Shown here in pieces: positions 1 to 64,000 of a stretch of 64,000 nucleotides of DNA. Below the pieces are notes generated by a model. It saw nothing but the letters and a program-made list of their open reading frames with translations, ran no database searches and was not told where the DNA came from. The stretch is from Bacteroidia bacterium (lineage in GTDB: Bacteria; Bacteroidota; Bacteroidia; 2-12-FULL-35-15). The stretch covers positions 186,001 to 250,000 of the forward strand of contig JAURXZ010000035.1 of NCBI GenBank assembly GCA_030654175.1, read 5' to 3'. The position numbers and the translations under genes are program-made. Numbering within the stretch: position 1 is the stretch's first letter; each line of letters starts with the position of its first letter.

Positions 1-1
1 T

Positions 2-541
2 CCAAAATATATTTATTTCATTAACAAAGGAAAAATCAAAACCTATAAGTCTAATGAGGATGGAAAAGAATACATTACCGGATTATACAAAGAAGGGGAT
101 TTTATAGGATACACTTCTTTGCTGGAGGATCACCCTTATAGCGATTCTGCCATGGCACTTGAAGATGCTTCTATAGTTACGATCCCTAAAGATGATTTTT
201 TTAAATTATTATATTCAAATCGTGATATAGCAGCAAAGTTCATAAAGATCCTCGCTGATAATGTTAAAGAAAATGAGGAGCGGCTATTAAAATTGGCCTA
301 TAATTCTGTTAGAAAACGAGTTGCCGAAGCATTAATAATGCTAAAGAAAAGATATGAAAAAGAAGGTGATGAAACTTTCTGCATGGCCATTTCCCGCGAT
401 GACCTGGCCAGCATTGTTGGTACATCCACCGAAACTGTTATCAGAACCCTTTCGGATTTTAAAGATGAGAAATTAATTGAAATTAATGCAAGCCGTATTA
501 CATTGCTTGACCTGGATAAGTTACAAATTATGAGAAATTAA
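2..541 (+). CDS. Crp/Fnr-family transcriptional regulator (5' end outside window)
   Basis: The reading frame is open from the first bases, so the start lies before the window; a TTG at 119 is only an internal codon. The visible part begins inside a cyclic-nucleotide-binding-like beta barrel (INKGKIKTYKS, then GLYKEGDFIGYTSLLED), continues through a long dimerisation helix, and ends with a Crp-type winged helix-turn-helix (ISRDDLASIVGTSTETVIRTL). Proteins of this kind bind DNA as dimers and respond to a small molecule, redox state or oxygen. The sensory half is incomplete here, so the signal cannot be inferred. I see no four-Cys Fe-S signature in the visible part. Confidence 0.9.
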   Translation, partial: PKYIYFINKGKIKTYKSNEDGKEYITGLYKEGDFIGYTSLLEDHPYSDSAMALEDASIVTIPKDDFFKLLYSNRDIAAKFIKILADNVKENEERLLKLAYNSVRKRVAEALIMLKKRYEKEGDETFCMAISRDDLASIVGTSTETVIRTLSDFKDEKLIEINASRITLLDLDKLQIMRN

Positions 542-641
542 TTTTTCAGTCCGATAAAAAACATTTTCATAAATTCATAAACAAAAGTTGCGCAATACTT
601 GTTTTGTCATGTTAGCCATTTGTTTAAACTTTGGGGGCATT

Positions 642-1058
642 TTAAAATTTCAAACTCCCTTTACATACCATCTGTCGTTTTTCAAGGGTATCATAAAAAA
701 TTGTCTTTTTTATATTCATTCTAAAGTTTAAAAATTCTTCTTTGCACTTTATTCCGGTTGAATAGTAATATATTCGGTGTTCCTTTTTATTTCCAATTTT
801 TTTTACTACATACTTCGCTTTCCCATTAGAATAAAATTCCATCTGGCCCTTTCCAAGAGACTTTAGCGTACTATCACTCTCTGTTATAGAATTACACCCA
901 CATAGCCCGTTGCTAAGGATATTTGTTGCATTATTCTGCCCTAGGCCTACCACTGAAAAAAATGCAAATAAAAATGACAGAGGGAGTTTTCGAAAACAGA
1001 ATTCAAAGTAGTTGCTCACGTTGATAGTATTAAAAATATTCAAATATATTCCACTCAA
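642..1058 (-). CDS. Small exported MORN-like (YwqK-type) repeat protein
   Basis: Encodes up to 138 residues. The annotated start is a TTG; a GTG at 1019 would give a neater signal peptide (a basic FRK followed by LPLSFLFAFFSVVGLGQ), so I prefer an exported product starting near 1019. The mature part carries two or three short G-x-x-x-FYSNGK / YYYSTGIKCKEEF / FYDTLEKRQMV units, which resemble the MORN-like repeats of the YwqK family found in many Bacteroidota secreted proteins. There is no enzymatic motif and function is unknown. It stands alone, facing away from the epimerase gene. Confidence 0.55.
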   Translation of the reverse strand: MSGIYLNIFNTINVSNYFEFCFRKLPLSFLFAFFSVVGLGQNNATNILSNGLCGCNSITESDSTLKSLGKGQMEFYSNGKAKYVVKKIGNKKEHRIYYYSTGIKCKEEFLNFRMNIKKTIFYDTLEKRQMVCKGSLKF

Positions 1059-1145
1059 AATTATTTATAAAGCATGTTTTTTTATTAGATATTCGTTAAA
1101 TGACTGTTTTGGGTAGTTCAGACAATTTAATTGCGATCCTTTTTA

Positions 1146-1153
1146 TATCTTTA
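1146..1153 (+). promoter_or_regulatory. Candidate Bacteroidota -7 box (TATCTTTA) of the epimerase gene
   Basis: TATCTTTA lies 13 nt before the ATG at 1166 and is one mismatch from the Bacteroidota -7 consensus TAnnTTTG. No convincing -33 TTG is present at the right spacing, so this is tentative. Confidence 0.28.
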
Positions 1154-1165
1154 TACTATTAAATT

Positions 1166-3043
1166 ATGAAAACACTCGATATTCTATTTTTGCGCAATAT
1201 GCCCCGATGGGTTATTTTTTTCATCGACATGTGCATTTGTTTGTTCTCTTTGGTTTTGGCTTATTTGGTTCGTTTCAATTTTTCTATTCCTCAATTAGCA
1301 ATAGACGATTTCCCCTTGGTTTTTGCATTAGTTTTAGGAATAAGGGCCATTAGCTTTTACATTTCAAAGATCTATCAAGGTATTGTAAAATATACTAGTT
1401 CTAAAGACTCTCAACGTATTTTTATTGTTATATCTATTGGCAGCCTTATCTATGTCATCATTAATGTGATCACTTCTAATTTCATCAATGGAAAATTCCC
1501 CATTCCCTTTTCTATCATCATCATTGATTACATGGCAACTACATTTTTAATGATCAGTTTGCGGGTAATGTTCAAAGCACTTTATTTTGAATTGACCAAT
1601 CCCAATAAAGAAAAACGAAGTGTGATCATTTTTGGTGCAGGCGAATCCGGCATTATCACTAAACGTACCCTGGACCGTGATGCCGGCACAAAATATAAAG
1701 TTCTTGCATTTATTGATGATGACAAAAAAAAGCAGGGCAAAATGCTCGAAGGCAGCAGCATTTTTGGACTTGATAAACTTAAAGAATTATTAGAGGACAA
1801 TAATGTTGCACATTTGATCATTTCAGTGCAAAACCTTTTACCTGCCCGCAAACAACAAATTGTTGATATTTGTTTGAATTACGACACCAAAGTGTTGAAT
1901 GTGCCACCTGTTACTAATTGGATCAATGGTGAATTGAGTTTTAAGCAAATTAAAAAAGTACAGATCGAAGAACTGTTAGGTCGTGATCCTATTCTATTGG
2001 ATAAAGATGATATTCAAAAACAATTATCGGGTAAAGTTATTTTGGTAACCGGAGCTGCAGGTAGTATTGGAAGTGAAATTGTACGTCAGCTAATTCCTTT
2101 CCATCCCCAAAAAATCATTTTAGTTGATCAGGCCGAATCTCCTTTGTATGATATGGAATTGGAGTTGTATGATAAACATAAGGAGCAATCCTATGAAGTG
2201 GTGATGGGCGATATCCGCAACAAAGAGCGTATGGATAATGTGTTTCGTACATTTAAGCCGCAAATTGTTTTTCATGCAGCAGCTTACAAACATGTTCCAA
2301 TGATGGAAAACAATCCATCTGAATCTATTTTAACCAATGTACTTGGTACAAAAACACTGGCTGATCTATCAGTTGAACATAAGGTGGAAAGGTTTGTAAT
2401 GGTATCAACCGATAAAGCCGTAAATCCCACAAATGTGATGGGAGCAAGTAAGCGTATCGCTGAAATTTACACGCAATCTCTTAGTAAAGTATCAAACACT
2501 AAATTTATTACTACCCGATTTGGAAATGTACTTGGATCGAGCGGTTCAGTGATACCGCGTTTTCGTCAACAGATTGAAAACGGTGGACCGGTCACCATTA
2601 CTCATCCTGATATTACCCGATATTTTATGACCATTCCTGAAGCTTGCCAATTAGTTTTGGAAGCTGGTGCAATGGGCAAAGGATGTGAAATATTTATTTT
2701 TGATATGGGCCAATCCATCAGGATAGTTGATCTGGCAAAGAAGATGATCAAACTTTCAGGATTGGTTTTAGATAAAGATATAAGCATCACTTATACCGGA
2801 TTACGCCCAGGGGAAAAGCTTTACGAAGAGTTGCTCGCAGACCACGAAAACACCTTACCTACGCATCATAAACAAATAATGGTGGCTCGGGTAAAAGAAT
2901 ATGATTTTGATGAAATAACAAGTACTGTTAATGAATTAATTGCTCTTTTTGATAAGCAGGATAATAAACTGATCGTTAAAAAAATGAAATTATTGGTACC
3001 TGAGTTTAAGAGTAATAATTCGGTGTATGAAGCACTGGATTAA
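1166..3043 (+). CDS. Membrane-anchored nucleoside-diphosphate-sugar epimerase/dehydratase (FlaA1/WbpM/CapD family)
   Basis: 625 residues, the usual length of the long membrane-bound family. Four hydrophobic segments lie at about 14-35, 48-68, 84-104 and 114-136. A first Rossmann-like domain follows (GAGESG at 157-162), then the SDR catalytic domain with TGAAGSIG at 295-302, HAAAYKHVP at 370-378, STDKAVNP at 414-421 and MGASKR at 425-430. The usual SDR Tyr is Met425, giving the Ser-Met-Lys arrangement known from WbpM-type 4,6-dehydratases. The likely reaction is 4,6-dehydration and/or C5 epimerisation of a UDP-sugar for surface polysaccharide or glycan synthesis. No glycosyltransferase genes are adjacent, so the glycan is unknown. 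Confidence 0.93.
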   Translation: MKTLDILFLRNMPRWVIFFIDMCICLFSLVLAYLVRFNFSIPQLAIDDFPLVFALVLGIRAISFYISKIYQGIVKYTSSKDSQRIFIVISIGSLIYVIINVITSNFINGKFPIPFSIIIIDYMATTFLMISLRVMFKALYFELTNPNKEKRSVIIFGAGESGIITKRTLDRDAGTKYKVLAFIDDDKKKQGKMLEGSSIFGLDKLKELLEDNNVAHLIISVQNLLPARKQQIVDICLNYDTKVLNVPPVTNWINGELSFKQIKKVQIEELLGRDPILLDKDDIQKQLSGKVILVTGAAGSIGSEIVRQLIPFHPQKIILVDQAESPLYDMELELYDKHKEQSYEVVMGDIRNKERMDNVFRTFKPQIVFHAAAYKHVPMMENNPSESILTNVLGTKTLADLSVEHKVERFVMVSTDKAVNPTNVMGASKRIAEIYTQSLSKVSNTKFITTRFGNVLGSSGSVIPRFRQQIENGGPVTITHPDITRYFMTIPEACQLVLEAGAMGKGCEIFIFDMGQSIRIVDLAKKMIKLSGLVLDKDISITYTGLRPGEKLYEELLADHENTLPTHHKQIMVARVKEYDFDEITSTVNELIALFDKQDNKLIVKKMKLLVPEFKSNNSVYEALD

Positions 3044-3129
3044 TTAATTTCAACAATTTAGCAATTAACAGTAGGCAATAAAAAATAAAAAACAAAAATT
3101 AAAATTGACAATATAGCTCGTATAACTTT

Positions 3130-3543
3130 ATGACACCATTCAAACACAAAACACAAGTCCAGATCCGCTTTAAAGACATTGATATGATGGGGCATGTTAA
3201 CAATGCCAACTATATTACCTATTTTGAATTAGCTCGTTTAACGTATTTTGAAGCACTTTCGGAAGAAGGTGTAAAGATCGACTGGGTGAACGAAGGAGTG
3301 ATCCTGGCAAAAATTGAAATGGAATACAAGCAACCGATTTTGTTGACAGACAAAGTTTTTGTTTACACTTGGGTATCCCGCCTGGGCTCAAAAAGTTTTG
3401 ATATGAGCTGTACCATTGTTAGGGTGATAAATGGTGTGGAAGTAGAAGCTGCAAAAGGTTTAGCTGTTATTGTATGTTTTAATTATAAAACGAATGAAAC
3501 AATTGCTGTTCCAGAGTTGTGGAAGGCAAAAATGGTAAGTTAA
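3130..3543 (+). CDS. Acyl-CoA thioesterase, 4HBT/YbgC hotdog family
   Basis: 137 residues, the size of a single hotdog fold. The N-terminus holds the family signature RFKDIDMMGHVNNANY (residues 13-28) with the catalytic Asp18 and the following GHVNN turn, then a helix FELARLTYF. These enzymes hydrolyse acyl-CoA thioesters in the cytosol; chain-length preference cannot be read from sequence. It follows the epimerase by 86 nt containing AT-rich AATTTAGCAATT-like repeats, so co-transcription is uncertain. Confidence 0.88.
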   Translation: MTPFKHKTQVQIRFKDIDMMGHVNNANYITYFELARLTYFEALSEEGVKIDWVNEGVILAKIEMEYKQPILLTDKVFVYTWVSRLGSKSFDMSCTIVRVINGVEVEAAKGLAVIVCFNYKTNETIAVPELWKAKMVS

Positions 3544-3546
3544 TAA

Positions 3547-3617
3547 TGTCATTCGAGCCAAGTCGAGAAATCTTTTTATTGATTTAACTAAATGCTTCGA
3601 CTTCGCTCAGCATGACA
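3547..3617. repeat. 71-bp imperfect palindrome with TGTCAT/ATGACA ends, between convergent genes
   Basis: The ends TGTCAT (3547-3552) and ATGACA (3612-3617) are inverted. The interior contains TCGAGCCAAGTCGAGAAATC and GCTTCGACTTCGCTCAGC, which partly pair. It sits between the stop codons of the convergent thioesterase and miaE genes and could act as a bidirectional terminator. A related partial copy (TTTCTCGACTCCCCTCGAAA) lies at 43747-43770. Confidence 0.6.
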
Positions 3618-3651
3618 TTAACAAAGAAAGAATGTTACAATTCTAATAAAA

Positions 3652-4233
3652 TTATCCGTGAATGGTTTCTTTTTTACCGTAGTTGGTAATGATAGATGCC
3701 TCAAAATCCAACCACTCTTTCCAACGTTTATCGATATCGATATCCTCGCCATATTTACGGGCAAACCCAATGAAAATAGTGTAATGCCCGGCTTCGCTTA
3801 TCATCAGATCGCGATAAAATTTTGCTAATTCTTTGTCTTTTATATTTTCCGAAAGTATTCTAAAGCGCTCACAGCTGCGAGCTTCTATCATAGCAGAAAA
3901 TAGTAATCTATCAACTAAAGAGGATTTTCTACTCCCCCCCTTTTGCATGAATTTATACAACTCATTTACATAATTATCTTTGCGTTCAATTCCAAGAACT
4001 TGTCCTCTGCTCTTAATTAAATTATGAACCTGTTCAAAATGATCAAGTTCTTCTTTTGCAAGAATAATGAGTGCCGTAACCATTTCGGTATAGTTAGGGT
4101 TGTTTACAATCAATGATAAGGCATTGGTCGCTGCCTTTTGCTCACACCAGGCATGATCAGTTAATATTTCATCAATATTACTTTCTACAATGTTTACCCA
4201 ATGCGGGTCGGTTGGTAATTTTAATCCTAACAT
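3652..4233 (-). CDS. miaE: tRNA-(ms2io6A37) hydroxylase-like diiron protein
   Basis: 193 residues of the ferritin-like four-helix family. Candidate diiron ligands are in the expected order: Glu31 (CEQKA), Glu62 and His65 (KEELDHF), Glu117 (MIEARSCERF), and Glu147 and His150 (SEAGHY). MiaE hydroxylates the isopentenyl group of 2-methylthio-N6-isopentenyladenosine at position 37 of certain tRNAs, using O2. Gammaproteobacterial MiaE is the characterised case; the Bacteroidota homologue is assigned by motif and length. It ends a minus-strand run 53 nt downstream of the antiporter gene. Confidence 0.88.
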   Translation of the reverse strand: MLGLKLPTDPHWVNIVESNIDEILTDHAWCEQKAATNALSLIVNNPNYTEMVTALIILAKEELDHFEQVHNLIKSRGQVLGIERKDNYVNELYKFMQKGGSRKSSLVDRLLFSAMIEARSCERFRILSENIKDKELAKFYRDLMISEAGHYTIFIGFARKYGEDIDIDKRWKEWLDFEASIITNYGKKETIHG

Positions 4234-4286
4234 AAATTTATTATTCGAAATTCGTTGATCCTTAATATTGCCGGACAGAGAATGTT

Positions 4287-5510
4287 TTAATCTACAAACC
4301 GTTTCATTAGCGGGCCACTCATCATGCTTGTGATCAATGCCATTACAACAAGAGCAACAAACATTTTTGAATCGATCAATCCCACATCCAAAGCAAGTGT
4401 TCCTAAAATAATTTCCATAGCACCGCGCGCATTTAAACCAAAACCTACAGCTAAAGATTCCCGTTTAGTCAAACCGCCCATATAACCACCCAATGCTGCA
4501 CCAAATACCTTACAGGCAACTGCAAGAAAAAACACGATCAATACCAATGGTAAATCAAAATTTTCAATAAAATTTACTTTAAATCCAATGGAAACAAAAA
4601 ATAAGGGTGCAAAAACATTGGTTACAAATTGATGAATAATTTCGCGTTCTCGTTCCTGCAAATACACACTATCGCCAAAAGCGATACCTACAATAAAGGC
4701 ACCTAAAATTGCATGTAAGCCAATGTATTCAGTAAATGCTGCGCCTAAAAAACAAAGCCCCAAAGAAATTGAAAGAACACCACCGGGCCATGAAAGTTTT
4801 TGTTGGATCCAGGGCAATGTTTTATTAATTGCGTATCGGCCTATAATTAACATGAACAGACCAAAGCCAATAATCATACCAATTGTAAACCATATACTTG
4901 TAATTTCGCCCTGGTGGCCCATCATACTTAATACAAAAGAGAACATGATCCACCCTATCAGATCCACAAATATGGCTGCGGCAATAATAACCATTCCCAC
5001 TTTGGTTTTAAACAAATTCAAATCCATTAAAATTCGGGTAATAACAGGTAATGCAGACACGGCCATTGCAATACCGAAAAACAAGGCATACACTAATTTG
5101 TCAGCTGTAAAGTTGAAAAAGCCTGGAAGAAACCACACCGTTGCGAAACCAAGCCCAAATGGAATGATCATACTTGTAATGCTAGTGTACACAGCTATTT
5201 TACCCTGCTTTAACATTACCTGCAATTGAACTTCCATCCCGGCAACAAATAAAAGCATGACCACAGCCAGGCTGGTAATCCCATCCATTGCAATTTGAGC
5301 AGCGCCCGACTTAGGGAAAATATAATTACATAACTCGGGGCTTATGGTACCAAAAACAGTAGGGCCTAAAATAATGCCCAACAAAATTTCTCCCATCACA
5401 AGCGGCATTTTTATTTTTTTACCAAGCTCCGAGAAAATACGTGCCAATATCAAAATACCTCCGATACTGGCAAGTAATATTACAATGTCATTATGTACTA
5501 ATTTCAGCAT
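4287..5510 (-). CDS. Cation:proton antiporter (CPA2 / Na+-H+ exchanger fold)
   Basis: 407 residues, almost entirely hydrophobic, with about 12-13 membrane helices. It has the glycine-rich helices typical of the family (GEILLGIILGPTVFG near residue 41; IGLHAILGAFIVGIAFGD near 265; FGLNARGAMEIILG near 356). It lacks the C-terminal TrkA-N/RCK domain of KefB/KefC, so it is a short antiporter that probably exchanges Na+ or K+ for H+. It starts 6 nt after the stop of the upstream universal stress gene, and the two are almost certainly co-transcribed. Confidence 0.9.
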   Translation of the reverse strand: MLKLVHNDIVILLASIGGILILARIFSELGKKIKMPLVMGEILLGIILGPTVFGTISPELCNYIFPKSGAAQIAMDGITSLAVVMLLFVAGMEVQLQVMLKQGKIAVYTSITSMIIPFGLGFATVWFLPGFFNFTADKLVYALFFGIAMAVSALPVITRILMDLNLFKTKVGMVIIAAAIFVDLIGWIMFSFVLSMMGHQGEITSIWFTIGMIIGFGLFMLIIGRYAINKTLPWIQQKLSWPGGVLSISLGLCFLGAAFTEYIGLHAILGAFIVGIAFGDSVYLQEREREIIHQFVTNVFAPLFFVSIGFKVNFIENFDLPLVLIVFFLAVACKVFGAALGGYMGGLTKRESLAVGFGLNARGAMEIILGTLALDVGLIDSKMFVALVVMALITSMMSGPLMKRFVD

Positions 5511-5516
5511 ATAACT

Positions 5517-6392
5517 TTACACTCTCGAATGAACTATTAATAAATTACAAGGTAAATGAGCCAAAATATATTCAATATCATGGGTAAAGATCCGATCCAA
5601 AAAATTCAAATGTGTGTCAGGGGAATTAATTACCAATAGGTCTGCCTTTCTGTCTTTTGCATATTTACTGATCGCATAACCAGGCTTCCCTTTAATACTT
5701 TTATTTATTACATTAATACCTGTGGTGTCACATTTTTCAATTATTGAATGAATACTTTCCTCCATTTCTTCATTCAGATTTTTCTTTATCTCCTTTGCTT
5801 CAGGTAGTGTACTGTCATCGGCTATAGCCATGGCCAGTCCCGGTACATTCATTTCGTTAACTATGGTAACATCTTTAACATTTAGATGTTTAGCCACATA
5901 GAAGGCGGTACTTACGGTATGAATAGTTTTAGGATTTTCTACACCGTTTACTACAATTTTTTTATACTTGCGTAGTTGTTCTGATGGATTAGTAAGCAAC
6001 AACACCGAACATTTTGCTTTGCGGCTTATGTTCCTTGCAATTGATCCAAGATAAAATTTCAGAACATTTTCTTTTTCAAGAGCTCCTAATATCAATAGAT
6101 CAACCATATTGAGCTTACACAATTTTAATATGGTATCAACAGTATCTCCTTCCATCCAGATCACACGGTAATGGCTATCATCCATTCCTACCTGATTCAT
6201 AAGCCCGTCAAAGTGTTCCTCCTTTTCACTTGTTTTTTCGCCTATGTGGATCAAAATTAATGAAGCCTTAAATGTCTCGGCCAAAAGCTTTGCCTCCGCC
6301 AACACATGAAGGCAGCGGGGAGAAAAAGAAACAGCCACAGCTATGGTTTCAAAAGGATAAGAAGGACGTTTTTTTAATTTACTTAAATCCAT
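5517..6392 (-). CDS. Tandem universal stress protein (UspA domains x2)
   Basis: 291 residues, the length of two fused Usp domains. The first (about 13-153) ends with LGSIARNISRKAKCSVLLL, which matches the Usp nucleotide-binding loop region. The second (about 165-290) has an eroded loop (TVSTAFYVAK, then DLLVINSP and LAHLPCNLLIVHS). Double-Usp proteins bind ATP/AMP or act as stress-linked regulators. The operon with the antiporter suggests control of that transporter or a shared ionic/pH stress response; this is inferred from position only. Confidence 0.88.
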   Translation of the reverse strand: MDLSKLKKRPSYPFETIAVAVSFSPRCLHVLAEAKLLAETFKASLILIHIGEKTSEKEEHFDGLMNQVGMDDSHYRVIWMEGDTVDTILKLCKLNMVDLLILGALEKENVLKFYLGSIARNISRKAKCSVLLLTNPSEQLRKYKKIVVNGVENPKTIHTVSTAFYVAKHLNVKDVTIVNEMNVPGLAMAIADDSTLPEAKEIKKNLNEEMEESIHSIIEKCDTTGINVINKSIKGKPGYAISKYAKDRKADLLVINSPDTHLNFLDRIFTHDIEYILAHLPCNLLIVHSRV

Positions 6393-6679
6393 TGGAGTAA
6401 GAGAAATTGATTTGAATGGTAAAGATATGAATTATCATTGTAAACTATCAGTTGGTAAAGAATCAAACTCTTATTTATAACTTGTATAAAGATAATTTGA
6501 ATACGCTTCAAATTCCATGGCTCAAAAAGAGAATGACAACTTAATTGAAAATTTTCTATTTCCTGACTCGAATTAACTCTAAATTAACATTCTGAATTGT
6601 CAAGAAACACATGAACGGTATTGCAATTGAGCTTTATATTTTTTTGTATATTGGCTAAATATTATCTATTTATCTTAGC

Positions 6680-7411
6680 ATGGTCATATTATTATTATTT
6701 TTTCTTGCGCATTGGTTTTTATCACTGTTTTGTCAGACATTTTTTTTGCATCGCTATTCCTCTCATAAAATGTTCAGCATGAATGGATTTTGGGAACGTT
6801 TTTTTTACTTTTTAACCTTCATCACCCAGGGAGCATCCTTTCTAAACCCAAGAGCATACGCTATTATGCACCGTATGCATCATGCCTATAGTGATACTGA
6901 AAAGGACCCCCACTCGCCTCATTTTTTCGCAGATGTTTGGCAGATGACAATGAAAACAAAAAACATTTATTTAAATTATGTGAAATATCGTGTAGAGCCT
7001 GAAAAAGCTTTTCGTGGTAATTACCCTGAATGGAAACTTTTAGATAAAATTGGCGACATGTGGCTGGTAAGGATTTTATTCATCCTGATTTATATTCTAT
7101 TTTATTTGAATTTTGCCACCTCATACTGGATGTTCCTGCTGTTGCCTGTTCATATTTTTATGGGTCCGATCCATGGCGCAATTGTAAATTGGTGTGGACA
7201 TAAATACGGATATTCGAATTATAATAATGAAGATCATAGTAAGAATACACTGCCGATAGATATTTTTTTGATGGGTGAACTGATGCAGAACAACCATCAC
7301 AAAAGCCCTAACAGCATCAACTTTGCCAAGAAATGGTATGAATTTGACCCAACATTTCCCGTTATCTTATTTTTGAATCGAATAGGTGTAATTAAAATAC
7401 GAAAATCATGA
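6680..7411 (+). CDS. Acyl-CoA / membrane fatty-acid desaturase
   Basis: 243 residues with the three histidine boxes of membrane desaturases: HRYSSH (24-29), HRMHH (64-68) and a late NNHHKSP. Hydrophobic stretches at the N-terminus, about 37-55 and about 130-170 fit a four-helix membrane protein. The enzyme should introduce a cis double bond into a fatty acyl chain using O2 and reduced ferredoxin or cytochrome b5-like donors. Its stop codon overlaps the next start (ATGA), so it heads the six-gene lipid cluster and probably supplies the olefin that the methyltransferases act on. Confidence 0.9.
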   Translation: MVILLLFFLAHWFLSLFCQTFFLHRYSSHKMFSMNGFWERFFYFLTFITQGASFLNPRAYAIMHRMHHAYSDTEKDPHSPHFFADVWQMTMKTKNIYLNYVKYRVEPEKAFRGNYPEWKLLDKIGDMWLVRILFILIYILFYLNFATSYWMFLLLPVHIFMGPIHGAIVNWCGHKYGYSNYNNEDHSKNTLPIDIFLMGELMQNNHHKSPNSINFAKKWYEFDPTFPVILFLNRIGVIKIRKS

Positions 7412-8205
7412 ACCAGCTTTTACTTCTTCCTCTTATTGGATTTATAGCCGTTAGCATAATAATGATATTGGTATGGTTTTGGTCCATAAAAATCAACAAT
7501 GCAGGCATAGTAGATATATTCTGGGCATATAATTTCCCAGTCATTGCAATAATTTACTTTCTTCTAGGGGAAGGGTTTTATGAGCGAAAACTCATTGTAT
7601 TAATAATGGTTTGTGTTTGGGGAGCAAGACTTGGAACATATTTATTTGTACGTGTTTTAAGTCACATTAAAGAGGAAGACGGGCGATACAAACAGCTTAG
7701 GATTGAATGGGCTCCAATAGCCAATACAAAGTTTTTCTGGTTCTTTCAAATGCAGGCATTTTCAAATGTCTTTTTATCCATCCCATTTTTATTAGCCTCC
7801 ATAAATCCTAATCCGGAATTTAGTTTGATGGAAAAGATAGGCACACTTTTATGGCTCGTTTCTATATGTGGGGAAACATTGGCAGACAGACAGCTACAAG
7901 AATTTAAAAAAGATCCTGCCAATAAAGGAAAAGTATGTAATGCAGGATTATGGAATTATTCAAGACATCCGAATTACTTTTTTGAATGGATGATTTGGGT
8001 TAGCTATTTCATTTTCACCCTTTCATCCCCATACGGATGGATCTCAATTATTTGTCCTCTTTCAATACTTTTTTTATTATTTAAGGTAACCGGCATACCG
8101 CTAACAGAAGAGCAGGCCATACGTTCCAAAGGAGATGCATATAAGAAGTACCAGCTTACCACAAGCGCATTTGTTCCTTGGTTTAAAAAAAAATCAAGCA
8201 ATTAA
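7408..8205 (+). CDS. DUF1295 membrane protein (steroid 5-alpha-reductase / ICMT-like fold)
   Basis: 265 residues with about six membrane helices and the family signature GLWNYSRHPNYFFEW near residue 181, the NAD(P)H-binding C-terminal region of steroid 5-alpha-reductase-like proteins. The start overlaps the desaturase stop by 4 nt, implying translational coupling. The family fold is an NADPH-dependent reductase of activated double bonds or an integral-membrane methyltransferase; for DUF1295 the reaction is not firmly established. In this cluster a role as a reductase acting on modified acyl chains is a reasonable inference. Confidence 0.87.
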   Translation: MNQLLLLPLIGFIAVSIIMILVWFWSIKINNAGIVDIFWAYNFPVIAIIYFLLGEGFYERKLIVLIMVCVWGARLGTYLFVRVLSHIKEEDGRYKQLRIEWAPIANTKFFWFFQMQAFSNVFLSIPFLLASINPNPEFSLMEKIGTLLWLVSICGETLADRQLQEFKKDPANKGKVCNAGLWNYSRHPNYFFEWMIWVSYFIFTLSSPYGWISIICPLSILFLLFKVTGIPLTEEQAIRSKGDAYKKYQLTTSAFVPWFKKKSSN

Positions 8206-8266
8206 ATCGGTAGGCAAGTATATAATTAAAATCTTAATCGAAAAACCCTAAATCATAAATTAAGAA

Positions 8267-9295
8267 ATGTGGTATAATTCACTATTAGAGAAAAACAAGA
8301 TCCCTGATATACTCATTCGAAAAGGTATTCGCAGCTTACTTAAACAACGTCTTAACCAGGAAAACAAAGGCAATACTGAAACACAGCAGACTCATATTAT
8401 GAAATTGATAGAGGAATTAAAAAACTCTCCAATTGCCTTAAATACTGTTGATGCGAATGAACAACATTATGAGGTTCCTACAAAATTTTATCAATACTGC
8501 CTTGGTAAACACTTGAAATATAGCAGCGGCTATTGGAAAGATGGCGTTACGGATATTGATACTTCAGAAAAAGATATGCTGGAACTTACCTGCCAGAGAG
8601 CTGAATTACTAGACGGGCAAAACGTATTGGAATTGGGTTGCGGATGGGGTTCTTTATCTCTTTTTATGGCATCCCGCTTTCCAAAAAGCAGCTTTACTGT
8701 GGTTTCAAATTCCCGAACACAAAAACTATACATTGACGAACAAGCCATCAACAGAGGGATTAAAAACCTTACTGTGATCACAGCCGATATTAATGTATTT
8801 AATATTGATGGGATCTTTGATAGAATTGTTTCGGTGGAAATGTTTGAACACATGCGTAATTATCAAAAATTAATGCAAAAAGCTTCAGGATTTTTAAAGG
8901 CAGATGGAAAACTTTTTGTTCACATTTTTACTCATAAAGAATATGCCTATAAATTTGAAGTAATAGATGAAAGCGACTGGATGAGTAAATACTTTTTCAC
9001 CGGAGGAATTATGCCCAGTGATCATCTATTACTGTATTTTAATGAAAACATGAGTATTGAACAACACTGGCATGTAAATGGGATCCATTATAGTAAAACA
9101 TCCGAAGCATGGCTCAGGAATATGGATAAACATAAGAAAGAAATAATGCCGATGTTTGAAACTACCTATGGCAAAGAGCAAGCTTTAAAATGGTGGGTAT
9201 ATTGGAGGATATTTTACATGTCATGTGCCGAATTATGGCGATATAATGATGGCAACGAATGGATGATAAGCCATTACCTATTTAAGAAAAAATGA
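8267..9295 (+). CDS. SAM-dependent methyltransferase of the CFA-synthase superfamily, short form
   Basis: 342 residues lacking the N-terminal lipid-binding domain of classical CFA synthase. The SAM motif LELGCGWG is at 121-128, with IVSVEMFEHM later. The segment aligned with the bicarbonate-binding Cys of CFA/mycolate synthases reads YSSGYW (85-90), so Ser87 replaces that Cys, while a later VHIF keeps a His. This resembles the branch containing coclaurine N-methyltransferase-like enzymes. The substrate may be an acyl chain or another acceptor. It lies 61 nt after the DUF1295 gene. Confidence 0.85.
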   Translation: MWYNSLLEKNKIPDILIRKGIRSLLKQRLNQENKGNTETQQTHIMKLIEELKNSPIALNTVDANEQHYEVPTKFYQYCLGKHLKYSSGYWKDGVTDIDTSEKDMLELTCQRAELLDGQNVLELGCGWGSLSLFMASRFPKSSFTVVSNSRTQKLYIDEQAINRGIKNLTVITADINVFNIDGIFDRIVSVEMFEHMRNYQKLMQKASGFLKADGKLFVHIFTHKEYAYKFEVIDESDWMSKYFFTGGIMPSDHLLLYFNENMSIEQHWHVNGIHYSKTSEAWLRNMDKHKKEIMPMFETTYGKEQALKWWVYWRIFYMSCAELWRYNDGNEWMISHYLFKKK

Positions 9296-9430
9296 TTTTG
9301 TATTATACCTATTAAAATTATTCATACAATAACAAAACATACATATTAAAGCATTTTTGACAGTACACTATATTAATTCGGTTGTTCCAAAACCAACTAT
9401 TTAAAATTTTTTTGTCATTATAAAATCAAA

Positions 9431-10675
9431 ATGGAAAAATTAGCTATCATCGGAACAGGAGTTGCCGGAATGGGTTGTGGACATTTCCTTCACAAAAAAT
9501 ACGATATTACTTTTTTTGAACAAAACGATTATATCGGAGGACACACCAACACTGTTACTATTGATGAAGATGGGCAGCCAATATTTATTGACACAGGGTT
9601 CATGGTCTTCAACTATGCTACCTATCCGCATCTATGTAATTTATTTGAACAAATAAAAGCACCGGTAAAAAAATCAAGTATGTCGTTTAGCGTTCAACAT
9701 CTTGAAAGCGGTCTGGAATACTGTGGTTCAGGTTTGGATGGTTTATTTGCTCAACGAAAAAATATTTTTAATGTACGATACATAAAAATGTTAATGGAAA
9801 TAACCCGTTTCAACAGGGAGAGTATTAAAATTTTAGAAAACCCTAAATACGCGGACTATACATTAGGCCAATTCATCAAGGAATTTAATTACAGTGACGA
9901 TATGCTTTGGAAATATTTAGTTCCTATGGGATCAGCTGTATGGTCTACTCCAATGGAGCTAATGCTTGACTTTTCAGCGATATCATTAATTAAGTTTTTT
10001 CAAAACCATGGGTTCTTAGGCATGAATACTCAGCACCAATGGTATACACTGCATAATGGAAGCCAGGCCTACCGGGAATTATTAATAAAACCTTTTAAGG
10101 ATAAAATAAAAACGAACAACGCGGTTTTAAAAGTAGTTCGGAACGATAACAAGGCTGTTATACATTCTTCTGATGGTGCAATCCAGGAGTTCGATAAAGT
10201 CATTTTCGCATCCCATGCCGATCAGACTTTACGTATGATAGAGCAACCTACTGCAAACGAAAAACGTTTATTGTCTTCTTTTAAATATCAAACAAACAGT
10301 TCTACAATACATACTGATGAATCAATAATGCCTAAGAACAAAAAGGTATGGAGCAGTTGGAATTACAGGATCGAAAATAAAAACGGAATACAAATTCCAA
10401 CTACTATATACTGGATGAATAGTTTACAGCAAGTTTCAAAAAATAAAAATTACTTTGTATCTATAAACGCACTGCCTGATAGTATTGATAAAAGTAAAAT
10501 TTTGAAAGTCATTGACTATGAGCATCCGCTATTTGATATTGCAACAAAACAAGCACAAACAGAATTGCATAAATTAAACGCGAAAGGTCCTCTTTATTTT
10601 TGTGGAAGCTATTTCAAATATGGTTTTCATGAAGATGCTTTTGCTTCAGCAGTTGAACTTTGCACAGCTTTATAA
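9431..10675 (+). CDS. FAD-dependent oxidoreductase (amine-oxidase fold) of the CFA cluster
   Basis: 414 residues. The N-terminal dinucleotide-binding motif is GTGVAGMGCG (8-17), followed by the acidic strand end and GG of the FAD motif (FFEQNDYIGGHTNT). The C-terminus has the family closing motif (CGSYFKYGFHEDAF). Close homologues sit next to DUF1365 and CFA synthase in many bacteria, and plant cyclopropane synthases carry a related FAD domain fused upstream of the CFA domain. A role as acyl-chain desaturase or reductase is likely, but the direction of the redox reaction is not known here. Preceded by 135 nt of AT-rich spacer. Confidence 0.88.
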   Translation: MEKLAIIGTGVAGMGCGHFLHKKYDITFFEQNDYIGGHTNTVTIDEDGQPIFIDTGFMVFNYATYPHLCNLFEQIKAPVKKSSMSFSVQHLESGLEYCGSGLDGLFAQRKNIFNVRYIKMLMEITRFNRESIKILENPKYADYTLGQFIKEFNYSDDMLWKYLVPMGSAVWSTPMELMLDFSAISLIKFFQNHGFLGMNTQHQWYTLHNGSQAYRELLIKPFKDKIKTNNAVLKVVRNDNKAVIHSSDGAIQEFDKVIFASHADQTLRMIEQPTANEKRLLSSFKYQTNSSTIHTDESIMPKNKKVWSSWNYRIENKNGIQIPTTIYWMNSLQQVSKNKNYFVSINALPDSIDKSKILKVIDYEHPLFDIATKQAQTELHKLNAKGPLYFCGSYFKYGFHEDAFASAVELCTAL

Positions 10676-10732
10676 ATATTGATGTATAAATCAGTATAAT
10701 TGTAAAAATGGCAAAAGTTAGAGAATGATTTT

Positions 10733-10740
10733 TAACTTTG
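10733..10740 (+). promoter_or_regulatory. Candidate -7 box TAACTTTG before the DUF1365 gene
   Basis: An exact match to TAnnTTTG, 48 nt upstream of the ATG at 10789, inside a 113-nt gap. No clear -33 element is visible. It suggests the DUF1365-CFA pair could have its own promoter. Confidence 0.35.
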
Positions 10741-10788
10741 GTATAAATGTATTTTATATATAAAATGTTCTAATTTCCATTTTAAATT

Positions 10789-11583
10789 ATGCTGAACTCT
10801 TGCCTTTATAAGTGTACCGTAATGCATAATCGTTTGGAACCTAAACAACACAGGTTCCATTACAATATATTTATGTTCTACATCGACCTGGATGAAATTG
10901 ACCAACTCAGCCAGAAGCTATGGATGCTGAGCCGGAACAAATTTAATTTTTTCAGTTTTAAGGATAGTGAACATTTGCAATTGCCACGCGAAAATCCTGA
11001 TAAATCAAAAAACGTTAAACAGCACATTACTGATTATCTTCAGCAAAATGGTATTACCATTGGAAATGGAAAAATCAAGTTACTTACTAACTTGAATGTA
11101 TTAGGCTATAATTTTAATCCGGTTTCTTTTTATTATTGTTTTGATGCTAATAACTCACCACTATGCGTAGTTGCTGAAATTGGAAATACATTTGGTGAAA
11201 TTAAACCTTTCTTTTTGGGTGAAAATAATTTGACTGCAAACAAATTTCATCTGAATACAACTAAATACTTTTACGTTTCTCCCTTCATCGATCATGATAC
11301 TAATTTTGATTTTAATTTGGAGATCCCTGATCATAAATTGAATATCAGGATTGATGATTATAAGAACGAAAAACGTTTTTTCATAAGCACATTAACGGGA
11401 GTACGTGAGCCTGTAAGCAATTTTAATTTAATAAAGTATAGCATTCGTTTTCCATTTATTACGTTAAAAATTATAACTTTGATACATTGGAATGCTATAA
11501 AACTCTGGCTAAAAAAAATACCTTATCGCAAAAAATCAGCCGATCAGGAATTGCAGCGGGATGCTTATAGAAAGTATAATTAG
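10789..11583 (+). CDS. DUF1365 domain protein
   Basis: 264 residues spanning the whole DUF1365 domain: N-terminal LYKCTVMHNRLEPKQHRFHY, then LLTNLNVLGYNFNPVSFYYC (about 99-118), which is the most conserved core of the family, and a C-terminal hydrophobic/basic helix near 210-240. The family is almost always encoded between an FAD oxidoreductase and a CFA-type methyltransferase, exactly as here. No biochemical role is established to my knowledge; it may bind or present lipid substrate at the membrane. Confidence 0.88.
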   Translation: MLNSCLYKCTVMHNRLEPKQHRFHYNIFMFYIDLDEIDQLSQKLWMLSRNKFNFFSFKDSEHLQLPRENPDKSKNVKQHITDYLQQNGITIGNGKIKLLTNLNVLGYNFNPVSFYYCFDANNSPLCVVAEIGNTFGEIKPFFLGENNLTANKFHLNTTKYFYVSPFIDHDTNFDFNLEIPDHKLNIRIDDYKNEKRFFISTLTGVREPVSNFNLIKYSIRFPFITLKIITLIHWNAIKLWLKKIPYRKKSADQELQRDAYRKYN

Positions 11584-11678
11584 GATTAAAAAAGGAGAGA
11601 ATAAAAAAAGTGTTTTTTCAATTGAAGATTTCTTAAATTAAATTTAATTCGTATTTCATACTAGTATTTCCAGGGAAT

Positions 11679-12917
11679 ATGCCACAAACTGCAACCTCAA
11701 CAATCAAACGCAATTTTTATGAGAAAGTAATTATTGAATTGCTTTCAAAAATGAATCAGGGAACCCTAAACCTAATTTTGCCTACCGGAGAGTTAGTGAA
11801 GATCGGTAATGGGCTCAACGAAATTGTTGCAACTATTGAAGTGAAAAATAATTATTTTTTCAAACGCTGTGTTTTATATGGTGATATCGGATTTGGCGAA
11901 GCGTATGTAGATGGAGACTGGGAAACGGATAATATTTCCAATGTAATTAAATGGATATTATTAAATGTTGATAATGCACCAACAGCATCCGGAAGCCAGG
12001 CGCAAGCCTTTGCACTAAACATATTAAAGTTTTTCAATACAATTTATCACAAAAAAAGGGCTAACAGTATAAATGGCTCCAGAAAAAACATTTCTGAACA
12101 TTATGATCTGGACAATAATTTCTTTGGCCTCTTCCTCGACCCTACCATGACCTATTCCTGCGCTTATTTTAAAAAAGAGGGAATGAGTTTGCAGGAAGCA
12201 CAAATAGAAAAATACGAAAGACTTTGTGAGCAATTGAAATTAAAACCAACCGACCATGTTCTTGAAATAGGAAGCGGATGGGGTCAGAATGCGATTCATA
12301 TAGCAAGGCAATATGGCTGCAAAGTAACAACAGTAACTATTTCGGAAGAGCAATATAAACTTACTAAAGAACGGGTAGAAAAAGAAAAACTCACCGATAA
12401 AATAAATATTTTACTAAAAGATTATCGCCTTATTGAAGGTAAATTCGATAAAATTGTTTCCATTGAAATGTTGGAAGCGGTAGGCCATAAATTTTTGGAA
12501 GTTTATTTTAAAAAATGTAATGACTTACTTAAGAAGGACGGTATTCTTGCTATCCAGGTAATTACCTGCCCGGATTCCAGGTACGAAAGTTTACGAAACG
12601 GAGTAGATTGGATTCAAAAGCATATTTTCCCCGGCTCTTTGTTACCGTCTGTGAGTACTATTAATAAAGCAATTAATAACACTTCAGATATGACCTTGGT
12701 TGATCTCAAAGATATGGGATTGCATTATGCACGCACTTTATCGGCATGGCAAAAAGAATTTAATCAGCAATTATCTGAAGTTAAAAAAATGGGCTTTGAT
12801 GAGCGTTTTATACGCAAATGGAACTATTATTTCAGCTATTGCGAAGCTGCATTTGAAATGCGTAACATCCATGTAATGCAAATGGTTTATGCCCGACCGA
12901 ACAATACAAATCGTTAA
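11679..12917 (+). CDS. Cyclopropane-fatty-acyl-phospholipid synthase family protein, full length
   Basis: 412 residues: an N-terminal lipid-binding domain (about 20-115) and a C-terminal SAM methyltransferase domain. Visible motifs are the active-site segment TYSCAYF (158-164, Cys161), the SAM motif EIGSGWG (196-202), SIEMLEAVGH (261-270), HIFPGSLLPS (315-324) and YYFSYCEAAF near the C-terminus. The position of the mycobacterial HTI histidine is Gln (AIQVIT), as in the plant-type subfamily. It should add a methylene or methyl group from SAM across the double bond of a membrane phospholipid acyl chain. It ends the lipid cluster, 39 nt from the convergent CotH gene. Confidence 0.9.
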   Translation: MPQTATSTIKRNFYEKVIIELLSKMNQGTLNLILPTGELVKIGNGLNEIVATIEVKNNYFFKRCVLYGDIGFGEAYVDGDWETDNISNVIKWILLNVDNAPTASGSQAQAFALNILKFFNTIYHKKRANSINGSRKNISEHYDLDNNFFGLFLDPTMTYSCAYFKKEGMSLQEAQIEKYERLCEQLKLKPTDHVLEIGSGWGQNAIHIARQYGCKVTTVTISEEQYKLTKERVEKEKLTDKINILLKDYRLIEGKFDKIVSIEMLEAVGHKFLEVYFKKCNDLLKKDGILAIQVITCPDSRYESLRNGVDWIQKHIFPGSLLPSVSTINKAINNTSDMTLVDLKDMGLHYARTLSAWQKEFNQQLSEVKKMGFDERFIRKWNYYFSYCEAAFEMRNIHVMQMVYARPNNTNR

Positions 12918-12956
12918 TAATTAGGGATATTCTATAAGTAAATCCTGATCAACAAC

Positions 12957-15464
12957 CTATCTCAGCAACTGTACAAATCCCTTTGTATTCGTTTCTGTAC
13001 CATCATTCGCCATTCCGGTAAGTACATAAAAGTAAACCCCTACTTTACAAGGAAGCCCACTTGTTGTGCGCCCATTCCAGCCCTCATTTAGTTTTGTTAA
13101 TTCATTTACTAAAATACCCCAACGGTCATATATTTTACAATTTATTGTTGCCATATTCTGAGATGCGACTTTAAAAATATCATTTACTCCATCATCATTA
13201 GGAGAAAACACAGTAGGTATAGTAAGCGCACCTGTAGTTAAAGGCAACGGAGGCTGTGCAATAAGTCGAAATACTGCAATCACCGTGTCTTGCTGGGTAA
13301 AAGAAACAGACACTGAATCAACTAAAGTAGATGGTAAAAGTGTATGATTTTGAATTTCCCAGTGATCGAATACATACCCGGTATTTGCGCTGGCTCTGAA
13401 AACAGTTTGCATACCACCAAAATATGGAGCCTGAAACATATAGGCTGAAGGCGTTATACTGTTGATCTTAACATTACCACCTCCTGCAGGAACTACATCA
13501 ACTGATATGGGATAAGGGCCTGTCAACGAATAACAGTCCATTACCCCCTGTGTCATTGCATTACAGCGAGTACTGATATCAGTCCGAAATGAGGCCGCAT
13601 TCGCCTGCCAGGTACTGTATGTCCCGCCCCACCTGGTGCATTGCCCTTGCATTTCAGGCTGGATCACAGCAATCATGCTATCATATAAAGGAAGAGTAAA
13701 AGAACAATTCAATGTTGTGTTCATTAAATCGATATACCGGGCTTGATAAAATTGTTTAAATCCGGGGTTTGCCATTAAAGAATTTAACATTTGAGTGTGG
13801 CCTTGTCCTCCTGGATCTGGCAAGGTTTCCACATCACAAGGGTCCGCATTAGGCGTTGGATCAGGTACCCCTGTATAATTAATATAATGTCCCATTATAG
13901 CATCCAAATCCCAAAGTGTATAACGCCATTTCTTTTTATCACCAGAAGGGTTTAACCCCCTCCACCAGGCAGTATTATAATTCAACCAATCGCTGGTAAC
14001 TAACCATGAATTAAAAACGAAATAATCGACAAAACTTTTTACGTTAAATACAGAATCCACATAATCGTAATTAGCCTGTACGGCCATATTGTTTGTTATA
14101 ATATAATTCTTCAATACATCCCAATCTGTTTGGGCCTGCACTCCACCGTATTCGCTCCAGGTGCCACCCCAGGTTTTTAAATACTGAAGCTCTTCTTCGG
14201 GCTGATCATAATAATAGTCAGTAAAATCAGAGTCGTCAACTTTTTCGCGAACATCATATACACCCCAATACTGGCCATTTACATATAGAACAGCCGGTGC
14301 CCATGTACGTTCATCTAAATTCAAATTTCCCCTTTGCGACAATGTATGCGCATAGGAATCGCGAATGTGTGCACCTCCTGTTTCAAAAGGATAATTGTCG
14401 TTTGCTGCCGGCTTAAATATTATTCTTTGAAATGAACTACGGGATTTATTACTGAAGACTTTATAATTAATAGCATAATTATATCCCATCTCATCTTTTG
14501 ATACATAATCGAATCCTCGTTGGTCGTAAGCCCATGAATCATTGCCATGTTTATTTGTCAGACCATTTGTCTCTGCCACCTGCGCTTTGCTTTCGTCAAA
14601 ATATTCCAGACCTGTTTCAGGATCTAAATAGGATCCGCTTAATAGATCATCTACCTGATCGCCAAATACTGAAACAACAGCTACCGTGTGATTGGTATTA
14701 ATAAAATAGGTATTGCTTTCTACGAAACTTGAAGGGACCAATGGGTCTGAACTGAATGTTCTTGCTCTTAAAACAGTTGTAGTTGAAATAGAAATGGGAG
14801 CAGAATAGATTGTTGAACCGGTTGTTGGAATAGAACCATCAACAGTGTAATATATTGAAAGTCCTGTACCAGGGGCAGTAATTGAAACTGTTTGTGCGGA
14901 GGCGTAAAACCCGGCAGGAATATCCATTGATGGACGTATAGCATATTCCAATTTTGCGGCAGTATTAGATGCGGCAGGGCTTGGTGTAGTAAACACTCCC
15001 CATATAGCGCCCCCGTCTGTTGTTCTTCCTCTTGAGTGATTTTCCTGAGTTGGATTTAATGTGATCGAATCAATAATAACACCGGATGCATCAGCAAAAA
15101 CAAGGGCTTCTGGCTTAGTTTGAGTAAGTTTAATACCGGCATGAACATTAATTCCATTAAGGGTGTCATTGCCGGAGATCCAGATGATCAGATAACTGTT
15201 AGCACCAATTGAAACGCCAACTGGTATTGGCCATTTTGTGGGATTACTGATCTTATCACTTAAATAATATCCGGATAAAGAAACAGCTGAACTGCCTGCA
15301 TTATACAATTCGACCCAGTCAGGAGTTTCTCCATAATTATCGACAATTGTATTAACGTTTGAACAGGAATACTCATTAACTATCACCTGGCTGTTTGCCT
15401 TGCTGATAAAGCAAAAAAAAGCAATTAAAAGTGATAAAACTCCAGCGTAATTTTTCAAATTCAT
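12957..15464 (-). CDS. Secreted lamin-tail / CotH-kinase protein with type B T9SS sorting domain
   Basis: 835 residues. Signal peptide 1-25; lamin-tail domain about 26-135 (VNEYSCSN, PDWVELYN, GYYLSD); chitobiase/beta-hexosaminidase C-terminal-like domain about 178-252 (YYTVDGSIPTTGS); CotH-like region about 260-620 (GAHIRDSYAH, YVNGQYWGVYDVREK, LWDLDAIMG); a bacterial-repeat module about 665-740 (FDHWEI); and the gliding-motility-associated C-terminal CHU_C domain about 750-835 (FSPNDDGVNDIF, IYDRWG, WNGRTTSG). It should be exported by Sec and then by the type IX system to the surface. CotH proteins phosphorylate spore-coat proteins in Bacillus; here the kinase activity and substrate are unknown. 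Confidence 0.92.
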   Translation of the reverse strand: MNLKNYAGVLSLLIAFFCFISKANSQVIVNEYSCSNVNTIVDNYGETPDWVELYNAGSSAVSLSGYYLSDKISNPTKWPIPVGVSIGANSYLIIWISGNDTLNGINVHAGIKLTQTKPEALVFADASGVIIDSITLNPTQENHSRGRTTDGGAIWGVFTTPSPAASNTAAKLEYAIRPSMDIPAGFYASAQTVSITAPGTGLSIYYTVDGSIPTTGSTIYSAPISISTTTVLRARTFSSDPLVPSSFVESNTYFINTNHTVAVVSVFGDQVDDLLSGSYLDPETGLEYFDESKAQVAETNGLTNKHGNDSWAYDQRGFDYVSKDEMGYNYAINYKVFSNKSRSSFQRIIFKPAANDNYPFETGGAHIRDSYAHTLSQRGNLNLDERTWAPAVLYVNGQYWGVYDVREKVDDSDFTDYYYDQPEEELQYLKTWGGTWSEYGGVQAQTDWDVLKNYIITNNMAVQANYDYVDSVFNVKSFVDYFVFNSWLVTSDWLNYNTAWWRGLNPSGDKKKWRYTLWDLDAIMGHYINYTGVPDPTPNADPCDVETLPDPGGQGHTQMLNSLMANPGFKQFYQARYIDLMNTTLNCSFTLPLYDSMIAVIQPEMQGQCTRWGGTYSTWQANAASFRTDISTRCNAMTQGVMDCYSLTGPYPISVDVVPAGGGNVKINSITPSAYMFQAPYFGGMQTVFRASANTGYVFDHWEIQNHTLLPSTLVDSVSVSFTQQDTVIAVFRLIAQPPLPLTTGALTIPTVFSPNDDGVNDIFKVASQNMATINCKIYDRWGILVNELTKLNEGWNGRTTSGLPCKVGVYFYVLTGMANDGTETNTKGFVQLLR

Positions 15465-15617
15465 TGAAAAAAGTATTAGATAAATATTTTTCTACTTCGC
15501 TAAGTTATAACTATTATCTGATTTTCAAAAGGATTCTGCCAGCCAACTGTATTTATTCAGGTTAGCGAGAATTATTACACGGATTTATTGCGGTACAAGG
15601 GGGAATTTGAAAAACAA

Positions 15618-16115
15618 TTAAATTTTCTGGCCCAACTCAATTACTTCCAGATCTTTTATCTGGCTGCCATCAATGGTGAACCTGACAAGTGTTTTTACTT
15701 TATGAAAACCATGAATACCGGCAGCACCCGGATTAATATGTAATAATTTATATTTTTCATCAAACATCACTTTTAAAATATGAGAATGCCCGCAGATAAA
15801 TAATTTGGGAGGACTTTTTTTTATTTCTTCCAGTGCTTCAGTTGAGTATCGGTTGGGATAACCACCAATATGTGTCATAAAAACATCAACACCTTCACAT
15901 ATAAACCGTTGATTTTTAGGATGAACCTTACGAACATCCTGCCCATCAATATTTCCATAAACTGCCACTACAGGCTTGATCTTTGATAATTCGTCAGTAA
16001 TAGAAACAGTACCAACATCACCTGCATGCCATATCTGGTCGCAGGTGTCGAAATATTTAAAAATTTTGGGATCTAAATAATTATGTGTGTCGGAAAGGAG
16101 TGCTATACGTTGCAT
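15618..16115 (-). CDS. YfcE/MJ0936-type metallophosphoesterase
   Basis: 165 residues with the full metal-binding set: SDTHN (8-12), HAGD (30-33), YGNIDG (54-59), MTHIGG, CGHSH and a final HINPGAAG. This is the compact calcineurin-like phosphodiesterase family that cleaves phosphodiesters with Mn2+ or Ni2+; the physiological substrate is generally unknown. It stands alone between the CotH gene and the Bat operon. Confidence 0.9.
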   Translation of the reverse strand: MQRIALLSDTHNYLDPKIFKYFDTCDQIWHAGDVGTVSITDELSKIKPVVAVYGNIDGQDVRKVHPKNQRFICEGVDVFMTHIGGYPNRYSTEALEEIKKSPPKLFICGHSHILKVMFDEKYKLLHINPGAAGIHGFHKVKTLVRFTIDGSQIKDLEVIELGQKI

Positions 16116-16253
16116 ATCAACACAGAATTAATTTTACAATCTGGTAATTTTACAGTAGGCAATTTAACGATGTAGCAATTTAATAATTTCAAAATCAGAT
16201 AGCAATTGGAAAAAGACAAGTAATTCGTTAAAAACCGTAATTCGCAGGAGGTA

Positions 16254-17135
16254 TTATATCTTTTGTAATTCAGATCTTTTTATCCAACCGGTATTTCCAT
16301 TTGCAATTTTTATTTCAACCCAACTAACGTCTTCCTGAGTAACATTTACTTTAGTTCCTTCGTGTAAAATAAACAGTTTGGTCCCTTTTTCATTTGGAGA
16401 GCCGGTTACTGTTATTGAAGGGGAAGTAATAATTGCTTCACTGCTATTTTTGGTAATGCTATATTTATGTTGTGCAATAAAAAATGTAATTAAACTTAAA
16501 ATAACAAAGGTTGCGCCACCAAAAAATCCGAACTGTTTAAGTCCTCTTTTTTGCATTGTTATGTACATAGCGAATAATATTAAGGAGATACAAATCAACA
16601 GAATACAAAGTTGTGACCAAGCCTTTTCGGTCATAAGATCTACCAATCCATTTTTCCACTGACTTAAAAACAATTGAGGAGCAGCATCAATTTTATCCTC
16701 TGTTTTTTGGTTGGCCAACTTTAAATTGAAATTAAAATCTTCGTTGTCCGGTTCTAATTTTAATGCACGTTCATAATTCAAAATAGCTAATGCGATATTA
16801 TTGGTTTTATAAAACGAATTGCCCAAATTAAAATATACTTCGGGAGCTTCCTGACCATTGCTTATAATATTCTCATACAATTTAGAAGCCTTACTGTAAT
16901 CACCTTTGGAGTAGGCGCTATTTGCACTATCAAGCAACAGGTTGTTTGTATTTGCATCAGCGAATGAATACAAAAAAGTAAACAGCAGTATTAAAACCAA
17001 TTTTAGTTTTACCGGTACGGCCAAAAGCGCCTTAGGAAAAGATGAGCTAACGCATAAGCTATTATTGCAACACAACAAAGCGCTGTTGCTCCCATCCGGG
17101 GACACAAGAACAAACTGCCTTTTATTTGATTTCAT
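16254..17135 (-). CDS. batE: BatE: TPR and SH3-like protein of the aerotolerance operon
   Basis: 293 residues: a hydrophobic export/anchor segment at about 44-62, TPR units about 68-135, two membrane helices near 157-180 and 187-208, and an SH3b-like C-terminal domain (TKVNVTQEDVSWVEI, GNTGWIKRSELQKI). The start at 17135 overlaps the end of batD by 14 nt. The first ~42 residues are unusual for the family (a Ser/Cys-rich stretch ALLCCNNSLCVSSSF), and no ATG lies closer to the hydrophobic segment; a TTG there is an alternative start. Bat proteins are linked to aerotolerance and envelope stress in Bacteroides and Leptospira. Confidence 0.85.
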   Translation of the reverse strand: MKSNKRQFVLVSPDGSNSALLCCNNSLCVSSSFPKALLAVPVKLKLVLILLFTFLYSFADANTNNLLLDSANSAYSKGDYSKASKLYENIISNGQEAPEVYFNLGNSFYKTNNIALAILNYERALKLEPDNEDFNFNLKLANQKTEDKIDAAPQLFLSQWKNGLVDLMTEKAWSQLCILLICISLILFAMYITMQKRGLKQFGFFGGATFVILSLITFFIAQHKYSITKNSSEAIITSPSITVTGSPNEKGTKLFILHEGTKVNVTQEDVSWVEIKIANGNTGWIKRSELQKI

Positions 17136-18933
17136 CTTCTATTTTGGTAATAAGTTCAACGGTACTATTATAAATGCTATTCAAATCTCCGGAAACAGCA
17201 CTTGGCGCATAACGTGCATATTCGCAATTATCGAGTGTTGTTATCAATTGGTGAATTGTGGCATCATTCACATTTTTTGCTTTAAGTTTATCGGAAATAT
17301 GTTCCTTGTTCAAATCAGCTGCAAGTATGTTCAATTTATCACCGATATAACCATACAATGCTTTAAATATCTCCACATAGAATTGTTCCTTGTTATTTGA
17401 TTTCAAATACTGCTCTGCAAGTGACAAGCGCTTTTTAGCCATTTTAGTAGCTTTCCTGCTTTTTACAGCTACTGCATCTTTATTTTGTTCTGTGTTTTTT
17501 CTTCGGATAAAAATAAAACCAACAAATGCGAAAAACGGACTTATCAAACCTAAATAAAACAAAGGAGATCCAAAGAAATAATCATTTTTTGGTTCAAGAT
17601 GTATATTGTTTGTTTTAATATACCTGATATCAGACCCCAATACCTTTACATCTTCTTTGCTCCGAGGATTAAATACATTTGCAGACTCATCGCCCCCTGC
17701 TCCTTTTTCAACATGAATTGCAAACTCAGGTGAGGGAAGCGTTACGTATTGTTTTTTTTCAGGATCAAAATAACTAAAATTGATCTGGTCAACTTTATAA
17801 TCACCCTCATGACGCGGGATGATCAGGTAATCAAATGTTTTGTTACCACTTACCCCGTTGGCACCCGTAGTTATATTTTCTTTGGTTTTAGGATCGTAGG
17901 TTTCAAAATCTTCAGGGAAATTAATTTTCAGAGGGTCAACTAATTTAATGTTGCCTTTCCCCGTTAACGTAATTGTTAAATTAACTGCATCATTTGCTTT
18001 TACTTTCTCTTTACTAATTTGAGCTTTGAAGGAATAATTTCCCACAGCACCGGAAAAATCAGCGGGTTTATTCGCTTCTGGCAATGGCAATATTTCAATA
18101 GAAACAGCCTTGCTCTTTACAGAATAAGTAGCATCTTCATATCCCCCACCAAAGAACTGTTCAAAGACATCTCGAGGTCTCCTGTTGGATTGTTTTCGAA
18201 CAACGCATTCAATAGTCATTGGTTCAATTTCTAACTTCCCACTACGTTGCGCAAATAAATAAGTACGTTTCAGTTCGCCTACCTGATAGCTTACACCATC
18301 AATATTTTCATTCACAACCTGAATTTGCGGATTATTAGGCACATCCTGGGCCCAAAAACCTGTATAGTCAGGAAATTTGATATCCTGAAAACCACGTAAC
18401 TGATAACGGGTATACACTTTATGGGTTACCGTTATTTGTTCACCTAAATAAGCTTTTGTTTTGCTGACAATTGTTTTTACGAACAAATTATCACTTAAAT
18501 TTTCGGTAGTCGGGGCAGATGGATTTTGAGCTGGATTATTATTACTTTGATTTTGCGCATTGGCTGAACCTTTTACCACTTCAATAGTAAAAGGGTTAGA
18601 TTGAATAGTTCCACCATTTACATTCACACTGGCGGCACCAATATTAATTTTGCCTTCTTTTTTTGCAGCAACCACATAAGATAAAGTAATGGATTGACTC
18701 ATGGACCCATTCACGTATGACATGCTGGTGGATTGGTTCGGCCCCGAATAAACATCAAAATCATTTAACGGTGGTGCTTTGAAGTTACTGCCACTGCTAT
18801 TTAATGAAAACGAGATCTGAAACGACTCGCCAACCGCAACTCTAGCCTTACTAGCCTGAGCAGTCAACTTTTGAGCAAATGAAACATTTGCGAGAGCGAT
18901 AATAAAAATTAATATATAAACTATCTTTTTCAT
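17122..18933 (-). CDS. batD: BatD: envelope protein of the aerotolerance operon
   Basis: 603 residues with a clear signal peptide (MKKIVYILIFIIALANVSFA), immunoglobulin-like BatD domains through about 420, one membrane helix at about 455-475 followed by a basic stop-transfer sequence, and a cytoplasmic helical tail. The Ala-rich opening of the mature part (SKARVAVGESFQISFSL) is typical of BatD. It lies between batC (48-nt gap) and batE (overlapping). The gap to batC holds an AACTTTC-type repeat. Confidence 0.93.
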   Translation of the reverse strand: MKKIVYILIFIIALANVSFAQKLTAQASKARVAVGESFQISFSLNSSGSNFKAPPLNDFDVYSGPNQSTSMSYVNGSMSQSITLSYVVAAKKEGKINIGAASVNVNGGTIQSNPFTIEVVKGSANAQNQSNNNPAQNPSAPTTENLSDNLFVKTIVSKTKAYLGEQITVTHKVYTRYQLRGFQDIKFPDYTGFWAQDVPNNPQIQVVNENIDGVSYQVGELKRTYLFAQRSGKLEIEPMTIECVVRKQSNRRPRDVFEQFFGGGYEDATYSVKSKAVSIEILPLPEANKPADFSGAVGNYSFKAQISKEKVKANDAVNLTITLTGKGNIKLVDPLKINFPEDFETYDPKTKENITTGANGVSGNKTFDYLIIPRHEGDYKVDQINFSYFDPEKKQYVTLPSPEFAIHVEKGAGGDESANVFNPRSKEDVKVLGSDIRYIKTNNIHLEPKNDYFFGSPLFYLGLISPFFAFVGFIFIRRKNTEQNKDAVAVKSRKATKMAKKRLSLAEQYLKSNNKEQFYVEIFKALYGYIGDKLNILAADLNKEHISDKLKAKNVNDATIHQLITTLDNCEYARYAPSAVSGDLNSIYNSTVELITKIEDEIK

Positions 18934-18948
18934 TCCTGATTCTAAACT

Positions 18949-18970
18949 TTCAACTTTAAACTTTCCAACT
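18949..18970. repeat. AACTTTC-type A/T-rich repeat in the batC-batD gap
   Basis: Short direct units of the form AACTTTC/AACTTTAA fill the small spacer. A longer version lies at 20914-20947 in the batA-batB gap, and its complementary form (GAAAGTTTAAAG) is at 20846-20857. They are shared spacer repeats with no obvious coding value. Confidence 0.4.
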
Positions 18971-18981
18971 TATTTTTTATC

Positions 18982-19779
18982 TTACCAATCTTTTTCAATA
19001 TCCACTTTCATTCCCTTTGTTTTCCCTTTCTTCATTTTATCCTGAAGATTTTTTTCATCGTTCTGCAATGCATCTAACAATCTTTTTGCATCTTCCTTAG
19101 AAATCTGATCTTCTTTAGGCTTCTCCTTTTCCTTATTTTCTTTGTCCTTATCTTCTTTTGATTTATCGTCTTTTTTGTCTTTATCCTTTTTATCCTTGTC
19201 TTTATTATCCTTGTTATCTTTCTTGTCCTTATTATCTTTGTCTTTATTATCCTTTTTATCGTCTTTCTTCTGTTGCTGCTGCTGTTGCTTAAGCATTTGT
19301 TGTGCATAAGCTAAATTGTAGCGTGTGTCTTCGTCATCAGGATTGTTTTTCAATGCGTTTTTATAAGCATCTAATCCTTCCTGGTATTTTTTAGATTTCA
19401 TTAAGGAATTACCCAAATTATGATAAGCCTTAGAAAGAGTATCTTTTGAAGAAGGACGATGTGTAAGCAATTGAAATTGTTCTGCGGCTTCTTCATATTT
19501 ACCTTGCTGATAATATGCATCACCAAGATTAAATGCACTTTTGTAAGAATCTTTGTTCTTGTTCAATCCCCGGGAATAATTCTTTTCGGCTTCGCTATAA
19601 TTTTTACCTTCATATTGTTTATTACCCTCACGAATGAATTTTTTCTCCTGTTGAGAAAACCCTGTTTGCGAACAAATGAAAAACAGAAGCGCGAAAAAGA
19701 GCAGACCAACATTTTTTAGATGCAAAGCCATAAACAAGTCCTTTGTAGTATTAATGATATGTTTTTCTTTTAAAGACAT
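18982..19779 (-). CDS. batC: BatC: TPR protein with Lys/Asp-rich low-complexity tail
   Basis: 265 residues. A hydrophobic export segment at about 23-42 (LLFFALLFFICSQTGFSQ) is followed by four TPR units (about 45-165) and a Lys/Asp/Glu repeat region about 170-228 made of KDNKDK-like units. Two starts are possible: 19779, only 3 nt after the batB stop, and an ATG at 19731 that gives a more usual signal peptide. TPR proteins of Bat operons are thought to scaffold the complex. The low-complexity stretch arises from AT-rich slippage-prone DNA (about 19130-19275). Confidence 0.88.
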   Translation of the reverse strand: MSLKEKHIINTTKDLFMALHLKNVGLLFFALLFFICSQTGFSQQEKKFIREGNKQYEGKNYSEAEKNYSRGLNKNKDSYKSAFNLGDAYYQQGKYEEAAEQFQLLTHRPSSKDTLSKAYHNLGNSLMKSKKYQEGLDAYKNALKNNPDDEDTRYNLAYAQQMLKQQQQQQKKDDKKDNKDKDNKDKKDNKDNKDKDKKDKDKKDDKSKEDKDKENKEKEKPKEDQISKEDAKRLLDALQNDEKNLQDKMKKGKTKGMKVDIEKDW

Positions 19780-19782
19780 TTC

Positions 19783-20820
19783 TTATTGTTTATCATTAAA
19801 TAAATTCAATCGCTGATAGATCTTACTTTTACGCTCCGTTAAAAACAGTTCAATTAATAATAATACCAGTGCAGCGGCAACAAACCATTGAAAACGATCT
19901 TCATAATCACTATACATTTTACTTTCAAATTGTTTTTTTTCTAATTTACTGACCTCATCCAACACGCTATTTAAACCGGCATCTGAGTTAGAAGCACGAA
20001 CATAAATTCCATTACCTGCTGCTGCAATTTCTTGTAATGCCTGCTCATTTAATTTTGTTACCACAGTATTGCCATCCTTATCTTTTCTGAAACTCTCACG
20101 TACATTATTTTTATAAACCGGTATTGGCGCACCATCTGCCGAGCCCATACCAATAGTATGAATCGCAATTCCTTTTTCTGCCGCAAGTTCAGCCGCTTTT
20201 ATTGCATCATCTTCGTGATTTTCGCCATCAGTAATGATCACAATTGCCTTATTTTTTCCTTCATCTTTACCGAAAGATTCTAAAGCCAGGTCAATTGCTG
20301 TCCCAATGGCGGTGCCTTGTGTCGGGATCATATCAGTGTTGATACTTTCCAGAAATAATTTGGCAGCCGAATAATCAGTAGTAATAGGCAATTGCACATA
20401 CGCTTCACCGCCAAAAACAATTATACCTAACCTATCCCCTTCTAACTTATTGATCAACTTCGAGATTGCCTGTTTCGCTTTCTCCAATCGATTCGGTTGA
20501 AGATCCTCCGCTTTCATACTATTCGAAACATCCAAACAGATCATCAGATCAGCACCTTTACGTTTAACTTCTTCTAATTTAGTACCTACTTGCGGATTTA
20601 CAATTCCAACAATCACCAATGTAAATGCCAACGTAAATAAAATAAATTTCCAAATACGTTTTGATACAGAAACATCCGGAATCAATTGCTTAACAATTGA
20701 AACATCACCATAAGCAGCAAGGGCTTTTCTTCTCCATCGGTTAACCAACCAATAAATAATAATAAACACCGGAATCAGGCTTAGAGCGTATAAAAAATAT
20801 TTATTTTCTAATTGAAACAT
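19783..20820 (-). CDS. batB: BatB: membrane-anchored von Willebrand factor A protein
   Basis: 345 residues: two N-terminal membrane helices (about 8-26 and 58-78), a VWA domain with MIDAS motif DVSNSMKAED (DxSxS) near residue 96 and a TDGENHEDD loop, and a C-terminal helix near 312-328. The MIDAS is complete, so metal-dependent protein binding is expected. It follows batA after a 132-nt repeat-rich gap and precedes batC by 3 nt. Confidence 0.94.
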   Translation of the reverse strand: MFQLENKYFLYALSLIPVFIIIYWLVNRWRRKALAAYGDVSIVKQLIPDVSVSKRIWKFILFTLAFTLVIVGIVNPQVGTKLEEVKRKGADLMICLDVSNSMKAEDLQPNRLEKAKQAISKLINKLEGDRLGIIVFGGEAYVQLPITTDYSAAKLFLESINTDMIPTQGTAIGTAIDLALESFGKDEGKNKAIVIITDGENHEDDAIKAAELAAEKGIAIHTIGMGSADGAPIPVYKNNVRESFRKDKDGNTVVTKLNEQALQEIAAAGNGIYVRASNSDAGLNSVLDEVSKLEKKQFESKMYSDYEDRFQWFVAAALVLLLIELFLTERKSKIYQRLNLFNDKQ

Positions 20821-20824
20821 CTAT

Positions 20825-20950
20825 AAGTTCGAAAATTTAAAATTTGAAAGTTTAAAGTTATTACCAATTTATAATTTATTCACCTAGTCTGTGTTGATCT
20901 GTCTACCTATTCTCCAACTTTCTAACTTTCAACTTTACAACTTTAAAGTA
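20825..20950. repeat. Repeat-rich batA-batB spacer
   Basis: The gap contains GAAAATTTAAAATTTGAAAG on one side and several CCAACTTTCTAACTTTC-like units on the other, forming loose inverted repeats (for example GAAAGTTTAAAG with CTTTAAAG). It interrupts an otherwise tight operon. It may be an attenuator or simply a spacer repeat. Confidence 0.4.
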
Positions 20951-20952
20951 CT

Positions 20953-21963
20953 TTACGATACACTTTTAAATAACGTATTTCTTAATAAAAACTCAATTAA
21001 CAAGAGCAGTGCTGCACTGATTGCAAACGGTAAAAAATGTTCGGCCTTATTTGTAAAATTCTTTTCTTCGAAAATAGTTTTTTCCAATCTGTCAATCTCT
21101 TTATAAACATTCTTTAGCTTATCATTATCAGTTGCACGAAAATATTTTCCACCGGTCATATCAGCGATCTCACCAAGCGTTTTTTCATCTATGTTAACGT
21201 CCACGTAACCGTACTGATAACTCCCATCGGGGTACATTGCCACAGGGGCAAGCGCTTTACCTATTGTACCTACACCAATAGTATACACACGAACATTAAA
21301 TGCCTTAGCAATTTCTGCCGCAGTTAAAGGGGCTACCGAACCTTGATTATTTACTCCATCGGTTAACAAAATCACAACTTTGCTTTTTGCATTGCTGTCC
21401 TTTACCCTGGAAACACCCGTAGCTAAACCATTACCAATGGCAGTACCATCTTTAACCATCCCTGTTTGTATGCCCGAAAATAAATTTTTAATAACGGCAT
21501 GGTCGGTGGTTAAAGGACATTGTGTAAAACTTTCACCACTAAAAATCACTAATCCAATGCGGTCATTAGGCCTGCTATCTATAAAATCCACCGCAACTTC
21601 CTTTGCCGCTTCTAATCGATTTGGTTTAAAATCTTTTGCCAACATACTGCCGGAAATATCCAAGGCCATAACAATATCAATTCCTTCTGTTTTAACATCT
21701 TTCCAGCTTGAACGTGATTGAGGCCGGGCCAAAACAACTATCAATAATGCGATTGAGAAAATACGTAACACAATTAAACTATGGCGTAAATAGATCTTTA
21801 ATGATCTCCCGATTCCTTCAAACCCTTTTATGGAGGAGACCTTCAGTTCAGCATTAAATGATTTGTTTCTCAAAACATACCAAGTTGCAATTACAGGGAT
21901 GCCCAGTAATAACCAAAGTAATTCTTTGTTTGCAAAAGTGATATCGTTAAAAAAGTCGAACAT
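20953..21963 (-). CDS. batA: BatA: membrane-anchored von Willebrand factor A protein
   Basis: 336 residues with the same plan as BatB: N-terminal helices (about 12-28 and 58-78), MIDAS DISGSMLAKD near residue 100, the TDGVNNQG loop, and a C-terminal helix near 309-325 followed by a short polar tail. The start codon overlaps the stop of the upstream gene (TAATG), which means tight coupling. BatA and BatB are paralogues probably acting as a pair in the periplasm. Confidence 0.94.
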   Translation of the reverse strand: MFDFFNDITFANKELLWLLLGIPVIATWYVLRNKSFNAELKVSSIKGFEGIGRSLKIYLRHSLIVLRIFSIALLIVVLARPQSRSSWKDVKTEGIDIVMALDISGSMLAKDFKPNRLEAAKEVAVDFIDSRPNDRIGLVIFSGESFTQCPLTTDHAVIKNLFSGIQTGMVKDGTAIGNGLATGVSRVKDSNAKSKVVILLTDGVNNQGSVAPLTAAEIAKAFNVRVYTIGVGTIGKALAPVAMYPDGSYQYGYVDVNIDEKTLGEIADMTGGKYFRATDNDKLKNVYKEIDRLEKTIFEEKNFTNKAEHFLPFAISAALLLLIEFLLRNTLFKSVS

Positions 21964-22997
21964 TATTTTGTATTACTATTTAAATTATTTGTCAAAACCA
22001 CTTTTTTATTCGCATTGGAGATCTCATCCTCTTTCTTCGTTCCGTTCACAAAATCATAAGCATTACTTAAGCTCATTTCATTTTCATTTGGTAAAGGCTG
22101 CTCTTTAGCAAACTTCACCAAATCCGCTAAAATCAACAGTTTTTTCAATTTCATTTTACTTTCTTCATCAATTGCCACATTGCGGAATCCATATAAGATC
22201 TCATCTGTTGTTTGCTCCAACGCTTGAATTTTAAAACGATTTTCGATGTATTCACGAACTATTTCGGTTAGCATTATATGGTAAAGCTTCAATTTTCCTT
22301 CCTGCCATAGATTCTCCTTTTTGAGTTTATCCAGCTTTTCAAATGCTACAACATGGGCCGGAATTTTAGGTGCTTCAACAAATACCATTGGTGGTTTTAC
22401 TTTTCTGAAATATCTGATTATATAAATAACCAGAATGATCACAAGTATTGCTATCAATGTTCCATAAACCACATACATATTATCTTTTATCCAATCCAGG
22501 AAAGAGTAACTCTCATCATAGGGTGGTTTAATATCTTTAATAGCCAAAGTTGTATCAACAGTTATCGAACCTACCGATAGCAATAAAGGCTCGGTAAAAA
22601 AACCATTGGTATCATCATTGATCAAAAATTTAAAAGGAGGTATTGCCCAATAACCCGAATCAAAAGAAGTAATGAAAAGAGTTTTTGTTTGAATGAATTG
22701 AAAAGGATTATTTTTATCAGGAATAACGGTATCAATTTTTGACTGCCCCACTATCTCTACTTCTTTTCGAATAGTATCGGCAATTTCAGGCCATTGAATT
22801 TTTATTTGTTTTCCATTATCTACCCTGTATTGTATGCTTAATTGCAATTTAACCTGCTGCCCGATCCGCATTTCATTGGTATCGAGTTTTGCTATAGCCT
22901 TAATTTCCTGTGCTTTCGCAGCATAGGAGAATAGAAACAGCACTACAACGCTAATTGCACAAATAAAGGTGAATGTTTTATTTTTTCCTATTCTCAT
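21963..22997 (-). CDS. Bat-operon membrane protein (BatD-like N-terminus, DUF4381-like C-terminus)
   Basis: The open frame reaches 23048, but the ATG at 22997 (MRIGKNKTFTFI) gives a clean signal peptide; the extra 17 codons are translated from a CGCAAAGG-type intergenic repeat, so I choose 22997. The protein has a beta-rich periplasmic part (about 30-175), one membrane helix (VVYGTLIAILVIILVIYII, about 177-197 from this start) and a cytoplasmic helical domain with REYIENRF. Such proteins occupy this operon slot between the DUF58 gene and batA in Bacteroidota. Its exact role is unknown. Confidence 0.8.
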   Translation of the reverse strand: MRIGKNKTFTFICAISVVVLFLFSYAAKAQEIKAIAKLDTNEMRIGQQVKLQLSIQYRVDNGKQIKIQWPEIADTIRKEVEIVGQSKIDTVIPDKNNPFQFIQTKTLFITSFDSGYWAIPPFKFLINDDTNGFFTEPLLLSVGSITVDTTLAIKDIKPPYDESYSFLDWIKDNMYVVYGTLIAILVIILVIYIIRYFRKVKPPMVFVEAPKIPAHVVAFEKLDKLKKENLWQEGKLKLYHIMLTEIVREYIENRFKIQALEQTTDEILYGFRNVAIDEESKMKLKKLLILADLVKFAKEQPLPNENEMSLSNAYDFVNGTKKEDEISNANKKVVLTNNLNSNTK

Positions 22998-22998
22998 T

Positions 22999-23023
22999 TT
23001 TGTTTCCCGCAAAGGCGCAGAGG
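22999..23023. repeat. CGCAAAGG-type intergenic repeat
   Basis: The motif CGCAAAGGCGCAGAGGCGCA, with flanking TTTCC and AAG, is the single-arm form of the element at 28140-28207. It lies just before the preferred start of the Bat-operon membrane protein. Confidence 0.45.
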
Positions 23024-23111
23024 CGCAAAGTTTTATATTGATCAACAACTTCCTTTTCTTTACAACGTATTACACAGATTCGTAAATTCGTAATAATTCG
23101 TTATTTGTAGG

Positions 23112-23978
23112 CTATCTTCTTTTAAATAAATTCATCAAAGGTTTTATATATGAATCTGCTGTATTAATATCTGCTGAATCAACCCCACTTCTATTAAATA
23201 TTTCTTTTAACGATGCCTCTTGTTTTTTAGCTTCGGCATAAAAATGATTACGAACATTTTTATCAGAAGTATCCATCCATTTCAATGTTCCTGTTTCAGC
23301 ATCCATAAACTTAACCAATCCAATATTCGGTAATTCCATTTCACGTTTATCGTAAATACGAAGGGCTACCAGATCGTGTTTCTTATTGGCTATTTTTAAA
23401 GCATCTATAAAACTTGCATCGGTTATAAAATCAGAAATCACAAAAGCAATACTCCGTTTTTTTATTACGTTAGTTAAATATTTTAACGCTTGTTTTATAT
23501 CCGTTTTTTTATGTTCAGGTTTAAATTCTATAAGGTCACGAATGATCCTTAAAATATGAGTCTTACCTTTTTTAGGAGGAATAAATTTCTCGATCTTATC
23601 AGTGAAAAATATTACTCCTATTTTATCATTATTTTGAATTGCCGAAAAAGCAAGTACCGCACACAATTCAGTAATTAATTCCTGCTTTAATTGTTTCTGT
23701 GTTCCAAATTCGCCCGATGCACTAACGTCAACTAACAGCATAACTGTCATTTCACGTTCTTCCTCAAATATTTTAACGTAGGTATTATTGAAACGAGCCG
23801 TTACATTCCAGTCGATGGCACGAATATCGTCCCCTGCCTGGTATTCACGAACTTCACTAAAAGTCATACCTCTGCCTTTAAAAGCCGTGTGGTATTCTCC
23901 AGAAAATAACTGATTGGAGAGCCCACGGGTTTTAATTTCAACCTTTCTTACTTTTTTTAAAAGTTCTGCCGTTTCCAT
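23112..23978 (-). CDS. DUF58 domain protein of the Bat operon
   Basis: 288 residues. The N-terminus has the DUF58 hallmark: KTRGLSNQLFSGEYH, then GRGMTFSEVREYQAGDD and IDWNVTARFN (about 17-64). A VWA-like fold follows with LLVDVSASGEFG (degenerate MIDAS) near residue 90. No signal peptide or membrane helix is visible, so it should act in the cytoplasm with the MoxR ATPase. A 128-nt gap with inverted TGTGCTGAT repeats separates it from moxR. Confidence 0.92.
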   Translation of the reverse strand: METAELLKKVRKVEIKTRGLSNQLFSGEYHTAFKGRGMTFSEVREYQAGDDIRAIDWNVTARFNNTYVKIFEEEREMTVMLLVDVSASGEFGTQKQLKQELITELCAVLAFSAIQNNDKIGVIFFTDKIEKFIPPKKGKTHILRIIRDLIEFKPEHKKTDIKQALKYLTNVIKKRSIAFVISDFITDASFIDALKIANKKHDLVALRIYDKREMELPNIGLVKFMDAETGTLKWMDTSDKNVRNHFYAEAKKQEASLKEIFNRSGVDSADINTADSYIKPLMNLFKRR

Positions 23979-23985
23979 TTTTTTA

Positions 23986-24100
23986 ATGTGCTGATGTGAA
24001 GATGTGCTGATTATTGATGTGTTAGTTTACGTATGAGAAGATTATTTAAAAATTTTTCAGATCGTCTCATTTTTGAAATCAGCACATCAGCAAATTATCA
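23986..24100. repeat. Inverted TGTGCTGAT repeat in the moxR-DUF58 gap
   Basis: Two direct copies of ATGTGCTGAT near 23986-24012 are answered by AATCAGCACATCAGCA at 24077-24092 in inverse orientation; GATGTGCTGATT pairs with AATCAGCACATC over 12 bp. It can form a long hairpin in the operon transcript, possibly lowering read-through after moxR. Confidence 0.5.
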
Positions 24101-24106
24101 TATCGT

Positions 24107-25093
24107 CTAAGGTACCTCTACCGTATTTAAAATTTCATTGATGATCATTTCAGTAGTAATGTTTTCTGCTTCCGCTTCGTATGTTAAACCAATACGATGA
24201 CGCAATACATCTGTACAAACAGCACGAACATCTTCAGGAATAACATATCCTCTGCGTTTAATAAATGCATAGGCTTTGGCAGCCATCGCCAAATTGATAC
24301 TTGCACGAGGAGAACCACCAAAATTGATCAGGCCTGCAAATTTGTTGAGTTTATATTCTGCCGGGTAACGTGTAGCAAAAACAATATCGATAATATATTT
24401 TTCGATCTTCTCATCCATATATACATCCTTCACCACTTTCCGTGCATTCAATATATCCTCCTGCTTCAAAATTGGGTTTGCTGTTGGATATTCGCTTGCA
24501 AGATTTTGACGGATGATCTTACGTTCTTCTTCTTTATTAGGATAACCTACAACTATTTTCAACATAAAACGGTCAACCTGAGCTTCCGGTAACGGATAGG
24601 TCCCTTCTTGCTCAATAGGATTTTGAGTTGCAAGTACCAAAAATGGATTTGGCAGTTTAAAAGTCTGGTCGCCAATAGTAACTTGTTTTTCCTGCATCGC
24701 TTCAAGCAAAGCACTTTGCACCTTTGCAGGAGCACGGTTTATCTCATCCGCCAAAATAAAATTCGCGAAAATAGGACCTTGCTTCACAGTAAATTCTTCT
24801 CTTTTTTGATTATAGATCATAGTACCGATAACATCGGCAGGTAATAGATCGGGGGTAAACTGAATACGGCTGAATTTAGCATGGATAGTAGACGCCAATG
24901 ATTTAATGGCTAACGTTTTTGCCAAACCCGGAACACCCTCCAAAAGTATATGTCCATTGGACAACAACCCAATTAATAGACGTTCCACCATGTATTTTTG
25001 ACCTACAATTACTTTGTCCATTTCCATGGTTAACAGGTCAACAAAGGCACTCTCTTGTTGAATACGCTCGTTTAATTCTCTAATGTCAGTCAT
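24107..25093 (-). CDS. moxR: MoxR-family AAA+ ATPase
   Basis: 328 residues. Walker A is GVPGLAKT (53-60), Walker B FILADEINRAP follows about 60 residues later with the sensor LVLATQNPIEQEGTYPLPEAQVDRF split across the next strands, and the C-terminal lid domain contains the RGYVIPEDV segment. MoxR ATPases work as chaperones with VWA proteins. It is the first gene of the Bat operon and its promoter should lie in the divergent region at 25094-25399. Confidence 0.95.
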   Translation of the reverse strand: MTDIRELNERIQQESAFVDLLTMEMDKVIVGQKYMVERLLIGLLSNGHILLEGVPGLAKTLAIKSLASTIHAKFSRIQFTPDLLPADVIGTMIYNQKREEFTVKQGPIFANFILADEINRAPAKVQSALLEAMQEKQVTIGDQTFKLPNPFLVLATQNPIEQEGTYPLPEAQVDRFMLKIVVGYPNKEEERKIIRQNLASEYPTANPILKQEDILNARKVVKDVYMDEKIEKYIIDIVFATRYPAEYKLNKFAGLINFGGSPRASINLAMAAKAYAFIKRRGYVIPEDVRAVCTDVLRHRIGLTYEAEAENITTEMIINEILNTVEVP

Positions 25094-25399
25094 TGTTATA
25101 TTTAGTTTTATTAGAACTGATTAAATATTCTTGGGAAGCAAAAGTAAAAAAAGTCTCATTTTAATACTCTTTTTTGCTGTTAAAAATTGTTAAACTAACT
25201 ATGGTTTTCTTTACCTGTAAAGAGGCACATAGCGAATGAACGGGCAAAAAAATGAACATTAAAAATTGTACGTTTAAATTAAGTTATTCCATTGTTGGTC
25301 CTTTACAATTGCACTCCATAATGCATTTTAGCTTTCATTGTATCAAAAATTTGAAATCATCAATATTTTCACAACCTTTGACAGCCCTAAAAAAATTAG
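25094..25399. other. Divergent intergenic region, moxR operon / M1 peptidase
   Basis: 306 nt, AT-rich, without an ORF of note. It must hold both promoters. The only clear box is TACTTTTG on the minus strand (25139-25146). The plus-strand side has CAACCTTTGAC about 15-25 nt before the peptidase start, which is not a good TAnnTTTG match. Confidence 0.6.
25139..25146 (-). promoter_or_regulatory. Candidate -7 box TACTTTTG for the moxR-bat operon
   Basis: Read on the minus strand, TACTTTTG matches TAnnTTTG exactly and lies 45 nt upstream of the moxR ATG. No matching TTG -33 was found at 17-23 nt spacing. Confidence 0.35.
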
Positions 25400-28093
25400 A
25401 TGATGCTTAAAAAATATTTTTTTGCTATTGGATTAACACTTGCAATTAGTTCTTGCAAAATTTTTAAAAAATCGGAAAGTGCTAATGGCAACTACCCGGT
25501 TGTTAATCTAGACACTGTTGAAACAAGTGCAAAAACACCTGAAGTTCCAGAGTACCAAGCATCCGTTACACGAATAAATGATATTATACATACCAAATTA
25601 GATGTCAGCTTTGACTGGAAAAAACAATATCTATACGGCAAAGCCACCATTAAGATAAAACCCTACTTCTACCCTACATCACTATTGCAGTTGAATGCAC
25701 GTGGAATGGAAATTAAAGAGATCGCCCTTCTGCAACGTGACTATGTAAAAACCGGAATAGATGATAAAAAAGATCCTTCAGGAAATTATGAAGCAAAAGT
25801 ATCTGAAACAATTTCTAAAAAGCCTCTGGAATATACCTATGAGAAAGATATCATTACAATTAAATTAAATAAAGAATATAAAAACACAGAAGAATATACT
25901 ATTTTCATTGATTATATTTCAAAGCCCAACGAACTGAAAAAAGGTGGTGGAAGTACTGCTATTACTGACGATAAAGGCTTGTATTTTATTAATCCTGAAG
26001 GAAAAGAAAAAAACAAACCTCAACAGATCTGGACACAGGGCGAAACGCAATCCAGTTCAGCATGGTTTCCAACCATTGACAGTCCGAATGAACGGATGAC
26101 ACAGGAAATTTTTATTACGGTAGATAAAAAATTTGTTACACTTTCCAATGGTGAATTAGTTTTTTCGACCAACAACGAGGATAGTACACGTACCGATTGC
26201 TGGCAAATGGATCTGCCCCATGCACCATATTTGGCAATGATGGCAGTTGGGGAATTTGAAATTGTAAAAGATAAATGGCAGGATAAAGAAGTAAACTACT
26301 ATATAGAAAAAGAATATGCACCTTATACTAAGGACATCTTTGGGAACACACCCGAGATGCTTGAATTTTTCTCAACTAAATTAGGTGTGCCATACGCATG
26401 GAATAAATACTCTCAAATAATAGTGCGTGATTATGTTTCCGGGGCAATGGAAAACACAACAGCTACTTTGCACGGTGAATTTTTACAACGTACAGACAGG
26501 GAATTATTAGACAAAAATTATGAAGATGTGATCTCACATGAGTTGTTTCATCAATGGTTTGGAGATCTGGTCACCTGCGAATCGTGGAGCAATTTACCTT
26601 TAAATGAATCTTTTGCAACCTACGGTGAATATTTGTGGGAAGAATATAAATATGGTTTGGATGATGCGGATCTGCATAGCTCCGAATCTGCCCGTGGATA
26701 TTTTGCTGAATCGGATAGAAAAAAAGTTAATTTAATTCGTTTTCAGTATGACGATAAAGAAGATATGTTTGACGCACACAGCTATAACAAAGGCGGCCAG
26801 GTGTTGCACATGTTACGTAAATATGTTGGTGATGCTGCATTTTTTGCGTCTTTAAAATTGTATTTAGAAACAAATAAATTTACTTCAGTAGAAATTCATA
26901 ATCTGCGTTTAGCATTTGAACAGGTGACAGGTGAGGATCTGAATTGGTTTTTTAATCAATGGTTTTTATCATCGGGTCATCCCGACCTGATCATTACCAC
27001 AAACTATGACAATACCAGTAAAAAACAAAAAGTGGAAATTAAACAAATGCAGGATCTGACTAAAACTGCTTTGTTTAAATTACCTATGGCTATTGATATA
27101 TATGCAAATGGCCAAAAGACACGCCACAAAATCACTGTTACTAAGGCCAATGAAACATTTGAATTTGATGCAAATACAAAGCCTGACCTGGTAAATGTGG
27201 ATGCCGAAAAAATGTTGTTGTGTACTAAATTCGAAGAGAAAACAATCAAAGAATTGGCTTTTCAATATCAGCATGCTCCCCTTTATCTCGATCGCAGCGA
27301 AGCTTTGGCCGGGCTTGCAAAAAATGCCAAAGATTCTTTAGCCACCGAAATAATAATATCTGCATTACAAGATAAATTCTGGAGTATACGTGAAGATGCT
27401 ATTTATAATTTAAAAAACATTGTACCGGGACACGAGAAACAAATAAAAGAACTTTTAGTACAGTTGGTAAAAACCGATAAAAAATCCAGCGTACGCGCTT
27501 CTTCAATTGCTTATTTGTCGGCCTTCTATAAAGATGAGGATCTACAAACGTTGTATAAAACTGCGCTAAATGACAGGGCGTATAGTGTATTAGGAGCTTC
27601 CCTAGCTGCTATCGCAAAAGCAAATGCACAGGAAGGAATAAAATTAGCGAAACAGTTTGAGAACGAAAAAAGCAATGACGTTCTGTTTGCGATTGCCGAA
27701 TTATATGCAAATTATGGTACTGATGAGAACAATGATTTTTTTGTAAAATCAGCAGATAAATTTGCGGGGTTTTCAAAAATTGGATTTGTTAGTTTATATG
27801 GATTGTATTTAAAAAAGATCACTACTAACGAAATCATCAATTCCGGAATTGAAGTATTAAAAGGCATTGCAGAAGATGAAAACGCTATCCGATGGGTTGC
27901 ATTTTATGCAAAAAAATCCATTAAAGATCTGGAGACCATGTATGAAGAAAGAGCAAATGAAAACTCACTAAAATTAAAAACATTAAAAGAAAAAAATCCT
28001 CTTGCTCCTGAAATTAAGGATCTTGAAAAATTGATTGAAAATGAAAAGGCTCAGAAGCAAAAAATAACGGAAGTTTATAATGGGCTAAAGTAA
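25400..28093 (+). CDS. M1-family zinc aminopeptidase lipoprotein with C-terminal HEAT-like repeats
   Basis: 897 residues. Lipobox AISSC with Cys19 predicts a lipoprotein. The M1 catalytic core has the exopeptidase motif GAMEN (348-352) and the zinc site HELFH (380-384) with Glu403 eighteen residues after the motif. The C-terminal third (about 620-860) is helical and repeat-like (ALAGLAKNAKDSLATEIIIS, SVRASSIAYLSAFY), resembling HEAT repeats. It should trim peptides from the N-terminus in the periplasm. Transcribed alone, divergent from moxR. Confidence 0.93.
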   Translation: MMLKKYFFAIGLTLAISSCKIFKKSESANGNYPVVNLDTVETSAKTPEVPEYQASVTRINDIIHTKLDVSFDWKKQYLYGKATIKIKPYFYPTSLLQLNARGMEIKEIALLQRDYVKTGIDDKKDPSGNYEAKVSETISKKPLEYTYEKDIITIKLNKEYKNTEEYTIFIDYISKPNELKKGGGSTAITDDKGLYFINPEGKEKNKPQQIWTQGETQSSSAWFPTIDSPNERMTQEIFITVDKKFVTLSNGELVFSTNNEDSTRTDCWQMDLPHAPYLAMMAVGEFEIVKDKWQDKEVNYYIEKEYAPYTKDIFGNTPEMLEFFSTKLGVPYAWNKYSQIIVRDYVSGAMENTTATLHGEFLQRTDRELLDKNYEDVISHELFHQWFGDLVTCESWSNLPLNESFATYGEYLWEEYKYGLDDADLHSSESARGYFAESDRKKVNLIRFQYDDKEDMFDAHSYNKGGQVLHMLRKYVGDAAFFASLKLYLETNKFTSVEIHNLRLAFEQVTGEDLNWFFNQWFLSSGHPDLIITTNYDNTSKKQKVEIKQMQDLTKTALFKLPMAIDIYANGQKTRHKITVTKANETFEFDANTKPDLVNVDAEKMLLCTKFEEKTIKELAFQYQHAPLYLDRSEALAGLAKNAKDSLATEIIISALQDKFWSIREDAIYNLKNIVPGHEKQIKELLVQLVKTDKKSSVRASSIAYLSAFYKDEDLQTLYKTALNDRAYSVLGASLAAIAKANAQEGIKLAKQFENEKSNDVLFAIAELYANYGTDENNDFFVKSADKFAGFSKIGFVSLYGLYLKKITTNEIINSGIEVLKGIAEDENAIRWVAFYAKKSIKDLETMYEERANENSLKLKTLKEKNPLAPEIKDLEKLIENEKAQKQKITEVYNGLK

Positions 28094-28139
28094 TTGCTTA
28101 AAAAACATTAGTACTTAAGGGAACCTCTAAAAAAAAATT

Positions 28140-28207
28140 ACCGCGAAGAGGCTAAGTCGCAAAGAAAACAAAAAATTAATCATTGCTATTCTTAGCGTCT
28201 TTGCGGT
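28140..28207. repeat. Inverted repeat ACCGCgAAGA...TCTTTGCGGT between convergent genes
   Basis: The left arm (28140-28164, ACCGCGAAGAGGCTAAGTCG and beyond) pairs with the right arm CTTAGCGTCTTTGCGGT (28191-28207), with mismatches concentrated at the middle of the left arm. It lies between the convergent M1 peptidase and TPR genes and is followed by T-rich DNA on the plus strand, so it could terminate transcription. It is the two-armed form of the element at 22999-23023. Confidence 0.6.
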
Positions 28208-28248
28208 GAAATCTTTTTATTTGTTATTTTACTTGGTTGAAGAGCTTC

Positions 28249-28596
28249 TCAATCCTCCAGCATCATCAATGCCTCATTCAATTCTCCGACTGTTTTTCTA
28301 TCGTTTTTCTGTTGGGCGACAACCAGGCCTTTATTATAAGTAACAACAGCCTTTTGAAGAAGTTCCTTTTGCTCGTAATATTTTCCTAATTGATAATACG
28401 CTCCTAAATAATTCTCGTCCCGCACAAGAAGCTGCTCGATCAGTTCAATTGCTTTATCAATATCATTTACTTTCGCGTATTCCAGGGCCAATGCATAATT
28501 CAGGAAAGAATCATCCGGTTCGGTCTTTAACATTTCTTGAATGTGTTGTAGGCGTTGCAAATGTTTTTTTATGGATAAGTAATAAATAGTATTCAT
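28249..28596 (-). CDS. Small cytoplasmic TPR protein
   Basis: 115 residues and no signal peptide, made of about three TPR units (DDSFLNYALALEYAKVND, YLGAYYQLGKYYEQKELLQK, AVVTYNKGLVVAQQ). It would act as a protein-binding adaptor. Located 46 nt downstream of pheS with a palindromic repeat between, so it may be a separate transcript. Partner unknown. Confidence 0.8.
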   Translation of the reverse strand: MNTIYYLSIKKHLQRLQHIQEMLKTEPDDSFLNYALALEYAKVNDIDKAIELIEQLLVRDENYLGAYYQLGKYYEQKELLQKAVVTYNKGLVVAQQKNDRKTVGELNEALMMLED

Positions 28597-28598
28597 TA

Positions 28599-28629
28599 AC
28601 CCTAACAGGGTTTGAAACCCTGTCAGGGT
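28599..28629. repeat. 31-bp palindrome ACCCTaACAGGG...CCCTGTcAGGGT, copy 1
   Basis: Near-perfect inverted repeat just downstream of the pheS stop codon. It is one of four copies in the window (others 49716-49746, 49779-49809, 58281-58312), each placed after the 3' end of a minus-strand gene. It could serve as a terminator or be a REP-like element. Confidence 0.65.
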
Positions 28630-28642
28630 GACGATAATTCTT

Positions 28643-29665
28643 TTAAATTACTGCTTTAAACTGTTTCAGAAAACGTACATCATTTTCAAAAAATAAACGA
28701 AGATCTTTTACCTGGTACTTCAGCATGGTGATACGCTCAACGCCCATACCAAAAGCAAATCCGCTGTATGTTTTACTGTCGATCTTACAATTATCAAGTA
28801 CGGCAGGATCTACCATACCGCAGCCTAATATTTCCACCCAGCCTGCACCTTTGCAAATATTACATCCTGTCCCTTTACAAAAAGGACAAGAGATATCCAT
28901 TTCAGCGCTTATCTCGGTGAACGGAAAAAAGGAAGGGCGTAAACGAATCTTCGTTTCTTCACCAAACATTTCTTTCGAAAAATATAATAAGGTTTGTTTA
29001 AGATCGGCAAAAGAAACATTTTTATCAATGTACAAACCTTCCACCTGGTGAAACTGGCAATGGGCACGTGCTGAAATAGCCTCGTTACGATAAACCCGCC
29101 CCGGTGAAATTGTACGGATAGGAGGAGTACTGTTTTCCATTACATGCACCTGCACCGATGAAGTTTGTGTACGCAAAACGATATCCGGATCTTCACTGAT
29201 ATAAAATGTATCCTGCATATCCCGCGCAGGGTGATCGGCAGGTGTATTAAGGGCTGTAAAATTATGCCAGTCATCTTCGATCTCCGGTCCGTCAGAAATG
29301 GTAAAACCAATACGGGAAAAGATCTCTACAATTTGATTACGCACAATTGACAAAGGGTGACGTGAGCCAACAGAAATACTTTCAGCAGGAAGAGTTAGAT
29401 CGATAGACGGATTCTTTTCATCATCTCTATTCTCAAATCGCTCTTTTAATTCATTTACTTTTTCCTGTGCTTTATTCTGAAGTTCATTCAACTTTTGTCC
29501 AACCTCTTTGCGGAGTTCCGGAGCAACATTTTTAAACTCTTCGAACAGTTCTCTTACTTTGCCTTTTTTACTTAATATTTTAATGCGAAACTCTTCAACA
29601 TGCTCCTTGCTTTCAGCAGCAAATGTTTCAATTTCACTTAATAATTCTTCAATTTTATTTTTCAT
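28643..29665 (-). CDS. pheS: Phenylalanine-tRNA ligase alpha subunit
   Basis: 340 residues, the normal PheS length. An N-terminal coiled-coil region (about 1-90) is followed by the class II catalytic core: YRNEAISARAHCQFHQVEG (motif 2) and GFAFGMGVERITML (motif 3, about 302-315). An inserted CPFC...CNIC loop (Cys260, Cys263, Cys268, Cys271) looks like a small zinc knuckle and is seen in other Bacteroidota PheS as far as I recall. It charges tRNA-Phe with the PheT beta subunit, which is not in this window. Confidence 0.96.
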   Translation of the reverse strand: MKNKIEELLSEIETFAAESKEHVEEFRIKILSKKGKVRELFEEFKNVAPELRKEVGQKLNELQNKAQEKVNELKERFENRDDEKNPSIDLTLPAESISVGSRHPLSIVRNQIVEIFSRIGFTISDGPEIEDDWHNFTALNTPADHPARDMQDTFYISEDPDIVLRTQTSSVQVHVMENSTPPIRTISPGRVYRNEAISARAHCQFHQVEGLYIDKNVSFADLKQTLLYFSKEMFGEETKIRLRPSFFPFTEISAEMDISCPFCKGTGCNICKGAGWVEILGCGMVDPAVLDNCKIDSKTYSGFAFGMGVERITMLKYQVKDLRLFFENDVRFLKQFKAVI

Positions 29666-29763
29666 TATCTAATAATAATTTATGCAAAGGTAATAATCTG
29701 TTTAAATATTCGAATTGTTTAGCCTTTTTCCACCGTTATTAACCCGAATTTTGATTGTTACGG

Positions 29764-29863
29764 TAATGCTGCGTTAGGGATTGCAGCGTAAATCCTTTTC
29801 TGTTTAGAAAAGATTGAAGCGGAAAGCCCGCCAATTCTCTTTCAAGAATTGGAACGCCCAAAT
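29764..29863 (-). repeat. Structured dispersed repeat, uninterrupted copy (B)
   Basis: Read on the minus strand: GGGCGTTCC, an 8-bp hairpin (CCAATTCT, loop TGAAAG, AGAATTGG; plus coordinates 29831-29852), GCGGGCTTTCCGCTTCAATC, a second hairpin (CTTTTCTAAACAGAAAAG), GGATTTACGCTGCAATCCC and TAACGCAGCATTA, where GCTGC...GCAGC gives a third stem. A second copy is at 33069-33215. It lies between the cyclophilin gene (upstream on the minus strand) and pheS. Confidence 0.65.
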
Positions 29864-29888
29864 AAAAATTGATCAAATGCAAAGTACT

Positions 29889-30731
29889 TTACTCAATAAT
29901 AGATATTTTCATTCTTATATCTGACACCGGTCTATTGTATTTACCAACCGTTTGTTTCGCAATTGAATCAATTACCTCAATTCCTTCATATACCTCACCA
30001 AATACAGTATAACTCTGATCCAAATGCGGTGTTCCGCCAATGGTAGTATACGTTTTAATTTGTTCATCTGTAAATGTGTAAAGTTTTGTTGCAGGTAATT
30101 CTGCTTCCACTTGTTTAGTTATGATATCGTTCAGCACCTTCATGCTGTCCTCCTGCTGTGTTTTTACAAAAGCCTGGTACCTTTTCAGCAATAGCTTGTT
30201 TTCATCACGATTAACAACTGTATTGAACAATTTGAGCTTAGTGATCCGTTTAGCCTGTATGTTTAACAACGAATCGTTATAAACCCGGCCTTGCACAATA
30301 TAAAACTGCGAGGCCGAAGAGGCCTGAGAAGGATTTTCCAGGTCACTATCACGTGCAGCTGCCAAAACTCCTTTTTTGTGAAATAACTTTGAATTAAATT
30401 CGGCAGGGAGGTTATAACCGGGGCCTCCGTTACCCAATTCTATTAATGGTGGAGCATTTTTTGAATCAGGATCTCCTCCCTGTATCATAAAATTTTGGAT
30501 AACACGATGAAACATCAAACTATCAAAATAATGGGCTTTTATTAGTTTTACGAAGTTATCGCGATGAACGGGTGTTTCATTGTATAATTTCAACTTAATT
30601 GTGCCAAAATCGGTAACGATCATCAGCTTTATTTCCTCTGAATTAGCCCGAAAAGGGACTTTGAAGGATGTGATCATCAAAAAGGTGAGAATTATAATAA
30701 AAAGGGCATTAAAAAGTTTTTTGTAATTCAT
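29889..30731 (-). CDS. Cyclophilin-type peptidyl-prolyl isomerase, exported
   Basis: The frame is open to 30827, but the ATG at 30731 (MNYKKLFNALFIIILTFLMI) gives a standard signal/anchor sequence and is preferred; the preceding 32 codons look like leader DNA. The mature protein of about 255 residues has the cyclophilin core: TIKLKLYNETPVHRDNF, FHRVIQNFMIQGGDP, ASSASQFYIVQG and VFGEVYEGIEVIDSI. A roughly 75-residue helical insert before the last strands is common in Bacteroidota homologues. It catalyses proline isomerisation of envelope proteins. Confidence 0.92.
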   Translation of the reverse strand: MNYKKLFNALFIIILTFLMITSFKVPFRANSEEIKLMIVTDFGTIKLKLYNETPVHRDNFVKLIKAHYFDSLMFHRVIQNFMIQGGDPDSKNAPPLIELGNGGPGYNLPAEFNSKLFHKKGVLAAARDSDLENPSQASSASQFYIVQGRVYNDSLLNIQAKRITKLKLFNTVVNRDENKLLLKRYQAFVKTQQEDSMKVLNDIITKQVEAELPATKLYTFTDEQIKTYTTIGGTPHLDQSYTVFGEVYEGIEVIDSIAKQTVGKYNRPVSDIRMKISIIE

Positions 30732-30833
30732 AAAATAATTTATTAGATTTGCTAATCGTAAAGATAATAAAGCGTCTTTATCAGTTAACAAAATTGAGTA
30801 TCGAAAAAAAATATTTATAAAAATCATAACACT

Positions 30834-31223
30834 ATGAAAACCTTTATTTTGAAAATTTCCGCTTTTGTATGTGTCGGTTTGCTTCTGTTGACAGCACTTT
30901 GCACAACTTCTTGTAAAAAAGATAAAACATGTCGTGGCAAAGTAACGGTTGTTGATACTGCCGGAGCTCCTGTTGCAAATGCAGCGGTGAAATTATCCTC
31001 CCCTCCTTCTGTCCCTCCTGATCCTAATCACCCTGCGGGTGGAGATCTTGTTATTAACGGTGTAACGGATGGTTCAGGTGTTGTGAACTTTGAAATACAA
31101 CTCCCTACTATACTTGATATTGTGGCAACTCAAGCTACAGCTTTCCCTGGTATGACCGGAAAAGGTATTTTACGTTTGGACGAGCCGGGTAAAACTGCTG
31201 AAGTAACTGTTAAAATAAAATAA
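30834..31223 (+). CDS. Small lipoprotein with a carboxypeptidase-regulatory-like beta-sandwich
   Basis: 129 residues. The hydrophobic leader ends in the lipobox CTTSC (Cys27), followed by KKDKTCRGKVTVVDTAGAPV, a typical opening of Ig-like 'regulatory' domains that decorate surface proteins. The remainder is a single beta-rich domain with a Pro-rich insert (PSVPPDPNHPAG). No catalytic motif is visible. It is divergent from the cyclophilin gene and convergent with the next gene, with only 9 nt between stop codons. Confidence 0.75.
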   Translation: MKTFILKISAFVCVGLLLLTALCTTSCKKDKTCRGKVTVVDTAGAPVANAAVKLSSPPSVPPDPNHPAGGDLVINGVTDGSGVVNFEIQLPTILDIVATQATAFPGMTGKGILRLDEPGKTAEVTVKIK

Positions 31224-31232
31224 AATAAAGGC

Positions 31233-31577
31233 TTAATTAACTAATTCTTTGTTTTTAAAGTAGTCAACAATAGCTTGTTTCATAAGCTGTAACTGTTGTC
31301 CGGGTTTTAATGGAGGCAATTTTTCATTTGTTTTCCAGTGTGGCCAGCCATCTTTATCCATTCCTTCATATTCATAAAATCCATAGGGTGTAAGTAATGT
31401 ACATATTGCAATGTGCATTACATCCAATTTTGCGTTTTTGGAAAACTTCATAGGCCCCTTACCCAATTCCTGAACACCTATTAAAAATAATACGGCTTGA
31501 ATATCCATATCGTCACCAAACTGAATGGAAAGAGTTTTGACCACCTCTTTAAAATTTTTCTCTAGATCTATATCCAT
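31233..31577 (-). CDS. Conserved hypothetical protein, 114 residues
   Basis: Soluble, acidic, mainly helical, without signal peptide or membrane segment. Features that stand out are LFLIGVQELGKG, KLDVMHIAICTLLTPYGFYE and GWPHWKTNEKLPPLKPGQQ. I remember similar short proteins in Bacteroidota but no function. It lies 198 nt downstream of mqnE; the spacer contains tandem TTGGTTGATAG repeats, so co-transcription is uncertain. Confidence 0.7.
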   Translation of the reverse strand: MDIDLEKNFKEVVKTLSIQFGDDMDIQAVLFLIGVQELGKGPMKFSKNAKLDVMHIAICTLLTPYGFYEYEGMDKDGWPHWKTNEKLPPLKPGQQLQLMKQAIVDYFKNKELVN

Positions 31578-31578
31578 T

Positions 31579-31660
31579 TTTGGTTGTTAGTTTTTGGTTG
31601 ATGGTTGTTGGTTGATAGTTTTTGGTTGATAGTTTTTGGTTGATAGTTGATGGTTGTTAG
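31579..31660. repeat. Tandem TTTTTGGTTGATAG repeat
   Basis: About five degenerate direct units of roughly 15 bp (TTGGTTGATAGTTTT and variants with TTGTTAG). It sits immediately upstream of the 114-residue gene on the minus strand and may be slippage-prone spacer DNA. Confidence 0.6.
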
Positions 31661-31740
31661 GTCATGCTGAACTAGCCTGCACCGATGGCTATCGGTGGTT
31701 TCAGCATCTTTTAGAGGGATTCCGAAACCAGTTCGGAATG
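31661..31740. repeat. Compound hairpin region after the tandem repeat
   Basis: Contains GATGGCTATCGG flanked by CATGCTGAA and TTTCAGCATC in inverse orientation, then a second hairpin ATTCCGAA accag TTCGGAAT (about 31719-31739). It lies downstream of mqnE on the minus strand and may terminate that transcript. Confidence 0.4.
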
Positions 31741-31775
31741 TCCGTTAAAAAACAAGTATAAATAAACTTGTTTAA

Positions 31776-32942
31776 TTATAAAACCACTTCTTCTTTACTG
31801 AAATCATAATTGCTGTAATCAGTAACTACGTTATAAAGGGTGTCGCGCTCAATTGGTGTGCGTTTCACCTGCTTAATCATTTCTACCAATTGCTGTGTAG
31901 TTAAAACCGGTGATTGCTCTTCGGAACCAGCCATGGTATATATTTTTGTTGAATCGTCAATCGTTCCATCAATATCATCCACTCCAAAGGCCAGCGACAT
32001 TTGAGTGGTAGTACGTCCGATCATTGGCCAATATGCCTTTAAATGTGCAAAATTATCCATGTAAATGCGTGAAATGGCATAATTACGAAGATCCTCCACC
32101 ACACTTACTTCCTTTAAATGACTCATTTGATTTCCTTTATTCCGGAATTTCAATGGAATAAAGGTGTTGAAACCATTGGTTTTGTCCTGCAACATACGCA
32201 AGCGATTCATGTGATCAACCCTGTGTTCAAATTTTTCGATATGCCCGTACAGCATGGTTGCATTAGATGGCATTCCCAATCTGTGGGCGGTTTCATGCAT
32301 TTCAAGCCATTGTGTTGCAGTACATTTATCTTCACAAATTTGTTTACGGATCTCTTCGTCAAATATTTCGGCACCACCACCCGGTAATGAATCCTGACCA
32401 TGTTCCTTTAAGATCCTGAGCCCCTCTTCATAACTTACTTTAGCTTTCCTGCACATGTACTCTAATTCCACAGCAGTAAACGCTTTCACATGTATATCAG
32501 GACGAATCACTTTTATCTTTCTGATCAATTCAGCAAAATAATGAAGGCCCATTTTAGGATGCACCCCACCAACTATATGCACTTCTGTAACAGGCTTACC
32601 ATCGTAATTGCGGACAAGGTTAAGGATCTCCTCCTCCGATAATTCCCATGCTTCATCTTTTTGCTTCAATAAACGGGAGTAGGAACAAAATTTGCAATCG
32701 AATACACAAATATTGGTTGGCTCTATATGAAAATTACGGTTAAAATAAACTGAATTGCCATGCCTCTTTTCGCGAATATAATTTGCCAAAGTACCCAGGT
32801 AACCAAGCTCCCCTTTCTCATAAAGCAAAAGGCCTTCATCAAAAGTAATGCGTTCATTACTATATACTTTTTCAGCGATATTTTTTAAATCTCCGGATAT
32901 GTTTGAATCTAATAAAACAGATTCATTTTTTTGAATGTTCAT
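31776..32942 (-). CDS. mqnE: Aminofutalosine synthase (radical SAM)
   Basis: 388 residues. The radical SAM 4Fe-4S motif CVFDCKFC (Cys79, Cys83, Cys86) is preceded by FNRNFHIEPTNI, the wording typical of MqnE rather than MqnC. Further family motifs are HIVGGVHPKMGLHYFAE, LPGGGAEIF and ATMLYGHIE. MqnE joins 3-[(1-carboxyvinyl)oxy]benzoate to the SAM adenosyl group to form aminofutalosine, an early step of the futalosine menaquinone route. No other mqn gene is in the window, so the pathway is dispersed here. Confidence 0.93.
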   Translation of the reverse strand: MNIQKNESVLLDSNISGDLKNIAEKVYSNERITFDEGLLLYEKGELGYLGTLANYIREKRHGNSVYFNRNFHIEPTNICVFDCKFCSYSRLLKQKDEAWELSEEEILNLVRNYDGKPVTEVHIVGGVHPKMGLHYFAELIRKIKVIRPDIHVKAFTAVELEYMCRKAKVSYEEGLRILKEHGQDSLPGGGAEIFDEEIRKQICEDKCTATQWLEMHETAHRLGMPSNATMLYGHIEKFEHRVDHMNRLRMLQDKTNGFNTFIPLKFRNKGNQMSHLKEVSVVEDLRNYAISRIYMDNFAHLKAYWPMIGRTTTQMSLAFGVDDIDGTIDDSTKIYTMAGSEEQSPVLTTQQLVEMIKQVKRTPIERDTLYNVVTDYSNYDFSKEEVVL

Positions 32943-33068
32943 TATGCATAGGTTTGATGATACGAAGTTACGCTTTGTTACTTTATAACTGAAGTTTTAG
33001 GCAAGATTTTCGCCAGTTAAATATGATTCATAGTGTTCTTCACGAATAAATTATAAATTTTGAACATT

Positions 33069-33215
33069 TGGGCGTTCCCCTTTCTGAAAAAAGAAAGGGC
33101 GGGCTTGGAATTTATCCTGAGCGAAGCCGAAGGGCTTCAATTTTTTCTAAAAAGAAAAGGATTTACGTGGAATTTTATCCAGAGCCTGTCGAAGGAATCC
33201 CTAACGCAACATTAC
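33069..33215 (+). repeat. Structured dispersed repeat, copy A, interrupted by two related short inserts
   Basis: This is the same element as 29764-29863. Hairpin 1 here is CCCTTTCT, loop GAAAAA, AGAAAGGG (33078-33099), the same size as in copy B but with compensatory base changes. Two inserts of 27-28 bp (33107-33133 and 33168-33195), both of the form GGAATTT-(T)ATCC-nGAGC-...-GAAGG, break the element at places where copy B has only TCC and CTGC. It occupies much of the 308-nt divergent gap between mqnE and the response regulator. Confidence 0.65.
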
Positions 33216-33234
33216 TAGTCAATTGATAAATCTT

Positions 33235-33242
33235 TATCTTTA
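33235..33242 (+). promoter_or_regulatory. Candidate -7 box TATCTTTA of the response regulator
   Basis: One mismatch from TAnnTTTG and 8 nt before the ATG at 33251, implying a nearly leaderless transcript. This is weak evidence taken alone. Confidence 0.25.
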
Positions 33243-33250
33243 CAAAACGC

Positions 33251-33946
33251 ATGAGCTCAAAACACATTCTTTTAGTTGAAGACGAGGAACATCTTTTAAA
33301 AACCATTCAGCTGAACCTGGAATTAGAAGGTTATGCTGTAACACCTGCTATTACGGGAACTGAGGCATTAAAAGAATTTCAAAAACAATATTTCGACCTG
33401 GTTATTTTAGATGTAATGCTCCCTGAAATAAATGGTTTTGCGGTATGTGAAGAAATACGCAAAGAAAACACACAAATTCCTGTTTTGTTTTTAACAGCAA
33501 AAAGCTCTGGAAGTGACCGTGTTCAGGGATTAAAATTAGGTGCTGATGATTATTTGACCAAACCGTTTAATCTTGAAGAACTATTACTAAGGGTTCAAAT
33601 TTTATTAAGACGAAATAAAAAGCCGGAAGCCGAAAAAGCCATTGAATTATATACGTTTGGCAATAATGAAATAAATTTTATCACCTACGAAATTAAAGGA
33701 GTTGATGGACAGAAAACGGAGATCACCAAACGGGAAATAGCTCTGTTAAAATTGCTGATCAAACGCAGCGGTGAAGTAGTTTCCCGTGAAGAAATTTTAG
33801 ATGAGGTTTGGGGAGCTGATGCCTATCCTTCGTCCCGTACCATTGATAATTATATACTTGCTTTCCGAAAATATTTTGAAAAAAATCAAAAAGAACCACA
33901 GCACTTTCATTCTATACGTGGCGTTGGGTATAAGTTTACGAAGTAA
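33251..33946 (+). CDS. OmpR/PhoB-type response regulator, no adjacent kinase
   Basis: 231 residues. Receiver domain 1-120 with acidic pair Asp11/Glu12, phospho-acceptor Asp54 (LVILDVMLPE) and the Lys of LTKPFN. The C-terminal winged helix (about 135-230) has ITKREIALLKLLIKRSGEVVS split around the recognition region and SIRGVGYKF at the end. It should bind DNA as a dimer once phosphorylated. No histidine kinase is found on either side, so the sensor is encoded elsewhere. Confidence 0.93.
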   Translation: MSSKHILLVEDEEHLLKTIQLNLELEGYAVTPAITGTEALKEFQKQYFDLVILDVMLPEINGFAVCEEIRKENTQIPVLFLTAKSSGSDRVQGLKLGADDYLTKPFNLEELLLRVQILLRRNKKPEAEKAIELYTFGNNEINFITYEIKGVDGQKTEITKREIALLKLLIKRSGEVVSREEILDEVWGADAYPSSRTIDNYILAFRKYFEKNQKEPQHFHSIRGVGYKFTK

Positions 33947-33982
33947 TTAGTGTCTGGCCATAGAGTCGACATTAAACTTAGT

Positions 33983-34065
33983 ACGTCATTGCGAAGGAGG
34001 TACGACTGAAGCAATCTCGCACCAAGTATATGAGATTGCTTCGGGCAAAGGCCCTTGCAATGACG
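33983..34065. repeat. 83-bp palindromic element (ACGTCATTGC...GCAATGACGT)
   Basis: Terminal arms ACGTCATTGC and GCAATGACGT are perfect inverse repeats. An inner pair GAAGCAATCTC / GAGATTGCTTC also matches over 11 bp, around a 12-13 nt AT-rich loop (GCACCAAGTATAT). It lies after the response regulator stop and has the look of a non-autonomous palindromic repeat or a strong terminator. Confidence 0.7.
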
Positions 34066-34223
34066 TTCGGTATAAGATTTTTTTATTAAACAAACGATGC
34101 TGTATCATAATTTTAAAATCTATGAATCAGAGGCTAATACTTTGGAACAACTTAATTATAATGACTCTATGGACATACACTAATCAATGTTTTCAATTAA
34201 CCTGGAATAAAAAATTTATACTT

Positions 34224-35159
34224 ATGAAACAGTTAATACTCTCTTTAGCATTTCTATCTAGCAGCATTTTTTTAATTGCTCAGGATCCACATTTCTCGCA
34301 ATTCAATACTTCACGGATCTATACCAATCCTGCATTTACAGGAACCGACAGCACATTGGTGCTTGCTACAGGATATAGAATGCAATGGCCAAATATTGAT
34401 GGTGGTTATAACACTTTTCACTTTTCTGCCGACCAGTATGTTCACTTTTTAAGAGGTGGTTTCGGGATCAATATTATGAATGATAATGCTGGCAATGGTA
34501 CACTCATTACCAGCAGAATAGATGTTAACTATGCCCCACATTATGAATTATTCAATCATAAATTAGCTATACAACCTGCTATTAGCATAGGTTTATTCAA
34601 GAAAACCATTGATTGGAGTAAATTAACATTTGGAGACCAAATAGACCCACAAACAGGATTTATTTACAACACGAATGAAAACGGCCGTTTGCAATCAAAA
34701 TCTGGCATTGATTTTTCTGCAGGTTTACTCGTATATAGCAACAAATTTTATGGTGGATTAGCTGCTCATCATCTAACACAACCCGATGAAGGACTTATGG
34801 GAATTAGCAAATTGCCGATGAAAATAACTATGCACACAGGAGCTAATCTGAGTTTTAATAACAAAAACTTTATTTTCTCTCCCAATATTTTATTTATGAG
34901 GCAAGTAGATTTTCAGAATTTTCTGCCGGGAATAAGCGCAAAATACAAATGGGCGGTTTTGGGACTCAGCTATAGAAATCAGGATGCGTTTATCATAAAT
35001 GCAGGATTTCAAAATCGTTTTTTAAAAATTGCATATTCCTACGATTATACTGTTTCCAAGCTTACCAATAAAACTGGAGGAAGTCATGAAATTCAGTTGG
35101 CATGGTTTCTTCATTATCAGAAAAAAGTTTGTAGAATAAAAACGATACGATTGATTTAG
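34224..35159 (+). CDS. PorP/SprF-family outer-membrane protein of the type IX secretion system
   Basis: The frame extends back to 34122, but the ATG at 34224 (MKQLILSLAFLSSSIFLIAQ) begins a proper signal peptide and is preferred, giving 311 residues. The mature start QDPHFSQFNTSRIYTNPAFTG is split but is the recognisable PorP/SprF opening, and the rest consists of amphipathic beta strands of an outer-membrane barrel (GGFGINIMNDNAG, DFSAGLLVYSNKFYGGLAAHH). Such barrels assist secretion of specific cargo, often type B CTD proteins. Its 3' end is 1 nt from the convergent CHU_C lipoprotein gene. Confidence 0.9.
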   Translation: MKQLILSLAFLSSSIFLIAQDPHFSQFNTSRIYTNPAFTGTDSTLVLATGYRMQWPNIDGGYNTFHFSADQYVHFLRGGFGINIMNDNAGNGTLITSRIDVNYAPHYELFNHKLAIQPAISIGLFKKTIDWSKLTFGDQIDPQTGFIYNTNENGRLQSKSGIDFSAGLLVYSNKFYGGLAAHHLTQPDEGLMGISKLPMKITMHTGANLSFNNKNFIFSPNILFMRQVDFQNFLPGISAKYKWAVLGLSYRNQDAFIINAGFQNRFLKIAYSYDYTVSKLTNKTGGSHEIQLAWFLHYQKKVCRIKTIRLI

Positions 35160-35160
35160 G

Positions 35161-35562
35161 TTACTTGAACAGCGTAACCATTCCAACATATTCATAAGGT
35201 GCGTCAACGTCATCGGTAATAATCAATTTGTAAATGTAATTACCAATTGGAACAAAGTCCGCAGAAGCGTGATTCTTGCCATCCCAACCACTGTTCTTAT
35301 TAGTTGTTTCAAAAATCTGGTTGTTATTTTTATTAAGGATTTTAAAATTGTGTAAATCGTATTGTCCAAACGGACGGAAAATATCATTGTTCCCATCACC
35401 ATTTGGAGAAAACGTATTTGGGATATAAACTGAAAACAAAGTATCTGTGGAGCCGTTACGGATTTTATACCAATGTGTATAGGAAATAGGTTCTTCAGGT
35501 TTTTCTTTCTTACAAGAAAAAAACAAAACACTTACAAAAACAAATAGGATAATTTTATTCAT
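35161..35562 (-). CDS. Tiny lipoprotein consisting of a type B T9SS C-terminal (CHU_C) domain
   Basis: 133 residues. A lipoprotein signal (LFVFVSVLFFSC, lipid Cys17) is followed after a short linker by a complete gliding-motility-associated C-terminal domain: IPNTFSPNGDGNNDIF, FKILNKNNNQIFE, GWDGKNHASADFVPIGNYIY and a final strand YVGMVTLFK. Normally this domain sits at the end of large cargo; here it is nearly the whole protein. Its gene ends 1 nt from the PorP/SprF gene, suggesting a functional pair. Confidence 0.85.
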   Translation of the reverse strand: MNKIILFVFVSVLFFSCKKEKPEEPISYTHWYKIRNGSTDTLFSVYIPNTFSPNGDGNNDIFRPFGQYDLHNFKILNKNNNQIFETTNKNSGWDGKNHASADFVPIGNYIYKLIITDDVDAPYEYVGMVTLFK

Positions 35563-35646
35563 AAGGTAAAACTACAATAAACATTCATCGATCACAAATT
35601 CTTTTAAAAGCGCAACATTCAACAATTTTGATCTATCCGGGCTTAA

Positions 35647-35913
35647 TTATTCCTTAATAGTTTGTTCTGGAACAACAGGTTTTACAGTCCCTTCCTCGTC
35701 TTTTTCCATCACTTCAATTATAATAAACATTAAAAGCAAAACCAATAAAATAATAAGAAACACCCTTAAATGTTTAAATTTATGTAAAGGGGTTTTGTAC
35801 AAAGGCTTTGTAGCTAATTGATACTTGTATATCAGCTTTTTAAAGTCTTTGTGTTTATTGATCTGGTCGTCAGGCAAATCAGGTTTATCAATATTAAAAT
35901 TTAAATCTGTCAT
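35647..35913 (-). CDS. Small single-pass membrane protein next to the ECF sigma gene
   Basis: 88 residues: a charged N-terminal part (1-49), one hydrophobic helix (RVFLIILLVLLLMFIIIEV, about 50-68) and a short acidic tail. It follows the sigma factor gene by 77 nt on the same strand. The position suggests an anti-sigma or accessory protein, but no zinc-binding HxxxCxxC anti-sigma motif is present, so function is unassigned. Confidence 0.65.
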   Translation of the reverse strand: MTDLNFNIDKPDLPDDQINKHKDFKKLIYKYQLATKPLYKTPLHKFKHLRVFLIILLVLLLMFIIIEVMEKDEEGTVKPVVPEQTIKE

Positions 35914-35990
35914 TGGTATTCTTGATTGTTGATCTTTTTTTACATTAAACCCTCAGGTGTAAAGCATTTGTCAATGTCAAAATTTATAAT

Positions 35991-36554
35991 TTAAAATTTT
36001 GTTTTTAACACTTTTTTTAATTTATCTAAAATACGATATACTTTTACTTTTGCATTATTCTCTGTAATACCAATAATTACGCCAATCTCCGCAAAAGAGC
36101 GTTTTTCAAAAAAACGTAATTCTATCAATTGAATATCGTCACCATCCAGTTTTTTCAAAGCAGCCATCATTCTTTGTTGTCCAAGTGTATTGTCCTCCTC
36201 CTGCACCTCCATTACTATCTGACTGATACTTTTTTGTTCCAGACTAACGACCCTATGTGCATTGCTTTTTCTAAAATACATATTAATTTCGTTAAAAGCA
36301 ATCCGAAACAACCATGCTGAAAAGGGTACACCCTTAAATACATATTTTTTAATATTAATAAGTGCTTTCAAAAACACTTGCGAAGTAATATCAGCACTAA
36401 GGTCTTCATTTCCGGTCCTTCGGTAAATAAATACAAAAATTGATTTGTAATATTTTTCATACAACACATCAAACTGCGCAGGATTAAGCTTTGCAGCTTC
36501 CACTTGCTGCATTTCCAGATCTAAATCAGTATCATTTTTATGATGTATGTTCAC
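35991..36554 (-). CDS. ECF-type sigma-70 family RNA polymerase sigma factor
   Basis: 187 residues. Region 2 (about 25-95) shows FDVLYEKYYKSIFVFIYRRTG, DITSQVFLKAL and WLFRIAFNEINMYFRK; region 4 (about 125-185) has LIELRFFEKRSFAEIGVIIG, an HTH recognising the -35 element. There is no sigma-1.1 or region 3, typical of group 4 factors. It lies between gldM and the small membrane protein gene and may control envelope or T9SS-related functions; that is a positional guess. Confidence 0.92.
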   Translation of the reverse strand: MNIHHKNDTDLDLEMQQVEAAKLNPAQFDVLYEKYYKSIFVFIYRRTGNEDLSADITSQVFLKALINIKKYVFKGVPFSAWLFRIAFNEINMYFRKSNAHRVVSLEQKSISQIVMEVQEEDNTLGQQRMMAALKKLDGDDIQLIELRFFEKRSFAEIGVIIGITENNAKVKVYRILDKLKKVLKTKF

Positions 36555-36676
36555 CGTGCTATGCTATTTTAAAACAATATAATGCGGGTAAAGGTAAAAA
36601 GATACAGGTTAACTAAATTAAAAATTTAAAACAATGAATAATCCTGAGGCAGAGACTCGAGGTTTCTGTTAAATAT

Positions 36677-36738
36677 TTGCCACAGATTGCACAAATTAAC
36701 ACTTAGAAATTTATGATAATTTGTGAAATCTGTGGCAA
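36677..36738. repeat. Inverted repeat with 22-bp arms downstream of gldM
   Basis: The left arm TTGCCACAGATTGCAC plus AAATTA (36677-36698) pairs with 36717-36738 with a single mismatch. The 18-nt loop is AT-rich. It lies between the gldM stop and the sigma factor start and may terminate the gldM transcript or represent a mobile palindromic repeat. Confidence 0.7.
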
Positions 36739-36778
36739 AGAACTAACAACAACAAAGGTCTAAACAAGAAAACTCTGA

Positions 36779-38374
36779 TCAATTCACTTTCAATGTTAAA
36801 GGACTCAAATTTACAGCTATTCCATCTGGTCCAACCGCTACTATTTTTTCAAATCGCACTTTATCATTTCGTTTTAGTTTTTTATAGATCTTATGTAATT
36901 CATCCGTTATGTTATTCCCATTTACAGGAACATTAAGATATAAACCTTTAGCAGGATAGGACATTTCAAAAGATATTATTTTACAGACCACATCAAACTC
37001 AAAGTCTTCGTAATGAGCAAAGATCCCTCTTTCGGCTTCAAATTTATCCTGACTCATATTTCCCTCCATTGTTATTTTCCCAATTCTGGCAACCGGTTTC
37101 GGCACACGTTTCACCCTGAAACTCATCACACCCATATTACGTTTTTCTCCATTTTCCATTGTTGCAAAAACAGTCACATCTACTTTAGGTCCACTTTTTA
37201 CATTTACCATGTATTTACCATTCCCATTGTTTTTTAACTGAGCATTAGTAGTCGACACAGTCAATCGTTCATTGGGTATGCCGGGAACAGAAACAGAAAT
37301 AGGGTTATCCAATCCAAGATATACTACGTTCATTTTTTCAGCCGAAACGGTTAATGCAGGACGGGCAACAATGTATTCCGATTTAAAAGGAAACAGTACA
37401 TCTTTCCCTTTTGGAGATTTTATTTTGATAGTTCCCGAATAACTCACCATTCCTTCTCTATCTGCCTTTGCAATATATTTACCCAAGCCATTTTCTACCT
37501 CCACTGAATTGGGCGTTTCATCAAATGTTTTGGTTGCTTCATTATATTTTCCAACCAATATTTCCGGCTTTTTTGTTTTACTGAATGCCGCAATAAATAC
37601 ATCTGCTTTATAGCTTTCACCAAGTAATACATAGTTACTTTGAGGAATTACTTTGGCAGCAATGGTATCAAATTTCATTGCATCAGTGTCGTTTTGTTTC
37701 AGAAGATAATCTACAACGATCGACTCTGCATTTTTTACATCATTTTTTAGTTTAGACAATATTGTAATGCTGGCAACCAAAGGGCGGTGAAAGAAATTAT
37801 ACAATTCCCAATTTTCATTATTTCCTTTATTCTTGGGGTCTTCTGTGTCGATATCCAGGATAATATTTTTTTTATCTTCCGCTAAAATGCAATTGCTTAA
37901 TTGTTCTCTAAAAGCAATTAATTTATTTTTTAATTTACGGGATGCTCCTGCAGCGCCATCTTCTGAATCACCAATTAAAATATTGGTAGGTATATCATAA
38001 TTGTCTTTACTTTTTATATCAACCATTTGCAGGGTATCAGCAGCACTTTGCTCGATACCATCGGTTTTTGCAACCAATTGTTTTTGCAGTTTATCAATAA
38101 AATCAGTTAATTCAGATGAATGTTTTTTAACCTGCTGAGCTAATTTCCAATTTGGTGTTACACGAACCGGGTCGATACTTTTTGCAAGATCAAAATCGGC
38201 ATACAAATTTTCATTGCGGTTGGTGAAATTACTTGTTGTATTTTCCAATCCTTTATTTACTACTACAAATGCATCTAAAATATCTTTAGAAACATTTAGT
38301 GCTAACAATGCGGTGAGTACTAAGTACATCATACCGATCATTTTTTGGCGGGGGCTATCTTTTCCTGAGGACAT
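36779..38374 (-). CDS. gldM: GldM/PorM homologue, type IX secretion motor protein
   Basis: 531 residues, close to the usual GldM size. The N-terminus (SSGKDSPRQKMIGMMYLVLT) matches GldM, with the single membrane helix at about 13-30, followed by a helical periplasmic domain (to about 225) and beta-rich domains to the C-terminus. GldM with GldL forms the proton-driven motor that powers T9SS export and gliding. Here it is alone: gldK, gldL and gldN are not adjacent (nuclease gene upstream, sigma factor downstream). It may be a second copy or a rearranged locus. A small hairpin AATACT/AGTATT lies in its leader (38397-38414). Confidence 0.9.
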   Translation of the reverse strand: MSSGKDSPRQKMIGMMYLVLTALLALNVSKDILDAFVVVNKGLENTTSNFTNRNENLYADFDLAKSIDPVRVTPNWKLAQQVKKHSSELTDFIDKLQKQLVAKTDGIEQSAADTLQMVDIKSKDNYDIPTNILIGDSEDGAAGASRKLKNKLIAFREQLSNCILAEDKKNIILDIDTEDPKNKGNNENWELYNFFHRPLVASITILSKLKNDVKNAESIVVDYLLKQNDTDAMKFDTIAAKVIPQSNYVLLGESYKADVFIAAFSKTKKPEILVGKYNEATKTFDETPNSVEVENGLGKYIAKADREGMVSYSGTIKIKSPKGKDVLFPFKSEYIVARPALTVSAEKMNVVYLGLDNPISVSVPGIPNERLTVSTTNAQLKNNGNGKYMVNVKSGPKVDVTVFATMENGEKRNMGVMSFRVKRVPKPVARIGKITMEGNMSQDKFEAERGIFAHYEDFEFDVVCKIISFEMSYPAKGLYLNVPVNGNNITDELHKIYKKLKRNDKVRFEKIVAVGPDGIAVNLSPLTLKVN

Positions 38375-38504
38375 GGCTGTTGGGGTTTTTAAGGTGAATA
38401 CTTAGTTGAGTATTTGACCTCATAATACAGCTGTTCAAAAAAAGATACAGTTATTGGAAATTAAAAAAAGAATTTAGTAAATACCTTCTCGACCCTGTTC
38501 AAAC

Positions 38505-38622
38505 AATGTCGTTTAATTAAGAAAAAATCAGCCCCCAGTCTTCGACAAGCTCTGACTGACTGCGCGCTGGTCATATTGAGCTTGTCGAAATATGTGCGAT
38601 GGCATCTCAACTAAACGACATT
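38505..38622. repeat. 118-bp element with nested inverted repeats
   Basis: Outer arms AATGTCGTTTA (38505-38515) and TAAACGACATT (38612-38622) are perfect. Inside, TTCGACAAGCTC (38541-38552) and GAGCTTGTCGAA (38578-38589) are also perfect, around a GC-rich 25-nt loop. It lies in the 305-nt gap between gldM and the nuclease gene; the rest of that gap holds nothing recognisable. Confidence 0.7.
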
Positions 38623-38679
38623 CAAGAAAGAGCGCGTGAGAGAATGAATAAGAAATTTTGAATGTATAATTGGCAAGGT

Positions 38680-41562
38680 CTATCGATTACAGATCCCTTT
38701 AAAAGCGCAGTACTCGCAATTATTATAATCGACAGTTTGTTTAAATTCAATTTCGGGATTGAATATTTCAGAAAGTATATTTCCCAATTGTTCTTCGAAT
38801 TTATTTAAAATAGGGACGTTCAATAAATCACTATTATTTATTTTAACGGTTTTTAATCCGGCACTTAACTCCCGAAAGGTAATAATACCGGAGACCATAT
38901 TGTCCAGTATAGCAGGATTCATCTTTTGATACATCCATGCGTACATCAATAACTGAAAGCTTTTTGCAAGTGTGCTATCCGTTTGTATGTTGCTCCATTC
39001 TTCCAGTTTTAATTCTTTACTATCTGCAATACCTGTTTTGTAATCAATGATACGCGTGAGGCTGCCAACATTATCAATACGATCGGCATTGCCATGTAAC
39101 TTTATTGTTTGATCGTTAATGGTTAATGTTGTTTCAAGTTTCTGCTCCAGATTTTTTATGATAAGGGGCGTACTGTCTTTCTCATATTTGCCAATGGCTT
39201 TAATTTCAGAATCTAAAAAATTATTGAGGAATTTTAATGCCACCTTGATCGTCAATAAGTTTTTCCCATAACTTATTTCAGTTTTACTGTACTCCTTTTC
39301 AAAAACACTTATGGTAAGTGTTTCCACCTGCTTTTTTAGTTCTTTAATATCGGCTGCATTTATTTTTTTTCCAATAAATGGCTGATAGAGTGTTTCCAGA
39401 ACTTCGTGAATGGTGTTACCCAAAGTATCCGCACCAATGGTTTCTTCAACTTCCTCTGCTTCTCTTAATCCGGCAATTGCCTGAAAATAAAATTGCAAAG
39501 AACAGTTGCGGTAGGTATTTAAAAGAGATGGAGAAAAACCTTTAGCAGCTTTTGCAGCTTTTGCATTTAATTTTTCAATGATCGCTGCTGTTTTTGGTAT
39601 GCTGATCACATTCCCTGTATTATCAACATTTACCGGAATGTTAACCAGTTTTTCTTCGATCACTACATTCTTATTTACTTTCGGCAATTCATGGATCAAC
39701 TGCGTTAAAAAACGACTTTTTTCTCCACTGCCGAGTGCATCACTCTCTGTATTATAAAGCAAATAAATGTTTTTTGCACGTTGGATCAAACGATAAAAAT
39801 GGTAGGCGAAAATCGCATCCTTATCATTGTATGTGGGCAAACCGAAATAACGTTTTAATTCAAAAGGGATAAATGAATTCATCGTTTTACCGGATGGTAA
39901 AATATCCTCGTTACAGGATAAAAGAATAATATTCTCGAAATCAAGCGTACGTGTTTCAAGCATCCCCATCACTTGTAAACCCATTAAAGGCTCCCCATAA
40001 AAGGGCAAGGTGGTGCTTCTTACAATTTGCTTGAGAATGTTCTGCAATGTTTTCAGATCAACGATACTACCGGGGTAATCAATCATAAGCGCTTGTATGC
40101 GCTTTATTATTTTGGTAAAAGCAAACAAATATTCCAACTCAAGGCTTGCATTATTTTTTGATGAATTACCTTGTTGTGCAACTATGGCATTTTTTAAGGT
40201 ATCAATTAAATAATGTACACAAGCAATGGCATCAGCAGGAGTTTGCCAGTGTTTAAATAAGGGTCGTAAAATATCAAGCGTATCTTCCTGTTTTTCTGTG
40301 ATTATTTTTTCGAGTGTCGAAAATGCAGCGAATACAATATTTCTATCCTGAATTGCCTTTATAACAGGCTTAACAGAGTTATGATGATCTTTATTGAAAA
40401 TTAAAATAGTACTGAAGGGATGGCTCAATAGTTTTAACAGATCCTTGTGATAAAAACTATATTTCTCTTTTCCCTGGCTTAGTTTTATAGCGTTGGTATG
40501 CAGATTAAAAACAAGGTCGAAGTATCCTGCAATAGGCGTATTCTTTAAGGGATAACCCATCGTTACATTTATATCCTCAATATTTTCGGGGAGAGAATGT
40601 AAAACAGGGAATAACAAATTTTCATCGGCAAGCACCAATGCGGTGTTTTGCAGGCTGACATGTTCTTTTTGAAAGGCTGCTACTAAATTACCTGCAACCT
40701 TTGCTTGCGCCACATTTTTGGCAGCACCAATAATCGTGATGTGTTTATCTTCAGTGGAAAGTAGGTTTTCTTCAAATACAATATTTTTACCCGGGATCTT
40801 TTTAAAGCTCCCGTGATTATCATATTTACGAATGAATTTACCGGCTTCCTGCCGGATATCATTTATATAATAACTATCGGTATCCCATATAATTTCAGCT
40901 TTCCCGAGATCTAACAGCTTTTCAATGATCTGTTCTTCCGCTTTATTGAGGGCATTAAAACCCGCAAAAATTATTTTTTTCCAGGGGTGTTTATTTATTC
41001 TTTCCTCAATAGTGGAAGCAACTATTTTATATGCTAACCCTTGGTAGGCTTGATGTTTATCCAACAACCTTTTATTAAAATCAAAATAGTAGGTTCCCAA
41101 CGACTGCCAGAAACTCAGGTATTGTTGTTGGAAATCAGTAAGTCCTTCATCGCTGTTTAAACTCCAGGCTTCAAGCTCCTTTATATCTTTTAAATTTCCA
41201 AACAATTGTGTTCCATCCACCAAATAACGATCTATCTCATTCAGATCACTTAATAAGATCTGGCCCCATTTACTGAATTCATCGAAGCTCTCTACTTCAT
41301 TTTTATTGACATTTTTTACGGTTTCGTATAATTCGAATAATAAGGTAGTAGAATCTGCAATTTCCAATTCGGCAAGCAGTGCAACAAAATCCTCGGTTGC
41401 ATAAATTTCAGGGCTCCAAAATGTTTTTTTGAGATTATTGGCAAAGTGGGTTTTCAAAAACAATCCGGCCCTTCGGTTCGGAAGGACAATACATAGTTCA
41501 CTTATGTCGTCACCATATTTTTCGCACAGATGTTTTACCGTTTTTTCGAGGAAGGATTGCAT
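38680..41562 (-). CDS. AddB-like helicase-nuclease subunit (PD-(D/E)XK nuclease family)
   Basis: 960 residues. The N-terminal part is a degenerate helicase-like fold (LCIVLPNRRAGLFLKTHF near 22-39). The C-terminal nuclease domain has the core RIIDYKTG with catalytic Asp and Lys, preceded by GNADRID. Four Cys that could bind a 4Fe-4S cluster are present: one in YRNCSLQFYF and three in the C-terminal CEYCAFKGICNR, as in AddB. It likely works in double-strand-break processing. The partner AddA/RecB-type helicase is not adjacent, which is unusual. Confidence 0.88.
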   Translation of the reverse strand: MQSFLEKTVKHLCEKYGDDISELCIVLPNRRAGLFLKTHFANNLKKTFWSPEIYATEDFVALLAELEIADSTTLLFELYETVKNVNKNEVESFDEFSKWGQILLSDLNEIDRYLVDGTQLFGNLKDIKELEAWSLNSDEGLTDFQQQYLSFWQSLGTYYFDFNKRLLDKHQAYQGLAYKIVASTIEERINKHPWKKIIFAGFNALNKAEEQIIEKLLDLGKAEIIWDTDSYYINDIRQEAGKFIRKYDNHGSFKKIPGKNIVFEENLLSTEDKHITIIGAAKNVAQAKVAGNLVAAFQKEHVSLQNTALVLADENLLFPVLHSLPENIEDINVTMGYPLKNTPIAGYFDLVFNLHTNAIKLSQGKEKYSFYHKDLLKLLSHPFSTILIFNKDHHNSVKPVIKAIQDRNIVFAAFSTLEKIITEKQEDTLDILRPLFKHWQTPADAIACVHYLIDTLKNAIVAQQGNSSKNNASLELEYLFAFTKIIKRIQALMIDYPGSIVDLKTLQNILKQIVRSTTLPFYGEPLMGLQVMGMLETRTLDFENIILLSCNEDILPSGKTMNSFIPFELKRYFGLPTYNDKDAIFAYHFYRLIQRAKNIYLLYNTESDALGSGEKSRFLTQLIHELPKVNKNVVIEEKLVNIPVNVDNTGNVISIPKTAAIIEKLNAKAAKAAKGFSPSLLNTYRNCSLQFYFQAIAGLREAEEVEETIGADTLGNTIHEVLETLYQPFIGKKINAADIKELKKQVETLTISVFEKEYSKTEISYGKNLLTIKVALKFLNNFLDSEIKAIGKYEKDSTPLIIKNLEQKLETTLTINDQTIKLHGNADRIDNVGSLTRIIDYKTGIADSKELKLEEWSNIQTDSTLAKSFQLLMYAWMYQKMNPAILDNMVSGIITFRELSAGLKTVKINNSDLLNVPILNKFEEQLGNILSEIFNPEIEFKQTVDYNNCEYCAFKGICNR

Positions 41563-41609
41563 GCAACGAAATTAAGGATTATAAATTGAAAATTGCGTAT
41601 GTGCAGGAA

Positions 41610-41637
41610 TTGATGCATTTAAAATACCTTATATTTG
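41610..41637 (+). promoter_or_regulatory. Bacteroidota-type promoter of the OmpA-like gene
   Basis: TTG (41610-41612), 17 nt, then TATATTTG (41630-41637), an exact TAnnTTTG match. The promoter lies inside the longest possible reading frame (TTG at 41586), which argues that translation begins at the ATG at 41658. Confidence 0.5.
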
Positions 41638-41657
41638 AAGAACACAACATCATACCA

Positions 41658-42896
41658 ATGGCTGGTAAAAAAAATATATTCCATTTTTTAAAAACTTATA
41701 AACCCACTTTTGTAATTATAAAATGGAGTATAGCCAGTATTATAATAGTCGGTGCTACGTCAGCACTGATCTATTATGCTTCTACAAAAACAGACACCGA
41801 TTCCTTTGTAAAAGTTGATAAAACATCCCCTATTGGAAACAACAAAGATTCATCAAAACATATATCGGAAAATATCGTTGTTGACGCAAAAATTGAAATA
41901 GCCGGTAAACCAATTTTTTACAATACTATTCCAACGGGTCCCGGTGTCCAAGAAATCAAAAACATTTTAAAAGAAAATTCCGATTGTACCAGCCCTATCC
42001 TGGTTAAAGATTCAATTTTATTCTCACCCCACTCTCCAAAAGGAACAGGTAACATTATTGAAATTAAGGATAACAAACCTGATGACACACTTTATTTCGA
42101 AAAAGAACACAATACGGTATGGTACAAATTCATTGCAAAAGAAAGTGGTAACCTCACATTTGATATTATTCCTGTAAATCAAAACGATGATTACGACTTT
42201 ATTTTATACAGGTATAATGGAAAAAACTTTTCTTCGAATGTGATTGAAAAAAAAATCAAACCTCTTCGTACGTGTATTTCAAGAAACGATAAGAAACTAA
42301 AAAGTATGACAGGACTTTCATTAGCCGAATCGTCCAAAAATTATATCCACTCCGGATTAGGAGCTTCTTATGTAAAATATGTTCTTGTAAAGAAAGGAGA
42401 AATATTTTATCTGCTGCTTGACAATGTAAACGCCAATGGTAAGGGACATAGCATACGCTTTCATTATAAGACCTTTGCTTCGGGTGAATTACACGTAGGG
42501 CTCCAGATCCCATACAACAGCATCACCTTTAAAGATAGTGACTATGCATTTAGGAAAGGTTCACAACCTGCCTTGGATAGTTTGTATCAGTTTCTTATAA
42601 AAAATCCAACATTACAAATTGAGGTGCAGGGACATGTAAATAAACCCTACAATGGATCCATTGTAAAGGTGCGTAAGGGCGAAACGTATACAGAGCTTGA
42701 GCTTTCACAAAAAAGAGCAGAAGCTATTTGTGAGTTTCTTATCAAAAAAGGTGTTGACTCCAAAAGATTAGTCAGCAAAGGATATGGAAGCACGAGAATG
42801 ATAAAACCCAGTCCCAAAACAACAAAAGAATGCCTCATGAATATACGTGCTGAAATAGTGATCATGTCATTGGACTATAAAAAGGATATGGATTAG
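41658..42896 (+). CDS. OmpA-family C-terminal domain protein, inner-membrane anchored
   Basis: I start at ATG 41658 (MAGKKNIFHF), downstream of a good promoter; a TTG at 41586 would extend the frame but includes the promoter. The product has about 412 residues: one membrane helix (about 23-43), a linker, a pre-peptidase-like beta domain (about 130-285, with DTLYFEKEHNTVWYKFIAKE split by strands), and an OmpA-like peptidoglycan-binding domain (about 295-405: LQIEVQGHVN, LSQKRAEAICEFL, VSKGYGSTR). It probably links the cytoplasmic membrane to peptidoglycan, MotB-like in topology. Small exported proteins follow. Confidence 0.85.
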   Translation: MAGKKNIFHFLKTYKPTFVIIKWSIASIIIVGATSALIYYASTKTDTDSFVKVDKTSPIGNNKDSSKHISENIVVDAKIEIAGKPIFYNTIPTGPGVQEIKNILKENSDCTSPILVKDSILFSPHSPKGTGNIIEIKDNKPDDTLYFEKEHNTVWYKFIAKESGNLTFDIIPVNQNDDYDFILYRYNGKNFSSNVIEKKIKPLRTCISRNDKKLKSMTGLSLAESSKNYIHSGLGASYVKYVLVKKGEIFYLLLDNVNANGKGHSIRFHYKTFASGELHVGLQIPYNSITFKDSDYAFRKGSQPALDSLYQFLIKNPTLQIEVQGHVNKPYNGSIVKVRKGETYTELELSQKRAEAICEFLIKKGVDSKRLVSKGYGSTRMIKPSPKTTKECLMNIRAEIVIMSLDYKKDMD

Positions 42897-42915
42897 TAAT
42901 AATGCTTTAATGGCT

Positions 42916-42923
42916 TATATTTG
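42916..42923 (+). promoter_or_regulatory. Candidate -7 box TATATTTG before the 148-residue gene
   Basis: An exact TAnnTTTG match. Transcription starting about 7 nt later would leave ATG 42932 without a leader and favour ATG 42944 or 42980. No good -33 was seen. Confidence 0.35.
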
Positions 42924-42931
42924 ATTAATGC

Positions 42932-43378
42932 ATGTTAAACATTATGAAAATTCATAATAATTCTGTACCTTTAAGAGAGATGAAAACCCAATCAACATAT
43001 CCTAAAAACAGATTTTCCAATTTTTTTTTGGCAACTACTTTATTTTTTTCTGTTTTTACTTTTTCGGGTTATGCCGGCAATTCAAAATCTCAACAAGAAC
43101 AAACAACAAAAACTGAATTAGTATTCACCCATAATTTTAAGACTGGGAAGAGGATCATTTCATATAAAAAGGGCATTGCTATTACCTCTCAATATAGCTC
43201 TTTAAATAAGGCGAGAGAATGCGAAAAACCAGCTTTATCAGTTTACAACAAATTGACCAAAGTAAAATTTAATGCTAATTCAATACAACTTTATTCATTT
43301 AAACCTGCTGTGCGTTTTTTTCAACTGAAAAAAATTCCTAAAAATTCGACCGAAGAATTTTCTTCTGCAATAGTATAG
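42932..43378 (+). CDS. Small exported hypothetical protein
   Basis: Up to 148 residues; starts at 42944 or 42980 are equally possible and the latter (MKTQSTYPKNRFSNFF) gives a typical signal peptide ending near GYAG. The mature part is basic, without Cys clusters or known motifs (FTHNFKTGKRIISYKKG, ALSVYNKLTKVKFN). It lies 35 nt after the OmpA-like gene. Function unknown. Confidence 0.55.
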   Translation: MLNIMKIHNNSVPLREMKTQSTYPKNRFSNFFLATTLFFSVFTFSGYAGNSKSQQEQTTKTELVFTHNFKTGKRIISYKKGIAITSQYSSLNKARECEKPALSVYNKLTKVKFNANSIQLYSFKPAVRFFQLKKIPKNSTEEFSSAIV

Positions 43379-43477
43379 TCCGCTGTGCTTCTTCCCTATT
43401 GACCTTTCTTATATTAATTCAAAACAAATATTCTCTAGCTATTTTTAGCAACAGTAAATAATTCATTATATCAAAAC

Positions 43478-43669
43478 ATGAAAAATTTAAAAAAAACAAT
43501 AAAGCTGTTTGGCTTTGTGCTTCTAATTATTTTAGCATCCGTGGGTGTTGGTATTGGCGGTGGAGCTCCGATTCTTCCAACAAGTAAAAAGGAAGATCCA
43601 ATTGAAATAAAAGTTGAATTGCCAGAATCAAAAGACAATGAAAACGAAGCGATAGAATGGAATTTTTAG
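43478..43669 (+). CDS. Very small single-pass or exported hypothetical protein
   Basis: 63 residues: a basic start (MKNLKKTIKLFG), a hydrophobic helix (FVLLIILASVGVGIGGG), then an acidic tail (ESKDNENEAIEWNF). The composition fits a real small membrane protein, but there is no family I recognise. It follows the 148-residue gene by 99 nt on the same strand. Confidence 0.5.
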   Translation: MKNLKKTIKLFGFVLLIILASVGVGIGGGAPILPTSKKEDPIEIKVELPESKDNENEAIEWNF

Positions 43670-43731
43670 AAATGATAAAATGGAATTCGAAATTATTTTT
43701 ATTATTTCTGAATAGGTAGTAGTTGATTTTA

Positions 43732-43770
43732 CCCCCCCCCTCCCGCTTTCTCGACTCCCCTCGAAATGAC
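43732..43770. repeat. Poly-C tract and partial TCGAG-type repeat
   Basis: Nine C residues (43732-43740) followed by TCCCGCTTTCTCGACTCCCC and TCGAAATGAC. The second part is an inverted relative of the 3547-3617 element. It lies between the convergent 63-residue gene and the SpoIIE sensor gene. The tract is a likely slippage or assembly-error site. Confidence 0.5.
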
Positions 43771-43828
43771 GTCACACCATGTTATTTCCAGCGGAGGAGG
43801 AATTAAGAAAGTAAAATATTAAAATCAC

Positions 43829-46800
43829 TTAAACCCTCACACCAATCACCAGCATATCGTCAATCTGTTCCCTATCACCTTTCCAATCATAAATTACCCG
43901 CTCCAGTGTTTGCGCTTGCTCTTCCATGCTTTGGCGGTGAATGTCAAGCAGCAACTGGCGGAAGGGGTGATAAAAAAACTTCTGATTTTCAGGTCCACCT
44001 TTCTGATCGGCATATCCATCAGAGAAAACATAAAAACAATCTCCTTTTTCCAATTTTATGGTATGGTTAATAAATGGAGCCGAGTTCGCTAATGAAATAC
44101 CAATCGCTCTATTGTTCGCTTTTGTTTCGGTGATCACTCCATTTCTAACCAGGTTCAGGGAATTGTGTGCTCCTGCAAATTCCAGTTCATACTTTTTATA
44201 ATTGATCTTACACAAAGCAATGTCCATTCCTTCCTTGATAGATCCTATTTCATCCGTTTGTTTTAAGGAATTTACAACCAGCTTACTTAATTCGTCTAAG
44301 ATCATTGCGGGCTGGTATATTTTATTTTCTTTTACTATTTGTTCCAATAAGTTGAATCCCATGATACTCATAAATGCTCCCGGCACTCCGTGTCCTGTGC
44401 AATCTACGGCAGCTAAAAGTATTTCATGTTCGTTAATGGCATAAGCCCAATAAAAATCTCCGCTAACAATATCTTTGGGCCGGAAAAATATAAATGAATC
44501 AGGGATAATGCTGCTCACCATTATTTGCGAAGGCAGGATAGCTTGCTGGATCCTCAGTGCATAGTTGATGCTATCTGTGATCTTCAGATTTTTTTCTTCC
44601 AGTAATTGTTTTTGTTTTTCTATTTCTGATGTTCTCTGTTTTATCTCACCTTCCATATTGTTATACAAACGAGCATTGTCAAGTGCAATGGCAACATACG
44701 AAGCTAAGGTTTGAAGAATTTCAAGATGATTTTGGGTATAGGTATTTTTCCTCGGACTCTGCACACTTATTAATCCAACCAATTTCTCTTCAATAACTAA
44801 AGGCAGGCAGATAACGGATTCTAACAATAATTTCCCTTCTCCCTTATAGGAATCTAAATCGGAAATGTATTTAGAATATTCATTTTGCATATCATTTATA
44901 AATACTGTCTTTTTATTTTCAGCGCACCAAACTGATAAACGGTTTTTGTCATTCATCGAAACCCACGTATCAAGGTCGGATGACATTCTTTTTGATTCAT
45001 AATAATAAAAGCTAAAATCAATAGATTGCTTTTGCGGGTTGTAAATTCCAATGCCAAATTCTGTTGCATCCATCAATGAGTTTACTTTTTCATAAACCGT
45101 ATCAAGCACTTGTTCAAAATTTAAAGTGGAAGTGATCTCCTGCCCTATTTCACTTAATACCTGAATGTTGTTATAGGTTTTCTCGATCTCTTCATTTTTC
45201 TTCACTAATTCGATGGTACGTTCTTTTACTTTTTCTTCCAGGTTCTCGTATAGTTTTGCATTTTCAATTGCAATAGCCACATAAACAGCCAGGTTTTTAA
45301 GGATATTCAGATGATAAGGAGTATAAGCGTTTTTATGAAAACTTTCTACGTTGATAACTCCAATTACTTTTTCTTTAAAAAACAATGGCAGATAGATAAG
45401 TGATTCCGGATGTTCACCGGCTATTGGAGCCGGGATAAAAGGTATATACTCAATAAATTCTTTTTGCAGATCATTGATCAGGATCTCCTGGTGATTTTTA
45501 AAACACAATATTGGAAACCGGGTATCATCATCAAGGCTATAGGAGCTATTAAACTTTTTTCCCTTTTCAATAAAACCAGGAAAATCAATACTGTTGTTTA
45601 ATTTATTATGGATACCGATACAAAAAACGTCAGCATCCATTAACTTATTTATACTGCCGTATGTTTTTTCTATAATTGTTTCAATAGAAAGAGAAGAAGT
45701 AATTTTCTGACCTATTTCCCTTAGTATGGAAATATTCTTTTGAGATTGCTGCAATTCCAGGTATTGGGCACTTAATTGTTCCTCAATTTTTTTCCGTTCA
45801 CTTATATCTGTATCGATGATCACCAATTTTTTAATATTGCCAGCTTTATCTATTATAGGTGTAAGAGTACTTTGTATCCATCTTTCGTTGCCATCCTTGG
45901 TGATGTTTAATAGTTGGTAGGTAGAGGATTTTTTGTTTTTTATACTCTGATTTATAATGTGTTTTATATCCGGATTGGAGCTAAGTTCTTCTATCGTATT
46001 ACCACGTTGCTTCATTTCCTCGAACGTATAACCAAGCAATCGTGTCAGACCTGCATTTAACCATTCTATTTCACCATTTGGGCCACAGATCAAAACTCCG
46101 TTGTCGGTTTCTCTTGCAACAATAGATAATTGTTCCAACTCAACATTCAGACGCTTTTTTTGCCTAAAACTTCTATATATAAAGATCGCAAAAACAAGTA
46201 CCAACAATAAAAAAACTGACACCGAAAATAAAATTATTTGTTGCCTTCGGCTTTCGGCCGCAGCCAGACTGGCTTGCGTTTCTTTTTCATTATTTAAGAA
46301 CTGTATTTCTTTATCTTTTTTTTCGGAACCATATTTAGTATCCATCTCTGCAATTTGTTTAATGGATTGTTCATTGAAGAGGGTGTCTTTAAGGTTGGAA
46401 TATAGTTTGTGATTTTCAAATGCTTTTTTATAATCTCCTTTCTTCTCATACAGATCAAACAAAGATGCATACGCTTCTTTAATACCTTCATTATAACCAA
46501 TGGCTTTATTTAAATTTAGTGACTGATTACCATATTGAAGGGCCTGCTCGAATTTGCCTTGTTTAGTATAGATATTGGCAATATTGGTGTAAGCACCAGC
46601 CATACCTTCTTTGTTTTCGTATTTTTTATATATTTCAAGTGATTTCAATATATTATCCAATGCCTTTCCATAATTACCCTGCTCATAATAAATATGCCCC
46701 ATATTATCGTATGAAAATGCTGTTCCGCCCTCATCTCCAATTTTTTCTTTAAGTATTAAAGATTTTAAATGACTATCCAATGCCCTGTCATATTTTTTTT

Positions 46801-47590
46801 GTTTTTCATAAACCCCACCAATATTGTTGTAGGAGACTGACATTCCTTGTTTATTTCCAAGCTCTTCACTGATTGCTAAGTTTTTCAGGTAACTGTCCAA
46901 TGCTTTTTCATAATTGCCTTGTGAAAAATAAATATTACCGATATTCGTATGTGAGTATGCAATACCCTGCTTATCACCAATTTCTTCACTGATAATTAAA
47001 GATTTCAAAAAACTACTTAAAGCTTTCTCATAGTTTCCATGGGAATAATAAATACTCCCTATATAAGAGTGAGAAGTTGAAATCCCAGGCTTATCAGCCA
47101 TTTCAATAACAATGGCTAAGGATTTGAAATGATTATCCAAAGCTTTTTCATAATTCCCCTGAATTAAATAAGTATTTCCAATATTAAAATAGGAACCTGA
47201 CATTCCTTTTTTATTCCCGCTTGCTTCCCTTATCTTTAAACTGATTTTGTAGTTCTCTAAGGCGCGCTCAAAGTCCTTTTGATAGTAGTAGATATTACCG
47301 AAATTATTATAAGCAGAAGCGCTTCCTGTATTATAAACAAGCTTTTCGCTTTGATCTAATGCTTGTTTGGCGTATCCTAAGGCTTGTTTATAATTGGCAT
47401 TGTTTCCATATTGCCTGCTTAACGCGTTCAGGGTATTTATTTTTTGAGTGTCGGTGACAACAGTTTTTAAAACATTAAGGAGGGAATCAATTGCAGGGTC
47501 GCGTTCAATATTACCATTAGCCTTTTGAGCCATAGAATCAATTGGTAATACAAGAAGCAGAAATAAAAAAAAGACCAGAATTCTTTTCAT
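43829..47590 (-). CDS. TPR-PAS-GAF-GAF-SpoIIE sensor phosphatase
   Basis: I prefer ATG 47590 (MKRILVFFLFLLLVLPID), which begins a signal peptide, over 47608; the product is about 1253 residues. About nine 40-residue TPR units (roughly 35-430) lie outside the cytoplasmic membrane, then a membrane helix (about 450-475), a PAS domain (about 490-605), two GAF domains (about 640-785 and 840-985) separated by a coiled coil, and a PP2C/SpoIIE phosphatase domain (about 1015-end) with SGDFYWA, AAVDCTGHGVPGAFMS, YVFSDGYADQ and DDMLVIGV. It should dephosphorylate an anti-sigma-antagonist-type partner on an external signal. No STAS or HPK partner is adjacent. Confidence 0.9.
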   Translation of the reverse strand: MKRILVFFLFLLLVLPIDSMAQKANGNIERDPAIDSLLNVLKTVVTDTQKINTLNALSRQYGNNANYKQALGYAKQALDQSEKLVYNTGSASAYNNFGNIYYYQKDFERALENYKISLKIREASGNKKGMSGSYFNIGNTYLIQGNYEKALDNHFKSLAIVIEMADKPGISTSHSYIGSIYYSHGNYEKALSSFLKSLIISEEIGDKQGIAYSHTNIGNIYFSQGNYEKALDSYLKNLAISEELGNKQGMSVSYNNIGGVYEKQKKYDRALDSHLKSLILKEKIGDEGGTAFSYDNMGHIYYEQGNYGKALDNILKSLEIYKKYENKEGMAGAYTNIANIYTKQGKFEQALQYGNQSLNLNKAIGYNEGIKEAYASLFDLYEKKGDYKKAFENHKLYSNLKDTLFNEQSIKQIAEMDTKYGSEKKDKEIQFLNNEKETQASLAAAESRRQQIILFSVSVFLLLVLVFAIFIYRSFRQKKRLNVELEQLSIVARETDNGVLICGPNGEIEWLNAGLTRLLGYTFEEMKQRGNTIEELSSNPDIKHIINQSIKNKKSSTYQLLNITKDGNERWIQSTLTPIIDKAGNIKKLVIIDTDISERKKIEEQLSAQYLELQQSQKNISILREIGQKITSSLSIETIIEKTYGSINKLMDADVFCIGIHNKLNNSIDFPGFIEKGKKFNSSYSLDDDTRFPILCFKNHQEILINDLQKEFIEYIPFIPAPIAGEHPESLIYLPLFFKEKVIGVINVESFHKNAYTPYHLNILKNLAVYVAIAIENAKLYENLEEKVKERTIELVKKNEEIEKTYNNIQVLSEIGQEITSTLNFEQVLDTVYEKVNSLMDATEFGIGIYNPQKQSIDFSFYYYESKRMSSDLDTWVSMNDKNRLSVWCAENKKTVFINDMQNEYSKYISDLDSYKGEGKLLLESVICLPLVIEEKLVGLISVQSPRKNTYTQNHLEILQTLASYVAIALDNARLYNNMEGEIKQRTSEIEKQKQLLEEKNLKITDSINYALRIQQAILPSQIMVSSIIPDSFIFFRPKDIVSGDFYWAYAINEHEILLAAVDCTGHGVPGAFMSIMGFNLLEQIVKENKIYQPAMILDELSKLVVNSLKQTDEIGSIKEGMDIALCKINYKKYELEFAGAHNSLNLVRNGVITETKANNRAIGISLANSAPFINHTIKLEKGDCFYVFSDGYADQKGGPENQKFFYHPFRQLLLDIHRQSMEEQAQTLERVIYDWKGDREQIDDMLVIGVRV

Positions 47591-47608
47591 AATAGTATAT
47601 TTTCCCAT

Positions 47609-48052
47609 CGCATCAAACGCTCAACTTAACAGAAATAAAATCCATTCAATTGGTGAGCCAATTCGCTTGCTCTGTCTTGCCAAATAACAGATATGTCGTG
47701 ATATACCAAAAATAGCAATAAAAAATTAATGGAGCGAACGCTCAGGCAGGAATTGACAATAAATTATTTTACTTTTTATAAACTCATAATTTTTATTCAA
47801 CAGGGTAACGTTATTTTTATTTAAAGCCTTCCTTGCCATTTCAAGTGGTGCAAATGACTTTATGTAAGGTGAGCTTTGAGAGCAGTTAAAGATTTTTATG
47901 AGGGTAAATAAATCATGGATTTAAAACTGGAATTAAATGAAAAAATGCAAATACAGGTATAAATGAAGGATCCATTATAAGCCTTTAAACATCCAAACTA
48001 TGGAGCTTCAGAACAAATAATGGATCCCGATTAAAAATAAAAAATGTTTTTC
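47609..48052. other. 444-nt intergenic region upstream of the sensor gene
   Basis: AT-rich. It must contain the promoter of the minus-strand sensor gene and the 3' trailer of glyS. I see only a 15-codon ATG frame (47914-47961, MDLKLELNEKMQIQV), which I do not regard as a gene, and two GGATCC sites flanking AT-rich DNA. No RNA gene recognised. Confidence 0.6.
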
Positions 48053-49597
48053 TTACATCAAACTCTGCAATACCTTTTTGATACTCACTTTATCATCAAT
48101 GATCTGTTGCAATTTATCAATTGCAACACGTTCCTGAAGCATTGTATCGCGGTAACGGATCGTTACGGTATTATCTTCCAAAGATTGATGATCGATGGTG
48201 ATACAAAAAGGTGTTCCAATAGCATCCTGTCTGCGGTAACGTTTGCCGATAGTATCTTTTTCGTCAAAGGCGCAAGCGTGCTCACACTTCAATATATTCA
48301 TTATTTCACGCGCCTTTTCAGGCAGACCGTCTTTTTTTAGCAATGGTAACACTGCTACTTTTATTGGAGCCAGGAAAGAAGGAATATTAAGTGCAACACG
48401 TGTAGTACCATCTTCAAGCTTTTCTTCAACGTATGCTTTAGAAAGAACTGACAAAAACAAACGGTCAAGCCCCACTGATGTTTCAACTACATAAGGGACA
48501 TAACTTTGATTTAGCTCAGGATCGAAGTATTGTAATTTTTTCCCGGAATGTTGTTCATGCGCTTTCAGATCGAAATCCGTACGACTGTGAATACCTTCTA
48601 ATTCTTTGAATCCGAAAGGGAAATCAAATTCAATATCGCAGGCTGCATTGGCATAATGCGCAAGCTTTAAATGGTCGTGAAAACGATAGTTTGATTCACC
48701 CAAACCAAGGGTACTATGCCATTTCATACGAGCCCCTTTCCAGTAATTATACCATTCCATTTCGGTACCCGGGCGGACAAAAAATTGCATTTCCATTTGT
48801 TCAAATTCACGCATACGGAAAATGAATTGACGTGCTACGATCTCATTACGGAAAGCCTTTCCGGTTTGCGCGATACCAAAAGGAATTTTCATTCTTCCTG
48901 ATTTTTGTACATTTAAAAAATTTACAAAGATACCTTGTGCTGTTTCGGGGCGAAGATAAATAACATTCGAATCCTCACTCACCGCGCCCATTGACGTACT
49001 AAACATTAAATTGAACTGGCGCACTTCGGTCCAGTTTTTTGAACCGGAAACCGGACAAACGATTTCGCAATCAACAATGATCTGGCGAACTTCTTCCAGA
49101 TTATTTTTTTCCAACGCATCTTTAAAACGGCCCAGAATAGAATCGATCTTTGTTTGATTTTCCAAAACACGAGCATTGGTTGCTTTGAATTGTGCTTCAT
49201 CAAACGATTCTCCAAAACGCTCTTTTGCTTTATCAACTTCTTTCTGAATTTTCGCTTCTATCTTTGCTACATGTTCTTCAATTAACACATCGGCACGGTA
49301 ACGTTTTTTACTGTCCTTATTATCAATCAATGGATCGTTAAAAGCATCCACGTGTCCGGAAGCTTTCCAGGTAGTAGGATGCATAAAAATAGAGGCATCG
49401 ATACCTACAATATTTTCATGCATTTGCACCATTGCTTTCCACCAAAACTCACGCAGATTTTTTTTGAGCTCAACACCCATCTGTCCGTAATCATATACGG
49501 CACTTAAGCCATCATAAATTTCACTGCTTTGAAAAATAAATCCATACTCTTTAGAGTGGGAAATAATGTTTTTAAAAATATCTTCTTGGTTTGCCAT
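48053..49597 (-). CDS. glyS: Glycine-tRNA ligase, single-chain (homodimeric) type
   Basis: 514 residues, the length of the alpha2 GlyRS used by Bacteroidota, archaea and eukaryotes. The N-terminus (FIFQSSEIYDGLSAVYDYGQ) is diagnostic; motif 2 is GKAFRNEIVARQFIFRMREF, and motif 3 includes VETSVGLDRLFL. The C-terminal anticodon-binding domain contains APIKVAVLPLLKK and GTPFCITIDHQS. It attaches glycine to tRNA-Gly in the cytoplasm. Confidence 0.97.
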   Translation of the reverse strand: MANQEDIFKNIISHSKEYGFIFQSSEIYDGLSAVYDYGQMGVELKKNLREFWWKAMVQMHENIVGIDASIFMHPTTWKASGHVDAFNDPLIDNKDSKKRYRADVLIEEHVAKIEAKIQKEVDKAKERFGESFDEAQFKATNARVLENQTKIDSILGRFKDALEKNNLEEVRQIIVDCEIVCPVSGSKNWTEVRQFNLMFSTSMGAVSEDSNVIYLRPETAQGIFVNFLNVQKSGRMKIPFGIAQTGKAFRNEIVARQFIFRMREFEQMEMQFFVRPGTEMEWYNYWKGARMKWHSTLGLGESNYRFHDHLKLAHYANAACDIEFDFPFGFKELEGIHSRTDFDLKAHEQHSGKKLQYFDPELNQSYVPYVVETSVGLDRLFLSVLSKAYVEEKLEDGTTRVALNIPSFLAPIKVAVLPLLKKDGLPEKAREIMNILKCEHACAFDEKDTIGKRYRRQDAIGTPFCITIDHQSLEDNTVTIRYRDTMLQERVAIDKLQQIIDDKVSIKKVLQSLM

Positions 49598-49715
49598 TAC
49601 TACGAATTTCGAATCAGTATTTATTAAATTGATTTAAGGATAACGAAAGTACTACTAATTTAGAAATTACTAAGAGCCCGACTAAATTTCATTTGCTATT
49701 TTTTTATAGTTCGGG

Positions 49716-49746
49716 CCTCTGACCGGCTTTAAAACCCTGTCAGAGG
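49716..49746. repeat. 31-bp palindrome, copy 2 (variant)
   Basis: CCTCTGACCGG...CCTGTCAGAGG: the outer CCTCTGAC/GTCAGAGG arms pair over 8 bp even though they differ from copy 1 (CCCTAAC), so pairing is kept while sequence changes. It lies downstream of the 801-residue TonB receptor gene, 33 nt from copy 3. Confidence 0.55.
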
Positions 49747-49778
49747 TAAAAAGAGTTGCATAAAACCCCAACTAATTA

Positions 49779-49809
49779 ACCCTGACAGAGCTTAAAGCCC
49801 TGTAAGGGT
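49779..49809. repeat. 31-bp palindrome, copy 3
   Basis: ACCCTGACAGAG...CCCTGTAAGGGT with a TTAA centre. Located between copy 2 and the stop codon of the TonB receptor gene at 49845. Confidence 0.6.
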
Positions 49810-49844
49810 GGGTCAGTTTTTTTTCGTAATAGTATTGAAGGCTT

Positions 49845-52250
49845 TTAAAAATTAAATGAAAGTCGCAATGCAAAGGTACGCGGGGATTCAATTTTAAGAG
49901 GACGTAAAGAATAGCTTCTGTTAAGTAAATTATTAACAACAAAAGTCAGTTTAAAATTAGTGGTCACATCCACTCCTACACGGGCATCAAATATGATAGT
50001 GCCATCATTATGTTCATTTCTGTATTTTTCAATACCACTATGCATTTGAGGCTCGAAAAGATAAAATATTTTATCAATATTTTGCACATTACTATAATAC
50101 CGCACATCACCACCAAGTGAAAACACTTTATATGTTAACTGAAAATCAATTTTGGCAATACTCTGAAAACGATATTTTAAAATATTATTTCTGGTGTCGG
50201 TGCTGCTAAAATTATACGACATTGGTTGTGGCGTGCTATCAATTATAAATACTTCGGCAGGATTAACTGCCTGAGGCAATACATAAGTGTAATCAGCCAG
50301 AACACTAAGTTTCAGATCTTTGGTGATATGCCCTTCGGCAGGCAATGATATTTCAAATCCACGCACACGGGTAGCACCGGTATTAATATATTTGAATCCG
50401 GTTGACAGGCTGTCATCACCAAACATATCCTTACTTTTATCCCAAACACCAAAGGTAAATTCAATAGTATTTGCATACTCCTGCCAGAAAAATGCAACAT
50501 CAAGAGCACCAGTAAAATTATTTATTTTAAATCCCTGCTTCACACCAATTTCAGCATTCCAGCTCGATTCGGCAACTAACTGTGGGTTTGGAAAAATCGA
50601 GAGACCTCCAATATCGGAGCGCATATATTTTTCGGTAATGCTTGGGAAGCGATAGCCCTGACCGAAAGATGAACGTATAAATGTAGCCTCCGCTACCTGT
50701 AAATTTAAGCCTGATCTAAAAATAGGTTTTGAGATCGGTTTATCACTGTTCATAATAAAATATTCATCTCTGAAACCAACAGAGACATTCAAAACTTTCC
50801 ATACTTTTTTATCAAATTGCGCATAAACAGCAAAATTCTGAAGGTGATTAAGAGGTAAAACTCCTTCGAAAGGTATGCCTGAATGTGCATAGGTTTGATT
50901 CATAATAAGCCCACCAGTGATGTTTAACTTATTCTTTAATTGCTTGGTGAGTTGATACTCGCTATAAAACACATTAGCATCATTTGTTGTTGTTGCGCCA
51001 CGTTTTCCGGATGTATTTTGTGAGTAAAAATAACGGGTACGTAAACTATGCTTGAACCCGCTTTTTGAAAAATAATTTAAGAACGGATCCAGATAAAAAA
51101 TGGTCTGGTCCTGTAATGTCATTGTATTGGGGAATGCCCTGTAAAGCCCTGAAGTATCATTGTCCCAGATCAACGACAAATTATTTGTGGATTTCATAAA
51201 ATTACCATTAATACCATAATTCATTTGTGTGATATTTTTTGGACGGTAACGTAAATTAAAATTTACCCGTCCTGTTTTTTCACCTACCTGGTTATCTTTT
51301 ATTGTAGTATCATTTACAGCACCAAAGCCGGGATGATAAGAAGGCGGACCAATAAAATTATGATCATAAATACCCATACCACCCACTACCAGGTCAAACT
51401 GCCCCATTTTTTCGGAATGCAAAAAATTTGCACTCGAAAAATTTGCGATCCCGTTCCACCATTTTGCATCCTTTATTGAAGGAGCATCGTACATACCAGT
51501 TGATACCGACATCTTCGTGATTGGTTTATCTTTCGGATAGGCCGTTCGGATATTGATACTTCCGCTCAATGCCGAAGAACCATATGTTACCGAAGAAGCT
51601 CCTTTAATAATTTCAATTTGTTCAACATTTTCAAGTGGAATAAAATTCCATTCCGGACGACCGCCATCACCAGCTAAAGCAGGTAATCCATCAATCAAAA
51701 TAGCTACCCTGCTTCCAATACCAAAATTAAATCCGCTGCCTCCGCGAATCTGTGGTTCCCCATCTAAAATATTTAATCCGGGAGCCTGATCCAATACTCC
51801 TTTAATATTTGTTGAATTTTTATTTTCGATCAATGCCGGTTTTAAAACTTCCATGGATACCGTGATCTCAGAAAGTTTCTGCTCGTATTTACCGGCAGAA
51901 ACCACCATCGTTTGTAATTGAGTAGTAAAAGATCTCAAATTAAAATTATGCTCAACTACTTTTGATGAATCAATTACAACTTCAATTGTATCCGATTTCA
52001 TACTTACAAATGAACAAACAATTGTATGTTTCCCTTTTGCTAAATTCAACTGATAGTTTCCATTAAAATCAGTAACAACACCATGTGTAATATCCTTAAC
52101 ATCATATATAGCAGCTCCAATAATTAACTCATTATTGGAGGCATCCATTACCACGCCCTTTAATGATCCGGAACCCTGAGCGCAAAGTGATATAGAAAAC
52201 AGTGTGGAAAGAAAAAAAACAGAGGGATAAATGATTTTTTTTAAGCTCAT
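49845..52250 (-). CDS. TonB-dependent outer-membrane receptor
   Basis: 801 residues. Signal peptide 1-24; a carboxypeptidase-regulatory-like domain (GSLKGVVMDASNNELIIGAA, about 27-115); a plug domain (about 125-235) with GVLDQAPGLNILDGEPQIRG split around the conserved loop and SVTYGSSALSGSINI; then a 22-strand barrel ending in the aromatic ...LRLSFNF. The substrate is not predictable; the family includes siderophore, cobalamin and metal receptors. Separated from the T9SS gene upstream by 157 nt. Confidence 0.93.
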   Translation of the reverse strand: MSLKKIIYPSVFFLSTLFSISLCAQGSGSLKGVVMDASNNELIIGAAIYDVKDITHGVVTDFNGNYQLNLAKGKHTIVCSFVSMKSDTIEVVIDSSKVVEHNFNLRSFTTQLQTMVVSAGKYEQKLSEITVSMEVLKPALIENKNSTNIKGVLDQAPGLNILDGEPQIRGGSGFNFGIGSRVAILIDGLPALAGDGGRPEWNFIPLENVEQIEIIKGASSVTYGSSALSGSINIRTAYPKDKPITKMSVSTGMYDAPSIKDAKWWNGIANFSSANFLHSEKMGQFDLVVGGMGIYDHNFIGPPSYHPGFGAVNDTTIKDNQVGEKTGRVNFNLRYRPKNITQMNYGINGNFMKSTNNLSLIWDNDTSGLYRAFPNTMTLQDQTIFYLDPFLNYFSKSGFKHSLRTRYFYSQNTSGKRGATTTNDANVFYSEYQLTKQLKNKLNITGGLIMNQTYAHSGIPFEGVLPLNHLQNFAVYAQFDKKVWKVLNVSVGFRDEYFIMNSDKPISKPIFRSGLNLQVAEATFIRSSFGQGYRFPSITEKYMRSDIGGLSIFPNPQLVAESSWNAEIGVKQGFKINNFTGALDVAFFWQEYANTIEFTFGVWDKSKDMFGDDSLSTGFKYINTGATRVRGFEISLPAEGHITKDLKLSVLADYTYVLPQAVNPAEVFIIDSTPQPMSYNFSSTDTRNNILKYRFQSIAKIDFQLTYKVFSLGGDVRYYSNVQNIDKIFYLFEPQMHSGIEKYRNEHNDGTIIFDARVGVDVTTNFKLTFVVNNLLNRSYSLRPLKIESPRTFALRLSFNF

Positions 52251-52330
52251 ACAATTCAGAATATTTAATGAGAAATAGAAGAAAAACAGTTCCGATAATT
52301 TACATGCTAAAACGCCAAAAGTTTATAAAA

Positions 52331-52394
52331 AAACAAAAACGTCCCGGTTTATCCTGAGCAGAGCCGAGGCATGACTCGAGAAACGTTTTTGTTT
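52331..52394. terminator. Hairpin AAACAAAAACGT/ACGTTTTTGTTT containing a TCCTGAGC-type insert
   Basis: Twelve-bp perfect inverted arms (52331-52342, 52383-52394) flank 40 nt that includes TTATCCTGAGC and GCATGACTCGAG, related to the short insert repeats at 33.1 kb. It lies 14 nt downstream of the T9SS gene stop (minus strand). The paired AAAAACGT/ACGTTTTT arms would give a hairpin with a T-run, as in intrinsic terminators. Confidence 0.5.
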
Positions 52395-52407
52395 AAAAGT
52401 TTAAAAA

Positions 52408-54267
52408 TTAATAAACCACAACTTTTTTAATAGTATTATTTTTAGGATTGGTAAGGCTGATCAAATAAATCCCTTTTCCAAATTGACTAACATCCATTTG
52501 TTTGGAATAGCTTCCGGAAAAATCTGTTAATGTTTCGTTATAAACCAATTGGCCTAAGGTATTTCTAAGTTCCAGTTTATAAGTTGCTTTTAAATCAACA
52601 TTAAACGAAACATTAAAATTCCCTTCATTCGGGTTTGGATAAACGCTAAAGAAATAATTATTAGTTGATTGGTCAATTCCTGCGTTTATAACATTTACAG
52701 CAGATGAAGCTGTGGAAGAACAACCATTCACCGTAACAACTACCGTGTAATTACCATTTTGTGTTGCAGTATATGTTTGATTGGTAGCGTTTGGAATAAT
52801 TGTTGAATTCAAATACCATTGGTTTCCTGCAGAAGCACTTGATGATAATAATGCACCATTTGCAGTAATTACAGGTGTTGGAGGTATTGCATTAACTGTC
52901 ATAGTAATTACATTGGATGTAGCAGGACTTCCTATTACTGACGGATAATTTGAAGTTAAAATACAAGTAACAATTTCACCGTTTGTAAGTGTTGTTGTAG
53001 TATAAGTTGGACTATTTGTTCCTACATTCACACCATTTACCTGCCATTGATAAACAGGAGTAGTACCACCATTGGCAGGAGTTGCAGTGAAGGTAACTGA
53101 TGATCCGGTGCAGCTTGGATTTGATCCTGTTGTGGTAGCAATAGTAATACCTGCAGTGAATGTGCTACTAATTATAACAGCTGCTGAAGTTGCTGATACA
53201 CAACCATTAGTTGTCACTATCACAGTATAGCTGCCACTTTGTGTTGTAGTATATGTTTGGCTGGTTGCTCCTGAAATGATTACACCATTCAAATACCATT
53301 GGTTTCCGGTAGCGGCACTGGATGTTAATACGGCTCCGTTTGGAGAAATAACAGGTGTGGTTGGAGCAGCATTTACTACCATAGTAATAGCCGGTGAAGT
53401 TGCCGGACTGCCTACAACGGTTACTCCGGTTAAATTTGAAGTTAAAACACAGGTAACTACTTGTCCAGTAGTTAAAGTGGTGGTAGTATAGGTTGGACTA
53501 TTTGTTCCTACGTTAACACCATCCACCTTCCATTGGTATACCGGAGTTGTTCCACCATTATGAGGGTATGCAGTGAATGTAGCTGATTGTCCTGCACACA
53601 TAGGGTTTGTTCCTGATGTAAGAGCAATAGTGTCAGATACTTTGAAGATAAGATCAAGGTCATCAGCAAAAAGGGTACTGTTAACAATTGCATTTTCACC
53701 ATCTTTAGTTGAAACCAAAAGCCATCTGGAATTTACAACTGCATTTGTAGAATAATAAGTAAGGGCTTGTGAAAAGCGTGTATATGTAGCAGTAGTTGCA
53801 GAAGGTGTGTTGTAATTTGCAACCGCAACAGAGTCGTTATCCCCACCTGATCCATATAATCTAAATCCAACAAAACCATTATCACCTGTAGCTCCCGGAG
53901 TAAATTTATACCACCCTACAATACTGTCAGGTCGCAAAGTATAGGCTACTCCGCCTGTAATTACGCCTCCGTTTTGAGTAGGCAAAATACCTGTGGTTGT
54001 TACACCAGGTGCTATCTGTCCTAAAACAGATTTGGAAACCAATTTCATTGCTAAACTTCCGCTATGTGCATCTGTTGATTTAATACACACAAAAATACCT
54101 GTGATAGCAGTTTGGGAATTGGGACTATCCCAACTGGTACAAGCATCATAAGTTGGAAAACTTCCTTGAACTGTCCAGGTTTCGAAACCGGCATTCGGAG
54201 TTGCTTGCGCCCAAATCCCGGTAACAGATACTAAAAGGATAGAAATTAAAGTAAAGATTTTTTTCAT
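52408..54267 (-). CDS. Secreted Ig-repeat protein with type A T9SS sorting domain
   Basis: 619 residues. Signal peptide 1-20; an N-terminal domain (about 22-210) starting PNAGFETW, of the kind seen in PCMD-like surface proteins; two near-identical blocks of Ig-like domains (about 213-366 and 374-525), each with a YQW..NGVNVGTNSPTYTTTTL unit broken by one variable position and a GNQWYLN unit; and the type A C-terminal sorting domain (about 540-619: YPNPNEGNFN, GQLVYNE, GKGIYLISL). It is exported by Sec and T9SS and anchored or released at the surface. No enzymatic motif seen. Confidence 0.9.
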   Translation of the reverse strand: MKKIFTLISILLVSVTGIWAQATPNAGFETWTVQGSFPTYDACTSWDSPNSQTAITGIFVCIKSTDAHSGSLAMKLVSKSVLGQIAPGVTTTGILPTQNGGVITGGVAYTLRPDSIVGWYKFTPGATGDNGFVGFRLYGSGGDNDSVAVANYNTPSATTATYTRFSQALTYYSTNAVVNSRWLLVSTKDGENAIVNSTLFADDLDLIFKVSDTIALTSGTNPMCAGQSATFTAYPHNGGTTPVYQWKVDGVNVGTNSPTYTTTTLTTGQVVTCVLTSNLTGVTVVGSPATSPAITMVVNAAPTTPVISPNGAVLTSSAATGNQWYLNGVIISGATSQTYTTTQSGSYTVIVTTNGCVSATSAAVIISSTFTAGITIATTTGSNPSCTGSSVTFTATPANGGTTPVYQWQVNGVNVGTNSPTYTTTTLTNGEIVTCILTSNYPSVIGSPATSNVITMTVNAIPPTPVITANGALLSSSASAGNQWYLNSTIIPNATNQTYTATQNGNYTVVVTVNGCSSTASSAVNVINAGIDQSTNNYFFSVYPNPNEGNFNVSFNVDLKATYKLELRNTLGQLVYNETLTDFSGSYSKQMDVSQFGKGIYLISLTNPKNNTIKKVVVY

Positions 54268-54652
54268 GGGAATATTTTTTTAGTTATTTATAAGCAAATG
54301 TATTACAATTCTAATACAAACAAAATTAATTATCTGTTTGCGAGGGAGTTGCAGAATTTTAGCATCAGAAAAAATGTTTTAACGGAATCCTATGTCAGAG
54401 TAAGTCCACCGCAATTGAATTCAGCAATAAATTTATATTTATAGGGCGGTCAGACTACTACAGTTAAAATTATTTTTGTTGAATAAACTTACTTAGAATT
54501 TCAAAAAAATGATGGAATGAAAATGCAATTCGCGTATAATACAAAATCTTGCGATATGGAATAATGCAAGAACATGATGAACTTATCACAGCATTTATAA
54601 AACCTGAAAAAAGATTGGAATATGCCAAGAATAAGGCAAAGCAAGCCTACAA
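54268..54652. other. 385-nt region between the T9SS protein and DUF4249 genes
   Basis: Mostly AT-rich, with the promoter of the T9SS gene expected near its end at 54268. The only coding-like signal is a 38-codon plus-strand frame (54564-54680), listed separately, that overlaps the end of the DUF4249 gene on the other strand. Confidence 0.55.
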
Positions 54653-54680
54653 TTACTGCGGAGGCAAAATAGTATCATAG
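54564..54680 (+). pseudogene. Possible gene remnant, 38 codons
   Basis: ATG to TAG, reading MQEHDELITAFIKPEK and RLEYAKNKAKQAYNYCGGK. The first half resembles the start (ELITAFI-PEKR) of a longer conserved family that I remember only loosely. Its tail overlaps the final 28 nt of the DUF4249 gene on the other strand, so it may be a decayed fragment or chance. Confidence 0.25.
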
Positions 54681-55516
54681 GAGCAGCCGAAACCTCCCCA
54701 TACGCCCAAACCACCGCCATTGATGTTACTGATAATACTTACCGGTGAAGAAAAAGGATTTCCATTGGTTTGCAAAGCGGCCTCGTAGGTGGTGTAAAAC
54801 TTAGCAGTATAATAATCGATGGTGCAAAATTTTATATAAACAGTGTCGGTTATTTTGAAAAAGCCATCCTCTTCTTTTTCAGGTGGAGCTGTGGCCTGAT
54901 CGTTAGGATCGGTACCACGGTTATAAGCAAAGTCAAAACTTTTACCATCAATAAATTTATCATCAAAGCTGGAAGCATATGGTGAAATAAAACGCCTGTC
55001 TGCTGTTGCACGTTTTGCAAACCATTTATAGGCATTGCCATATCCGGCAGGTTCCGACAAATGCGCCCAGGCGTATCCAAGGCTATCTCTGGGAGGTTGC
55101 GCCTGCCACCAAACCGAATCCAGTTCAACAGGTGCCGGAATGGTGGTGATGGAAGTAAATGTTTTGCCATCGGCAATCACTGTTAAATAATACGTTTGCT
55201 GAGGAGCTCCAATAACCAATGATCCTTTGTAAACCAAAGGAAATGACGCAAAGGAATCAATACTTAAAACTAAGGTATCGGTAATAACGCCATTGGAAAC
55301 ATACACTTTGGCATCCGTCACTAAAATAGTATTCACATCTATCGTTTGCGACAATGGGCTGTTGCGGGTAACAATTACATTGGCAGGGTGACCATTTTCA
55401 ATACTTCCCTCGATCACAATTTTCTTTTCTGCGCCAACTACATTTAGGTTAATATCCTCGGTGCAGCTGATCAGAAACATTAATGATGCAATGGAACATA
55501 AAATTAATTTTTTCAT
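54653..55516 (-). CDS. DUF4249 lipoprotein, partner of a TonB receptor
   Basis: 287 residues. A lipobox (SLMFLISC, Cys18) is followed by EDINLNV and the DUF4249 opening KKIVIEGSIENGHPANVIV, with beta-rich sequence to the end. DUF4249 proteins are regularly encoded directly after TonB-dependent receptors in Bacteroidota; here the receptor stop is 11 nt upstream, so they form an operon. The presumed role is a surface or periplasmic accessory that helps bind the receptor's ligand. Confidence 0.88.
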   Translation of the reverse strand: MKKLILCSIASLMFLISCTEDINLNVVGAEKKIVIEGSIENGHPANVIVTRNSPLSQTIDVNTILVTDAKVYVSNGVITDTLVLSIDSFASFPLVYKGSLVIGAPQQTYYLTVIADGKTFTSITTIPAPVELDSVWWQAQPPRDSLGYAWAHLSEPAGYGNAYKWFAKRATADRRFISPYASSFDDKFIDGKSFDFAYNRGTDPNDQATAPPEKEEDGFFKITDTVYIKFCTIDYYTAKFYTTYEAALQTNGNPFSSPVSIISNINGGGLGVWGGFGCSYDTILPPQ

Positions 55517-55527
55517 CTTTATTGCAT

Positions 55528-58005
55528 TTAAAATTTAAAATTCCATGTTACTGATGGCAGTATAGGAAATAAATATACCTGCTTAGCTTTTGCCTTATAA
55601 TCACCGGTAGCAATACTTCCTTCGTTCGAAAAATAAACGATGTATGGATTGTGTCGGTTGTACACATTGAAAACACTAAAGCTCCAGCTTGATTCATAGT
55701 TTTTCGACCATTTTTTTGGAACCTCGATCGTGGAAACATCTTTGCCTTGCTCTTGGTAACGTTTTATTAAACGTTGTTTTTTGCGTTCGATCTTTTTATT
55801 ACGATCAGGTGTAAATGTTGCTGAAAGGTCCAAACGATGATAAGCAGGCATCCTGAATGCATTTCTATCACCATACTCTGTAACAAAATTACCATCAATG
55901 ATATAGTAGGCAACGGGCACAGTAATGGCATTTCCGGTACTGTATACCCAAACAGCTGCGAAGGTCCATTTTTTACTCAGATCATAACTTCCCAATAAAG
56001 AAACATCATGTCGCCTGTCGTATTTTGCATAAAATTCTTTACCCAGGTTCAGTTCAGGAAAAATACGTTTTGTATACGATAAGGTATAACCAACCCAACC
56101 GTTAAATCTCCCCAAGCGTTTTTTTATAAAAAATTCAGCACCATACGCTTGCCCTTTACCAAAGATGAATTGATTATCGGCATTATCATTTATATCAGTA
56201 GATGGCAATGATCCATCTTTATATTCGATCTGATTTTGCAGGTCCTTGTAATAAATTTCAACCGAAGTTTCATACGTATTCTCTTTGAAATTGCGGAAAT
56301 AACCCAATGAATATTGAGTTCCTTTTTGTGGCTGCACCAGCTGGGAACAAGGCACCCAGGTATCTGTTGGAAGTGCCACAGCCGAAAGTGATGCAAGATG
56401 GATATATTGTAAATTGTAAGTATAAGATGCTTTAACGGATGACTTTGAATTGAGCTGATAACGTGCGTTAACACGCGGTTCAAACCCTCCGTAATCTTTC
56501 ACCTTCTTGTTGGATGTATAATGGATGATCTGACTTGTTTGTCCATTTATAGGATCTTTTATATAACGATCAAATGGTCCGATCTGCACAAAGTATGAAT
56601 AGCGTAAACCTGCATGGATCCTTAATTTATCACTTACATCAAAATCATCCGAAAGATAAACAGCTGCTTCATGGGCCTTGTCTTTTCTTATTTTCCCAAA
56701 ATCAAATTCCACATCACCTTGCTTTGCGGAAACGCTTGTAGGTGTAAATGTGTGGAAAATGTAATTGGCCCCGAACTTAATTTCATGACGTATGCTTGGG
56801 AAATAACTAAAATCCACCTTTGCATTCCAATCACGGATACCGGAATATAATTTAAATTCAAAACCGCTTTGCCCTGCACCAAAAGAAAAATTATAATCGC
56901 TGAATATGGCGGAAGTATTCATGAACAATTTATTATTGAACAGGTGATTCCATCGGATAACTCCGGTTGAATTCCCCCAGGCAACATTTAAATTGAACTT
57001 AGCAACATTATCTTCAAAATTCAATTTATCCCTGCCAAAGTAACCACTTGCAAAGATCCTGTCTTTATCTGACAAACGATAATTCACTTTTGCATTGAGA
57101 TCATAAAAATAATAACCCGAATTTTTTAATGGAGAATCCGGCTTTGCAAAAGGTTTTGCAAGCACATCAATGTAAGTTCTTCTGCCGGAAATAATAAATG
57201 AACCTGTATCTTTTTTTATCGGGCCCTGCACTGTTAAACGGGAAGAGATCACACCAATACCACCTTCGGCATGATACTGTTTAGTGTTGCCTTCTTTCAT
57301 TGAAATGTCGAGCACTGATGCTAAACGACCTCCATATTGCGCAGGCATCCCCCCTTTAATTAAAGTAATACTTTTTACTGCATCCCCATTAAATACCGAA
57401 AAAAAACCGAGTAAATGTGATGCATTATATACTACTGCCTCGTCAAGTAAAATAAGGTTTTGGTCAGGTCCACCTCCACGTACATAAAAGCCGGTATTAC
57501 CTTCCCCTGCAGATTTTACGCCCGGTAATAATTGTATCGTTTTTAAAACATCCACCTCCCCCATGAATGCAGGGATCTTTTTAATTTCTTCCATGTCCAT
57601 TTTAACGGAACCAACAGAAGTACTGGAAACGTTTTTATCACTTTTTTCCGATACCACCTCCACCTCCTGAGTGGTAATGACCTCCGATCTCATATCCACA
57701 TTCAAACGGATATCTTTATCGAGTACTATTTCTTTTATAAAGTTTTCGTAACCAAGGTAGGAGACCACCAAATGATAGGTGCCCTTTTCAACAGTAATGG
57801 AATAAAAACCATATTGATTGCTGTTTGCGCCTTTCAATAATTCTTTGATGTAAACATTCGCTCCTATGCTATACTCCCCGGTAGAGGCATCTTTTACATA
57901 ACCACTGATGGTAAATTTTGTTTTTTCCTGAGCATTTACATCAGGTAAAAAACAAATAAATACTACCGCAAAAAGAAAAAAATGTCTAAAACAAAAATGT
58001 TTCAT
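55528..58005 (-). CDS. TonB-dependent receptor with carboxypeptidase-regulatory-like domain
   Basis: 825 residues. Signal peptide 1-25; regulatory-like domain (about 30-115: ISGYVKDASTGEYSIGANVY); a plug domain (about 130-240) with IPAFMGEVDVLKTIQLLPGV and GFYVRGGGPDQNLILLD; then the barrel ending at VTWNFKF. The GGGPDQN plug wording is typical of Bacteroidota receptors paired with DUF4249. The ligand is unknown. This is the first gene of the receptor-DUF4249 pair. Confidence 0.93.
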   Translation of the reverse strand: MKHFCFRHFFLFAVVFICFLPDVNAQEKTKFTISGYVKDASTGEYSIGANVYIKELLKGANSNQYGFYSITVEKGTYHLVVSYLGYENFIKEIVLDKDIRLNVDMRSEVITTQEVEVVSEKSDKNVSSTSVGSVKMDMEEIKKIPAFMGEVDVLKTIQLLPGVKSAGEGNTGFYVRGGGPDQNLILLDEAVVYNASHLLGFFSVFNGDAVKSITLIKGGMPAQYGGRLASVLDISMKEGNTKQYHAEGGIGVISSRLTVQGPIKKDTGSFIISGRRTYIDVLAKPFAKPDSPLKNSGYYFYDLNAKVNYRLSDKDRIFASGYFGRDKLNFEDNVAKFNLNVAWGNSTGVIRWNHLFNNKLFMNTSAIFSDYNFSFGAGQSGFEFKLYSGIRDWNAKVDFSYFPSIRHEIKFGANYIFHTFTPTSVSAKQGDVEFDFGKIRKDKAHEAAVYLSDDFDVSDKLRIHAGLRYSYFVQIGPFDRYIKDPINGQTSQIIHYTSNKKVKDYGGFEPRVNARYQLNSKSSVKASYTYNLQYIHLASLSAVALPTDTWVPCSQLVQPQKGTQYSLGYFRNFKENTYETSVEIYYKDLQNQIEYKDGSLPSTDINDNADNQFIFGKGQAYGAEFFIKKRLGRFNGWVGYTLSYTKRIFPELNLGKEFYAKYDRRHDVSLLGSYDLSKKWTFAAVWVYSTGNAITVPVAYYIIDGNFVTEYGDRNAFRMPAYHRLDLSATFTPDRNKKIERKKQRLIKRYQEQGKDVSTIEVPKKWSKNYESSWSFSVFNVYNRHNPYIVYFSNEGSIATGDYKAKAKQVYLFPILPSVTWNFKF

Positions 58006-58359
58006 AAAAAAATACCAATTTAAATTTTGGCTTGTGAAAGCAAATGCAAAGGATGCTTACATTATTATTGTAAAAGGAAACTGATTATTGGGACTAAAAA
58101 TAATTACGTGCAAAATTATAGAGTTTTTCCGATTTCGGTGCTTTCAAAGTTTATATTTTACAAATGATCTTAATCAAATTCGGGGCGGATCTAAAACTCA
58201 ACCGATATTTTAAAATGAGGCTATTTGAAAGGATTTAGCCCCTGCGTTGAAATAAAAAAGCCATTGGGATCTAAAAACGAACCCTAACAGGGGCTTAAAG
58301 CCCTGTCAGGGTTGCATCAGTACTGATTCATAAAGAGATAGGTGCTAAAATTGCAACAA
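58006..58359. other. 354-nt gap between MltF and TonB receptor genes
   Basis: AT-rich leader of the receptor gene at one end and the trailer of mltF at the other. The only structured part is the palindrome at 58281-58312. I see no ORF and no recognisable riboswitch. Confidence 0.6.
58281..58312. repeat. 31-bp palindrome, copy 4
   Basis: ACCCTAACAGGGG...GCCCTGTCAGGGTT with a TTAA-centred loop (GCTTAAAGC). Located 47 nt downstream of the mltF stop (minus strand). Same family as copies 1-3. Confidence 0.65.
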
Positions 58360-59847
58360 TTAATTCCCTACAAAACTTACATTATTTTGCTGAACGTTTT
58401 TGTAATTTTCGTAGCGGTTCAAAATTTCTTTAACATACATAAACGTTTCCTGCCCCCTGCAATAGCCACATTTTACGATTGGATCGTTATAGATCATCGG
58501 ATTGGATTTTTGAAGCACCATGTACTCAACATTATGAAACCACAGGTTGGGGTCTTTACCATACTTTGAAGCAAGGTTACGGGCATCGATCACATGGCCC
58601 AAACCAACATTATAAGATGCGAGAATAAATTTAATACGCTCTTCCTTATAGGAGATCCGGTGTTTCCAGTATTTATCAAGATCCTTAATATAACTTGTTC
58701 CTGCTTTAATACTTTGCTCAGCAGTTTGGGAAGTACTATCAAGGCCGTACCTTCTGGCAGTTCCCGGCACAAGCTGCATGAGGCCGTTTGCACCCGCCCA
58801 GGACTGAGCAGTGGCTTTAAAATGCGATTCCTGATACACCATAGAAGCCAGTAGTTGCCAGTCCCAGCCGATTTTTTCGCTGTAAAGTTTAAACATATCG
58901 TCATATTGGGATATACTACCTCCCCTATAAGAGAAACGATTGTTCTCGGCCCTGTTCACAGTCTTTTTTGCACTTTTAAAATATTTATTATAAGCTAAAG
59001 TCGATTCATTGGATTTCTTAATTTTCTCCATCCACTTGCTTAATTCCATATTTAACAAAGGAGATTCCTTTCTTATTGCCCAAGCGATCTGTTGAGGAAA
59101 ACTGATAGGAGTTTCTATGTCAATATTGGCATAATAGGTTTGGTTATTAAGTGCAATATTTTCGTCCGCTACTGTATAATCAATTTCTCCCCTGGCAACT
59201 CTCCTTATCAATTCCTCGGTATCAACTCCACCCGAAACTTCAGTAATATTAATTTTTCCGCCAATTTCTTCCGACAAGCTAACCAGTCTGGTATAAAAAG
59301 AAGAGCCTTTCCGAACGTCTATATTTTTCCCATCAAGGTCAAGGATATTCCGGATCAGTTTTTTATTCAGTTTAGTTTGGTCAAGGGTTTCCCAATTATC
59401 GGGCTTGCGCTGAATAAGAACCTGCCGCGTTAACATTAAGGGTTCTGTAAAATCCACAATGGCAGCCCTTTCCTGAGTAACTGTTAAATTGGCTGCTATA
59501 ATATCAACCTCGCCATTATTAAGTTGATTAAAAATAGAGTTCATGTCTTTAACAATTACCAATTCAAGTGTAACCCCTATGTTTTTAGCGAAGGAATTCA
59601 GTAATTCGAATTCGAAGCCCATGGAGTCACCTTTGTAAATGTAAAAACCTGTTGAACTATTTTCAGTTAGTACAATAAGTTTTCCCCGTTTTTTTATTTG
59701 ATCCAGATCGAAGTTAACACAGTATAGAGAATCGTTTTGTGAATTCGGATCAATTCGGCTTGAAAAGTCAAACGGATAGAAGCAGATTATTCCGTAAAGA
59801 ATAATTAGAGATAAAGCTAGTTTGTTTTTGGGATCTGAAAAAATCAT
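58360..59847 (-). CDS. mltF: Membrane-bound lytic murein transglycosylase F-like protein
   Basis: 495 residues. An N-terminal membrane helix (about 9-25), a solute-binding-type domain (about 55-295: GKLIVLTENSS, DIIAANLTVTQERAAIVDFTEP split by one strand), and a C-terminal lysozyme-like SLT domain (about 325-480) with catalytic Glu340 (YQESHF) and AGANGLMQLVPGTA (351-364). It cleaves peptidoglycan glycan strands, with the sensor-like domain regulating activity. A strong Shine-Dalgarno AGGAGGG precedes the ATG, unlike most genes here. Confidence 0.92.
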   Translation of the reverse strand: MIFSDPKNKLALSLIILYGIICFYPFDFSSRIDPNSQNDSLYCVNFDLDQIKKRGKLIVLTENSSTGFYIYKGDSMGFEFELLNSFAKNIGVTLELVIVKDMNSIFNQLNNGEVDIIAANLTVTQERAAIVDFTEPLMLTRQVLIQRKPDNWETLDQTKLNKKLIRNILDLDGKNIDVRKGSSFYTRLVSLSEEIGGKINITEVSGGVDTEELIRRVARGEIDYTVADENIALNNQTYYANIDIETPISFPQQIAWAIRKESPLLNMELSKWMEKIKKSNESTLAYNKYFKSAKKTVNRAENNRFSYRGGSISQYDDMFKLYSEKIGWDWQLLASMVYQESHFKATAQSWAGANGLMQLVPGTARRYGLDSTSQTAEQSIKAGTSYIKDLDKYWKHRISYKEERIKFILASYNVGLGHVIDARNLASKYGKDPNLWFHNVEYMVLQKSNPMIYNDPIVKCGYCRGQETFMYVKEILNRYENYKNVQQNNVSFVGN

Positions 59848-59851
59848 AATA

Positions 59852-59858
59852 CCCTCCT
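59852..59858 (-). promoter_or_regulatory. Strong Shine-Dalgarno before mltF
   Basis: On the minus strand, AGGAGGG ends 4 nt before the ATG at 59847 (AGGAGGGTATTATG). Purine-rich SD motifs are rare at the other starts in this window, so efficient initiation of mltF is likely. Confidence 0.6.
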
Positions 59859-60032
59859 TTTTTTAAAGAACTCAGCTTATTTACGGTATTAAAACACTTA
59901 AGTTTCAATTTACCGTCCTTTTTGCCCGATATAGTTAATAACAATGCTTTCGATAAGCAGCTGTATTCACTTGATTTAAAATCAGTTACAACTTAGATTA
60001 AAATAATTTAAATTTTCCGATATTGCGGACGG

Positions 60033-61370
60033 ATGCAGAAACAATTTTTACCTTTTAGCAAACAATTTGCTTATGCTTTTGGCATGATGGGATGGAGCAT
60101 AATGATCAATCTCATCAGTGTTTTATTGGTTTATTTGTATTTACCCCCTACAGGCAGTGGCTTACCTAATTTAATTACACAGGTTGCCATTTTCGGTATT
60201 TTCAATGCCATTGCCATCATCACAGCAAGCGGCCGCCTTGTAGATGCCTTATATGATCCCCTGATAGCACAATTCAGTGATCGGAATCAAAATCCTAAAG
60301 GACGAAGAATTCCTTTAATGAAGATGGCAATAATTCCATCCCTGATCTTTTGCTGCCTGGTTTTTTATCCCTTGAAACACGAAGAAAACACGGCTAATAT
60401 TGTCTGGCTGGCATCAATGCTTATTTGTTTTTACGTTTCATCCACTACCTATATTATTCCGTACAATGCTTTATTGCCTGAATTAGCGCCTACTTCTCAT
60501 GACAAGATCCGCTTAGCAACCTGGCAATCTGTTGGTTATGTGGTAGGAATAGGAATAGCCTCCAATGCATTTAACCTTACTGATCTGTTGCAACATTCCT
60601 TTAATATTACTTCGCGAATTGTAGCTTTACAATACACTGTTTTTCTAATGGCGCTCTTAGCCTCAGCATTTATGGCTGTTACGGTATTCGCGATAGATGA
60701 AAAAAAATATTGTACCAGCAAACCAAGTATAGTACCTTTGAAACAAGCGCTGAAACAAACACTCTCCAATAAGCAGTTCTTATTATTTATTGTTGCCGAT
60801 TTTTCTTATTTCATTGCGGTAACTATCATTACTTCCGGCTTATTGTTTTTTGTTACTGTATTGCTTGGATTGCACGAAACCATTGGAAATAAATTAATGA
60901 TAACAATGGTACTTGTTTCATTTTTGTTTTATCCTGTTGTAATTTATCTTTCCAAAAAAGTGGGTAAAAAACTCATCATCATTTTTTCACTCTCCTTATT
61001 ATCGATCGTTTTCCTGGGGATCTATTTTTTAGGGAAAAGCAGTATTGATGCTGAACTTCAGATCTATTTATTGATCATCCTGGCTGCTATTCCTTTGGCA
61101 TCCCTCAATATTTTACCAAATGCGATATTGGCTGAAATTATTGAAAAAGACACTTTAGATACGGGTGCTAATAAGGAAGGAATTTATTTTGCGGTACGTT
61201 ACTTTTTTGTGAAGATCGCTCAAACCTTCGGCATTGCTTTATTTGCCATGCTTTTACTTTATGGAAAAGATCCGGGGAATGATTTTGGTATTCGGCTAAG
61301 TGGCATTTTAGGTTTTACACTCTGCTTTTTAGCAGCTATTATTTTTAGTTGGTTTAAAGAGAAAAGGTGA
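60033..61370 (+). CDS. MFS transporter of the GPH (sugar-cation symporter) type
   Basis: 445 residues with about 12 membrane helices. It has the N-terminal pattern FAYAFGMMGWSIMINLISV and the loop DPLIAQFSDRNQNPKGRR (about 82-99), which is the GPH-family signature near helices 2-3. It likely carries a sugar or other small organic compound with Na+ or H+; the substrate is unknown. Single gene, convergent with the frameshifted HD gene. Confidence 0.88.
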   Translation: MQKQFLPFSKQFAYAFGMMGWSIMINLISVLLVYLYLPPTGSGLPNLITQVAIFGIFNAIAIITASGRLVDALYDPLIAQFSDRNQNPKGRRIPLMKMAIIPSLIFCCLVFYPLKHEENTANIVWLASMLICFYVSSTTYIIPYNALLPELAPTSHDKIRLATWQSVGYVVGIGIASNAFNLTDLLQHSFNITSRIVALQYTVFLMALLASAFMAVTVFAIDEKKYCTSKPSIVPLKQALKQTLSNKQFLLFIVADFSYFIAVTIITSGLLFFVTVLLGLHETIGNKLMITMVLVSFLFYPVVIYLSKKVGKKLIIIFSLSLLSIVFLGIYFLGKSSIDAELQIYLLIILAAIPLASLNILPNAILAEIIEKDTLDTGANKEGIYFAVRYFFVKIAQTFGIALFAMLLLYGKDPGNDFGIRLSGILGFTLCFLAAIIFSWFKEKR

Positions 61371-61423
61371 TTTTGGAGAGAGGCTTACGTTTTGCAAATA
61401 GGCGTTCGAGAGATAACAGACGC

Positions 61424-62418
61424 TTAATTACTTTTTGCTGTATTTGGAAAAATTTTTCTCAATCGAATTAAATCGTCTTCTGATAACCTAACTTCCAAAA
61501 GTTTTTGAAATATTTCTTTTGCATTCTGGATATCTTTATCGTTCGCATTCGGTTCGGTTTTTAAATATGTCCCGAGCATACCTTCATACTCGAGATGAAG
61601 CGTTGTGCCGCAATATTTGAACCTATAATATCCACTATCAAACCAACCTGGATAAAAAGTAATCTTTTCTATATTTTCTAATCTATCAAGTAACTTTGAA
61701 GCATTATAAAAGAATTCAGATAAATCACCATCTTCCTCTAAGTATTTTATAAACTCATGCGAGTTCTGTCGAACAAAAGAATTATTCATGCGCTTTAACT
61801 CTTTTATTTCAGATTCAATATTGGTTCTTGCCGTTAATTCATATTTGTCAAGAAAAAAGTTTGTTTTATAGATTCTGCTTTGTTCTAGAAAATGTTGAAG
61901 CACTTTTATTCTTCCCTCATTGAATAAGTAACTTGGATAGATTAAATACTCTAATCGAACATTTTTAAAGTATTGTTTATAAATAATATCCTCTTTCCCA
62001 AAAATTGAAATATCTGAGTCGATAAAAAAATTTATGTCATTTTCATCTGATTTAGAATGTGATTTAGTTGCTAAAATAGTTCTTGAAACTTTATCGATCG
62101 TTTCGGCTGGCACTCCAAGTAATGAAAGGTTTTGAGCAGCTATAGAGACGCTTTTCACCTCGTTGTCTAAACGTGTAACGTCATAAATGAAATCATGATA
62201 AAATAAACTGAATAATATTGAATCCCAATCTTCGATTAAATTTTCAACTAATTCTAATTCAGTTAACATCGAGTTCAAATGAGAAATATTGTGATAGTAT
62301 CTGTCGGATGAGTTATCGAGTCAACAATTTCCTGCCATAATGCAGATACTATTAAATCATCCGAACAGTAGGAATTTGTCAGTTTGATGAAAATTTCTTT
62401 CAATCTTGTCATATTCAT
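61424..62418 (-). pseudogene. HD-domain (predicted metal-dependent phosphohydrolase) gene with an apparent frameshift
   Basis: The main frame (61424-62320) contains RYYHNISHL, then SLFYHDFIYD, DSDISIFG and VRLEYLIYP, the pattern of a small HD-superfamily hydrolase. It is closed upstream by a TGA at 62321-62323 and has no ATG before the YHNISH motif. The expected N-terminus is found in another frame just upstream: ATG 62418 or 62412, reading MTRLKEIFIKLTNSY and SALWQEIVD. The two match a normal gene if about one base is missing near 62317-62322. Either an inactivated gene or a sequence error; the site is not a homopolymer. Confidence 0.75.
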
Positions 62419-62488
62419 CAATTATAGCAAACACGCGGATAAGCGTGAATTTTTTCGTTGAGTTCAACTTAAAGTATCACCAAAAAAA

Positions 62489-63253
62489 TTATTTTACAGC
62501 AGCATAAAGAGATTCAACCGCTTCCCAGTTCACTACATTCCACCAGGAGGCGATATATTCTGCTCTGCGGTTTTGATTTTTTAAATAATAGGCATGCTCC
62601 CAAACATCCAATGCAAGAATGGGTGTTCCTTTTACTTCAACGCTATCTAAATTCATTAAAGGATTATCCTGATTGGCTGTAGATGTGATCACTAATTTAC
62701 CTTTACTCACCACCAGCCAAGCCCAACCGGAGCCAAAACGTTTCATTGAAGCATCCGTAAATTGTGTTTTAAATTCATCAAAGGAGCCAAAAGTGGCATT
62801 AATGGCGGCAGCTATTTTCCCTTTTGGTTGTCCGCCAGCATTGGGTTTCATTAATATCCAAAACAAAGAATGGTTATAATGGCCACCGGCATTGTTACGA
62901 ACAGCAGCAGGTAGTTTTGCAACTTTATCAAAAATATTTTCAAAGGATTGAGGACTTCCTAACACATTGCCATCAACCGTTTCCAAGGCTTTGTTCAAAT
63001 TGGTCACATAAGCCTGGTGGTGTTTGCTATGGTGGATCTCCATCGTTAATTTATCAATATGAGGCTCTAAAGCATCATAATTATAAGGTAAAATAGGAAG
63101 GGTGAATTTCCCACCGTCCGGAGCCGGCTTTTCTTTTTCAATATGCTCAGAAGCAGCAAATACATTATTGACAATGGTTGTTGCTGCAAGAGTGCCCATT
63201 GCGATAGCAGCTGATTTTTTAAAAAAATTTCTACGTGAGTTATTGTTTTCCAT
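62489..63253 (-). CDS. sodA: Tat-exported Fe/Mn superoxide dismutase
   Basis: 254 residues. A twin-arginine leader ([16 protein letters not shown], residues 5-20, with cleavage near VFA-AS 33/34) precedes a complete iron/manganese [42 protein letters not shown] and DVWEHAYY. Metal ligands by alignment are His74, His128, Asp216 and His220. Dismutation of superoxide would thus take place outside the cytoplasm. Fe versus Mn cannot be settled from the motifs visible. Ends 71 nt before the HD gene's upstream start. Confidence 0.95.
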
Positions 63254-63363
63254 ACTTCAACAAATTTTAACGAATTAAGAACCTTTGGAGATGCGCTATT
63301 GTATAATTGTCAATTAGTTAAATTATATGCCAATTGCATTGGAGCAAATTGAAAAATTGAAAA

Positions 63364-63867
63364 TTATCCAAAATTAATCAGCACTTGATTTTTTTCTACA
63401 GCCACACCTTTCTTCACATTTATTTTTTTGATAACTCCATCAGTTGGCGATTTGATAATATTTTCCATTTTCATGGCTTCTAATACAATGATGGGATCAC
63501 CTTTTTTAATAACATCACCTTCCGAAATGCACACATCAATAACCAAGCCAGGCATTGGAGCTTTTATTTCATTTATTTTATTGGCATTCAAATTATCAAA
63601 ACCCAGGGTTTTTAATAATTCATCAAATTTATTTTCTACCTTAAGTTGATAGTTGTTCCCATTCACATTTACCAAAAAACTTTTTTGGGTATAATCTACT
63701 TCAACCACCTCAACATTGTATGATTTAAGATCTTTAATTATATGGAAACTTCCCTGTTTCACTTCTATCATATCCAGAGCAAAAGGGTTTCCATTAATGG
63801 TTCCGTTTGTTGGACCTTCAAACACAATTTTGTGTTCCTTGTTGTTGTTTACCTTTACTTTTAGCAT
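63364..63867 (-). CDS. Biotin/lipoyl carrier domain protein (acyl-CoA carboxylase BCCP-type subunit)
   Basis: 167 residues. A variable N-terminal region (1-95, beta-rich, with YQLKVENKFDELLKTLGF) is followed by a biotinyl domain with MPGLVIDV and the attachment site LEAMKMEN (biotin on Lys133). It is the carrier subunit for a propionyl-CoA, methylmalonyl-CoA or related carboxylase; the partner subunits should be upstream on the minus strand, outside the window. The last 133 nt of the window are AT-rich with no gene seen. Confidence 0.93.
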   Translation of the reverse strand: MLKVKVNNNKEHKIVFEGPTNGTINGNPFALDMIEVKQGSFHIIKDLKSYNVEVVEVDYTQKSFLVNVNGNNYQLKVENKFDELLKTLGFDNLNANKINEIKAPMPGLVIDVCISEGDVIKKGDPIIVLEAMKMENIIKSPTDGVIKKINVKKGVAVEKNQVLINFG

Positions 63868-64000
63868 ATCACAAATGTAATTTTTTTAATACAAAAAACC
63901 ACTACGTTACAGGCTAAATTAAAAATCTAAAGAAATTCTTAAATTATCAACAAACGATATATTCCTTTCCATTTTAAGTAATTTTACATTTACAAAAAAG

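Follow-up and report, generated by a model that had tools for sequence, protein, structure and literature searches.

The six-gene locus

In the window, i.e. the whole stretch of 64,000 nucleotides of Bacteroidia DNA analysed here, the segment 6680-12917 carries six intact open reading frames on one strand, the coordinates of which were confirmed by an ORF check (Table 1). The first two genes share the sequence ATGA (7408-7411), and the remaining intergenic gaps measure, in order, 61, 135, 113 and 95 bp. An earlier note, made from the sequence alone, had described this same-strand arrangement with its short gaps and overlap as an operon for the C1 modification of lipids; both the ORFs and the Pfam matches agree with the described layout, and the six protein families named there were recovered by Pfam. 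Within the cluster, no terminator-like sites were found on the plus strand by a scan that is weak for this phylum, and the number of sites in a promoter scan was no higher than in shuffled sequences.

Table 1 Genes of the cluster, with their positions in the window, protein lengths and Pfam matches.
Gene product	Positions	Strand	Length	Pfam match
FA_desaturase	6680-7411	+	243 aa	PF00487, E 5e-15
DUF1295	7408-8205	+	265 aa	PF06966, E 2e-69
CMAS, FufM-like methyltransferase	8267-9295	+	342 aa	PF02353, E 2e-36
Amino_oxidase, UfaD-like FAD oxidoreductase	9431-10675	+	414 aa	PF01593, E 1e-17
DUF1365, UfaO-like	10789-11583	+	264 aa	PF07103, E 1e-74
CMAS, UfaM-like methyltransferase	11679-12917	+	412 aa	PF02353, E 1e-90

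The cluster is adjoined by a CotH gene whose product has a type IX secretion domain, in keeping with a Bacteroidota host. Beside the UfaM-type gene, 14 sampled Bacteroidia loci (L054, L057, L059, L061, L062, L063, L072, L074, L078, L084, L085, L089 and two more) have a convergently oriented gene for an MFS_2 transporter; in the window, this place is taken by the CotH/T9SS gene. Nine loci contain, inside the cluster, a gene for a BD-FAE type alpha/beta hydrolase (possibly a lipid esterase) that is absent from the window; it lies between the FufM-like and UfaD genes in L055 (8132-9265), L058 (4585-5724), L059, L060, L063, L072, L076 and L084, and between the DUF1295 and FufM-like genes in L083. 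A small DUF1475 membrane protein is encoded next to DUF1295 or the desaturase in L077, L081, L083 and L084.

A probable UfaD-UfaO-UfaM trio

Furan fatty acids (FuFA) are antioxidant membrane lipids, the dimethyl form of which is built by four enzymes in purple bacteria. Monomethyl FuFA can be made with just the genes ufaM, ufaD and ufaO, and the same is true of RPA2569-2571 of R. palustris (Lemke 2020, PMC7380195): UfaM methylates vaccenate, the FAD-type enzyme UfaD then desaturates the methylated chain, and the DUF1365 protein UfaO forms the furan with oxygen from O2 (PMC7380195). FufM (RPA0924) yields dimethyl FuFA in vivo and in vitro (Lemke 2020, PMC7380195). Besides ufaM, the CFA-like genes of R. 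palustris are RPA3082, with 38% identity to UfaM, and RPA0924, the product of which is 26% identical to UfaM of R. sphaeroides (PMC7380195).

The last three genes of the cluster match the first three of these enzymes. The window's UfaD-type protein is 34% identical to R. palustris UfaD over the full length (E 4e-94), the DUF1365 protein, to which the earlier note had given no role, is 31% identical to UfaO (E 2e-50) and thus matches the furan former, and the 412-aa protein is 36% identical to UfaM. The order UfaD-UfaO-UfaM is that of R. palustris XCP (loci L167 and L168); the Rhodopseudomonas contigs were located via an LH2 alpha peptide, which matches PDB 7zdi_A exactly, and the genomes were then searched. 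In a maximum-likelihood tree of 78 rows, the 412-aa protein fell into one group with UfaM (support 100/99), separate from E. coli CFA synthase and RPA3082-like plain CFA. Several branches of this tree are long, but the residue signatures agree: the 412-aa protein carries the UfaM-type A240 and Q266 in positions where CFA synthases have H240 and H266. For the DUF1365 protein, no solved relative was found, and a single-sequence structure prediction gave a mean pLDDT of 35.

By analogy with these enzymes, the 412-aa UfaM-type enzyme would methylate the acyl double bond and shift it, the UfaD-type FAD enzyme would add a second, conjugated double bond, and the UfaO-type DUF1365 protein would insert an O2-derived oxygen, closing the furan ring. 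The earlier note had let the FAD and DUF1295 proteins oxidise or reduce the product; the FAD protein can now be specified as a UfaD-like desaturase, and the roles had otherwise been drawn too loosely.

It is unlikely that the trio makes cyclopropane or methyl-branched chains instead, with the second methyltransferase adding C1 elsewhere. Related plant FAD-CFA fusion enzymes make cyclopropanes, and the plant enzymes probably share the A240/Q266-type pattern, so that this pattern says more about the clade than about the chemistry. UfaM is also a member of the CFA family, and the plant fusion AT3G23510 is 34% identical to UfaM and 38% to UfaD (plant lipid-droplet paper). The 412-aa protein, however, matches UfaM, lies outside the CFA clade and lacks the H240 and H266 kept by both E. 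coli CFA and the plain CFA of R. palustris, and 25 of the 27 Bacteroidia genomes with a FufM-like gene also have DUF1365, a family of which the characterised members are all furan formers. Furthermore, the 342-aa and 412-aa genes are the only strong CMAS genes in the window's genome, which leaves no separate CFA synthase as a competing candidate for the assignment. Among the branched, cyclopropane or furan chains named in the earlier note, clades, residues and synteny of the UfaM and FufM types thus favour the furan over the other two.

Linkage of the trio to the three upstream genes

Sixteen sampled Bacteroidia loci besides the window repeat the six-gene order and strand; 11 of them belong to the window's genus and five to four other genera, and the arrangement is therefore not due to chance. 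Among 198 Bacteroidia genomes, 25 contained both DUF1365 and a FufM-like gene, two a FufM-like gene only and 171 neither. All 25 genomes with DUF1365 thus also have a FufM-like gene (p about 1e-29, uncorrected for relatedness); the positive genomes belong to 14 genera and are not independent events. In several Bacteroidia (e.g. G138, G106 and G134), desaturase-DUF1295-FufM and UfaD-UfaO-UfaM are found on different contigs, which suggests that two modules are joined in the window's cluster.

This separation, together with the unusual third histidine box (QNNHH) of the desaturase, would also fit an independent action of the modules, the first making a distinct new lipid and the trio a monomethyl FuFA. 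The genome G065 (99% complete) is a case in point, as it carries the desaturase-DUF1295-FufM module (G065:C70:68368-70910) and no DUF1365 match was found in it, which the furan model leaves unexplained. We nevertheless regard such independence as improbable, because the modules co-occur in 25 of the 27 genomes and are joined in the window and the 16 other loci, and because FufM of R. palustris acts on the product of UfaM, UfaD and UfaO and left 18:1 unmethylated in the assay.

The 342-aa methyltransferase is 43% identical to a protein of R. palustris XCP which is probably the FufM of this species, and only about 26% identical to UfaM and CFA. The XCP protein is taken as FufM since it is the sole member of the clade in its genome and since its identities fit, being 27% to UfaM and 35% to coclaurine N-methyltransferase. 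In the tree, the 342-aa protein clusters with probable FufM and coclaurine N-methyltransferase, distinct from UfaM and CFA. It shares Y137, H240, H266, F268 and Y317 (E. coli CFA numbering) with FufM, and would methylate the other ring carbon, thereby adding the second methyl group. It is very improbable that the enzyme is instead an alkaloid-type amine N-methyltransferase with a lipid head group as its substrate: its closest solved relatives are coclaurine and pavine N-methyltransferases (42% identity to the former, 6gkv, over a 293-residue stretch), but the best PDB match is the same for probable R. palustris FufM, positions 266, 268 and 317 are H, F and Y in the window's enzyme and FufM and E, I and F in coclaurine N-methyltransferase, and an identity of 38% has been reported between FufM and LIME1, a lipid-droplet protein of plants (plant lipid-droplet paper).

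The DUF1295 protein is an integral membrane protein of the steroid reductase/isoprenylcysteine methyltransferase superfamily and also matches Steroid_dh (E 8e-12). Its chemistry is ambiguous, as its profile weakly matches structures of both isoprenylcysteine methyltransferase (ICMT 4a2n) and sterol reductase (4quv), as well as AtTam46 (8xku). It is 37% identical to the DUF1295 protein encoded upstream of the probable FufM gene of R. palustris XCP. According to the search coordinates, in all seven Rhodopseudomonas genomes with a FufM-like gene the gene immediately upstream of it is DUF1295 (five of these loci were re-annotated), and the same holds for Acinetobacter, Burkholderia, Ensifer and Rhizobium. 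Among the 198 Bacteroidia genomes, the close DUF1295 subfamily is present in 25 of the 27 with a FufM-like gene. The genome search of R. rhenobacensis and Roseiarcus, in which DUF1365 is present and a FufM-like gene absent, gave no close DUF1295 match. In Legionella, DUF1295 lies beside UfaD-UfaO-UfaM with no local FufM, and in Phyllobacterium beside UfaD-UfaO. FufM was active in R. sphaeroides and in vitro without added DUF1295 (PMC7380195), so the protein is not strictly required for the second methylation. Linked chiefly to the FufM step, DUF1295 may serve as an anchor or hand over the substrate, or it may catalyse one more reduction or methylation. RPA0923, numbered next to fufM, is probably the DUF1295 gene of R. 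palustris, judging from the synteny in strain XCP; its deletion is listed and the main text reports no result (Lemke 2020, PMC7380195). In Chlamydomonas, the singlet-oxygen genes that depend on SAK1 include CFA1, CFA2, one DUF1365 and one DUF1295 gene (PMC4067076), and the link to DUF1295 may thus reach algae. No relatives of DUF1365 or DUF1295 were found on viral contigs, and titles and abstracts on DUF1295 together with CFA-type synthases contained nothing that looked relevant.

The desaturase is of the membrane fatty acid type and has the histidine boxes HRYSSH, HRMHH and QNNHH. It matches the DesA-family NCBIfam model (2e-34, below the cut-off of the model) and, weakly, the acyl-CoA desaturase SCD1 (4ymk; E 4e-4). 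The third box is QNNHH, not HxxHH, in eight of eight aligned Bacteroidia orthologues, and HNNHH in Acinetobacter. Third boxes of the QNNHH type resemble those of front-end desaturases. The close subfamily is present in 24 of the 27 Bacteroidia genomes with a FufM-like gene, and four further FA_desaturase genes are present in the window's genome. We infer that the enzyme makes or tops up a cis-monoene acyl chain, in which the position of the double bond would fix the position of the ring; from a delta-9 16:1 chain, for example, one would expect an acid arm of 7 carbons and a pentyl tail. As a tentative extension, which we hold to be less probable than its negation, DUF1295 may be an unrecognised working part of dimethyl FuFA metabolism, kept with FufM in lineages as far apart as Bacteroidota and purple bacteria, while the QNNHH desaturase may make a dedicated precursor placing the furan ring at an unseen position.

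Predicted pathway and comparison with known systems

Taken together, these results suggest, with a probability of roughly 0.76, that the cluster makes methylated, most likely dimethylated, FuFA on membrane lipids. Orthology, gene order and co-occurrence were observed here, and the activity in Bacteroidota is predicted from them; the individual reactions were shown by experiment solely for the purple-bacterial homologues (PMC7380195). Given the modest identities of the UfaD and UfaO proteins (34% and 31%), a changed specificity is possible. The cluster is best explained as a new instance of a known pathway, in unusually complete form, and not as the source of a new product; the two divergent methyltransferases, which the earlier note thought might define one, match the known UfaM/FufM pair. 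Two features appear to be new, namely the occurrence in Bacteroidota and the association of the FufM step with DUF1295 and a desaturase carrying a QNNHH box; titles and abstracts on FuFA in Bacteroidetes or Flavobacteria included none that looked relevant. The predicted complete dimethylating FuFA pathway would thereby be extended to Bacteroidota, with all known enzymes in one cluster, and DUF1295, a family without assigned function, stands out as being conserved alongside the second methylation.

With regard to regulation, no TIGR02451 (ChrR) match was found in the window's genome, and the known singlet-oxygen regulation is therefore absent or different here. The sigmaE-ChrR control of R. sphaeroides is a regulatory habit and not needed for the chemistry. 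In Burkholderia, a sigma/anti-sigma pair is followed by DUF1295-methyltransferase-lipocalin-FAD-DUF1365-CFA, and in Ensifer and Rhizobium the DUF1295-methyltransferase pair lies near ChrR. FuFA-type clusters were also seen on plasmids of Acinetobacter, Burkholderia, Cupriavidus and Ensifer (L046, L047, L048 and L049), with lipocalin genes nearby and, in some, photolyase or chalcone-isomerase family genes.

Among the closest known systems is the monomethyl FuFA pathway of Rhodobacter sphaeroides (RSP2144, RSP1091 and RSP1090) and Rhodopseudomonas palustris (RPA2569-2571), which consists of the same three orthologous enzyme types; the window's trio differs from it in its Bacteroidota host, in its sequence (31-36% identity) and in being joined to three further genes. 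E. coli CFA synthase (6bqc) is of the same CMAS family and 38% identical to the 412-aa protein, but lacks the UfaM-type A240/Q266 and lies outside the UfaM clade. The 9M5-FuFA methylase FufM (RPA0924 of R. palustris; LIME1/AtFUFM1 of plants) belongs to the same clade as the 342-aa enzyme, which is 43% identical to the XCP protein. The R. palustris FufM gene has, like the window's 342-aa gene, a DUF1295 gene directly upstream, yet it is found at a separate locus, whereas the window's gene is clustered with the ufa trio. The six-gene combination is not unique to the window either, as the Acinetobacter plasmid NZ_CP090068 carries homologues of all six, grouped on one strand. There, the blocks are ordered differently (desaturase-UfaD-UfaO-UfaM-DUF1295-FufM), the acyl-CoA desaturase is a distant protein of 328 aa (25-29%) with an HNNHH box, and the cluster is adjoined, unlike that of the window, by a two-component regulator.
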